From NCBI GenBank assembly GCA_937922745.1, contig CALAJO010000056.1, positions 1 to 40,006 on the forward strand: DNA of 40,006 nucleotides, read 5' to 3'. Made by a program: the position numbers and the translations under genes. Below, one piece after another: positions 1-40,006 of the stretch (its first letter is position 1; the number at the start of each line of letters is the position of its first letter). The notes beneath the pieces are model-generated. The model ran no database searches, was not told the DNA's origin, and was given only the letters and a program-made list of their open reading frames with translations. The stretch comes from an uncultured cyanobacterium. Its GTDB lineage: Bacteria; Cyanobacteriota; Vampirovibrionia; Vampirovibrionales; JAGQHJ01.

Positions 1-2
1 TC

Positions 3-131
3 GAACGGACGTTTGCCTGGATGGGAAAATTTAGAAAATTGGAAATCCGCTATGAACGATATGCCAAGTTCTATGAAGCCTTTTGGCAACTCGCTTCTGC
101 CGTTCTGATTCTGAAGAGAATTACCGGATGA
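3..131 (+). mobile_element. C-terminal end of an IS5-like transposase (cut by window edge)
   Basis: Reading frame 3 is open from the first base to TGA at 129-131 and gives 42 residues beginning ERTFAWMGKFRKLEIRYERY. This matches the conserved end of IS5/IS4-superfamily DDE transposases, where the catalytic Glu is followed by R-T-x-A-W and then by K/R-x-x-x-x-Y-E and a hydrophobic helix. Only the end of the gene is inside the window, so I cannot tell whether the element is intact. No right-hand terminal inverted repeat can be identified in 132-230 because the left end is missing. Confidence 0.7.
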
Positions 132-577
132 GTTCTAAGCAACTTCAGCAGCAGAGGTGGGAGTTTTCACTTACTATCCTTGTCCTTCTGGAATAATCCA
201 AAAAAAGAGCGTTGCACCTCAAATTTCTAAATGGGGTTCATTTTAAAATCATTCATTTAATCTTTATCATCATTTAAATATGATTACAAAATAAGCGTAA
301 CTTTCTAAACCAAGGCTGGCTCTGCATTGTTGCCTGGTTAAGCGTGCTTGCCTGTATGCTACAAACCCCGAAATATTTGGGTAATTCCGCGGATTTACCG
401 GCCAGAGAATTACCCATGTAGGCTAGTGAAACCAATGAGGGGATTCTGTAAGAATCTTATAAATAAGCAATTGTTATCCAGGAATCAAAGGGGGCACGTT
501 CCCGCATTGGATCGACAAAAAAAGCCATTCGGCTTTCTACCTAGAGAGTATAGGGACCAAACACGAGGGTAGTACAA
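132..577. other. Intergenic region between IS end and response regulator
   Basis: No convincing gene is present. The left part (180-310) is AT-rich and could contain promoters for the downstream regulator. A short hairpin, AAAGCC-ATTC-GGCTTT, sits near 519-535. A 74-codon frame at 348-572 has no ribosome binding site and no recognisable features, and is treated as chance. Confidence 0.4.
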
Positions 578-1294
578 ATGAATGTAGCATTTCAGGCCGT
601 GGGCAGTCCCGGCCAGCCTTCTATGAAAAACAAGCTCATTAATGTCGTTATCGTTGAGGATTACCATTTAACCCGCGTCGGCATCCGCTCCTTCCTTAAT
701 AAATACGAGAACATCAAGGTGATTGGCGAAGCGGAGAATGCCGAAAAAGGGCTTGTTCTAATTAAAAGGCTCCGTCCAGACGTGGTTTTGATGGATCTGG
801 GATTGCCAGGTATGAATGGCATTGAGGCCACGCAACAAATTAAAAACTTCGACAGCCATATTAAAGTAGTTGTTCTCACCTCCCACGAGCGTGAAGAGGA
901 AGTTATTTCCGCATTGGGTTCCGGCGCCAACGCCTATTGCCTTAAGGATATCGATTCCAACCGGCTGGCTGAAGCGATTGAAACCGTTGCCGAAGGGGGT
1001 GCCTGGCTGGATCCGGCCATCGCTTCCGTTGCGCTTAAGCTGTGCCCAAGGCCGCAGGAAGTTAAAATTGCCGTCAAAAAGCCGGGATCACAGGACAACA
1101 AGGCCCAGCTTACCGAGCGCGAGATGGAGGTGCTGCGCCTGTTGGTGGAAGGCATGAGCAATACGGAAATTGCCAACGAGTTGGTTGTAAGCGTACACAC
1201 GGCAAAGGCCCATGTGTGTAACATCCTGCAAAAGCTCTATGTCAACGATCGCGTCCAGGCGGCAGTCAAGGCGATTCGCGAAGGCATCGTTTAA
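578..1294 (+). CDS. NarL/FixJ-type response regulator
   Basis: A 238-residue two-domain transcription regulator. The receiver domain (about 20-140) shows the acidic pair Glu27-Asp28, the phospho-acceptor Asp73 (in LMDLGLPG), Thr101 and Lys123. The C-terminal LuxR-type helix-turn-helix (about 178-235) begins LTEREMEVLRLLVEG and contains the SNTEIANEL and SVHTAKAHV helices. The start is supported by GAGGG 8 bases before the ATG, although another Met lies 15 codons in. No histidine kinase is adjacent, so it is an orphan regulator here, and its signal and targets cannot be inferred. It is a single-gene unit followed by a strong terminator. Confidence 0.9.
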   Translation: MNVAFQAVGSPGQPSMKNKLINVVIVEDYHLTRVGIRSFLNKYENIKVIGEAENAEKGLVLIKRLRPDVVLMDLGLPGMNGIEATQQIKNFDSHIKVVVLTSHEREEEVISALGSGANAYCLKDIDSNRLAEAIETVAEGGAWLDPAIASVALKLCPRPQEVKIAVKKPGSQDNKAQLTEREMEVLRLLVEGMSNTEIANELVVSVHTAKAHVCNILQKLYVNDRVQAAVKAIREGIV

Positions 1295-1359
1295 TTTTTC
1301 GGCAGAAAAGCGCGAGAGGTTTATAACAACCGATTCTACGGCTCGATTCCTTTTATGCT

Positions 1360-1388
1360 GCGCGTGCTTTGGCACGCGCTTTTTATTT
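1360..1388 (+). terminator. Rho-independent terminator of the response regulator
   Basis: A perfect 8-bp stem GCGCGTGC / GCACGCGC (1360-1367 and 1372-1379) with a 4-base loop is followed by TTTTTATTT. It lies 65 bases after the regulator stop and runs into the 3' end of the convergent CPBP gene. Confidence 0.85.
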
Positions 1389-2354
1389 GATCAAGGATGA
1401 CAGAATTACGAAGAAATCAAATCCGGCATGCACGATAATGGCGGCGGTAGTATTCCACCGCTGGCGAATCAAGCCGAGAATTATCCCGACGACCAGCAGC
1501 ACCAGCAGCAAAAGCGATGGCCCATAATGGATATGGATTAAGGTAAAAAGCAGTGCCGTCGCAAATACGCCAAATAGGGGCTGAACCAGGCCCCGAAATA
1601 AAACTTCCTCGCCAATTCCCGCAGCCAGGCCCACAATAATCGCCTTTTGCAGCGTTTCCAGCGGAGAGCCGCCCGTATCCAACGCATTTACAACCCGCTC
1701 GATTGCGTCCAGCATGGATTTGTCCACCAGTGGGATCAGGATAGCCTCCAGGCCACGGATGGCCACTGCCAGCAACAGGGAAAACCCGAAAAACATCCCG
1801 ACCTGTTTCCAGCTCAACCGGGTCAGTCCCAATTCCACGGCGGTTGCTTTAAGTGAGCGCCCACGCCAGACGCCAGAAGCGATAAAGGCAAACGCCACAA
1901 AAGTAACCGCGTTCAGCGTAGCCATCAAAGCAACCGGCATACCCTTCAGCCCTTCTACAAAGGCATCTGGGTTATACATGGCCGTGATGCTGACGACGGT
2001 GGCCAGCAGCATGACCATAAAGATGTATAAAGCCCAGACATGATCCGGAAAATCCGGGTTCAACCCTTTAAAGACAAACTTCGAAATGGTTTTCCGGATA
2101 AACGGAATCATAACCGGCAGGGAACACAGGCCCATCCCAAACAGCATGGGGCCAACCGGCTTAATCATGTCGGGAATCGTGGGCAGCACCATTAAAAGGG
2201 AGCCTAAGCCCAGAAAGGCCAATGCGCTCAGGACAATCAACACATAAACCGTAACCCTCAAGGGGAGATAGGTTCTGCCCCAACGGCCCAGCCAGCCGCC
2301 ACAGGCAATCAATACCATAAAAACCAGCGATAGCAATGTGCTGAACGTTTCCAA
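1383..2354 (-). CDS. CPBP family intramembrane metalloprotease
   Basis: A 323-residue polytopic membrane protein with about eight hydrophobic segments. The C-terminal half carries the CPBP (CAAX protease / bacteriocin-processing, Rce1-like) signature: Glu249-Glu250-x-x-x-Arg254 in GIGEEVLFRG, His274 in TLIHIHYG, and His309 in IIVHAGFDF. These are the residues expected for an intramembrane glutamate protease. Family members process prenylated or signal-anchored proteins or give bacteriocin self-immunity; the substrate here is unknown. The start is TTG, chosen because AAAAGGGG lies 7 bases upstream and no ATG is well placed. Confidence 0.85.
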   Translation of the reverse strand: METFSTLLSLVFMVLIACGGWLGRWGRTYLPLRVTVYVLIVLSALAFLGLGSLLMVLPTIPDMIKPVGPMLFGMGLCSLPVMIPFIRKTISKFVFKGLNPDFPDHVWALYIFMVMLLATVVSITAMYNPDAFVEGLKGMPVALMATLNAVTFVAFAFIASGVWRGRSLKATAVELGLTRLSWKQVGMFFGFSLLLAVAIRGLEAILIPLVDKSMLDAIERVVNALDTGGSPLETLQKAIIVGLAAGIGEEVLFRGLVQPLFGVFATALLFTLIHIHYGPSLLLLVLLVVGIILGLIRQRWNTTAAIIVHAGFDFFVILSSLIK

Positions 2355-2449
2355 AGCAGACCCCTTTTATGCATCCGGCAAATTAAGGCACCTCAATCCC
2401 CATCCTAGCATATGGCCATGCCGATGGAATGGCTTGTTTGAATGAGAAA

Positions 2450-2473
2450 AAGGCGTACCGTACGGTACGCCTT
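2450..2473 (-). terminator. Terminator of the glycine-zipper gene
   Basis: A perfect 24-base palindrome (AAGGCGTACCG and its complement) is followed, on the minus strand, by TTTTTCTC. It lies 35 bases beyond the stop of the 2509-2928 gene and separates it from the CPBP gene. Confidence 0.85.
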
Positions 2474-2508
2474 GAAGTCCAATTACAAATAGAAACGATG
2501 GAGGGGGA

Positions 2509-2928
2509 TTAGTAACGATACCAGGAGCCGGAGTTGGTGCGATAGTATCCGTTACCGGGATACCAACCGTAATTGGCCCGGCTGTAATAAGGGTCATAAA
2601 CCCGGCGATCATAGCGATCGTAATACCGGTTGCCGATATACGGGTTCCGGCTGCCAATGTAACCTCTGTTTTGGGCATAACCCACCCCTGCGCCAAGCGC
2701 GCCGCCCAGCAAAGCGCCTTTTACCACGCCGCCGGTCAGGTTTTCATTGCGAGAGGCAATGCCACCAATGGCGCCACCCACAGCGGCCCCAATAGCAGCC
2801 TTTTTAACCATGTTACGGGTATTCTCGTTGCGATGATAGCGATCGTAACGATCCGCAAAGGCTGGCGCTGTAAACACCATTCCAAAAAACATAGCGAACA
2901 TCAGCGCGATAGAACATACTTTTTTCAT
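2509..2928 (-). CDS. Secreted glycine-zipper, Tyr/Arg-rich protein
   Basis: A 139-residue protein with a clear Sec signal peptide (MKKVCSIALMFAMFFGMVFT, probable cleavage after AFA near residue 25). A glycine-zipper segment (about 43-83, GAAVGGAIGGIA and GALLGGALGAGVGYA) follows, which in related envelope proteins packs into or across a membrane. The C-terminal 55 residues are rich in Tyr, Arg, Asn and Gly (repeated YDRYDRR-like runs) and are probably disordered or surface-binding. A good Shine-Dalgarno (GAAGGAG) precedes the ATG. TATAAT-like and TTGAAC hexamers lie at 2957-2962 and 2983-2988, though their 20-base spacing is long. Function unknown; an envelope or surface protein is likely. 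Confidence 0.8.
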   Translation of the reverse strand: MKKVCSIALMFAMFFGMVFTAPAFADRYDRYHRNENTRNMVKKAAIGAAVGGAIGGIASRNENLTGGVVKGALLGGALGAGVGYAQNRGYIGSRNPYIGNRYYDRYDRRVYDPYYSRANYGWYPGNGYYRTNSGSWYRY

Positions 2929-3050
2929 TGCAGTATCACTCCTTCAATCGGTTGAAATTATAGACGCATTGTTTCCATAAAGGTTCAATCTTTTAAGTAA
3001 CATTAACCATTTGATTTTATAAAAATAGCGCCTATCGCGTATTTATAGTT

Positions 3051-3084
3051 TAAAAAGCCCTCTGACATGACTGCCAGAGGGCTT
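3051..3084 (-). terminator. glnA terminator
   Basis: A 10-bp perfect stem AAGCCCTCTG / CAGAGGGCTT (3055-3064 and 3075-3084) is followed on the minus strand by a T run reaching 3052. It lies 23 bases past the glnA stop. Confidence 0.9.
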
Positions 3085-3106
3085 GAGAACATCAACCGGT
3101 TGGGAA

Positions 3107-4477
3107 TTAATAGCGGCTGAGATAGCGCTCGGTTTCCCAAGGGGTCACATTGGTTCTGAAGTCATCCCATTCGCGGGTTTTGGTTTGGATGAACTCGGTG
3201 TAGATGTGTTCGCCGAGGGCAGCCTTGGCGATTTCGCTTTCCTTCAGGGCTTCAAGCGCTTCGTACAAGCTGCCCGGCAGGGAAGGAATATTGAGGGAAA
3301 CCCGATCTTCCTCGCTCAGCTTGTAGATGTTCATATCGGCAGGGGCCGGCGGCTCAATCTTGTTCTTGATGCCGTCCAAACCAGCCATCAACATGGCGGC
3401 GTAAGCCAGGTAAGGGTTTGCAGACGGATCCGGCGAGCGAAGCTCAATCCGGGTGGATTTGCCTCTTTTCGCGGGGACACGCAACAGCGCGCTCCGGTTG
3501 GAAGGGGACCAGGCCACGTAAACCGGCGCTTCGTATCCGGGAACCAGGCGCTTGTAACTGTTAACCAGCGGGTTGCACAGCGCGGTAATGCCGCGAACGT
3601 GCTTGAGGATACCGCCGATAAACCACATGGCTTCCTGCGAGAGCTTGTACTCTGTATCTTCTGATTGGAAGACGTTGTTGCCCCCGCGATCGCCCAAGGA
3701 TTGGTTGACGTGCATCCCGGAGCCGTTGATGCCGAAGATGGGCTTGGGCATAAAGGTGGCATGCAGGCCATGCTGGGCAGCAATCACACGGGTAATAATC
3801 TTAACGGTGGTCACGTTATCTGCGCTGCGCAGGGCATCGGAGTATTTGAAGTCGATTTCGTGCTGGCCACGGGCAACTTCATGGTGATCGGCTTCCATAT
3901 CAAAGCCAAGGCGTTCCAACGTATCTACTATTTCACTGCGAACCACTTCGCCCATGTCATCCGGGCCCAGATCGTAATAGCCTGCGGAATCGTGGGTTTC
4001 AGGGGAGATGGTGCCGTCCGGGTGTTTTTTAAACAGGAAGAACTCGAGTTCCGGGCCGACGTTGTAAACATAACCTTGCTCTTCGGCAAACTTAAGGACG
4101 CGTTTCAGGTTGTTGCGGGGGCAGCCTTCAAACGGGGTGCCATCCGGATTATAGATATCGCAGATAAGGCGAGCGACTTTACGGCTGCCTTCAATCCAGG
4201 GAAGCACCTTGAATGTGCTTAAGTCCGGGTAGAAATACATGTCAGAGGTTTCAATGGTTCTAAAACCGGCAATGGAGGAGCCATCCAACATAATTTCATT
4301 ATTCAGGGCCTTTTCCAGTTGGGCCACGTGGATGGACATATTCTTGGGCTGACCGTGAAGATCAACGAACTGGAGCCTGATAAGCTGCACATCCTGGGCT
4401 TTGGCTTCCTTCATAATATCGCTCACTGAAGGGGCCGGCATCCCACGATGGAGAGGAAGATCGGTTGTTGCTGCCAT
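3107..4477 (-). CDS. glnA: Glutamine synthetase, type I (GSI-alpha)
   Basis: A 456-residue glutamine synthetase that condenses ammonia and glutamate using ATP. It has the N-terminal beta-grasp (FVDLHGQPKNMSIHV, then MLDGSSIAGF) and the catalytic domain with NPLVNSYKRLVPGYEAPVY, RIELRSPDPSANPYLAYAA and the C-terminal REWDDFRTNVTPWE. Its length and the lack of the longer GSI-beta insertion resemble the Bacillus-type alpha enzymes, which are usually feedback-regulated rather than adenylylated. The frame extends upstream to 4558, but the ATG at 4477 has AGAAGGA 8 bases upstream and starts at the usual family position. The gene is monocistronic, with its own promoter and terminator. Confidence 0.97.
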   Translation of the reverse strand: MAATTDLPLHRGMPAPSVSDIMKEAKAQDVQLIRLQFVDLHGQPKNMSIHVAQLEKALNNEIMLDGSSIAGFRTIETSDMYFYPDLSTFKVLPWIEGSRKVARLICDIYNPDGTPFEGCPRNNLKRVLKFAEEQGYVYNVGPELEFFLFKKHPDGTISPETHDSAGYYDLGPDDMGEVVRSEIVDTLERLGFDMEADHHEVARGQHEIDFKYSDALRSADNVTTVKIITRVIAAQHGLHATFMPKPIFGINGSGMHVNQSLGDRGGNNVFQSEDTEYKLSQEAMWFIGGILKHVRGITALCNPLVNSYKRLVPGYEAPVYVAWSPSNRSALLRVPAKRGKSTRIELRSPDPSANPYLAYAAMLMAGLDGIKNKIEPPAPADMNIYKLSEEDRVSLNIPSLPGSLYEALEALKESEIAKAALGEHIYTEFIQTKTREWDDFRTNVTPWETERYLSRY

Positions 4478-4560
4478 TACGGTATCCTTCTCTTGTAAAA
4501 TTAAAAAGTGTGAATAGGACACGAAGCCTTCACCCTGGTATTGTGATTGAAATCCCATTA

Positions 4561-4589
4561 ATTGTAAATATTTTGTCCGCTTTGTTTAA
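4561..4589 (-). promoter_or_regulatory. Candidate glnA promoter
   Basis: On the minus strand TTAAAC (4584-4589) and TACAAT (4561-4566) are 17 bases apart, a sigma-70-like arrangement about 85 bases before the glnA ATG. Confidence 0.5.
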
Positions 4590-4618
4590 TGATTATTTGC
4601 GAATCATGAGCAACCCGA

Positions 4619-4654
4619 TACACTAAAGTGTAAGTTATACACTGCATCCAGTGT
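4619..4654. promoter_or_regulatory. Cluster of four ACACT/AGTGT half-sites, candidate operator
   Basis: Half-sites alternate in orientation: TACACT (4619-4624), AGTGTA (4627-4632), TACACT (4638-4643) and CAGTGT (4649-4654). Three overlapping inverted repeats result, with spacers of 2, 5 and 4 bases. The cluster lies between glnA and the divergent 4703 gene and overlaps a possible rightward -10 (TTGCGA at 4597, TACACT at 4619). The regulator is unknown. The spacing does not fit the NtcA or GlnR/TnrA consensus. Confidence 0.45.
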
Positions 4655-4702
4655 CTTTTATTTACTACGGATAGAGAGGATCGGACGACGTTAGCCCCGT
4701 TC

Positions 4703-5809
4703 ATGTCTTTGCTGCGAATAGACCGGTTATTCTCCAGAAACAGGCAACAGGCCTTGATGCATTCCCTGCACATGTTTCTGGAGAGTCACTACCAGGCGAT
4801 GAAGCAGAACCCATCGGACTGCCGGAAGCGGCTGTTTATGGATCGGCTGGAGCTTTTGCTGCAATCGGAAAACGAAGCCATCCGCAAGCAGAGCATGCTG
4901 TGGCTGCTGGAATCCCTTCAGAAGCATCCGCCGGCTTCCGCAGGTTTGTTTAAGGAGCTGTTGGCGCTCGCCCAACCTTATTCGGATGCATGGCTGACGC
5001 AGCCCCTGGTGCAACTCTACATTTCCGCGGAGCAGCACCATAAACCGGAGTTGCTGCAATGGATTCTAAGCTTGCCTTATGAAGACACCGCAACACGGCT
5101 CCCCATGATCGATAACCTTTTGCAGCATTACATCCAGCAAAAGCCGTTGGATCCGGCCTTGTTGGAGGTCCTGATTCGGCTGGACGCCATTGCCGGGGAA
5201 GTGACCGAGCTGGCGCTGTTTCAATTCCCGGGCAAAACGGTGGAACAGAACGACCGGATTATCCGCTTGCTGGGTAAAACCGGGCGATACCGGATCGTAA
5301 AACCGCTCATTGGCTTTGCAGCGGAATACACCGAGCATTTGCGTACAGTGATGAAAGCCTTCTCCAGGCTGGATTACCCTGAAGTGGATCAGTTCTACCT
5401 TTCCTGCCTGGAAAAGCCTTTCCGGAAGCGACCGATGGTGTTGATTGAAGCCATCAAGCAGGTTCGCAAGCGCCGCCTGCGAAAGGCCATTCCGCAAATG
5501 GAAGCAATCTTCCCGATGGAAGACACGAATGCGCCGGTCGTCAACCGGGCGTTAAACGGCGAGATTGCCTTGGCCATGGCTTCGTTCGGGGCGTACGAAT
5601 GGGCCCGCGACAAGCTGCTCCCGGAGATCATGCTGAACGGCATCAACCAGAAGTATTTAAAAGCCATCGATATGCTGAACCTGCAAGAGGCCGTCCCGAT
5701 TTTGAAGGCGATATTGCTGATGCCGGATACGCCGGAACTGAGCGTGGTGCAGGAGCAGGCCTACCAGATTTGCGAGCGGCTGCTAACCACCAGCCGGGTT
5801 GGTTGTTAG
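4703..5809 (+). CDS. HEAT-like helical-repeat protein
   Basis: A 368-residue, almost wholly alpha-helical protein made of successive antiparallel helix pairs with Leu/Ile at repeat positions, such as ILSLPYEDTATRLPMIDNLL, DRIIRLLGKTGRYRIVKPLI and AVPILKAILLMPDTPELSVV. This looks like HEAT/armadillo repeats, which normally form protein-binding scaffolds. No signal peptide, membrane segment or catalytic motif is visible. The ATG lacks a good Shine-Dalgarno; AGAGAGGA is 23 bases upstream. It is transcribed divergently from glnA. Its last four bases overlap the end of the convergent 5806-6486 gene. Specific function unknown. Confidence 0.75.
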   Translation: MSLLRIDRLFSRNRQQALMHSLHMFLESHYQAMKQNPSDCRKRLFMDRLELLLQSENEAIRKQSMLWLLESLQKHPPASAGLFKELLALAQPYSDAWLTQPLVQLYISAEQHHKPELLQWILSLPYEDTATRLPMIDNLLQHYIQQKPLDPALLEVLIRLDAIAGEVTELALFQFPGKTVEQNDRIIRLLGKTGRYRIVKPLIGFAAEYTEHLRTVMKAFSRLDYPEVDQFYLSCLEKPFRKRPMVLIEAIKQVRKRRLRKAIPQMEAIFPMEDTNAPVVNRALNGEIALAMASFGAYEWARDKLLPEIMLNGINQKYLKAIDMLNLQEAVPILKAILLMPDTPELSVVQEQAYQICERLLTTSRVGC

Positions 5810-6486
5810 GGACGCCACGTTTCATCCAGCGGAATGGGCTGGGAAGTATATTGCTGCGCCCCGTGATAATACACCAGGATGACCGAGTGGCCGTCTTCCG
5901 ACAAGAGAACATTGGCCGTGGCGCGGACTTCCTCGACCTTGCCTTTTTTCGGGTTCGCTTTGTCCGGGGGCTCCGGTAGGCTAACGGGCTTTACATCAGG
6001 TATAGCTGGCTTTGGGCTGCTTTTTGCCGTTGCAGGCACTTGCGCCAACTGTTGCTGCTGCTTGTTAATGGTAAGGTAGCTGCTATTGGCGCCCGGTTTT
6101 AATCCCAGCAGGTAAAACCCCGGCGGAATGGTTGCCCCGTTCACCTTAAGGCCCTTGCCCAGGCGAATCAAGGGATCCGGTAAGGGTTGGGTTTCCCGGG
6201 GTTGCGGCTTAGGCTCCTTGGGAACCATGTTAATGGGCGGGCTGGCCTTTTTGCGCATTACGCCCAACACCTTGCCCAAGAACGATCTGTTTGGCTGTTG
6301 CGGCACGCCGAACTGTGCATTTCCCGCCTGCTGCGGCGCAGGGAACTGGTTATACATCTGCTGCTGATAATCCATTTGCTCGGCGGTTTTGGCAATATCT
6401 TCCAGCTCCTGCGCCCCGGCAATCAGGAACATGGCCGCGTAAAAACTGGCCACTACCAAAAACCGGGCAACAAACGCCTTAACCAT
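5806..6486 (-). CDS. Secreted or membrane-anchored Pro/Gln-rich hypothetical protein
   Basis: A 226-residue protein with an N-terminal hydrophobic signal (AFVARFLVVASFYAAMFLIA), then a Gln/Pro-rich low-complexity stretch (about 38-68) and a Pro-rich linker. A small folded-looking region follows around 105-145, containing GKGLKVNGATIPPGFYLLGL. After a second Lys/Pro linker there is a beta-rich C-terminal segment (VRATANVLLSEDGHSVILVY). Good ribosome binding sites (AAGGAAAGG) precede the ATG. No family recognised; a periplasmic or envelope location is inferred from the signal. Confidence 0.7.
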   Translation of the reverse strand: MVKAFVARFLVVASFYAAMFLIAGAQELEDIAKTAEQMDYQQQMYNQFPAPQQAGNAQFGVPQQPNRSFLGKVLGVMRKKASPPINMVPKEPKPQPRETQPLPDPLIRLGKGLKVNGATIPPGFYLLGLKPGANSSYLTINKQQQQLAQVPATAKSSPKPAIPDVKPVSLPEPPDKANPKKGKVEEVRATANVLLSEDGHSVILVYYHGAQQYTSQPIPLDETWRP

Positions 6487-6639
6487 AACCGCCTTTCCTT
6501 CCTCAAAAAACCCTGATGCCTTCAGTATAAACAGGCTCCTCTGTTTTGCAGTCCTCTAAATAAACCAATGCGCGGTTTGCATCCGGTGGAATGTTTCCGG
6601 CATACTAATGAACTTGTTAAAGTTTGAAGGAAAATATTG

Positions 6640-7065
6640 ATGAGGATCGGACCCCCTTCCCCTGTTCGCTTTGGCAAAGTGTATATATTAGAGGCGCAAA
6701 GCCAGATGCGCGGCGAAGGCCAAATCGAGCGAACAATACGTCTTCAGTTGGAGGATGACCCAGACCATCCCCATCGCAAACAAGCTGAACAGATTTTTGG
6801 CGAAGTGGCAAGGCCGTTGACCTTGGAAGAAGAGTACCATGGGCAAACAAAGCCAGGATATATTGTTGCGATAACTGAAAATTCATTCGGGCCGCGATTT
6901 AGGGTAGAGTTTTTAAAGGGTGGCAATGGCCGGCCCCAAGATAGTGTCAGCCAAGAGGGCGGGGCATTCCTAAAACAGCTGCTCGGCGCGTGTGGCGATA
7001 TGTTGCCCATGGTGAAGCAATGGGGGGAGAAGGCAATAAACTATCTTCAACAGCAAGGTGAGTGA
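6640..7065 (+). CDS. Hypothetical protein with N-terminal VRFGK motif
   Basis: A 141-residue protein of unknown family. It starts MRIGPPSPVRFGKVYILEA, without a signal peptide. The N-terminus carries the short aromatic-Gly motif seen in several proteins of this window (see findings). A mixed charged region, an EEEYHGQTKPGYIVAI segment and a C-terminal helix (QLLGACGDMLPMVKQWGEKA) follow. The ATG at 6640 is preferred over the adjacent TTG because GAAGGA lies 8 bases upstream. It is a single gene between two oppositely organised units. Confidence 0.65.
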   Translation: MRIGPPSPVRFGKVYILEAQSQMRGEGQIERTIRLQLEDDPDHPHRKQAEQIFGEVARPLTLEEEYHGQTKPGYIVAITENSFGPRFRVEFLKGGNGRPQDSVSQEGGAFLKQLLGACGDMLPMVKQWGEKAINYLQQQGE

Positions 7066-7117
7066 GAGAAGGCGTGTTAGGGCTTAATCTTCTTTTTCAT
7101 CCCTAAAACAAGTGCTA

Positions 7118-7153
7118 CTTCGGCTCAGATCATTTACAATAAAGCCGAAGGAG
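7118..7153 (+). promoter_or_regulatory. Stem-loop overlapping the Shine-Dalgarno of the cytochrome gene
   Basis: CTTCGGCT (7118-7125) pairs with AGCCGAAG (7143-7150) across a 17-base loop. The second arm contains the first part of GAAGGAG (7147-7153), the only Shine-Dalgarno before the ATG at 7168. A TACAAT hexamer inside the loop could instead be a -10 element, in which case the hairpin would not be transcribed. Confidence 0.35.
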
Positions 7154-7167
7154 TCCGTTCGGTTCTG

Positions 7168-8067
7168 ATGAAGAAAAAAGGTCTTATCGCCTTTATTATT
7201 GTGTCCATCCTCATTGTGGGGGCGGTCTGGTATAGGCTGTACCAGCAAAACCAAACCCCGGTAATCGTCTCCAGGACCGATCCACCCAAAATTAGCTCCG
7301 ACAGCCAGGTACACGAGCTGGGACAGGTTACCGAAGGCAGTGAAGTGCCTTATGTAGTTAAAATTCAGAATATGGGCGGCGAACCGCTCATTATTCAAAA
7401 AGTCCAGACCAGTTGCTGCTCCGTCATCAACCTGAAGACCAAGTACATCGAACCCGGCAAGGCTGGCGAACTGGAAGTGGTATTTGACACCAAGGGGAAG
7501 AAGGGGCATACCCAAAAATCCATCAAGATTTTTTCCAACGACCCGGATCAGCCCAAATATACCCTTTACATTGCCGCCAATGTCATTCCCCAACCGGAAG
7601 AAAAACCCCAGGCCACTGAGAAGCCCAAGCCCAAAGCCCCCACGGTGCAGGAAAAGCCGCAGCAAGTTTTAACCGTGGTAGATCCCCACGCGGGAATGAC
7701 CGATGAAAAGCGGCGCAAGATTTTTATCGGCAATTGCGGCACCTGCCATGCCCAGATGGGGCGCGGTAAAATGGGCGCGGAGCTGTTCCAGGCGGATTGC
7801 GCCATGTGCCACGGCAACCAGGCCCAAGGCGGCATCGGCCCGGCGCTGGTTCCGGGGAATTATTCCGACCCGGCTTATTTAAACCATATTAACCGCGTCA
7901 TTCGCTTTGGCAGCGATACCAGCGAATCCATGCCCGGTTTTATCACGGATATCGGCGGCCCCTTAACCGAAGGGGAAGTTCAATCCATTGTGCAGTACTT
8001 GCAAAGCCAAAGTGAGAACCAATTATCACCCCAGCCTTATTCGTCCTCTCCAAATAGTTCGAATTGA
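7168..8067 (+). CDS. Membrane-anchored DUF1573-cytochrome c fusion protein
   Basis: A 299-residue protein with an N-terminal membrane anchor (about 5-24). A DUF1573 immunoglobulin-like domain (about 45-140, HELGQVTEGSEVPYVVKIQN, TSCCSV at 81-86) follows, then a Pro/Lys linker (141-170) and a cytochrome c domain (about 175-283). Two haem-attachment motifs are present only 21 residues apart: CGTCH at 190-194 and CAMCH at 211-215. A likely axial Met255 lies in ESMPGF. It should face the periplasm and carry electrons; the partner oxidase or reductase is not in the window. The tail overlaps the convergent 8037 gene by 31 bases. The Shine-Dalgarno GAAGGAG is 14 bases from the ATG, longer than usual. 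Confidence 0.88.
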   Translation: MKKKGLIAFIIVSILIVGAVWYRLYQQNQTPVIVSRTDPPKISSDSQVHELGQVTEGSEVPYVVKIQNMGGEPLIIQKVQTSCCSVINLKTKYIEPGKAGELEVVFDTKGKKGHTQKSIKIFSNDPDQPKYTLYIAANVIPQPEEKPQATEKPKPKAPTVQEKPQQVLTVVDPHAGMTDEKRRKIFIGNCGTCHAQMGRGKMGAELFQADCAMCHGNQAQGGIGPALVPGNYSDPAYLNHINRVIRFGSDTSESMPGFITDIGGPLTEGEVQSIVQYLQSQSENQLSPQPYSSSPNSSN

Positions 8068-9251
8068 GCAGTATTGTCGATAAGCCTCTTCAATAATTCA
8101 TTCCATTTTCCATCACCCACATGATGAAGCAGGTGACTCAGGACATTCGTTTCCGCAAAGGCATCAGGGATATCCCGACTGGGCGTTCTGCCGCACATTT
8201 GATGCAGCAGCAGCATTAAGCCGGTTGATGCGGTTACCATTGTCTCGGTATTTTGGGAATCTTCCGAAAGCAGATTGGGAACCTGTTCGAGACATTGCAG
8301 GATGGGGGCGGCAAACTGACGTGTCTTATCCTGAAGCATACGCTTGTTGCAATGCTCCATATAGAGTGTGGTTGCCTGGTTAAAAGCCATGAGCATATGA
8401 TAAATATCTTCGGATGCGTCTGTATTGGAGAACTGCCTGGCTTTTGCCAGCTTAAAGTGCATAATGCCTAAGTCAACGGCGTGTTGGTAACGCTCCACCT
8501 TGGGATAAAATTGCTGGGATATCGACAAGCCGCGTTTATAAGCATCTATCGCTTGCGCCGATAACGCGCGTTGTTTCTCCAACTCTTTTGTCTTCTCAGC
8601 TTCTTTATACCAGTAATCCCCTTCTGTCACTGCAAGCTTAACCGGGTTATCACTTCCTTTATGGTGGGTTAAGTTGAGCTTGCTAACGGAAACCTCCAGC
8701 GTGTGATGGATATCTTGGATAACACGATATACTTCTCTAACCCGACTTAAATAACCTGGTTGATTGGGACTGATAAACGGAATGGTATTGGCCAGGCAAT
8801 GGAGCATGGTGTACCCTGCATATTGTGCGCCAACGGTATCCGTTGAGGTTTTGCCCCTGATGTAAGCAGGAAATGCTTGTGAAAAAGAATGAACAAGGCG
8901 ATCAAAACCTAGAAGATTTAAAGGTTGATTCATCATCCTTTGCACATAAAGCATCTTATAGGCAGTTGTGCCCACCTGGAGTTGTTGCTCGAAAGAATGA
9001 TTGGCATTGAATGGGGTATACAGATCGGACAACGCCTCTGTGGCAATAGAATATTTCCTCAACCGGATTGCGGCATCCGCCAGTTTTTGCAGTTCGTACC
9101 ACCTTTCCTGGGCAGTCAGCACCTTTTTACCCGAAAATCGCGTTGCCTGGAAGGTATCAGAGTGCAACGGACAGGCTTTTAAACCATGCTGCGAAGAAGC
9201 CCAGTAGGGTGGCTTGGGCTGGAATATAAGTGGAAAAGCACTTATTCGCAT
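8037..9251 (-). CDS. Helical-repeat hypothetical protein, paralogue of the 9349-10572 gene
   Basis: A 404-residue, mostly helical protein (TPR-like periodicity, for example ERWYELQKLADAAIRLRKYS and QQFYPKVERYQHAVDLGIMH). The N-terminal 50 residues are unstructured and contain TFQATRFSGKK. No signal peptide or catalytic motif is seen. It is 97 bases downstream of a paralogue of the same length and helix order. An upstream GTG (9269) is in frame; the ATG at 9251 is preferred because it gives an MRI-type start as in neighbouring genes, but the ribosome site is weak for both. Function unknown. Confidence 0.65.
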   Translation of the reverse strand: MRISAFPLIFQPKPPYWASSQHGLKACPLHSDTFQATRFSGKKVLTAQERWYELQKLADAAIRLRKYSIATEALSDLYTPFNANHSFEQQLQVGTTAYKMLYVQRMMNQPLNLLGFDRLVHSFSQAFPAYIRGKTSTDTVGAQYAGYTMLHCLANTIPFISPNQPGYLSRVREVYRVIQDIHHTLEVSVSKLNLTHHKGSDNPVKLAVTEGDYWYKEAEKTKELEKQRALSAQAIDAYKRGLSISQQFYPKVERYQHAVDLGIMHFKLAKARQFSNTDASEDIYHMLMAFNQATTLYMEHCNKRMLQDKTRQFAAPILQCLEQVPNLLSEDSQNTETMVTASTGLMLLLHQMCGRTPSRDIPDAFAETNVLSHLLHHVGDGKWNELLKRLIDNTAQFELFGEDE

Positions 9252-9348
9252 TTCATATCGTCTCGTCACAAGTACACGGTTAAATTAATGCACTCAAGCT
9301 TTAAAATTGCTCTCAGAAAAACGCCAATGATAGAAAAACAAAGCGAGA

Positions 9349-10572
9349 TTAATAACCAAGCGAACGCATCTTTTTACTAAGTTGATTGACTTGCTGGAAA
9401 ATACCATCGTTATCCGTCTCGGAAATTTGGTAATCCTCATCGTCCAGCATCGGCAGGGTCGGATCCTTTAAACCTTGAAGCCGGAAGGTCAATTGCAGCA
9501 TCAGGCAGGCCGCGCCAAACAGATCTTTGTTCTCATCTGTTGTTACAATGGGCATTCCTAATGTCTTAACCAGGTTGTACATTATTGGGAGCGTAAACTT
9601 TTCGGCCTTTTCACCATCCCAGAAGAAACCCCTCTGCTGCTCCGCTAAATGCACATCAAGCGCCTGGGTAAAGGATTGCAGCATTTTAACGATTTGAGGG
9701 CGCACATTATAAGGTTCCCGACCCCATCCATCATAAGCGTCGGAAAGCGCATCGGCGTGATACCAGGAGATAATACCCAAATTCGCAAACTGCCCAGCCG
9801 TTCTTGGCGGGTAATACTTTTCAATGGTTTGCACCAGTTCGCCATACTTTTGGGCCGCCTCCGTGAAATTAAAGTTTAGGCCTTCGATTTCGTCCAACAT
9901 TTTGCGGATAATATGCGTCTTCTCGACCCGGCCGACCAAGTGAACGCCTTGACGTAACCTGGCAGTCCGATCATCAGACAAACGAAATTCACCAATAATA
10001 CTATAAAGCGATTTCGTTTCCTTTGGCGCTAAAGCACGGGCCAGTGGAAAACATTGCGTAACAGACAATAACATGGTGCTTAAATGGTCACGCGGATTCC
10101 CTAAATGTTTAATTTTCTCTGAGTAATTTCGATGGGGCTCACCCCCCATCAGGAGAAGCGGCCGTATAAAACGGCTATCGCGCATTGCAGGCCCAACCAT
10201 TTCCGTTAAATACCGGGTGTGCCCCATTTTAACCAGTCTGGCCATTGCGTACATCTGCTTATAGTAGCCGCTTACCCGCCTCTTATACTCTTCAGCAGTA
10301 TGAAGGTTTTCTCCAAGTAATTCATCGGCTTCTTCAAGATGTTTTAAAGCCCCTTCATAATCCCCGGCGTGTCGGCCCAGTTTTAGCTGTCGGTCTGCTA
10401 TCTCCGTTAAGAGAACAACTTGATCCCATTTGCTGAGTTGGCCGTTTCCAAACCGTGTCCTTGTAAAGCAATCGACTGATGTCGCCGCCATAGGTTGTGG
10501 AGAAAGTGGCTTTGTGCGCAACAAAGCGCTAGGATGCAATCTGATAGTGGGATAAACTGCCTTGACGAGCAT
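9349..10572 (-). CDS. Helical-repeat hypothetical protein, paralogue of the 8037-9251 gene
   Basis: A 407-residue helical protein. Corresponding segments in the two paralogues include EKYYPPRTAGQFANLGIISW against QQFYPKVERYQHAVDLGIMH. QIVKMLQSFTQALDVHLAEQ matches DIYHMLMAFNQATTLYMEHC, and ACLMLQLTFRLQGLKDP matches TGLMLLLHQMCGRTPS. The N-terminus contains CFTRTRFGNGQ, matching the TRF-(S)G motif of the partner. TPR-like helices (residues 50-130) suggest a protein-interaction scaffold. It is probably co-transcribed with the downstream paralogue. Function unknown. Confidence 0.65.
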   Translation of the reverse strand: MLVKAVYPTIRLHPSALLRTKPLSPQPMAATSVDCFTRTRFGNGQLSKWDQVVLLTEIADRQLKLGRHAGDYEGALKHLEEADELLGENLHTAEEYKRRVSGYYKQMYAMARLVKMGHTRYLTEMVGPAMRDSRFIRPLLLMGGEPHRNYSEKIKHLGNPRDHLSTMLLSVTQCFPLARALAPKETKSLYSIIGEFRLSDDRTARLRQGVHLVGRVEKTHIIRKMLDEIEGLNFNFTEAAQKYGELVQTIEKYYPPRTAGQFANLGIISWYHADALSDAYDGWGREPYNVRPQIVKMLQSFTQALDVHLAEQQRGFFWDGEKAEKFTLPIMYNLVKTLGMPIVTTDENKDLFGAACLMLQLTFRLQGLKDPTLPMLDDEDYQISETDNDGIFQQVNQLSKKMRSLGY

Positions 10573-10718
10573 TATTAGAACCCATATTGCCTAAGATAAA
10601 CCAATTAACACAGCTCAATCCTTGGAATTGCGTAAGTCGGCAGATCCGGATATATGCAGGTTATATCTGGATTTTAGCCAAATTGGCTTCGTTCGTACTT
10701 TTTTTCGCAAATGCGCGG

Positions 10719-11057
10719 TTAGCCCGGCGGCCATCCCAGTTGGCGTCCGGCCAGCAGGTGGACGTGGAGATGGTGGACGGTCTGCCCGGCATCATCGCCG
10801 TGGTTGGTAACTAAGCGATATCCTTTGGCTTCGTGGCCTTCAATTCGGGCATAATCAGCAGCATGCAGAAACAGCTCGCCGAGCTGGGTGGCATCCTGCG
10901 GTTGCGCCACCGAGGCAACATGCTGCTTGGGGATAAACAGCACATGCACCGGCGCTTGCGGGTTGATATCCTTAAACGCCAGGACTGCGTCATCCTCATA
11001 CACCTTGGCGGCAGGGATTTCGCCGTTGACGATTTTGCAAAAGAGGCAGTTTTCCAT
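10719..11057 (-). CDS. HIT-family nucleotide hydrolase (HINT-like)
   Basis: A 112-residue histidine-triad protein. It begins MENCLFCKIVNGEIPAAKVY, typical of HINT/YcfF-type proteins, and ends with the active-site triad H96-L-H98-V-H100 in VHHLHVHLLAGRQLGWPPG. Family members hydrolyse nucleoside phosphoramidates such as adenosine-5'-monophosphoramidate. The frame extends to 11087, but the ATG at 11057 is where homologues begin and has AAGGA and GAGGG upstream. It lies 38 bases downstream of panD on the same strand and is probably co-transcribed. Confidence 0.9.
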   Translation of the reverse strand: MENCLFCKIVNGEIPAAKVYEDDAVLAFKDINPQAPVHVLFIPKQHVASVAQPQDATQLGELFLHAADYARIEGHEAKGYRLVTNHGDDAGQTVHHLHVHLLAGRQLGWPPG

Positions 11058-11095
11058 ACCCTCAACATCCTTTCGGGGCACAGACACGACAGGGG

Positions 11096-11470
11096 TTAAA
11101 CAGGCAACAGTTCCGGCTTGTTGTGGGTGGGGCGATTCGCCTTGTCCACATACACGTTGCGGGGCTGATGGTTGGGGCCATCCTCCATTGGGATTTGCAT
11201 ATACGCCGCAATAATCACCAGGTCGCCTTCCTTCGCCAGGTGGGCTGCCGCCCCGTTCACCTGGATGACGCCGCTGCCGGGCTCACCCACGATGGTGTAC
11301 GTCTCAAAACGATGGCCGCTGGTAATGTTGTAAACCTGAACCTGTTGGTACTCCACCAGCCCCACCTGATCTAGCAGGTCTTTATCGATGGTGATGCTGC
11401 CTTCGTAATCCAAGCGGGATTTGGTGACGGTAGCGCGGTGGATTTTACCTTGAAGTACGGTGATATGCAT
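11096..11470 (-). CDS. panD: Aspartate 1-decarboxylase
   Basis: A 124-residue pyruvoyl-dependent enzyme that makes beta-alanine for pantothenate and coenzyme A. The self-processing site Gly24-Ser25 is present (DYEGSITID). The conserved Lys9, Tyr22, Arg54, Thr57 and Tyr58 occupy the same positions as in the Escherichia coli enzyme. It is followed by GEPGSGVIQVNGAAAHL, the conserved C-terminal part of the fold. A near-consensus promoter precedes it. Confidence 0.97.
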   Translation of the reverse strand: MHITVLQGKIHRATVTKSRLDYEGSITIDKDLLDQVGLVEYQQVQVYNITSGHRFETYTIVGEPGSGVIQVNGAAAHLAKEGDLVIIAAYMQIPMEDGPNHQPRNVYVDKANRPTHNKPELLPV

Positions 11471-11523
11471 AAGTCAGTCGCCTGTTCTCGTGTTTGCTAC
11501 ATCGGGTTTGGGGATGCAGTCTA

Positions 11524-11552
11524 TTTATAACAGTTAAGCATTCAAATGACAA
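11524..11552 (-). promoter_or_regulatory. panD-HIT promoter
   Basis: On the minus strand TTGTCA (11547-11552) and TATAAA (11524-11529) are separated by 17 bases, about 54 bases before the panD start. Confidence 0.7.
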
Positions 11553-11649
11553 TTGTAATTAAAACCCGCTCCAAACAAGCCTGTCCAGGCTGGAGGCCGC
11601 AGATGACATCCTGGTCGTAGACGGGAACCGGTTGGAAGGACGGTAAGCA

Positions 11650-11679
11650 TTGAACGAGTCTGCGGATTTTTGCCATAAT
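11650..11679 (+). promoter_or_regulatory. Acyl-CoA dehydrogenase promoter
   Basis: TTGAAC (11650-11655) and CATAAT (11674-11679) with an 18-base spacer, 33 bases before the start codon of the dehydrogenase, fit a sigma-70-type promoter. Confidence 0.6.
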
Positions 11680-11712
11680 AGAAGTATCGGATGAGAAAGG
11701 AGCCCGACGATT

Positions 11713-12933
11713 ATGAATTTTGACCTGAACGAAGAACAACGGGAAGTGTGGCGCTGGGCAAAGGAATTTGCCGACAAGGAGATTATGCCCCGCGTTGAGG
11801 AGAATGATAAAAAAGCGGCGTTCGACTGGGATTTGTACCGGAAGATTGCCGAACAGGGCTTCTTTAGCGCAATATTGCCGGAGCAATACGGCGGCCAGAG
11901 TGTGGATTTTATTGCCTATGCCCTGATGACCGAAGAGATCGCCCGCGCCTGCTCAGCGACACGGACGCTGTTCTCCGTCCAGATTTCCCTGGTGGAGATG
12001 CCCATTTTACGCTACGGCACGGAAGAGCAAAAGGCCAAGTACTTGCCCAAGCTTGGCTCCGGCGAAATCATCGGGTGCTTTGGCTTGACCGAGCCCAATG
12101 CCGGAAGTGACGCCGGCAACCAGCAGACCACTGCAACCGAGGACGGCGATCACTTTGTCCTCAACGGCCAAAAAACCTGGATATCCAACGGGAGCATTGC
12201 CAATGTCGCCCTGATTATCGCCCAAACCGACAAGTCCAAGGGGCATCGCGGCATGTGCGCCTTCCTGGTGGAAACCGATACGCCGGGCTTCACGGCTCGC
12301 CCGATTGAGCCCAAGTTGGGCCTGAAATCCTCCGATACCTCCGAGCTGTTTATGGATAACGTGCGCGTCCACAAGAGCCAGATGCTGGGCAAACCCGGTG
12401 AAGGTTTCAAAGTTGCCATGTACTGCCTGGATCAGGGCCGCTTTAGCGTGGCTGCCGGTGCAGTTGGGGTCATGCAGGGCTGTATCGATATCTCCAGGAA
12501 GTACGCGATGGAACGCCAGGCCTTTGGGCAGAAAATCGGCGAATTCCAGATGGTTCAGCAGATGATTGCCGATATGGTGGCCGACTGCGAGGCCGGGCGC
12601 TTCCTCGTCCTGCGCTCCGCCCACCTCAAGAACAAGGGCGTGCGTAATACGCGGGAAACCTCCATTGCCAAGCTGTTCTGCGCGGAAGCGGCGCATCGTG
12701 CGGCGCATAACGCGGTTCAAATCTTTGGCGGCTACGGCTTCTCGGAGGAATACCCCGCGGCCCGCTACTTCCGCGATGGTCGTGTTCTCTCGCTTTACGA
12801 GGGCACCAGCCAGATTCACCGCCTGATTATTGCACAGGATGAACTGGGCATCCGTAACGCCAACGGCCCCGGGGCACCCACCACCACCTTTGATCGGCTT
12901 TCCGGTCTTTATCCGGAGCCCACCATGGTTTAG
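11713..12933 (+). CDS. Acyl-CoA dehydrogenase
   Basis: A 406-residue FAD enzyme of the short/medium-chain acyl-CoA dehydrogenase family. Visible signatures are GCFGLTEPNAGSDAGNQQT (FAD/substrate loop), GQKTWISNG, ERQAFGQKIGEFQMVQQMIA and QIFGGYGFSEEYPAARYFRD. The catalytic base Glu363 lies in SLYEGTSQIHRLIIAQ. It catalyses the first, alpha-beta dehydrogenation step of fatty-acid or branched-chain acyl-CoA degradation; chain-length specificity cannot be read from the sequence. AAAGGAG precedes the ATG. No electron-transfer flavoprotein genes are adjacent. Confidence 0.95.
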   Translation: MNFDLNEEQREVWRWAKEFADKEIMPRVEENDKKAAFDWDLYRKIAEQGFFSAILPEQYGGQSVDFIAYALMTEEIARACSATRTLFSVQISLVEMPILRYGTEEQKAKYLPKLGSGEIIGCFGLTEPNAGSDAGNQQTTATEDGDHFVLNGQKTWISNGSIANVALIIAQTDKSKGHRGMCAFLVETDTPGFTARPIEPKLGLKSSDTSELFMDNVRVHKSQMLGKPGEGFKVAMYCLDQGRFSVAAGAVGVMQGCIDISRKYAMERQAFGQKIGEFQMVQQMIADMVADCEAGRFLVLRSAHLKNKGVRNTRETSIAKLFCAEAAHRAAHNAVQIFGGYGFSEEYPAARYFRDGRVLSLYEGTSQIHRLIIAQDELGIRNANGPGAPTTTFDRLSGLYPEPTMV

Positions 12934-12951
12934 CCCGGAAATTCGTTCCCA

Positions 12952-12984
12952 AAAAGAACAGGCGCATCAAGCGCCTGTTCTTTT
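12952..12984. terminator. Bidirectional terminator between convergent genes
   Basis: A 14-bp perfect stem AAAAGAACAGGCGC / GCGCCTGTTCTTTT (12952-12965 and 12971-12984) with a 5-base loop. T runs follow in both directions, serving the acyl-CoA dehydrogenase gene and the convergent 12992-13402 gene. Confidence 0.9.
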
Positions 12985-12991
12985 GTTATTT

Positions 12992-13402
12992 TCACCCTCT
13001 TGGAGACAGCTCCAATGCCATCTGGTGCCTGGCCAAAACCTGGTTTAAAACTGCCAGCTTACCCTGCAGAAGCCCCTGTAGCTTTTTGCCCGGAACATAG
13101 GCATTAAACGGGTTGAATCCAACGGTAAAGCCTTCTGTATCCGGATAGGCTAAAAGCCCTGCCAGGCGGACTTTCAAATTAAAACCCGGGACAATCCCTT
13201 TGGAGGTTTGAAAATTGACGCGCTGGCCGGTCAGCACCACTTCGTCACGGGTATTGTCCAGTACAAAGCGGCTTATCTCATCCTGAAAGGCGGCGGCAAC
13301 AGCCCTTTCCATCCGCTCGCCTACCGTATCGCGTTGCCCGGTTTGCGGGTTGTTAAAGCGGCCCTGGTCGATTTGCCATTTGGCCCCAAAGTTGATACGC
13401 AT
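12992..13402 (-). CDS. Hypothetical protein with N-terminal INFGAKW motif
   Basis: A 136-residue protein of unknown family without a signal peptide. It starts MRINFGAKWQIDQGRF, another case of the N-terminal Phe-Gly motif found in this window. The middle contains an acidic helix (ERMERAVAAAFQDEISRFVL) and a beta-rich part (DEVVLTGQRVNFQTSKGIVP). The ATG at 13402 is chosen over the longer frame because AAGGG lies 10 bases upstream and the MRI start is shared with other genes here. Confidence 0.65.
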   Translation of the reverse strand: MRINFGAKWQIDQGRFNNPQTGQRDTVGERMERAVAAAFQDEISRFVLDNTRDEVVLTGQRVNFQTSKGIVPGFNLKVRLAGLLAYPDTEGFTVGFNPFNAYVPGKKLQGLLQGKLAVLNQVLARHQMALELSPRG

Positions 13403-13554
13403 CTTTTCGGTTCCCTTCTTAACGAGAATAAGCGCCACTTTAACACAAACCCACTACCAGCCAATCGCAATGGTACTCATTTTGGATGTGTCTTTTAGAC
13501 GAGGCTTTTTATAAAATAAGGGTAGTTATCGCACAGGCTAAAGGAGGGGATTCG

Positions 13555-14613
13555 ATGGGGATAACCCATGTTCGGGAGAGCGAGCGACCCAAGGAGAATT
13601 TGATGGTTCGGGACGGTCAGAAGCAATGGTCTCATCCGCAGGAGGCGCCCCCTCCCGAGCGGATTCCGCCGCAGTACCAGCACCATCTGGAAGGCAAGGG
13701 GCGGCTGACAAACCAATCCCTTTTCAACCGGCTGATGGTGGCCTTGCTGCCCCTTGCCCCGAAGCCCTTGGTGAAAAAGTTTGCCCAACGCTATGTTGCC
13801 GGGGAAACCGTCGAGGAGATGCTTCAGACAGTTGAAGCGCTTAATGAGCAAGGAATTTCCGCGACCGTGGATGTCTTGGGGGAATTTATCCACAACGCCG
13901 GGGATGCTTATGAAACTGCGGCAACCTATCAGCTTATTTTGGACGAGATTGACCGGCGGGGACTGGATGCCAATATTTCGGTGAAGTTAACAGCCCTGGG
14001 ACTCTTGCTGGATGAGGCGCTTTGCCTGGAGTTGATGCAAAACCTGGTGGCGCATGCCGCACAGAAAAACAACTTCGTGCGCATTGATATGGAGGATTCC
14101 GGTTGTACGGAAAAGACCATTCAACTGTATTTGGCTTTGCGTCAAACCCATACCAACGTTGGGATAGTGATGCAAGCCTACCTGCGTCGCACTCACGACG
14201 ATGTCATTCGGATAATTGAGGCAGGTGCCGGGCACTTCAGAATTTGCAAGGGCATTTACGTTGAGCCGCGATGGCTGGCGTATCAGCACCCCGATCTCAT
14301 CAACCAAAACTATGCGGCCATCTTGCGGGAAATGTTGACCCGTGGGGCTTACGTCGGCATTGCCACACATGATGAGCGCCTGGTGTGGAACGCGTTGAAG
14401 CAGGTTCGCGAATTGAGCCTGGGGCGTTACCAATACGAATTCCAGATGCTACTCGGTGTGGATCATGAGTTAAGGGATATGCTGGTTGCCGCGGGACACC
14501 ATATGCGGGTTTATGTCCCGTTCGGCAAGCAGTGGCATGCTTACTGCATGCGTCGCCTTAAGGAAAACCCCAAGATTGCGGGTTATATTCTGGGCAATCT
14601 CTTTAAACGTTAA
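13555..14613 (+). CDS. putA: Proline dehydrogenase
   Basis: A 352-residue monofunctional FAD-dependent proline dehydrogenase (PRODH domain of PutA), oxidising proline to pyrroline-5-carboxylate. The TIM-barrel motifs are intact: FVRIDMEDSGCTEKTI, GIVMQAYLRRT, HFRICKGIYVEP, GIATHDERLVWNA, EFQMLLGVDHELRDMLVAAG and the C-terminal VYVPFGKQWHAYCMRRLKEN. The start at 13555 is set by a strong AAAGGAGG 8 bases upstream. The first 65 residues are a charged, Pro-rich extension. No pyrroline-5-carboxylate dehydrogenase domain or gene is adjacent. The symbol is used in the loose sense of the PRODH family. Confidence 0.93.
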   Translation: MGITHVRESERPKENLMVRDGQKQWSHPQEAPPPERIPPQYQHHLEGKGRLTNQSLFNRLMVALLPLAPKPLVKKFAQRYVAGETVEEMLQTVEALNEQGISATVDVLGEFIHNAGDAYETAATYQLILDEIDRRGLDANISVKLTALGLLLDEALCLELMQNLVAHAAQKNNFVRIDMEDSGCTEKTIQLYLALRQTHTNVGIVMQAYLRRTHDDVIRIIEAGAGHFRICKGIYVEPRWLAYQHPDLINQNYAAILREMLTRGAYVGIATHDERLVWNALKQVRELSLGRYQYEFQMLLGVDHELRDMLVAAGHHMRVYVPFGKQWHAYCMRRLKENPKIAGYILGNLFKR

Positions 14614-14626
14614 TAGATTTGGCGGT

Positions 14627-15208
14627 TTAAGCCGGGTCGGGGATCATCCCGTTTTCCTGTTTTGTGTTCCAGCCCACAATGCTGCCCACGGTAATGGGAT
14701 TGCAGCGGGCTACCCGCCATGCCGCCTTGATGGAGCCGATAATCGCCCCGTTCTTGCGAACCGATTCCGCCCCGTAGGTGGAGCAGGATGGGCTATACGG
14801 ACACGTGCAGCCCAGCTTGTTCGGCTCACCTTTTTGGATGCGGGTTTTGTCCTGGTAGTAAGCAATGGCCTTCAAGGCCAGCTGATCCAGGAAGGGACGC
14901 TGTTCATCCCCCGGTTTCCAGGCGTCGATCAACGGGTTGTCATAATTGATTTTAAACAGGCCGCTAACGCGTTGAAATAATGTTTTTGGCTTCGCTTCAG
15001 CTGTTAGGTCTTGCGCCTGTTGGGCCAGGGTGGTTGCTCCGGCATATTGAATGCTATCCGTAGCCGGTTCCGGCAAAGGCGCAATCGCTTGTCGAATGGA
15101 CATGGTGTCGGATGGCTCCGGCGAGGGAGCCGCCAGGACAGGCCTGCGGTATGCCGTGTAGACAACCGGGCTGTATGATCCGTATGGGCTGACTTGCGGC
15201 CAAGACAT
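14627..15208 (-). CDS. yidD: YidD-like membrane protein insertion efficiency factor with long N-terminal extension
   Basis: A 193-residue protein whose C-terminal half (about 107-175) matches YidD. ALKAIAYYQDKTRIQKGEP is the amphipathic entry helix, CTCPYSPSCSTYGAESVRKN carries the conserved Cys/Tyr-Pro-x-Cys-Ser-x-Tyr core, and IKAAWRVARCNP ends the domain. YidD proteins (usually 70-100 residues) assist YidC-mediated insertion. Here about 105 extra Pro/Ala-rich residues precede the domain, with no obvious fold. It is not next to rpmH, rnpA or yidC as in most bacteria. AAAGGAG lies 10 bases before the ATG. Confidence 0.8.
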   Translation of the reverse strand: MSWPQVSPYGSYSPVVYTAYRRPVLAAPSPEPSDTMSIRQAIAPLPEPATDSIQYAGATTLAQQAQDLTAEAKPKTLFQRVSGLFKINYDNPLIDAWKPGDEQRPFLDQLALKAIAYYQDKTRIQKGEPNKLGCTCPYSPSCSTYGAESVRKNGAIIGSIKAAWRVARCNPITVGSIVGWNTKQENGMIPDPA

Positions 15209-15336
15209 CCGAACAGGACTCCTTTATCTGGCTTATCCATTATAACTGAATGACTAATACCGTAATAACACCACTGAAGCCGCTTTGGTGCGCTTTTGTG
15301 AATAATTATAAATCGCGACGAACCCGCATTCATGGC

Positions 15337-15362
15337 AAAGACCCCAACCTTGTGGGGTCTTT
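15337..15362 (-). terminator. Probable terminator of the 15382-15675 gene
   Basis: A 10-bp stem AAAGACCCCA / TGGGGTCTTT lies 20 bases past the stop of the minus-strand gene. The T run is short, so termination may be partial. Confidence 0.5.
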
Positions 15363-15381
15363 CGAAGGTTATTCTGCGCAA

Positions 15382-15675
15382 TTAGTTTGTGTTGCCGCCA
15401 CCGCTAAAAAGGCCGCCAATCATTTTTGCAACACCCCAAATTGCCAAGCCGATTCCGACAAGGCCGCCGATGAGAGGAATGCCACAACAAGCAGCAGGGA
15501 TACTACAGCATCCACCATCGCCAAAGCGGGCTTTACCCGCCGCTGCATTCGAAGCGGTGGCTTGGCTGGCCTGGCTGGAAAAATGGGCTCGGCCGTTGGC
15601 ATTGGCCCGACTGGCAGCAGAATGCCCATACAAGCGGGACGAAGCATAACCATTGATAGGGGGGGTGGAAACCAT
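15382..15675 (-). CDS. Small membrane protein with Cys-rich, Gly-rich tail
   Basis: A 97-residue protein. A polar Ser/Ala-rich N-terminal half ends in GKARFGDGGCC. A Cys-rich hydrophobic stretch (CCSIPAACCGIPLIGGLVG) and a transmembrane segment (IGLAIWGVAKMIGGLF) follow. A longer frame runs up to 16065 but crosses into the convincing divergent 15883 gene; the ATG at 15675 has GAAGGAG upstream. The four Cys residues at the membrane edge could be acylated or bind metal, which cannot be decided here. Function unknown. Confidence 0.65.
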   Translation of the reverse strand: MVSTPPINGYASSRLYGHSAASRANANGRAHFSSQASQATASNAAAGKARFGDGGCCSIPAACCGIPLIGGLVGIGLAIWGVAKMIGGLFSGGGNTN

Positions 15676-15882
15676 AACGGAACTCCTTCGTTCATGGATG
15701 TATTGCTGTACTGGTATAAGGGCGCTCAACCCAAGTGATTGATAGTTTGTGAAGTTTTGCAACATTTTACACAAAGCGCGCGGTACAGATGAGGCGGGAC
15801 AACCAGCCGTCCCGGTTGCGATGGCTTGATAACTACGGTTAAATGGCATCACACATTGTTGGATGGAAGAGGATAGAACGCC

Positions 15883-16752
15883 ATGCACACAAATGAGGCC
15901 CAACTGGTTGCCCTGTCGGTTATCGGAGATATTGCACCGCCCACGGTCAAGCTCTCTTACCGCATTCAGCCGGTTATGGGGCAACCCATCCTGCTGCCGA
16001 GCGTTGGGGGCATCAGCTATAACGCCAACTTGGGCGATCCGGCCGTGGGGATTGCAGCGGATCATATCGAGCCGGGCGTATCAATTCGCAACAGCAGCGA
16101 TGGAGCAAACCGGGCGCTCAATTCCTTTGCTTGCATCGGGAACCGGGCCAGGGTGGTCACGGGAGAAGGCAAGGGCATGGTCGGCACCGTCATCGGGAAA
16201 CATGGCGGCGTGGAACACGTGATGATCCATTTCGACAATCCGGCAGAAACGCTGGAAAAACTTGTTATCGGGGATCGGATGCAGATTAAGGCGTATGGGA
16301 CAGGGCTGTCCTTGCCGGATTATCCTGATGTCACCGTGATGAACCTGGATCCGGCGGTGTTAAAGTCCCTGGTAAAACCCAATACTGCGGGTCGTTTAAC
16401 CGTGCCGGTCACGCACCGCATTCCGCCTTATCTGCTTGGGGCGGGCCTGGGAGAAGAAACCTGTTACAGCGGCGATGCCGATATCCAACTGTTTGACGAG
16501 AAGGCTGTATCGGAGTACGGCCTGAATACGTTGCGCTTTGGCGACATTGTGGCGATGGAGGACATGGATCATCGCTATGGGCGAATTTATCGAAAAGGTT
16601 GGCTTAGCATTGGCGTAATATCGCACAGTTGCAGCGTCCAAGCCGGCCATGGCCCCGGTGTCACGACAATCTTAACCGGGCCAGCGAACGCCCTGGAAGC
16701 CATGGTCCATCCTGAAGCAAACTTGAAGGCGTACTTGCCGCAATCTATCTAA
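15883..16752 (+). CDS. DUF4438 domain protein
   Basis: A 289-residue protein that I recognise with moderate confidence as DUF4438, a soluble family of unknown function known from Thermotoga and other anaerobes. Visible features are PSVGGISYNANLGDPAVGIA near the N-terminus, the GNRARVVTGEGKGMVGTVIG segment, GDRMQIKAYGTGLSLPDYPD, and a C-terminal GRIYRKGWLSIGVISHSCSV followed by GHGPGVTTILTGP. AGAGGAT precedes the ATG. The final 4 bases overlap the end of the convergent MTHFR gene. Confidence 0.75.
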   Translation: MHTNEAQLVALSVIGDIAPPTVKLSYRIQPVMGQPILLPSVGGISYNANLGDPAVGIAADHIEPGVSIRNSSDGANRALNSFACIGNRARVVTGEGKGMVGTVIGKHGGVEHVMIHFDNPAETLEKLVIGDRMQIKAYGTGLSLPDYPDVTVMNLDPAVLKSLVKPNTAGRLTVPVTHRIPPYLLGAGLGEETCYSGDADIQLFDEKAVSEYGLNTLRFGDIVAMEDMDHRYGRIYRKGWLSIGVISHSCSVQAGHGPGVTTILTGPANALEAMVHPEANLKAYLPQSI

Positions 16753-17708
16753 ATCGCCTTAAGCCGCTTGATGCCGGAGGCGTTTTTCAGGCAGGCTTCC
16801 AGCATGGTGGGTGCATGTTTTTCCATGCCCACCGGCATAAAGTGGAAACCACCGGCATAAGGCGCCAGTTCCTCCACCAGGTCGGCGCAAAAGGCAATGC
16901 TCTCCCGGATGGGGTTATCCGATCGCTCCAGCAGGTCGATAAACGAGTTAGGGATAGAAATGCCGAGGATCTTTTGGTTCATAAAGCGGGCAAACTCCGC
17001 AGATTTTGGGGGAATGATCCCCACCAGCAGCTTGGGGACGTGACAGTTGAGTTTATCACAAAGGGATTGCAGCACCTCGTTTACGTCAATCAAGGTTTGC
17101 AGGTCGTAAATGGGTTGCGATTGCAGGAAATGCAGGCCAAGGCCCAGTTTGTATTGCAACCGGTGAATCTGGGCTTCCCTGGACATCCGGTGCGGATTGA
17201 GCGCAGACCCGGTGCAAAACTGGGTGCCGCCGCGTTTAAATTCCTTGCCGGTGGCATCCCTTCCTTCATTCATACTGCGGATAAGCTCCAGCAATCGCAG
17301 GGAATCCAAATGGGAAACCTGCTTGGCCACTTCCGCCTGGTCGCCCACCTGAACCGGATCGCCGGTAAGGGCAAGGACGGTTTGGATGCCTAATGCCCAC
17401 GCACCCAGCAAGTCTGCCTGCAGCGCAATCGCATTCCGGTCCCGGCCAGTCAACTGCCAGACGGCCTCAACGCCCAGTTCATCCTGGATAATCTTGGAGG
17501 CCGCCAGGGAACTCATCTTGAGGATGGAACGCTGGCAATCCGGCACATTAATGGCGTCGACCCATTCCTTTAAGGGGCGCACATGGTTAAGGAAAAGGCT
17601 CACGTCCGTCCCTTTTGGCGGGGAGATTTCTACGGTAATGGTATGGGTTTTGGATGCAATTTTCCGGGCGAAACTCACGATCTTATCTCTGGTCTGCTTT
17701 GCCGACAA
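16749..17708 (-). CDS. metF: Methylenetetrahydrofolate reductase family protein
   Basis: A 319-residue TIM-barrel flavoprotein of the MTHFR family, which reduces 5,10-methylene-THF to 5-methyl-THF for methionine synthesis. Motifs include TITVEISPPKGTDVSLFL with the catalytic-type Glu, EAVWQLTGRDRN, VLALTGDPVQVGD, and LHFLQSQPIYDLQTLIDVNE (the QxxFD-like strand). KLLVGIIPPKSAEFARFM and GFHFMPVGMEKHAPTMLEA end the barrel. The start is uncertain: the TTG at 17708 directly abuts an AGAGGAG site (no spacing), while GTG at 17678 has only a weak site. No metH or other methionine genes are in the window. Confidence 0.88.
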   Translation of the reverse strand: MSAKQTRDKIVSFARKIASKTHTITVEISPPKGTDVSLFLNHVRPLKEWVDAINVPDCQRSILKMSSLAASKIIQDELGVEAVWQLTGRDRNAIALQADLLGAWALGIQTVLALTGDPVQVGDQAEVAKQVSHLDSLRLLELIRSMNEGRDATGKEFKRGGTQFCTGSALNPHRMSREAQIHRLQYKLGLGLHFLQSQPIYDLQTLIDVNEVLQSLCDKLNCHVPKLLVGIIPPKSAEFARFMNQKILGISIPNSFIDLLERSDNPIRESIAFCADLVEELAPYAGGFHFMPVGMEKHAPTMLEACLKNASGIKRLKAI

Positions 17709-17806
17709 CTCCTCTTACCATCATATCAACACCCCATTGAAAAAGGGCAGAAAGCAACACAAAACCCTCCACTATAAGGAGCTGTGCAGGATGTGACGTA
17801 TAACGG

Positions 17807-19132
17807 TTAGGCGTGCTGTGCTTCCGGTTGGGGCAAGGTTAAGCGCATTGGTGGCATAAACATCCCCTGCGTGCGATGGAGCATGGCTTCGGTTTCATCC
17901 ACAATACGGTCAACCACGTCCTTATTCTTTAAGCGAACTTCGCTGGGTTCCGTGTCCTGCGCCTTGGCTCGTCGACGAAAACCGCGTATCGAATCGAAAA
18001 ATCGACGCTTGGGGCTGTCATTCTCCGGCAGGCCGAAGAAACTGGAATGCTCCTCCTCCTCAAAAACAATGCGATGCTTAAAAACGCCGTCGTTGCCCTG
18101 GACACGGCCATAAAGCGAATTCCCCATGGCAGGCGGTGCCCAGGCATCCTTTCCGCCCATAATAAAAAGCATCGGCGTGCGGGTAATCCGGTGGATAATG
18201 TCCAGCGAGTTCATCGTCTGGTGTTTGGGCATCAGCACCAGATCCGGCAGATGCAGAAAATCCGCAAACTCGTTGATTCTGGATGCCAGCCCTTGCGAAA
18301 GTTCCGATGCTCTCTCATCGGAAAGGCGGGCCCGCTTTATCTTCTCCATCAGGATGCGGGGGAGTTCACTCTGTCGGAGCAGCTTGCCCACTTCCCTGGT
18401 AGAAGTGATGGGCGCGCAAAATAAAACCAGCCGGAAGGGTTGCGTGTCGGGTTTCAATTGATAACGCCCGGTTGCCTCATCGCGTTGGTAATCCTGGGCA
18501 AGGGTTCTCACGGCAATGGCCGTTCCCAGGGAATGTGCCAGCACAATGGTATTTCGGCGTTCAACTCCCTGCTGCTTCAAGTAGTCGGCGGCGGCTTGAA
18601 AGTCCTCTGTCAGCGTTTGTTCAGAGGCTCGGACAACCTTGTTTTCCTTGTCAAAACCCCGATATTTGAAAACCATACAGCCATACCCCTTGCTCACAAA
18701 ATTCTCGAGCAAAGGCTCCTTCATTCCCACATTTCCGGTTCGGCCCGGCAACACCAGAATAGTTGGCTTGCCATTTTGTGGCGGAATAAACCAGCCCTTC
18801 AACATCGTCCCATCCATTGCCGGGAAGGTGATCACCTCGCGGCGGCTCTTAAGTACCGGGCTCTTAATATCCAGCACCGAAACGGAGTGGCTGGTCTTAA
18901 AGGCGGCAAAATCCATCAAGGCCAACAGGGGAATATCGTACGGGGGTAGTGTGTTGAGAAAGCGCTGCCATAGTTTTAAGCTTTGGCTTGATAAAGGCAG
19001 ATGAGACGCCTGCACCCGATCGGCAGGTTGTAACACATGCGCCGCCTGGAACCGGGGCGCATCAAGCATCGGCCGCCTGGGAACGGCATTTGACATGCTG
19101 ATGGAATCAATACGCAATCCCGTCACTCCCAA
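17807..19132 (-). CDS. Alpha/beta hydrolase
   Basis: A 441-residue serine hydrolase. The fold core begins at about residue 95 (REVITFPAMDGTMLKGWFIP). The nucleophile Ser is in VLAHSLGTAIAV, the acid Asp in FIMGGKDAWAPP, and the His in EEEEHSSFFG. An N-terminal extension of about 90 polar residues and a C-terminal basic tail flank the domain. The start is TTG with TAAGG 8 bases upstream; an ATG 12 codons in is an alternative. It lies downstream of a second alpha/beta hydrolase gene on the same strand, and the two are probably paralogues. Substrate unknown. Confidence 0.82.
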   Translation of the reverse strand: MGVTGLRIDSISMSNAVPRRPMLDAPRFQAAHVLQPADRVQASHLPLSSQSLKLWQRFLNTLPPYDIPLLALMDFAAFKTSHSVSVLDIKSPVLKSRREVITFPAMDGTMLKGWFIPPQNGKPTILVLPGRTGNVGMKEPLLENFVSKGYGCMVFKYRGFDKENKVVRASEQTLTEDFQAAADYLKQQGVERRNTIVLAHSLGTAIAVRTLAQDYQRDEATGRYQLKPDTQPFRLVLFCAPITSTREVGKLLRQSELPRILMEKIKRARLSDERASELSQGLASRINEFADFLHLPDLVLMPKHQTMNSLDIIHRITRTPMLFIMGGKDAWAPPAMGNSLYGRVQGNDGVFKHRIVFEEEEHSSFFGLPENDSPKRRFFDSIRGFRRRAKAQDTEPSEVRLKNKDVVDRIVDETEAMLHRTQGMFMPPMRLTLPQPEAQHA

Positions 19133-19209
19133 AAATCCAACCTTAAGTTATTTACTAGCGTAATCGAAAAAGACAACCATGCAAGCGCTACTTTGGAAAT
19201 ACAGGGACA

Positions 19210-20265
19210 TTACAGTCCTTTTAAAAACGTGTGAATCTGCCCCGACACTTCCTCGCCGCATGGGGTATGCACCGCCTCTGCGCCGGGAATGACATAAAGC
19301 TGCTTGCGCTCCCCTGGAAGGCGCATGGCCTGGTAAATCAACTGGGCATTAGGCGCAACCGGAATCAGGTTGTCCTTTTCGTGGTGCATCACCAGCAGCG
19401 GGACAGGTTGCGGCAAGCTGGCAATATGGCTGATCGTATCCATAAAGTTTCGGTTAACCAGGGCAAACAGGATTTGATCCAGCTTGATATCCCGCGCGAA
19501 CTTCAGGATTCTCGACTTCTCCCCGGGAAATGGATGCTGGGCTTGCCGGCGAAAATTATGAAAGCCGGAACAGGCAACCAATGCCCGAACTGTCTTGCCG
19601 TCTTTCTTCCATTTTTGCTGATAGCGGGACAAACCCGCTGCTGCGACATTAACGCCCATGGAGTGGGCAAACACCGTAATTTGTTGGGGCGGGGTGGGTA
19701 ACAATGATGCTTCCGGATGTGTCTTATCCGGGTACCCTTGCTCCAACCGATCCAGTACGGAAACAAAATTGGCATAAAGGGCCTCTTCCGATGGGCGCTG
19801 GCCTTTCTTTCGGCCAGCCTCATCAAAGCCAGCACCGTTGTATGCAAAAACGTTGAACCCATCCTTCAACAGCCCCTTGATCAGTTTGGCATGGGCTGCC
19901 GTGATGCCGTTTCGTCCATGGACAAACAGAAGCAGCGGGTTCTGCGGCTGGGTTTGCAGGTACCAGGCTTGCAGCGTCACGGGTTTTCCTTGCCCATCCG
20001 TGGAAGGGACGGGAACACTGAGCATGGTTGCCCCAATTTCCTTCAGGTCTTCAGGTGACATCCCCTTTTCCAAGGCTATCGCCGTACGAGGGTTATAAGC
20101 AATCGTCTCTACCTGGCGCCTTAACCCGGTTTTCAGATCGGCAAGCGGGGAGCGTCCAAAAACCGGTGTTCCCCGTACTTCGGTAGCATCCGGCTGATAG
20201 ACACGCTGTAACGGTTTTTGATTATAAAGGCCCATGGCCCCTGTAAACGGTTGAACACCCCTCAT
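19210..20265 (-). CDS. Alpha/beta hydrolase, paralogue of the 17807 gene
   Basis: A 351-residue serine hydrolase. It contains LQAWYLQTQPQNPLLLFVHG (first strands), the nucleophile Ser in TVFAHSMGVNVAAAGL, Asp in VMHHEKDNLIPVAP, and His in PGAEAVHTPCGEE. LLKDGFNVFAYNGAGFDEAG corresponds to FVSKGYGCMVFKYRGFDKEN in the neighbour, supporting duplication. The gap between the two genes is 77 bases, so co-transcription is likely. Gly-rich lipase-like or peptidase-like activity cannot be told apart from sequence. GGGAG lies 12 bases before the ATG. Confidence 0.82.
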   Translation of the reverse strand: MRGVQPFTGAMGLYNQKPLQRVYQPDATEVRGTPVFGRSPLADLKTGLRRQVETIAYNPRTAIALEKGMSPEDLKEIGATMLSVPVPSTDGQGKPVTLQAWYLQTQPQNPLLLFVHGRNGITAAHAKLIKGLLKDGFNVFAYNGAGFDEAGRKKGQRPSEEALYANFVSVLDRLEQGYPDKTHPEASLLPTPPQQITVFAHSMGVNVAAAGLSRYQQKWKKDGKTVRALVACSGFHNFRRQAQHPFPGEKSRILKFARDIKLDQILFALVNRNFMDTISHIASLPQPVPLLVMHHEKDNLIPVAPNAQLIYQAMRLPGERKQLYVIPGAEAVHTPCGEEVSGQIHTFLKGL

Positions 20266-20375
20266 TTTGTCACTTCACTCCCAAATTTAAAACAACTATA
20301 ATCATATCAAAAATCGCTGTAAATACGCGGCATCTCTCCTGAATTGTTACATTTAAGGCCCAGGCGGTTTAGCGC

Positions 20376-20411
20376 AAAAAAAAAATACCCTGCTGGGGGC
20401 AAGGTATTTTT
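20376..20411 (-). terminator. Terminator of the sigma/anti-sigma/Spy-like operon
   Basis: AAAAATACC (20381-20389) pairs with GGTATTTTT (20403-20411), and the inner CCTTGC/GCAGGG bases extend the stem. On the minus strand a run of about ten T residues follows. It lies 25 bases past the last gene of the operon. Confidence 0.9.
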
Positions 20412-20435
20412 AATCGGTTTCTGAAGTCAAACACA

Positions 20436-20864
20436 TTAATCAGCGTAGTTAATCATCCGTTGGAGCTTTACTTGCTGATCCTTATTCAGTATCTTCCGTT
20501 TGGTTAAAAAGATGTGCGTCGCTTCCAGCTTCAGCTTCATCTTATCTTCGTGGATTTGTTCCTGCAAACGAATAATTTCTCGCTCATCCGGCTTGGAAGA
20601 CTTCATCAGCGTCTGCAATTTGTTCTCGTTAGCCTTGATTCTCGGAACCAAATCGTTAACGGATGATTTCCACTGCTGATCCAAACGGTTCAGGCTGGAG
20701 CGTTGCGTATCAGAAAGTTCCAGCGTTTCCCAATTCACTTCACGAAATTGCTGCTTCGCAAAAGCATCATTGCTTGATGTAAGCGCCATTAAAAGCGCCA
20801 GCGTTAAAGAACTGAATATTAATCGGACTCGATTCACCGAACAATAACCCTTCTTTTGTGTCAT
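20436..20864 (-). CDS. Spy/CpxP-like periplasmic protein
   Basis: A 142-residue protein with a Sec signal peptide (LIFSSLTLALLMALTSSNDA, cleavage near AFA-K, residue 36). A long helical mature part follows with LSDTQRSSLNRLDQQW at its start and an LTKRKILNKDQQVKLQRM helix at its end. This arrangement resembles the LTxxQ-type helical hairpins of Spy, CpxP, ZraP and the CnrX metal sensor. It is the third gene of an operon with an ECF sigma factor and its anti-sigma factor (12-base gap). A role as periplasmic sensor or effector of that relay is inferred from this position. Confidence 0.75.
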   Translation of the reverse strand: MTQKKGYCSVNRVRLIFSSLTLALLMALTSSNDAFAKQQFREVNWETLELSDTQRSSLNRLDQQWKSSVNDLVPRIKANENKLQTLMKSSKPDEREIIRLQEQIHEDKMKLKLEATHIFLTKRKILNKDQQVKLQRMINYAD

Positions 20865-20876
20865 CTTCTTTTGCCT

Positions 20877-21905
20877 CTACTGCACATTGCTGTAAAGCGC
20901 CATAGCAGATACATCTTTCTCTACGACAGGCTCTTCCCCGTTGTAAACATTGGGATCCGAGGAGAACAAGTAGGCTTCTGGCGAATGGTAGATTGTGTTA
21001 GGCGCGGCATAATTAACCGGCCTGGGCCGCAGGGCTGCCGCTTCCCGCTCATCCTGCATCAAGGCATCCTGTAGGGCAACCGCATTTACCTTGCCTTCAA
21101 GCGGGCTGCTGCCCGGCATCAGGCGGCCGGTAAATACCAGGAACAACAAGGATGCCGCGACCGCTGTGCCGGCCCAAAAGGTCCAGCGACGGCGGGGCTT
21201 AAGCTTAACGACGTTCTGTGCCGCAACAGGTTCCTGCTGCAATTGGGCCGCAATCGCAGGCCAGCAATCCGGAATATTTTGTGCAACAGCCTCTTCCAGG
21301 TTAAAAGCGCCAGAGCATTGAGCCATAACATCATAGGCCTCAGCGCAAGGCAGGCATTCCAGCAGGTGGTTTTCCAACTCATCGCGCTCAGCAGCAGGTA
21401 GTTCTGCATCCACATGGGCCGACATGGTTTCCGCAGTATAGCGACCACAACCAACCGTGGGCATCTCTTCCGTTTCATCCAGAATGTCAGCGAAACCGTT
21501 CTCCAACGCATTCATCACGAGGTGGGTCAGTTCCAGGCCATCCAAACGACCTTCCAGGCGATAAAGATATTGCCGATATGTCTCGGTCGTATCCATTAAC
21601 AGGCCCAGTTGCTCATTACAGGGCAAGCAATGCGGCAAATGCTGTTCAAAGGCGTCGATACGATGGGTTAAAAGTAACCCGTCATCAATATCACATCCCA
21701 ACTCTCGGTCAAAATAAGTCGAGAGGAACTCATAATCGTATTGGCAAGGGAGTGGCTGCGACAAATCCTGTTGGAATTGCGCTATGACGGCGTCCGTCAA
21801 ATCCGGCCCGGCAGCCGAAGACTCGGACAAAACCTTCGAGATCCTTTCAGGATCAAAATAGCCATCCCCTGTATTGGCGTCATATTTTGGTGAAGTGTCG
21901 GGCAT
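20877..21905 (-). CDS. Anti-sigma factor with two zinc-finger (ZAS-type) domains
   Basis: A 342-residue membrane anti-sigma factor. Two HxxxCxxC motifs are visible: His89-x3-Cys93-x2-Cys96 and His180-x3-Cys184-x2-Cys187. Each is preceded by a helix typical of zinc-binding anti-sigma (ZAS) domains (YEFLSTYFDRELG and AETMSAHVDAELP). One transmembrane segment (241-260, WTFWAGTAVAASLLFLVFTG) follows a basic KPRRR stop signal, leaving about 80 residues outside the cytoplasm. Two ZAS modules in one protein is unusual. It lies 6 bases downstream of the ECF sigma gene, so it very likely holds that sigma factor inactive. Confidence 0.85.
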   Translation of the reverse strand: MPDTSPKYDANTGDGYFDPERISKVLSESSAAGPDLTDAVIAQFQQDLSQPLPCQYDYEFLSTYFDRELGCDIDDGLLLTHRIDAFEQHLPHCLPCNEQLGLLMDTTETYRQYLYRLEGRLDGLELTHLVMNALENGFADILDETEEMPTVGCGRYTAETMSAHVDAELPAAERDELENHLLECLPCAEAYDVMAQCSGAFNLEEAVAQNIPDCWPAIAAQLQQEPVAAQNVVKLKPRRRWTFWAGTAVAASLLFLVFTGRLMPGSSPLEGKVNAVALQDALMQDEREAAALRPRPVNYAAPNTIYHSPEAYLFSSDPNVYNGEEPVVEKDVSAMALYSNVQ

Positions 21906-21911
21906 ACGAAT

Positions 21912-22553
21912 CTACTTTCCTTTTAAATAAGGCGCCATAGCCTCCTGGAGTTTCAACCTGGCACGAGCGAGCCGAGACTTAACCGTTCCGAGGTTTGAAT
22001 TCGTCAAACTGGCTATCTCTTCGTAGCTCATGCCTTGTAGTTCTCTTAGGACGATAATTGTTCGAAACTGTTCCGGCAAGTTTTGAATTGCTTCACGAAT
22101 TTTTTCATCCAATTCGGAACTGAGCGCATTATTCTCCGGATGCTGCGACACATCCGGGATATCGCGGGCCGGTCCGTTTTCATCCCCCTCATCCCCGCCA
22201 TAGGATAAAGGCTCATCCATGGAAACGGTTCTCAGACGCCGCGGTGCCTTTCGCAACTCATCGTAGAAGAGGTTGGTAATAATGCGGTTTAACCAGTATT
22301 TAAATGTTTTGGGATTACGCAGCGTTCGGATGGAACGACACATGCGAAGCAGGACATCCTGTGTTAAATCCGAGATGTCATTGCGTTCAGGGGCCAATTG
22401 ATACAAGGTCATGTACACGGAGCGCTGATAACGCTGCACTAGCTCCTGTAAAGCGCGGGTATCTTTTTCATTCTGCTGGGCCAGTTCCACCAGCTCTTCG
22501 GTAGACAGGTTTTTGAGGGTGGTGCTGGATGAAGGAGGCGTGTTACTGCTCAC
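21912..22553 (-). CDS. ECF-type RNA polymerase sigma factor
   Basis: A 213-residue sigma factor of the extracytoplasmic-function group. Region 2 (about 40-105) shows QRYQRSVYMTLYQLAPERND, ISDLTQDVLLRMCRSI and PKTFKYWLNRIITNLFYDEL. Region 4 (about 150-205) shows IREAIQNLPEQFRTIIVLRE, MSYEEIASLTNSNLGTVKSR and LARARLKLQEAM. The region 1.1 and 3 domains of housekeeping sigma factors are absent. It is the first gene of an operon with its anti-sigma factor and a Spy-like protein, so autoregulation is likely. The 113-base gap to the upstream PilZ gene must hold its promoter. Confidence 0.93.
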   Translation of the reverse strand: MSSNTPPSSSTTLKNLSTEELVELAQQNEKDTRALQELVQRYQRSVYMTLYQLAPERNDISDLTQDVLLRMCRSIRTLRNPKTFKYWLNRIITNLFYDELRKAPRRLRTVSMDEPLSYGGDEGDENGPARDIPDVSQHPENNALSSELDEKIREAIQNLPEQFRTIIVLRELQGMSYEEIASLTNSNLGTVKSRLARARLKLQEAMAPYLKGK

Positions 22554-22667
22554 CGGGATTTACCCTATTCACTAATCGACTCCAGAATTGTATCACATGC
22601 AACAAGGCATCTGACCAGGGGTAGGGCTGAATTATTTGCGGGGTGGCCAGCGGGACAAAACCGTGCC

Positions 22668-23366
22668 TTACCCATCCTGTCGGAGGTGTCTCTGCTGCAA
22701 CAATTCCTGCCGAAAGCAGAAGCCCACCAGCCGGTCTTCCTCGTATCGCTCCAGGTTTAAAAACGCCACCGCTGTTACATAATGTTGCACCGTTCCATCG
22801 GGATAAAGCACGGGCTGGCTCAATACCACACGGGATTTGACTTTGTAGAGATTACCCCGCTCGTCCGGCTTGAACTCCAGCAGGATAACTTCATTCTCCT
22901 GGAACAGCCTTTTGCTGGTAAAACGCATTCCACCACCACTAAGGTTAACGGATTGGGCATTTAGGGGAAACTCCCGGTTATTGACAGTGAAAAACGCCTT
23001 TAGCGGGAACTGCACCGGCACACGGATATGCCGGCGGCGCTTGAGAAAATGCTGATGGAACCCTGGCGGCACCTCAACCCAACATCCGGCGGGATCTGCT
23101 TCCCGGAACAGGATAATGGTCGTCATAATTGTAGGGAAATCCGGAAGCTCCGGCTGAAAATTAATGCCCAGTTGGAAGTTTGGAATAAGAACGCTTTGGA
23201 TGCCTGGAAAGGCAGGAACATCGAGCAAGAGCTTGTTGTTGGCAACCGCCCTAATCAGGCTTTGAAACTGAAAAAGCTGCTGTGATGCGTCCGGCAGCCT
23301 GAACGTGACCAGTATCTGGTCGTTCACGTCCACAAACTCCGAAAGTTCCAAAGGCGGCCTGGTCAT
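22668..23366 (-). CDS. PilZ domain protein (YcgR-like, c-di-GMP receptor)
   Basis: A 232-residue protein with an N-terminal beta-barrel of the YcgR type (DVNDQILVTFRLPDASQQLF). The C-terminal PilZ domain (from about residue 107) has the c-di-GMP-binding signatures RxxxR (FLKRRRHIRVPV) and N-x-S-x-x-G (VNLSGGGMRF), both intact. Such proteins link cyclic di-GMP to flagellar braking or surface behaviour; no flagellar structural gene is in the window. The start is uncertain between ATG 23366 and an upstream TTG at 23381. Confidence 0.88.
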   Translation of the reverse strand: MTRPPLELSEFVDVNDQILVTFRLPDASQQLFQFQSLIRAVANNKLLLDVPAFPGIQSVLIPNFQLGINFQPELPDFPTIMTTIILFREADPAGCWVEVPPGFHQHFLKRRRHIRVPVQFPLKAFFTVNNREFPLNAQSVNLSGGGMRFTSKRLFQENEVILLEFKPDERGNLYKVKSRVVLSQPVLYPDGTVQHYVTAVAFLNLERYEEDRLVGFCFRQELLQQRHLRQDG

Positions 23367-23561
23367 CCGTTCTATCCGCAAAGGCCCTTAATATAAAGGC
23401 ACGTCGATTTGAATCCATACCTGATAATAACACACAAGCCACTGCCTCCAGCGTCCTCCGAACAGACCAGCCACCATGGGATTCTTCCTTCGGTATGTGA
23501 TAGAATAGGCTGGTTCCGTTAAATACGGTAACAACCTCATGGTCCAACCGGCAAGGGCGGT

Positions 23562-23590
23562 TTGACATCACTTTTTCTTCTCGATATAGT
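23562..23590 (+). promoter_or_regulatory. rplU-rpmA promoter
   Basis: Consensus -35 TTGACA (23562-23567), a 17-base spacer and -10 TATAGT (23585-23590). Transcription should start near 23597, leaving a leader of only about 35 bases before the rplU ATG. Confidence 0.8.
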
Positions 23591-23631
23591 ATATTTTCAC
23601 CCGACATATAAAGAAAGAATGGAATAGACTC

Positions 23632-24126
23632 ATGCGAGCTATCGTCAGTATCCAAGGCAAACAGTACGAAGTAGAAGAAGGGCGCTACGTCCTTGTAGAC
23701 CGTGTCCAGGCCGATGAAAATGCGGAAGTCGTTTTAGATAACGTATTGATGGTTTCGGCAGGCGAGCATTCGATTATTGGCGCACCTTTCATCGAAGGGG
23801 CGACCGTTAAAACCACCGTCAGACGCCATGGCAAAGGGCCCAAGGTGCTGGTTTACAAAATGCGCCGCAAAAAAGGCTACCGCCGTAAAAATGGCCACCG
23901 TCAGGAGTTTACCGAACTGCAAGTCACCATGCTGGATTTCCCCGGCAAGGATGCCATTGCCTCCCAGGTAAAACCGACTGAAGAGAAGCAGGAAAGCAAA
24001 AAGGCCCCTAAGGCCCAACAACCCAAGGCCGAGAAGAAAGCCGCTCCCAAAAAGGAAAAGGTTGAAGTAACGGCCCAAATGCCGGAGCCCCCGCAGGCAC
24101 CTGAAGAAACTTCGGCTGCTGAGTAG
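23632..24126 (+). CDS. rplU: 50S ribosomal protein L21 with long Lys/Ala/Pro tail
   Basis: A 164-residue L21 protein of the large ribosomal subunit. The first 103 residues are the full L21 fold (MRAIVSIQGKQYEVEEGRYV, VYKMRRKKGYRRKNGHRQ). About 60 extra residues rich in Lys, Ala, Pro and Glu (EEKQESKKAPKAQQPKAEKK and beyond) follow. Similar low-complexity tails occur in some lineages; their role is not known. rpmA follows 65 bases downstream, the classical order. Confidence 0.97.
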   Translation: MRAIVSIQGKQYEVEEGRYVLVDRVQADENAEVVLDNVLMVSAGEHSIIGAPFIEGATVKTTVRRHGKGPKVLVYKMRRKKGYRRKNGHRQEFTELQVTMLDFPGKDAIASQVKPTEEKQESKKAPKAQQPKAEKKAAPKKEKVEVTAQMPEPPQAPEETSAAE

Positions 24127-24191
24127 TTGACTGCTTTTGGATAAAACAGGTTAGAATATTTCAAGACCCAATTCGTCAGGAGTAATTCATT

Positions 24192-24458
24192 ATGGCTCAT
24201 AAGAAGGGTGTAGGCTCTACCCGAAACGGACGCGACAGTAACCCCAAGTATCTGGGGATTAAAAAATATGGTGGTGAAGCGGTCAGAACCGGTAACATCC
24301 TGGTTCGCCAGCGCGGCACCAAATTCCACCCTGGGCTCAACGTGGGCATCGGCAAGGATGATACCCTGTTTGCCCTGATTGACGGCGTGGTAAAATTCGA
24401 GCGCTACCGAAAGAACAGTAAGAAAGTCAGCGTCGTTAGCGCTTCTGCTACGGCTTAA
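24192..24458 (+). CDS. rpmA: 50S ribosomal protein L27
   Basis: An 88-residue L27 protein. It starts [20 protein letters not shown], as is typical, and has [20 protein letters not shown] and the [17 protein letters not shown] core. No cleavable Firmicute-type N-terminal extension is present. TCAGGAG precedes the ATG. The last bases overlap the stop of the convergent zinc-ribbon gene at 24455. Confidence 0.98.
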
Positions 24459-24988
24459 CTGGAAATACGTTTAAAACCAAACCGGGCTTGTTGTGATGGA
24501 GATGATGATCGCCTCACCGATTCATTGCCCGGTTTTGTTTTGCCGGTGGATAACTGGGGTGAATTTTTAGGCGTTTCCTTCTCATCATCGCCACGGTGAA
24601 AAGCCGATAAGCCTTTTTTGATGTTCTCCAACCGGCGTTCGTTTTCGGTAATGCCTACGCCGGCTTCCTTTTCCACAAACTTGTTGCAGGCATAGCAAAA
24701 ATGCCCTACCCGGTTAACATAACTCATTTCGCATTTGCAACGGGCGCAATAATTGGAAATGAGCTGATTCGCCGTCCCAAGCGCACCGCTAAACACCATG
24801 GTCTGAATTGTTTTGACCGGCGAATCAAAAGCGCTGGCTATTTCCTCAATCGTAACGCCAGGGTTTTCCTGCACAAACCGGTAAATTTCCATGGTTAGTT
24901 CCTGCTCATGGCTATGGCATGGCTTACACAGCAAGCTGGAGGATTTTTGGAACACGCGTCCGCATCGTTTGCAATTGTCTATGGACAT
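24455..24988 (-). CDS. Zinc-ribbon protein resembling the flagellar-operon YvyF family
   Basis: A 177-residue protein. An N-terminal zinc ribbon ([19 protein letters not shown]) is followed by a winged-helix-like segment ([20 protein letters not shown]). A second CxxC pair (YCARCKCEM and FCYACNKF) and a basic Ser/Lys-rich tail ending [10 protein letters not shown] come next. The first half resembles the YvyF/TIGR03826 family found near flgM in flagellar operons; this is a judgement from the pattern, not a search result. It lies 25 bases downstream of another Cys-rich gene, so the two are probably co-transcribed. Confidence 0.65.
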
Positions 24989-25013
24989 ACTGGTCTGCTT
25001 TCTCCCTCTTCAA

Positions 25014-25511
25014 CTAGAACCGGTGCGGTAGGAATGATGCGCGGGTTTGTCGCGATGATTGCGGGCGGATTGCGGCTTTCATATCGGGAAATGCGATCTT
25101 GGTCGGTAGCATGTCCTCTGCAATAAGGGTTGTGGCTTGATGTTCCTGTAGTAGCCTGTTCTTCTCCATCATGGCCTGGATAAGGTGAAGACAGTCCAAA
25201 CACGCAGTTTCAGCCGGGTAATACAATTTGGTTCGGCAGATATGGCAATGCCCTCTTAAATGCCCCTCCAGCCGAGGATAATGTTTGGTTAGGCCGAAAC
25301 GATATTTAATGTAGGCATTAACGCGCTTGGCATCCATATCAATCCGATTGAGCAGGGCTATCCCATTATGGCCTTTCAGCATTTTATCAATTTGGGTCAG
25401 CACCACCTTATACTGTGCTTCCTGCATCTTCAGGCAATCACTGCACAGCTCGCTAACCTGGCTACTAATCCGATGAACCCGACCACAAACCCGACAATTG
25501 CTGACCGGCAT
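25014..25511 (-). CDS. Cysteine-rich zinc-ribbon protein
   Basis: A 165-residue protein with two CxxC...CxxC units: CRVCGRVHRISSQVSELCSD near the N-terminus, and CHICRTKLYYPAETACLDC in the middle. A long helix (LIQAMMEKNRLLQEHQATTL) and a basic tail follow. The opening resembles the zinc ribbon of the downstream 24455 gene, suggesting related or duplicated genes. AAAGGGAT lies upstream of the ATG. It may be part of the same regulatory or flagellar-type module; function not established. Confidence 0.65.
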   Translation of the reverse strand: MPVSNCRVCGRVHRISSQVSELCSDCLKMQEAQYKVVLTQIDKMLKGHNGIALLNRIDMDAKRVNAYIKYRFGLTKHYPRLEGHLRGHCHICRTKLYYPAETACLDCLHLIQAMMEKNRLLQEHQATTLIAEDMLPTKIAFPDMKAAIRPQSSRQTRASFLPHRF

Positions 25512-26010
25512 GCTGTACTAATCCCTTTCTGGCGAAATTTTTCTACACAACACTGACAAATACGGTATCGACAGGAAAAAAGAAAACTTTGATCGAAATC
25601 CCTTTTTCTCTTGAGAACAGATGGCGATTTAATTTATATCAACCCCGGTATCATTATTAAATTCGCTCATTTTGCCGATCATCAACCCGGTTATCCGCTT
25701 TTCACAAGGTATTCTCGATGAAGAAGCCCCTTCGTCCCTCCTCTTCAGAATCCCTACGTATTAATCAGGGCCAACCAATATTAAAGGAACATTAAACTTG
25801 GATATTCCCTGACATCGAACCTTTGGTTAGCGTTTTTATATATATACAAGACAGGTTTCAAGTATCCGAAATAAAAGTTAAACAGCGAATAACAGGTTTT
25901 CTTTTGGTGTGTGGCTTTGTGTGGTGACTTAGGCGAGTCATAAGGGCTTCTGAAGAACTCTCTTTCAGAAGCCCTTGGGGTTTTTATTGATAATTTCAAA
26001 CGTTTACGTG
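25512..26010. other. 499-base intergenic region with an orphan rightward terminator
   Basis: No convincing protein gene is present on either strand. It is AT-rich in its left part and contains a TATATATATA stretch at 25836-25847. A strong terminator ends at about 25985 in the plus direction, although no plus-strand gene precedes it. A small RNA is possible (see findings). Confidence 0.5.
25942..25986 (+). terminator. Orphan rightward Rho-independent terminator
   Basis: A 13-bp perfect stem AAGGGCTTCTGAA / TTCAGAAGCCCTT (25942-25954 and 25964-25976) is followed by GGGGTTTTTATTG. On the minus strand no T run follows, so it does not serve the leftward 26011 gene. Confidence 0.75.
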
Positions 26011-26349
26011 CTATTCTTCGCCTTTGGATTGAATGGCCCAGACTAATAAGCCTGCCAGAATACAAAAACTCATGTAATAGCAACCAAATTTGCCCAGAAC
26101 CAGTGGCGTGGAGCCCACAGTTGCACCCAGCCCGGCAACAGACCACCAAGGATGCTCCTTGATGGTAAGGCCGATTTTACGCAAGCCGTTATAAAACTGC
26201 TTTAACGGAGGAGGCGTCGCCTGCACCGGCTGCTGATTCATATTGGCAGGCATCATCACCATTTTGCCGCTGGCTTGCGCGGATGCGGTTTCTGGCATCT
26301 CCTGCCCGGCCATTGTTTGTGGCTGGTATTCTTCGTGTTGGGAGTCCAT
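26011..26349 (-). CDS. Small membrane protein, polar N-terminus
   Basis: A 112-residue protein. The first 55 residues are polar (Gln, Met, Pro-rich). A helix LKQFYNGLRKIGLTIKEHPW leads into two hydrophobic segments (WSVAGLGATVGSTPLVLG and YYMSFCILAGLLVWAI). The KEHPWWSVAGLGATVG stretch resembles KDHPIMTGAAVGGMAA in the 29349 gene, suggesting a shared membrane module. The ATG at 26349 is preferred over the TTG two codons earlier. Function unknown. Confidence 0.6.
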   Translation of the reverse strand: MDSQHEEYQPQTMAGQEMPETASAQASGKMVMMPANMNQQPVQATPPPLKQFYNGLRKIGLTIKEHPWWSVAGLGATVGSTPLVLGKFGCYYMSFCILAGLLVWAIQSKGEE

Positions 26350-26520
26350 TTTCAATCAGGTACCTCGTGTACTCATCATCTGGCAGGTTTATCGGCAACT
26401 TTCTCCAAAACTGAAATGTCCACTATATGATGGAGTTGAAATTCAGCGACTATAGTTCCTCGGAAATTGGACGATATCCAGGCGATACCGAGGAAGTGTA
26501 AAGACAAGGCAACCCACTCT

Positions 26521-26754
26521 ATGGAGAATAAACGCAGCATCTGGTCCTATATAGGTTATTACGGGTTTATCTACCTTATTATTGTGGTCATCCTGGTTGT
26601 TGGGTACCCGTTGGCCCAGCAGTTTGCCAAACCCATTGCCGCCATTGTGTTTCCCATCAACGATGACAACTCCCTGATGAAGAACCTGATTGTGATGACC
26701 CTGATGTACTGGATTATGGTTGGTTTTTATACCCTGGTGATGAAAAAAAAATAG
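26521..26754 (+). CDS. Small two-segment membrane protein
   Basis: A 77-residue protein with two transmembrane helices (FIYLIIVVILVVGYPLAQQF and LIVMTLMYWIMVGFYTLVM) and a basic end KKK. The ATG at 26521 is chosen because the longer frame starts with TTG and lacks support; the Shine-Dalgarno is weak (AAGG 12 bases upstream). No family recognised. Confidence 0.6.
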   Translation: MENKRSIWSYIGYYGFIYLIIVVILVVGYPLAQQFAKPIAAIVFPINDDNSLMKNLIVMTLMYWIMVGFYTLVMKKK

Positions 26755-26770
26755 TTGCGGTTAAAAAGAT

Positions 26771-26810
26771 AAAAAAAAGAGTTCTGCCTCCAAACAGAAC
26801 TCTTATATTT
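26771..26810. terminator. Bidirectional terminator
   Basis: AAGAGTTCTG (26777-26786) pairs with CAGAACTCTT (26795-26804). On the minus strand eight T residues follow, a strong stop for the leftward glycine-repeat gene. In the plus direction ATATTT follows, a weaker stop for the 26521 gene. Confidence 0.85.
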
Positions 26811-26894
26811 AAAAATCTCGCTTATTAGCTATTAATAATTTTAAAATCTCTTACAAGTCATATCCTCTATTCATACAAGTCACGCTATCTTGGC

Positions 26895-28520
26895 TTATGC
26901 TCTGCTCAGCCCTCCAAAGATGGATTGGATAGCCTGCACCAGGATCTGGCTCAACATTGCCATAAACTGTTGATTTGAGCCAAGACCGGTTGCATTTGCC
27001 ACAGCGTTACCGGCAGTTCCGGCTACGGCATTGGCTGCGCCACCACCATATCCACCTGCTGATCCGGCTGTACCTGCGTTGCCAGCAGCAGTCGCCATGT
27101 TAAGGGCGTTAATGCCGCCGCCTCCGCCGCCGCCTTTATTATTACCGGCGTTGCCTGCGTTGCCTGCGTTACCAGCGTTGCCTGCATTACCTGCATTTCC
27201 GGCGTTACCGGCGTTGCCTGCGTTACCAGCGTTGCCTGCATTACCAGCATTTCCAGCGTTACCGGCTTTACCTGAGTTTCCGGCGTTGCCTGCGTTACCA
27301 GCGTTGCCTGCATTACCTGCGTTATTGTTGGCCTTTTCGATATTACTTCCTAAGTCGCCACGGGTAACGGTAGAAATGGCTCTATCATACTTATCTTTAT
27401 CCTTAACGGACTTGCCGCCAAGCATATCCTTACCATCTGCACCGAAGACCTGGTTCAACTGCAAGGTGCCTCGCTTCAGCGCAGCTGTTACGGCAGCCAG
27501 GGTTTGCACATCCTTGTCACCAACGCCGCCCTGTTTGGCAAGGTCGCCATTACCGGTTTTTTCAAGCAGTCTCTTCAACTGGCCGTTATCATAGTTACCA
27601 CCTGCGTTCTTAAAGCGGGAAGCAACCAGTGCGAAGGTTGCTGCGCTGGATGCAGCAGGGTTACCGGAGTTCAGGTCGCGATACAGGGTGTTGGAGGCAT
27701 TGTTCATTGCCGTTGCGCTTTCCAAGCGATCACCTGCATAGAACTCAGCCGCATAACCTTCTACAATCCGGGTACGTGCCTGGGCCGTATTGGCGCCACC
27801 AGCACGGATCTTGTCATCGTTGACGTTCCCGTTCTGGTCTACTGCGTCAATATAGGCTTGGAATCCTGCAATGTCGGACTGCCTATTGCGGACGGCTCCG
27901 GCGACATTTTGGCCGCCAAATGTGGTGCCTGCACCACCGGCAGCGCCATAACCGCCACCAGCGTTGCCTGCATTACCAGCATTTCCGGCGTTACCGGCAT
28001 TGCCTGCATTACCAGCTTTGGCTACGCCACCGTATCCACCAGCGTTGCCTGCATTTCCGGCATTTCCAGCATTACCGGCGTTACCAGCATTGCCTGCGTT
28101 GCCAGCATTACCAGCGTTACCGGCATTACCATAACCACCGGCGTTACCAGCATTGCCTGCGTTGCCAGCATTACCAGCGTTACCGGCAACGCCATTGGCA
28201 GCTGTCCCTGCCAGGTTATTAATTTGGCCGGCAGTGCCGTTATTCATTAGCAGCATTGCCATAATGGCCATTGCGAGTACCGACATGGTTTGCATATCAA
28301 GGCCGCCACCGCCAGAACCAACTCGGTTAAAGCTGCTGCCCGAGAAGGTATCCAGTGCCATGGTCGTTGGAGAGGAGCCAAAAAGGCTGCTTCCGCCAAG
28401 CAGGCTAGATGTGCCACCAAGACCGGTTAATGGGCTGGTGACAGGAGCAGACAGGGGACTGATATTAAATGATGATCGATTAAACAGGCTATTGGTGATT
28501 GGGTTGAATGGTAAGCCCAT
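26895..28520 (-). CDS. Large protein with Asn-Ala-Gly triplet repeats
   Basis: A 541-residue protein of no known family. Layout: a Ser/Leu/Gly/Phe-rich N-terminus (1-72) and a Met-rich hydrophobic helix (74-92, DMQTMSVLAMAIMAMLLM). Three blocks of Asn-Ala-Gly follow (114-128 five units, 132-161 ten, 171-188 six), split by GYG. A globular-looking domain spans about 205-395 (QAYIDAVDQNGNVNDDKIRA to AISTVTRGDLGSNIEKAN). A long repeat block of twenty triplets, including one NSG and one KAG, follows at 400-459, then a poly-Gly run. A Gly/Ala segment and a hydrophobic C-terminal helix (FMAMLSQILVQAIQSIFGG) end the protein. No signal peptide is visible. GGAGGA lies upstream of the ATG within a purine-rich leader. 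Confidence 0.85.
   Translation of the reverse strand: MGLPFNPITNSLFNRSSFNISPLSAPVTSPLTGLGGTSSLLGGSSLFGSSPTTMALDTFSGSSFNRVGSGGGGLDMQTMSVLAMAIMAMLLMNNGTAGQINNLAGTAANGVAGNAGNAGNAGNAGNAGGYGNAGNAGNAGNAGNAGNAGNAGNAGNAGNAGGYGGVAKAGNAGNAGNAGNAGNAGNAGGGYGAAGGAGTTFGGQNVAGAVRNRQSDIAGFQAYIDAVDQNGNVNDDKIRAGGANTAQARTRIVEGYAAEFYAGDRLESATAMNNASNTLYRDLNSGNPAASSAATFALVASRFKNAGGNYDNGQLKRLLEKTGNGDLAKQGGVGDKDVQTLAAVTAALKRGTLQLNQVFGADGKDMLGGKSVKDKDKYDRAISTVTRGDLGSNIEKANNNAGNAGNAGNAGNAGNSGKAGNAGNAGNAGNAGNAGNAGNAGNAGNAGNAGNAGNAGNAGNNKGGGGGGGINALNMATAAGNAGTAGSAGGYGGGAANAVAGTAGNAVANATGLGSNQQFMAMLSQILVQAIQSIFGGLSRA
27147..27326 (-). repeat. Triplet-coding tandem repeat, C-terminal block (20 units of 9 bases)
   Basis: Twenty consecutive 9-base units encode Gly-Asn-Ala, with one Gly-Lys-Ala and one Gly-Asn-Ser. 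Synonymous codons vary from unit to unit (Asn AAT/AAC, Ala GCA/GCC/GCT, Gly GGT/GGC/GGA), so the amino-acid pattern is better conserved than the DNA. Confidence 0.9.
27960..28013 (-). repeat. Triplet-coding tandem repeat, 6 units
   Basis: Six 9-base units encode Gly-Asn-Ala (residues 171-188 of the protein), preceded in the protein by one Lys-Ala-Gly variant. Confidence 0.85.
28041..28130 (-). repeat. Triplet-coding tandem repeat, 10 units
   Basis: Ten 9-base units encode Gly-Asn-Ala (residues 132-161 of the protein), flanked by Gly-Tyr-Gly on both sides. Confidence 0.85.
28140..28184 (-). repeat. Triplet-coding tandem repeat, 5 units
   Basis: Five 9-base units encode Gly-Asn-Ala (residues 114-128 of the protein), directly after a Gly-Val-Ala variant unit. 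Confidence 0.85.
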
Positions 28521-29348
28521 CTTCTCTATCCTCCTAACTTACTTCTCTTGTTTTCTCTTCTCAAAAAACTGATTAATTAAAAATTGGAAATTAAAAACGA
28601 ACCCTGATAAGTGGGTTCAGAGGCATCCCGGTTAAAAACAGACATGCCAAAAGCCAGATAAACCAATGGAGATACGGCATTGACTTATCTGTTGAAAGTT
28701 GTGTATTTCGTGCTTCTCTCTCATGTGTTCTCTTCTCTCTCTCCGATTAAAAAGTTTCTACTGGCTTTGGGTTATCCTACTTAACGCGTCTGCTTCTAAG
28801 CGTTACTCTCATCACTCTCTTCTTACATAGGCTCTTCTCTCCAATTTCTAATAATAAAACACGTATAATTAAATAAACAATTCATAAATCCAAAATTGCT
28901 TCATTATTACAAAGCTGTTACATCAAATTTTGAATGATGCCTTAACTCCCAATCGTTACAGGGCATTCCAATTAATCCAGGGGAAGTTGAGACAAAAGTA
29001 AAAATGTGAATCTACGCGGCTATTTGGTGCTGGGCTCAGCAGTCGTAAAATTTTTTGCCTTCATTTCCATTCCTTATATATAGGGAGAAGACCTCTTAAT
29101 AATTTCTTTCTTTTTAATCAGCAGAATTAATGCGGGCATTTGTTTTTTATCGCTCATTTAAATAATCGAAAAATGCAGGAAGCAGGACACTTTTTGAGCT
29201 TTTAACAACATAGAATTGTCACGAAATGTAACAACCTATAGCCATCAAAGCAATTTACCCAGCCAAGATGTTTTTTTTAATAATACATATAATTTAAGCG
29301 AATCGACTTTTTAACGAACGAGAGAAGAGAAGGTTTAATAGAGAGAAG
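28521..29348. promoter_or_regulatory. 828-base divergent control region of the glycine-rich pair
   Basis: No gene is present. On the minus strand a TTGTTT (28875-28880) / TATTAT (28851-28856) pair with an 18-base spacer could start a leader of about 330 bases. That leader holds several GAGAGAAGAG-type purine runs (28520-28560, 28712-28744, 28788-28842 as complementary TC runs) and a terminator-like hairpin. On the plus strand TATAAT at 29288-29293 precedes the 29349 gene, with GAGAGAAGAGAAGG and GAGAGAAG just before the ATG. The middle part (28860-29280) is AT-rich. Confidence 0.55.
28587..28618 (-). terminator. Terminator-like hairpin inside the leader of the repeat gene
   Basis: GAACCC (28599-28604) pairs with GGGTTC (28613-28618). 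On the minus strand GTTTTTAATTT follows, which is the form of an intrinsic terminator or attenuator about 70 bases before the repeat-protein start. On the plus strand no T run follows. Confidence 0.5.
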
Positions 29349-30776
29349 ATGAATTTCATTACGTCTTTTAATCCGCTCATATCCACACAGGCACGTACCA
29401 TGCCTGCCATTTCCTCTCGTCAGGATATAGCAGCGCCTTCGGCCTTTAACCTGGGCGGATCCTTTTCTCAACCAGCCAATACAAGTTTTGCACTGGGTGG
29501 TGGTTTTTCCAACCAACCGTCCATGACGAACATGCTGCAACAAATTTTGCAAATGGTGTTAATGGAATTCCTGAAGCAGGCCTTTAGCACCATGGGCGGT
29601 GTGTTCTCCCCTAATGCGAACCCTGCCGTGACAGGTACAACAGGTAACGCTGGAACGGGCGCTACTGGTGGAACAATTGGCACTGCTGGTAACACTGGTA
29701 CTGCGGGTGGCGCAACGGGTGGCTATGGCTCCGTTGGTAATAACACCGGCGGCACAACCCCGGCAGGTGGAACCAACACTGGAACTGCAACCAATGCAAC
29801 ACCTATTAACAACAATACCGATTTTAGACAATTAAATACACAACAACGCACCAACCTAAGTGGCCTAAGCGATAGAGAGCGCGCTGTCCTTCACCTTTGG
29901 GGACGCCAGATGGCCGCTAAAGGCCATCAGGATGGCGGTATCCAGTTAACCGTACTGGAAGGCGCACAGCAAGGCGGCAGTAATTCCGTCATCATCAACC
30001 AGGCCGAGCTGGACTTGGTTAACGAACTGAATGCGAAAGACCAGGCCGAATTCGGCGGCATTACCGGCCGTAACCTGGATCGTGAATACTTCAAGGTCTT
30101 CCAAAAAATTACCGGCAAAGATATTTCCCAGCGTTATTCCAACGCCCCTGTTCGCTTTGCGACCGGCCCCGCCAAATTGCCTGAGCAATTTGCAGTGGAT
30201 TCCCCCGAGTGGGAAGCGGCAATGGAGCGCCAGAACGGCTTGAGCCGCTTTGATAACGCCGTGCTGCGTCTGTGGGGTCACCAACCGCTATTTAACGGCG
30301 GTAAAATCGATGGCTCCATCCTGGCCTACACTTTGGAAAGCAACAATTCCCTGGACAGAGGGATGAATAAAGCCGATGTGCGCTCCCTGCTGGAGTCGGA
30401 TCTGGCTGCGGACGGCATCGTTAACGGAGACTCCCTGGAGACTTCCTTCCTGGATACGATGGACAGATTGTACTTGGGTGGCCCAGGTGCCAGCGCCGAA
30501 AAAACCAGAAATGACGCGCTGAGCAAAGCGGCCAGCCTCGGCAGAACGATGCAGCAAATCGGCCGTGACACGACGCAAGGCGTTCAGGATGCCATCAGCA
30601 ATGTCGGCCAGATGATGAAAGATCATCCCATTATGACCGGCGCCGCCGTTGGCGGTATGGCTGCGGCTGCTGCGATCTGTCCGTTCCTGACCGGGTTGGG
30701 CGTTGGCGCAGCCGGCGTGGGAATGGCCCAAAACCTGATTGAAAACAAGATGGGTAACAAGACCCAAACAGCATAA
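29349..30776 (+). CDS. Large Gly/Thr-rich protein with duplicated module and C-terminal glycine-zipper
   Basis: A 475-residue protein of no known family. Layout: a Ser/Phe/Gly-rich N-terminus (1-58); a hydrophobic helix (MLQQILQMVLMEFLKQAF); a Gly/Thr/Asn-rich linker (about 90-155) with GTAGNTGTAGGATGG. Two related modules follow at about 178-260 and 300-385: RAVLHLWGRQMAAKGHQDGG against NAVLRLWGHQPLFNGGKIDG. The C-terminus is a hydrophobic Gly/Ala stretch (HPIMTGAAVGGMAAAAAICP, then LGVGAAGVGMAQ). No signal peptide is present. It is divergent from the Asn-Ala-Gly repeat gene and shares its helix and low-complexity design. Function unknown; a structural or secreted role is inference. Confidence 0.8.
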   Translation: MNFITSFNPLISTQARTMPAISSRQDIAAPSAFNLGGSFSQPANTSFALGGGFSNQPSMTNMLQQILQMVLMEFLKQAFSTMGGVFSPNANPAVTGTTGNAGTGATGGTIGTAGNTGTAGGATGGYGSVGNNTGGTTPAGGTNTGTATNATPINNNTDFRQLNTQQRTNLSGLSDRERAVLHLWGRQMAAKGHQDGGIQLTVLEGAQQGGSNSVIINQAELDLVNELNAKDQAEFGGITGRNLDREYFKVFQKITGKDISQRYSNAPVRFATGPAKLPEQFAVDSPEWEAAMERQNGLSRFDNAVLRLWGHQPLFNGGKIDGSILAYTLESNNSLDRGMNKADVRSLLESDLAADGIVNGDSLETSFLDTMDRLYLGGPGASAEKTRNDALSKAASLGRTMQQIGRDTTQGVQDAISNVGQMMKDHPIMTGAAVGGMAAAAAICPFLTGLGVGAAGVGMAQNLIENKMGNKTQTA

Positions 30777-31041
30777 CACTTTTTTGTTGCCCCAACGGCG
30801 ACACCAGGTTACACAACACACCCCAACACATTGTCCCTACACAACATCGCCAAACGTACTGTTTATTACGGTATCTTTACGCGTGAGGTTGTGGGGGATT
30901 TTTTCTTTTTAACCGGGTTTACGCGCGCTTTGCCCGGATTTGATGGCGGCTTGATTGCGATGTCATCCTTGAAAATCGGACGGGTTTGCATTAACCATAT
31001 AATTAAAAGTATCAGGATATGGATATAGAGGCTGGTAATCA

Positions 31042-31839
31042 ATGACAAGTGTGCAGGCAGAAATCGGTGTTTTTGGGGGTTCCGGGTTTTATCAGTTTTT
31101 GGAGGACGCTGAAACCGTTCAGGTTGAAACACCCTACGGAATGACGAGTTGCGACATTACCATCGGCACGGTTGCAGGACGCCGCGTTGCGTTTTTACCG
31201 CGCCATGGCTATAACCACAGCATCCCGCCGCATCTCATCAATTACCGCGCCAATGTCTGGGCTTTCAAAAAACTGGGCGTTACCCGCGTCATCAGCCCGT
31301 GCGCTGCCGGCAGCCTTCAAAAATATGTCCGCCCTGGCAGCTTCGTCATCTGCGACCAATATGTGGACAGAACCAACAGCCGCAAGGATACGTTTTACGA
31401 CGGCCCGATTGCCACCCACGTCAGCGCGGCCGACCCTTATTGCCCGGAGATGCGGCAATACGCCATTGACGCGGCTCGCGCCTGCGGCATCGAGCATCAC
31501 CCGGAAGGGACAGTTGTTGTCATCCAGGGGCCGCGCTTCAGCACCCGCGCGGAATCCAACTGGTTTCGCACGCAGGGCTGGGAAGTCATCAACATGACGC
31601 AATATCCGGAAGCCCACCTGGTGAAGGAATTGGAGATGTGCGTGGTCAACGTCTCCCTGATTACCGATTACGACACCGGCATCCCCGGCGTTGAGCCCGT
31701 AAGCCACGAGGAAGTGCTGAAGGTGTTTGCCGATAACAACGAGAAACTCAAAAACCTGCTGTTCAAGCTGATTGAAATTTTGCCGCCCCACCGCGAAAAT
31801 TGTGTATGCGGACAAGTCCTGTCCCATTCCAGAGTATAA
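31042..31839 (+). CDS. mtnP: S-methyl-5'-thioadenosine phosphorylase (PNP/MTAP family)
   Basis: A 265-residue purine nucleoside phosphorylase-fold enzyme (class II). Motifs are EIGVFGGSGFYQFLEDAETV, AFLPRHGYNHSIPPHLINYR (phosphate-binding), SPCAAGSLQKYVRPGSFVI, VVIQGPRFSTRAESNWFR and VINMTQYPEAHLVKELEMC. The Asn-Met-Thr and Pro-Glu pattern fits MTAP-type nucleoside binding. The enzyme cleaves methylthioadenosine from polyamine or AHL synthesis for methionine salvage; activity on other purine nucleosides cannot be excluded. No other mtn genes are in the window. GAGG precedes the ATG, with a TATAAT at 30998-31003. Confidence 0.9.
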   Translation: MTSVQAEIGVFGGSGFYQFLEDAETVQVETPYGMTSCDITIGTVAGRRVAFLPRHGYNHSIPPHLINYRANVWAFKKLGVTRVISPCAAGSLQKYVRPGSFVICDQYVDRTNSRKDTFYDGPIATHVSAADPYCPEMRQYAIDAARACGIEHHPEGTVVVIQGPRFSTRAESNWFRTQGWEVINMTQYPEAHLVKELEMCVVNVSLITDYDTGIPGVEPVSHEEVLKVFADNNEKLKNLLFKLIEILPPHRENCVCGQVLSHSRV

Positions 31840-31872
31840 TATCGAAGGTTATCAATTTAAGGATCCCCGTCC

Positions 31873-32151
31873 ATGGCTTGGGTTTTTCATTTTCTGGCCC
31901 AGTTAATCAATCTGTTAACCGTGCTGCTTATTATCCGCATCATCATGTCGTGGGTTGCGCCGCGCGCCAACTGGTACAATCAACCGCTAAGAACCCTGTA
32001 TTCCGTAACAGAGCCGGTTATGGCGCCTTTTCGTGCCATCATCCCGCCTATCGGCGGCCTGGACCTGAGCCCGATGATCCTGTTCCTGGTTCTAAACCTG
32101 TTACAGGGCCTGCTGCATTCATTGGCAGCGCAAACCGGGGTTTACAGTTAA
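31873..32151 (+). CDS. YggT family membrane protein
   Basis: A 92-residue integral membrane protein with two hydrophobic segments (FLAQLINLLTVLLIIRIIMS and LSPMILFLVLNLLQGLLHSL). Between them lies the conserved YggT loop WYNQPLRTLYSVTEPVMAPF followed by RAIIPPIGGLDLSP. YggT proteins are linked to cell-shape, division or chloroplast-type membrane organisation in Cyanobacteria; exact role unclear. AAGGATC lies before the ATG, and mtnP is 33 bases upstream, so the two are probably co-transcribed. Confidence 0.9.
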   Translation: MAWVFHFLAQLINLLTVLLIIRIIMSWVAPRANWYNQPLRTLYSVTEPVMAPFRAIIPPIGGLDLSPMILFLVLNLLQGLLHSLAAQTGVYS

Positions 32152-32158
32152 TTAATCT

Positions 32159-32713
32159 TCAGCTTAGCTTGCGTAAGGGCAACACGTTGGATTCCGACTG
32201 GGAGCGGTAGGTTGCGCCGTACCGCTTGGGGCTTTGCTGCCGTTGCCACTCGAACGGGGCTGTTTTAAAGGCGCTTTTCGTCCCGCGGTATTCCGTCCGT
32301 CGAATGATCTCGGCTTCAAACACATCCCCACTCTCTACAGTCACCGTAGTGCGGAATGGATTCTCGATAATGGGCTCGTAATTGGGGGAATCGCCATAGA
32401 CGACGGTTTTGGCGCTAATCGCATAAATGAGTTCGTAGGCTTCAATGCGATCCTTTTTGATGATCATATAGCGATCGTGGCCACAATGGCGGCAGAATTG
32501 TTGCAAAGGCTTCACTTCGCCCAGAACGGTTTTTTGCGGGGTTCGTTTGGCGTGGCACTGGCGGCAGATGGTAAACATCCAGCCGATTTTGACCTGGTAT
32601 CCGCAATCCGGACAAAACGAGGGCCCATCGATAAGATTGACGTGTGCATGCTCGCATTCACCGCCCCCAAAACACACCTGCATAAAAGCCCTTAAGGCCT
32701 TAACGAAATTCAC
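32159..32713 (-). CDS. Multi-zinc-ribbon hypothetical protein
   Basis: A 184-residue soluble protein with three CxxC-type pairs: FCPDCGYQV, ICRQCHAKR and FCRHCGHDR. These could make two zinc-binding sites, one formed by non-adjacent pairs. A beta-rich part (IIENPFRTTVTVESGDVFEA) and a basic C-terminus follow. The start is GTG, supported by AGAAGG 5 bases upstream. No family recognised. It converges on the YggT gene with a 7-base gap. Confidence 0.65.
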   Translation of the reverse strand: MNFVKALRAFMQVCFGGGECEHAHVNLIDGPSFCPDCGYQVKIGWMFTICRQCHAKRTPQKTVLGEVKPLQQFCRHCGHDRYMIIKKDRIEAYELIYAISAKTVVYGDSPNYEPIIENPFRTTVTVESGDVFEAEIIRRTEYRGTKSAFKTAPFEWQRQQSPKRYGATYRSQSESNVLPLRKLS

Positions 32714-32946
32714 GGAACCTTCTCTCCCTTCACTCCTACTTAAATTATAGTAGGTTTTTGGCAGATAATCATACTCTATCCGATTGGTCTATTGCTTCTC
32801 TCTCAAGTTTTGGAAAACCCCGTATTATCAAAACTCCCAGATTTATCCCAACCGTTTAGATGACCGTTATGTATCTATAATATAACAATCGTTTAAAGGA
32901 TTTTCATCATGCATGCTGCAAAAATCCGATAGTCTGGCTAGGACGG

Positions 32947-33924
32947 TTAAAACGTGATTTCCGGTTTGGAGCGTGGACGCGATGGCTTGGTGCGTCTGGG
33001 ATTACCCGTGGTTGTCCCTGTCTTTTTCTGTCTAACGGCGCGTTGTCGCAAGCGCCCCTGCGGATTCTGGCTGTTGGCAATGGCCGCCTGAACCTGCACA
33101 ATCCCCTCTTGTGGACGGATCGTCTTGGCCTCGAGGTTTCGCATCTCACGCGTATTCATAGGATACTGCGGCGCTAACGGCACGCCCCAGTGGCTAAAAC
33201 CAAATGGCAGGAAGGGATTGATCGCGGCATTCTGATGCTGTGGATCCTGTCGCTGGATAGTCAGCGAGACTTGCTGCGCCCGCATAAACTCCCTAAATTG
33301 CCGAATTTCCAATTGTGCCGCAATGCCCTGCGCGGTTTCATACTCCTGGGCCTCGGCATAAGCCCTTGCCAGGCGCTCCAGCGTTTCCGGCGAAGGGTCG
33401 ATATCCAGGTTGCGGCGGGTCGGTAGTTCCTCCCGCTCCTGCATTTCCCGTAGCATTTCCTCCAGTTGCGGGTTTTCCACAGGCGGGGCAGGTGTCGGCG
33501 CAGGGGCTTCCTCCTGGCGAGTCCGTTCCAGCAGCGCCACCAACTGCTCATTCAGGAACCGCTCCGCCTCCCGGCGATTGCCGTTAATTTCCCGAACCCA
33601 GGCATATTCAAACGCCGCCTGGTAAACATTCAGCTTCAGCGGATAGCTTTGCGGACGGTAAAACCGCATATAAGCAAAAAATTGCCGATAAAGCCGCTCG
33701 GCAAACTCGTAACGGTACGTGTTAAAACTGCCTTTAGCCTTGGCTAACAGCCAGTCCATGGATCTCAGGTAGTAATCCGGCTCCTTCTGAAAGCGGGACG
33801 GGTCAATCTGTTTGCCGTCGATGGTAATTTTTTGGGATGAAGGCGTATTTTGGCTGGCGTTTGGCGTACTTAACTGATAAAGCGGTTCTTCGTCCATGCC
33901 CATAATTGGTGGAATAGAGCCCAT
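32947..33924 (-). CDS. Hypothetical protein, helical with Pro/Glu-rich middle
   Basis: A 325-residue protein without a signal peptide. Residues about 45-140 form helices like TPR-type pairs (YYLRSMDWLLAKAKGSFNTY, FAERLYRQFFAYMRFYRPQS). A Pro/Ala/Glu linker (APAPTPAPPVENPQLEEML) follows, then a second helical part (PETLERLARAYAEAQEYETA) and a very basic C-terminus (TTTGNPRRTKPSRPRSKPEI), which could bind nucleic acid or a membrane. A good GGAGGATCC lies upstream of the ATG. Function unknown. Confidence 0.65.
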   Translation of the reverse strand: MGSIPPIMGMDEEPLYQLSTPNASQNTPSSQKITIDGKQIDPSRFQKEPDYYLRSMDWLLAKAKGSFNTYRYEFAERLYRQFFAYMRFYRPQSYPLKLNVYQAAFEYAWVREINGNRREAERFLNEQLVALLERTRQEEAPAPTPAPPVENPQLEEMLREMQEREELPTRRNLDIDPSPETLERLARAYAEAQEYETAQGIAAQLEIRQFREFMRAQQVSLTIQRQDPQHQNAAINPFLPFGFSHWGVPLAPQYPMNTREMRNLEAKTIRPQEGIVQVQAAIANSQNPQGRLRQRAVRQKKTGTTTGNPRRTKPSRPRSKPEITF

Positions 33925-34049
33925 ACAAGGATCCTCCGCTTCGCCTGAACTGGATCCACTTTAACGCATTTACTTCGGTTTTGAAAGCCCGAAAATCGCC
34001 TTCAAAAAGGATATCACGCATGTTATAAGCGCTATTTTTTACGACAATA

Positions 34050-34079
34050 AGAATAGAGCCTCGCAGTTACGTGCGAAGC
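34050..34079 (-). terminator. Terminator of the 34128 gene
   Basis: On the minus strand GCTTCGCA pairs with TGCGAGGC (34072-34079 and 34058-34065, one wobble pair) around a 6-base loop and is followed by a T-rich stretch. It is about 50 bases past the stop. Confidence 0.5.
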
Positions 34080-34127
34080 CCTTGGTTTTATTCTCTTTCT
34101 TTTTCTCTATCCGTCAGACCCTTGGTT

Positions 34128-34373
34128 TCACCCTCCAATTTTAATCTGCTTAAAGGCGTCAATGTCCGCACTACCACCGCCAGTGGGTGAGCCACCGCCA
34201 CCGTTACCGCCGCCGAGCTTATCCAAAAGCTCGCCAGTAAGTTTTAACGCTGTTGCTAATGCTTTTACCTGTCCATTCCCGCCATTTTGACCACCTCCGG
34301 CTTGTTGAACACCAAAGTGGGCCGGCTTCTGCGAAAAACCGACAGGCTGACATCCTGATCCCACACACGTCAT
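34128..34373 (-). CDS. Small Gly-rich protein with PAHFGVQQ motif
   Basis: An 81-residue protein. The N-terminus has two Cys (MTCVGSGCQPVGFSQKPAHF) and another Phe-Gly motif. A Gly/Asn/Gln-rich segment, a helix (ALATALKLTGELLDKLGG), a poly-Gly stretch and ADIDAFKQIKIGG follow. A strong GGAGGA 8 bases before the ATG and a downstream hairpin support it as a real gene despite its size. Function unknown. Confidence 0.6.
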   Translation of the reverse strand: MTCVGSGCQPVGFSQKPAHFGVQQAGGGQNGGNGQVKALATALKLTGELLDKLGGGNGGGGSPTGGGSADIDAFKQIKIGG

Positions 34374-34607
34374 AAATACATCCTCCAGAAAACATTGCTA
34401 TCGATCAGAGTCGAGATCTATTCGTTCGCTCTCCACTAGGATAAAAACTATTTTTGAGCCTCCCGGTGCCTAAAGTTTTCCTTAAGGCCATATTGCCAGC
34501 GGATAGAAGCTTTTTAAAAGAAGCCCGCAAATGGGAAAAGGCCGTTCTTCGCCAAGACAACGAGCCTCCATGTGGTTTAAGATGTGTAAGGACTGCATAT
34601 CATCTTT
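34374..34607. other. Intergenic region before the smc promoter
   Basis: No protein gene is visible. It must contain the leftward promoter of the 34128 gene. The only clear signal is the rightward promoter at its right edge (34608-34636). Confidence 0.4.
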
Positions 34608-34636
34608 TTGTACGTGCTTGATATATGCGCTATAAT
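34608..34636 (+). promoter_or_regulatory. smc-scpA-scpB promoter
   Basis: TTGTAC (34608-34613), a 17-base spacer and TATAAT (34631-34636) form a strong sigma-70 promoter. Transcription should start near 34643, about 70 bases before the smc ATG. Confidence 0.8.
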
Positions 34637-34715
34637 AGGGTCTAAATGTGGATGGGTTCCCATGGGTTTAAATCGTTCCTAACGGTAGTGGTAGAGAGTG
34701 TTCTGAAGGCCTCGG

Positions 34716-37700
34716 ATGCACATACAGCAGATTGAGATTGATAATTTCAAGTCGTTTTCCAATAAAACGGTTATTCCGTTTGAAAAAGGCTTTACCACTA
34801 TCTCCGGCCCCAATGGCTCCGGTAAAAGCAACATCATCGATAGCATTTTGTTCTGTCTGGGTTTGTCCACCTCCCGCACCATGCGGGCAGAAAAACTGAC
34901 GGATTTGATTAACAACCTCTCTAAGCGTCGGGAAGCCAGCGTCAGTATTATGTTTGGAAATAACGACGATCCGGAAGAGGAGAAAATCATCGTTACCCGC
35001 AAGATTAAGGACAGCGGCGCGTCCGGTTATGGCAGCTTTTACTACCTGAATGGCCGATCCAGTACCCTGACCGAAATCCACGACCGGCTCTCCCAGCATA
35101 ATATTTCCCCGGGCGCCTATAACGTGCTGATGCAGGGGGATGTTACCGGCATCATCAATATGACGGCGACGGAGCGGCGCAAGATCATCGACGAGATTGC
35201 CGGGGTTGCCGAATTCGACCGCAAGATCGACCAGGCCCAGAAGGAACTGGGGTCGGTATCCGGCAGCATCGAACGCTTTACCATCCTGCTGGAAGAGTTG
35301 CAGTCCCGTGTGCAACAGCTTTCTGCCGAACGGGAGCAGGCCCTCAAGTACCAAAAGCTCAAGGACGAGAAGCAGACTTTTGAAAACAAGCTGCTGGCCG
35401 CCAAGTACCTGGATTTGAAAAAAGCCTACCAGGCAGCGGAGGAAAATATCATCCAGGCCCGCAAGCAGAAAAGCAAAATGCAGGCCCAACTGGTGGATTA
35501 TGATGCCCAGCTTGCCAAAACCCGCGAGGAACTGACCCGTATCGCCAACGAGGTCAAGCGCAAGGGCGAAGACCAGCAGATCGCCATGAAGAAGCAGATT
35601 GAGGGGCTCAAGGGGGCGATCTCCCGTAAGAAGGACACCATCCAGTTTGGCAGCCAGAAAAAGCAGGAGAACCTGCGGAACCTGGAGCGCGCCCAGGAGG
35701 AAATCAACCGCCTTAACGCCAAGATTGACGATTTGGCCGTTACGATTGAGGGGTTTGAACACCGCGACCAGGAAATCAAAGCCAAAATTGCCCAGGAGCA
35801 AGTGACGCTGGACAAACTGAAAGCCCAGATGACGGCGCTGGCCGATTCGGTAGGGGAGTTGGGCAAAACTCGCGAACTGACCCGCAACCAGTTGACACAG
35901 ACTGAAGACGAAGTATCCGTGCTGAACCGGCGCAAACTGGACATTGAATCCGAGCTGGATCGCCAAGAGCGGGAAAAGGCTTATGTTATAGAGAAATCCT
36001 CCTCGACCGGCGAGCGCAAAACCGAGATTGAAACCCGTATCCAGCCATTGGAAAAAGCCCTGTCGGAATCCCAACTGGAGCGGCAAGCGTTTGAAACCCA
36101 AATCCAGAAACAGCAGTTGGATGTCTCCAAACTTCGCGTGGCGATGAACAATGCCACCGCAGAAGTCAACAAGCTGCACCGGGAGTACACCCAACTGGAA
36201 GCCCAAAAGCGCGCCTACGAGGATATGAACTTTGGTCGCAGCGTGGATACCATCCTCAATGCCAATATGCCCGGCGTCCACGGCACCTTGGCCCAGCTCG
36301 GCACGGTGGACGAAGAATTTTCCGTCGCGATGGAAATCGCCCTTGGCGGACGGATGAAAAGCATCGTTGTGGATGATGACCGTGTGGCCCAGGCAGGGAT
36401 TGAACTGCTCCAGCGCACCCGCGCCGGGCGCGCCACTTTTCTCCCGATGAACAAGATGAAGCAAGGGCAGTACTTCAACCGCCTGCCCGATGATGACGGC
36501 GTGATTGATTACGCGCTGAACCTGATGGATTTTGACCCGCAATACCGCGATGTGTTTGCCTATGCCCTGGGCGATACCGTGATTGTGGAAGATATGGCCG
36601 TAGCCCGCAAATACCTCCGCCAGTTTAGGATGGTGACGCTGGACGGCTCCCTGATGGAAAAAACCGGCGCGATGACCGGCGGCTCGACAAGCGGGGCGGC
36701 TGGCGGAAAGCTGGCCACCGGCAAGTTCGATCAGCAGATTCGCGAGATGCGGGAAGCGCTGGAGCGCAAGGACGAAGAAAAGGCCAAGCTGGAAAAGCAG
36801 CTGAACGCCGCCGAAATCAAGCTGGACTCCCTGAAGGATGATTATGGCCAGTTCCTCACCGACTTGCAGCGCAAGCAACTGGAGCGCGATACCCTGGCCA
36901 GGGAGCTGGAGCAGTTGCTCAAAACCGAAGTGAAGGTGGATAACCTGGAATCGATCGAGACGCGGATCCAATCGCTTCAGCAGGAGCAGGCGGACGCGGA
37001 ACAGAATATCGACGCCAAAACCGCCCGAATCCAGGAGCTGAAAACATCGCTGGAGGAAATCGATTCCCAGTTGCCCACCGAGCAGCTCGACAAATTGAAA
37101 AAGGAAATGGATGCCGTCGAGTTCCAGATCCATTCCTACGAAACCCAGTTGCGCAACATCGCGTCGGATATCCAGGCCAAGCAACTGGAAAAAGAATTCC
37201 AGGAAAAGGGAATCCAGAATTACCACGAGCAGATTGAACAATTGAAGCTGGGCAATGAAAAGCTGGATAAGGAAAAGCATCAACTCCTGGAAGAGATCCA
37301 GTTGCTGGACAAGCAGATTGCGGCGCTGGAAGCCCAAACCGGCCAGCTAGACGAAGAGTTGCAACGTCTACAGGCCGAGCGCGATAAAATCCAGGCCCAA
37401 TTAATTGCGGAAGAACAGCTTAAATACAACCTCAACCGTGATATCAGCTTGATTGACGAACAGGTGCTTGCCTACCAGGCCCGCAAAAAGGAACTTCAGC
37501 CGGAGATTAACACGGCCAGGGAAGAACTCGCCAACTCCGGCATCGACCCGGAAACGGCCTCGACGGAAGATTTACCCGCGGCCGATGAAATCCTCAAGAA
37601 CATCCAGCGCCTGGGCCGCCAGATGGAGCAGATGGGCGCGGTCAACATGAAGGCCATCCAGGATTATGACGAAGTGATGGCGCGCCACGGGGAACTCACC

Positions 37701-38231
37701 GAGAAGATTGACACTCTCAACCGCGAGCGGGAAGACCTGGGGATCAAGATTAACGGTTATTCCGAGTTGAAGCTGCACGCGTTTAAAACGGCGTTCGAGA
37801 ACGTGGACAACAACTTTCGGGAAATCTTTGCGGAGCTTTCCGATGGCGAAGGGTATCTTGTCCTCACCAACCCGGATGATCCTTTTAGCGGCGGCCTGAC
37901 GATTGAAGCCAGGCCCCGCGGCAAGAAAATGCAGCGCCTGGAATCCATGAGCGGGGGCGAAAAATCGCTGACCGCCCTGGCTTTTGTGTTCTCCTTCCAG
38001 CGGTACATGCCGGCCCCCTTCTACGCGTTCGACGAGGTGGATATGTTCCTCGACGGGATTAACGCCGAAAAGCTGGCGCATATGGTTAAAAAGCAATCCG
38101 GTGGGGCGCAGTTCATTGTCGTTTCCCTGCGGAAACCGATGTTACAGCACTCCGACCGGACGGTGGGCGTAACCCAGAAGCGGGACGGCGTGACCAAGGT
38201 AACGGGGGTTCTGCTGAAAGATGCTTCCTGA
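34716..38231 (+). CDS. smc: Chromosome segregation ATPase SMC
   Basis: A full-length 1171-residue SMC. The Walker A motif GPNGSGKSN is at residues 31-39, followed by about 460 residues of coiled coil. The hinge (about 510-655) contains GVHGTLAQLGTVDEEFSVAM and LDGSLMEKTGAMTGGSTSG. The second coiled coil follows. The head end has the signature SMSGGEKSLTALAFVF and Walker B FYAFDEVDMFLDGI (about 1070-1115). With ScpA and ScpB it forms the condensin that organises the chromosome. The ATG is preceded by GAAGG. It overlaps the start of scpA by 11 bases. Confidence 0.98.
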   Translation: MHIQQIEIDNFKSFSNKTVIPFEKGFTTISGPNGSGKSNIIDSILFCLGLSTSRTMRAEKLTDLINNLSKRREASVSIMFGNNDDPEEEKIIVTRKIKDSGASGYGSFYYLNGRSSTLTEIHDRLSQHNISPGAYNVLMQGDVTGIINMTATERRKIIDEIAGVAEFDRKIDQAQKELGSVSGSIERFTILLEELQSRVQQLSAEREQALKYQKLKDEKQTFENKLLAAKYLDLKKAYQAAEENIIQARKQKSKMQAQLVDYDAQLAKTREELTRIANEVKRKGEDQQIAMKKQIEGLKGAISRKKDTIQFGSQKKQENLRNLERAQEEINRLNAKIDDLAVTIEGFEHRDQEIKAKIAQEQVTLDKLKAQMTALADSVGELGKTRELTRNQLTQTEDEVSVLNRRKLDIESELDRQEREKAYVIEKSSSTGERKTEIETRIQPLEKALSESQLERQAFETQIQKQQLDVSKLRVAMNNATAEVNKLHREYTQLEAQKRAYEDMNFGRSVDTILNANMPGVHGTLAQLGTVDEEFSVAMEIALGGRMKSIVVDDDRVAQAGIELLQRTRAGRATFLPMNKMKQGQYFNRLPDDDGVIDYALNLMDFDPQYRDVFAYALGDTVIVEDMAVARKYLRQFRMVTLDGSLMEKTGAMTGGSTSGAAGGKLATGKFDQQIREMREALERKDEEKAKLEKQLNAAEIKLDSLKDDYGQFLTDLQRKQLERDTLARELEQLLKTEVKVDNLESIETRIQSLQQEQADAEQNIDAKTARIQELKTSLEEIDSQLPTEQLDKLKKEMDAVEFQIHSYETQLRNIASDIQAKQLEKEFQEKGIQNYHEQIEQLKLGNEKLDKEKHQLLEEIQLLDKQIAALEAQTGQLDEELQRLQAERDKIQAQLIAEEQLKYNLNRDISLIDEQVLAYQARKKELQPEINTAREELANSGIDPETASTEDLPAADEILKNIQRLGRQMEQMGAVNMKAIQDYDEVMARHGELTEKIDTLNREREDLGIKINGYSELKLHAFKTAFENVDNNFREIFAELSDGEGYLVLTNPDDPFSGGLTIEARPRGKKMQRLESMSGGEKSLTALAFVFSFQRYMPAPFYAFDEVDMFLDGINAEKLAHMVKKQSGGAQFIVVSLRKPMLQHSDRTVGVTQKRDGVTKVTGVLLKDAS

Positions 38232-39039
38232 GACATCGCCTAACACCACGCCCATCGATGGGATTGAGATCCTGGTAAACCTGGCCAAGACCGGGAAAAT
38301 TGACCCGTGGGACATTGATATTGTGGAAGTGACCGATCAGTACCTTCAGATTCTGGCGGAAATCAAGTCTCAGGACTTAAAGCTGACTGGAAAGACGCTC
38401 CTGTTTGCGGCAGTCCTTCTCCGAATGAAATCTGACAGCCTGTCAGGGATTAACTTCCTGGAAATCGGGGAACCGGAGCCGGATGAATTTCACGAGGATG
38501 ACTTCCTGGAAATGGGATTGGACAGCGCGGCCGCACCGTTGCAAAACTTGCCCCGGGCCGCCTTTCATACGCTCGATCAAGTGATTCGCCGTCGCACCAG
38601 CGTGAAGCAGCCACGCAACCGCCGCGTCACACTGAAGGACTTGATCCTGGAATTGAAACGCTACGAGGAGCTGGAAAAACGCCGCCGGCTGAAGGAGACG
38701 GTGGAAAAGGCCGAGCGCCGCCGGATGCGAAATTTTGCGGATCTGTCCTCCGAGGAAATTGTGGAACTTGCCCACGAGGAGTTTATTGAAGATACCATTA
38801 TCAAGCTCAAGGACATCCTGGAACGGTTTTTCTTTAACAACGAAACCATCAGCCTCTCCCAACTGGAGAATGAAGGCAAGATCGACAGGGTATCCGCCTA
38901 CATTGCGGTGCTGTTTCTTGCGGCACGCGGCGAAGTGGAGCTGGAGCAGGAATCGTTCTATTCCGAGCTGTACATGACCCCGGCCGACGACACTCTCTCC
39001 GCCCTTGTAGAAGACGCACCCATGGAACTGGCAGGCTAG
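38221..39039 (+). CDS. scpA: Segregation and condensation protein A (kleisin)
   Basis: A 272-residue kleisin subunit. The N-terminal helix region IEILVNLAKTGKIDPWDIDI and ITKYYLQ-type VTDQYLQILAEIKSQDLKLT match the part that contacts the SMC neck, followed by TLLFAAVLLRMKSDSL. The C-terminal winged helix (LEQESFYSELYMTP) contacts the SMC head. Its start overlaps the smc stop by 11 bases, indicating translational coupling and one transcript. ScpB follows after 4 bases. Confidence 0.95.
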   Translation: MLPETSPNTTPIDGIEILVNLAKTGKIDPWDIDIVEVTDQYLQILAEIKSQDLKLTGKTLLFAAVLLRMKSDSLSGINFLEIGEPEPDEFHEDDFLEMGLDSAAAPLQNLPRAAFHTLDQVIRRRTSVKQPRNRRVTLKDLILELKRYEELEKRRRLKETVEKAERRRMRNFADLSSEEIVELAHEEFIEDTIIKLKDILERFFFNNETISLSQLENEGKIDRVSAYIAVLFLAARGEVELEQESFYSELYMTPADDTLSALVEDAPMELAG

Positions 39040-39043
39040 GACA

Positions 39044-39607
39044 ATGGCGCAACCGTTAAAGGCCAGAATTGAAGCGGTCCTGTTCCTTACCGGGCGGGCG
39101 TTAACGATTACCGAAATTGCCGAGAAACTGGAAGAACCTTCCGATGCGGTTGAAGAAGCCCTGCTTGAGTTAATTAATGATTATTCCTGCCGCGAGGATT
39201 CCTCGCTGGAAATTGATGACACGGATGGTTATATCCTCCAGGTTAAGGAGGAGTACGAAAGCGTGGTTAACAAAATGGTGCCGGTCGAGTTATCCATTGG
39301 CGCGCTCCGCACGTTATCCGCCATTGCGCTGCATGCCCCGCTGCTGCAATCCCAGTTGATTGAGGTGCGTGGCGCCGCCGCTTACGACCATATTAAGGAA
39401 CTGCTGTTGCATAAGTTGATTTCCAAGCGTCGCAAGGATCGCAGCTTCATCCTCAATGTAACGCCCAAGTTTTACGAATACTTCAAGCTCACGGGCGATA
39501 AGGAAGAATTGAAGGAGATGATCCGTCATCTTCCACCGGAGCCGGAGCCAGCAACCCCGTCAGAACCAGTGTTTGAAGACGCGGTTGAATCTGTTGAATC
39601 CCTGTAA
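39044..39607 (+). CDS. scpB: Segregation and condensation protein B
   Basis: A 187-residue ScpB, made of two winged-helix units. The first is IEAVLFLTGRALTITEIAEK; the second includes LSIGALRTLSAIALHAPLLQ, VRGAAAYDHIKELLLHKLIS and the DRSFILNVTPKFYEYF end segment. A short Pro/Glu tail follows. It dimerises and binds ScpA to complete the condensin complex. It is the last gene of the smc operon. Confidence 0.95.
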   Translation: MAQPLKARIEAVLFLTGRALTITEIAEKLEEPSDAVEEALLELINDYSCREDSSLEIDDTDGYILQVKEEYESVVNKMVPVELSIGALRTLSAIALHAPLLQSQLIEVRGAAAYDHIKELLLHKLISKRRKDRSFILNVTPKFYEYFKLTGDKEELKEMIRHLPPEPEPATPSEPVFEDAVESVESL

Positions 39608-39988
39608 CTTGCTTTTAAGCATCCTAATCCCCAAAAAAGAAAAAACCGGTGATTGCTCACCGGATACCTTAAGTTCTCTCTTTTCTTAGGTGTATGTGTA
39701 TGGGAGGTTTTGTCTCTACCATAATAAAAACAAACAAAAGAATTAAAGTGCGCAAAATCTAAATAAAATCTAAAATCTGTTACAATTGTTTATTTAATAA
39801 AAATAAACGCTGATTTTTTTGGGCTTCTTGGGATAGCACATTGGCAAAACCCTCTGATAATGCACTATCCACGAGCATGTCAAAGATAGCTTAAATTTTC
39901 TTCATCAAATATTAAAAGATTCTAAATACTTGTTTTTATATAAATACAAGTTAAATTTCAGCAGATTTGAGTCTTAGGAGAATTATAG
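39608..39988. other. AT-rich intergenic region with inverted repeats
   Basis: Contains a hairpin at 39646-39663. GTTTATTT/AAATAAAC lies at 39788-39808 just before a T run. ACTTGT...ACAAGT lies near 39927-39951. Repeated AAATCTAAA words lie at 39756-39777. No protein gene is visible. The right part probably holds the promoter of the gene starting at 39989. Confidence 0.45.
39641..39663 (-). terminator. Hairpin with leftward T run
   Basis: CCGGTGA (39646-39652) pairs with TCACCGG (39657-39663). The T-rich side is on the minus strand (TTTTTTCTTTTTT), so it is best read as a leftward terminator. In the plus direction, the direction of scpB, only ATACCTT follows. Confidence 0.5.
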
Positions 39989-40006
39989 ATGGTTGCAATT
40001 AAACTG
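39989..40006 (+). CDS. First six codons of a further gene
   Basis: TTAGGAG lies 8-14 bases before an ATG that gives MVAIKL at the window edge. Ribosomal protein S16 often begins in a similar way, but six residues are far too few to assign it. Confidence 0.35.

Follow-up and report, generated by a model that had tools for sequence, protein, structure and literature searches.

A duplicated module in a previously unnamed protein

The window, which is the whole stretch of 40,006 nucleotides analysed here, comes from an uncultured cyanobacterium of the order Vampirovibrionales (genome G000), and its GC content of 51.1% is near that of Vampirovibrio chlorellavorus (51.4%; PMC4451040). A complete open reading frame with an ATG start encodes a 475-residue protein, hereafter the module protein, and is arranged divergently to the gene of an Asn-Ala-Gly (NAG) protein (Table 1). 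The leader of the module protein is rich in Ser, Thr, Asn, Gln and Pro with 3 charged residues among the first 30, and sequence inspection reveals no obvious Sec signal in it. The whole protein has 13.5% Gly, one invariant Cys and a pI of 5.7.

Table 1. Features of the module gene, the NAG gene and the region between them (window coordinates)
Feature	Coordinates	Strand	Basis or occurrence
Module protein (475 aa)	29349..30776	+	Complete open reading frame; homologues in 10/18 Vampirovibrionales genomes and one Chromatiales genome
N-terminal leader, residues 1-57	29349..29519	+	Sequence
Met/Gln/Leu hydrophobic helix, residues about 58-83	29520..29597	+	Common to other family members at a similar position
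Gly/Thr/Asn-rich linker, residues 88-152	29610..29804	+	Sequence
Module 1, residues 170-258	29856..30122	+	Self-alignment, profile comparison and model; four helices
Module 2, residues 294-378	30228..30482	+	Self-alignment, profile comparison and model; four helices
C-terminal Gly-zipper hairpin element, residues 410-463, invariant Cys444-Pro	30576..30737	+	Profile match
Divergent intergenic region, 828 bp	28521..29348		Promoter scan, no promoter-like match within
NAG protein (541 aa), proposed partner	26895..28520	-	NAG-domain homologues in 9/18 Vampirovibrionales genomes and the Chromatiales genome
Folded NAG domain between (Gly-Asn-Ala)n tracts	27327..27899	-	Alignment; shares homology with the domain in the module-protein fusions of G009 and G016

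The module protein family is previously unnamed, with no name in Pfam, NCBIfam, PHROG or PADLOC. The protein has no Pfam match at E <= 1 and no match among the PADLOC models of anti-phage defence families at E <= 0.1, its folded part (residues 157-475) has no PHROG match, and no NCBIfam model matches a homologue. An assignment to anti-phage defence or to a phage protein family was rejected because nothing there matches the protein. The best relatives on record are found in JAHQWC010000027 (Vampirovibrio sp. MAG.114) and JAJCZA010000005 (Vampirovibrionales bacterium OFTM381).

The initial annotation had proposed an internal duplication, which is confirmed both by self-alignment and by profile comparison. 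Alignment of the two modules gives a BLOSUM62 score of 72, compared with 26.6 +/- 5.1 for shuffled sequences (z 8.9), and none of 5000 shuffles is as good. The second, loosely aligned pair of strings pointed out there lies in the same register as the main alignment. The repeat unit, of about 85-89 residues, is longer than the part quoted at the time. Consistently, the same shuffle test gives z 6.9 for the homologue in G016 and z 5.9 for that in G009, and a profile of module 1 (8 sequences) matches a profile of module 2 (9 sequences) with an E value of 1.5e-8 over 80 columns. The paralogue in G000:C160 (locus L002) also has two modules, and the duplication is therefore old, because each of them is closest to its own counterpart in the 475-residue protein. 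An AF2 model of residues 153-475, built from four sequences, has a pTM of 0.71 and core pLDDT values mostly of 70-94 and shows four helices in each module. No solved or viral structure matches this model at E <= 0.001.

In the model, loops of the form D-G-x-I-x-G lie between the four helices of each module, which recalls the helix-loop-helix pairs of EF-hand and dockerin proteins, and the best PDB sequence matches of the module profile are calmodulins (E 0.45-0.82). This raises the possibility of an inner-membrane or cytoplasmic calcium sensor, in which a module would be a pair of EF-hand-like motifs and the C-terminal hairpin an anchor. However, neither an EF-hand nor a dockerin profile of Pfam matches the protein up to E 10, the structural comparison gives no match at E <= 0.001, and the acidic residue at position 12 is missing from the conserved loops. 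When the loops were scored against shuffles for the calcium ligands D1, D/N3, D/N5, G6, I8 and E/D12, eight of ten modules did no better than the shuffles, and the other two reach p = 0.045 (module 1 of L002) and p = 0.086 (module 2 of L007) before correction for ten tests. Membership in the EF-hand superfamily was rejected on the ligand pattern and the profiles, and a calcium sensor of this kind is very unlikely.

Duplication is also a classic feature of two-domain heme peroxidases, and a divergent member of that class would be in keeping with the top Foldseek matches in the PDB, which are lignin and manganese peroxidases and KatG, and with the conservation of His182 and His311. However, these matches all have E values >= 0.3 (0.32 upward) and TM-scores of about 0.3, a profile comparison with six KatGs from Vampirovibrionia gives an hhalign probability of 0.3%, and the first His is replaced by Arg in the paralogue L002. 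A plant-type heme peroxidase was rejected on the profile comparison and this paralogue, and the peroxidase explanation is extremely improbable.

A common front end and a separable C-terminal hairpin

The architecture that had been described as shared by the module and NAG proteins is borne out, here as a low-charge N-terminus, a Met/Gln/Leu helix and a Gly-rich linker, but it is a property of the family that extends beyond the neighbour. In this common front end, a nearly uncharged leader rich in Ser, Asn, Gln, Thr and Pro is followed by a helix rich in Met, Gln and Leu and then usually by a Gly-rich or (Gly-Asn-Ala)n stretch. At least ten proteins carry it, including one in G000:C29 (317 residues from the first Met), one in G000:C49 (255 residues) and homologues in relatives. 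The place of the linker is occupied in relatives of the module protein by (Gly-Asn-Ala)n or by a NAG-type domain, and the (Gly-Asn-Ala)n tracts are encoded by many synonymous codons. Where one hydrophobic helix had been ascribed to the NAG protein, there are two, placed at the N-terminus and at the extreme C-terminus.

A protein of G013 (locus L016, in the region G013:C12:328332-328748) has the same front end as the module and NAG families and a different C-terminal part: after its Met/Gln/Leu helix and GNA/GTA tract come PTPT repeats and a stretch of the GDPHF type, which looks like a von Willebrand D domain, and Pfam reports only Collagen there. The 255-residue protein of G000 (L072, G000:C49:53477-53712) is a further (Gly-Asn-Ala)n protein, without the NAG domain.

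The NAG protein contains 21.6% Gly and no Cys and has a pI of 9.5. Like collagen-like surface proteins (PF01391), it and its relatives have Gly at every third residue of the (Gly-Asn-Ala)n tracts, above the Pfam Collagen cut-off (E 4.6e-11 for the Gly-X-Y tract of the NAG protein). Unlike those proteins, the tracts have no proline and no Sec signal is seen, and the linker of the 475-residue module protein is not a regular Gly-X-Y repeat and has no match to Collagen. A structure model of the NAG domain (pLDDT 45) is too poor to use. Long open reading frames run antisense to the repeat tracts (window 27031-27594 and 27504-28250, plus strand) and are probably artefacts of the Gly-Asn-Ala codons.

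The Gly-zipper end noted in the initial annotation is present, yet it is a separable element of 54 residues with an invariant Cys-Pro. It occurs in three copies in G000 and in one or two in each of eleven relatives, and it is missing from the module homologue of the Chromatiales genome. The hairpin is also found on short proteins that are otherwise unlike the module protein, at G000:C63:12550-12708 (minus strand), at G000:C25:44443-44604 (plus strand), in G001:C94 and in G015:C6; it reads as a mobile membrane-like tail. CPFLG, the core motif of the hairpin, stands at residue 227 of the Chromatiales module protein, inside the Gly-rich linker.

Distribution of the two genes and transfer as a pair

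Among 18 Vampirovibrionales genomes, eight have both genes, two have the module gene with no detected NAG domain (G006 and G010), one has the NAG domain with no detected module gene (G003) and seven have neither, and this co-occurrence has a p value of 0.0076 in a one-sided Fisher test that does not correct for relatedness. Two genomes, G009 and G016, encode the module protein as a fusion, preceded by a homologue of the NAG domain (hhalign E 3.8e-16) that belongs to the paralogue for which G000:C29 is the representative. The module region and the NAG domain themselves showed no homology to each other.

Within the order, the two genes are adjacent only in G000. They lie 212 kb apart in G012 and 185 kb apart in G014, on different contigs in G013, and on C5 against C18 and C28 in G009. 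The NAG locus of G003, a genome of the same family as G000, is syntenic with the window, with the same zinc-ribbon and other genes alongside, and the module gene either arrived beside the NAG locus in G000 or was lost in G003. A promoter scan of 28400-31050 gave one match, at 28438-28466 inside the NAG gene, where 3.5 are expected by chance, and a pair of promoters in the divergent region was rejected. The proposal that the divergent arrangement reflects shared control is thus not upheld, since adjacency is not conserved in the order, the NAG locus of G003 stands without a detected module gene and no promoter-like site exceeds chance in the stretch scanned.

Members of the module protein family were found in the order Vampirovibrionales and, outside it, only in one Chromatiales bacterium (G058, Gammaproteobacteria), which comes from Bugula neritina. 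No further carrier was detected among the 386 genomes of a sample from the phylum of the window, and none among 368 other genomes sampled from the class of G058. Searches of viral contigs, phages and plasmids gave no module protein, and those of plasmids no NAG domain, and a phage or plasmid origin was rejected.

Homologues of both genes stand in tandem on the Chromatiales contig MDLA01000180 (locus L052), the NAG homologue at 7027-9018 and the module homologue at 9233-10642, with 214 bp between them, and no second copy of either was found in the 7.4 Mb genome. The flanking genes are gammaproteobacterial; an adjacent crotonase has orthologues with 61-69% identity in relatives of G058. Contamination was rejected on these orthologues and on the uniform GC of the contig. 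Because the sole copies lie in tandem between gammaproteobacterial genes, the two genes were transferred together. Trees place the transferred copies, with weak support, close to G009 and among those of Vampirovibrionales. This position makes a transfer outward from Vampirovibrionales most likely, and adjacency may have arisen once, so that the adjacencies in G058 and G000 need not be independent.

Upstream of the transferred pair, at a distance of 59 bp, lies a TPR-like gene of 192 codons (L052:6389-6967), which matches no naming profile. No profile or PDB match supports it as a type III chaperone.

The idea that the two genes stay adjacent in relatives thus fails in most Vampirovibrionales and holds in the Chromatiales genome. 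The two could be unrelated low-complexity proteins that became neighbours by accident, given the lack of adjacency in G009, G012, G013 and G014, the syntenic NAG gene of G003 with no module gene detected in that genome and the lack of homology between the folded domains. However, the single-copy tandem pair in a gammaproteobacterium, the fusion with a NAG-domain paralogue and the co-occurrence (p = 0.008) argue against chance neighbourhood, which is rather improbable. The same three observations support the earlier suggestion that the module and NAG proteins may work together, and they probably do so as a pair, because the two genes are side by side also in an unrelated marine gammaproteobacterium. 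The evidence for partnership is therefore stronger than the initial annotation had it and that for shared control weaker, so that its proposal is partly supported. An anonymous open reading frame thereby becomes a member of a family that is defined by its architecture and has a testable partner, and the transfer of precisely this gene pair across phyla suggests that the two proteins function together.

A putative exported two-protein device

The module protein may be one half of a two-protein device specific to the Vampirovibrionales lineage, which would be exported and self-assembling and would be displayed at the cell surface or at a site of cell-cell contact; we give this reading a probability of roughly 40%. 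The leader would direct export by a route other than Sec, and the candidate apparatus for it is of the flagellar or type III kind. Oligomerisation would be driven by the Met/Gln/Leu helix and the Gly-X-Y tracts would make up a stalk, with the NAG domain and the duplicated module as heads that interact with each other or bind a target. Most Vampirovibrionales copies would also have a membrane anchor in their C-terminal hairpin, and this anchor appears dispensable because the transferred copy has no hairpin.

An attachment pad "of unknown composition" has been described in V. chlorellavorus (Soo et al. 2015, PMC4451040). That the module and NAG proteins are structural parts of a Vampirovibrionales contact organelle, which in V. 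chlorellavorus would be this pad, exported by a non-Sec apparatus derived from the flagellum and with a two-gene core passed on to a marine gammaproteobacterium, is quite improbable as a whole. If the pair is exported to a contact site, it would offer a molecular entry point to the attachment of the alga-killing Vampirovibrio.

Soluble Gly-rich helper proteins such as the harpins of plant-associated bacteria, which leave the cell through a flagellar-type or injectisome type III apparatus and help to breach the envelope of a target, resemble the family in kind (traits from PMC6945534). The uncharged leader, the Gly-rich tracts and linkers, the short hydrophobic helices and the lack of Cys in most members are alike, and both host lineages have more than one FlhA/SctV. 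However, the folded domains are larger here, there is no sequence match and no harpin match in Pfam, and the two genes lie outside export clusters. The Gly-rich, Cys-free composition of harpins is found in the NAG protein and not in the module protein, with its modest Gly content and invariant Cys, and of the two pI values, 5.7 for the module protein and 9.5 for the NAG protein, the latter is basic. Harpin-like helpers are possible, if unlikely.

As for the exporter that a device of two surface proteins would need, FlhA-type genes were found in all 18 genomes of the order searched, nearly all of which have two full-length copies (G010 has one, and G002 one plus fragments), and G058 carries FlhA and a true injectisome SctV. 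Export apparatuses occur in every genome of the order searched and thus do not track the module and NAG genes, so that their presence is a matter of consistency with the device only. A second flagellum-like cluster with rod genes, FliE, FliF, FliH and FlhA is seen at L057 (G000:C157), L059 (G016:C105) and L061 (G009:C22). The FlhA of this cluster in G000 reaches neither the FlhA nor the SctV cut-off, and the cluster could be a distinct export apparatus.
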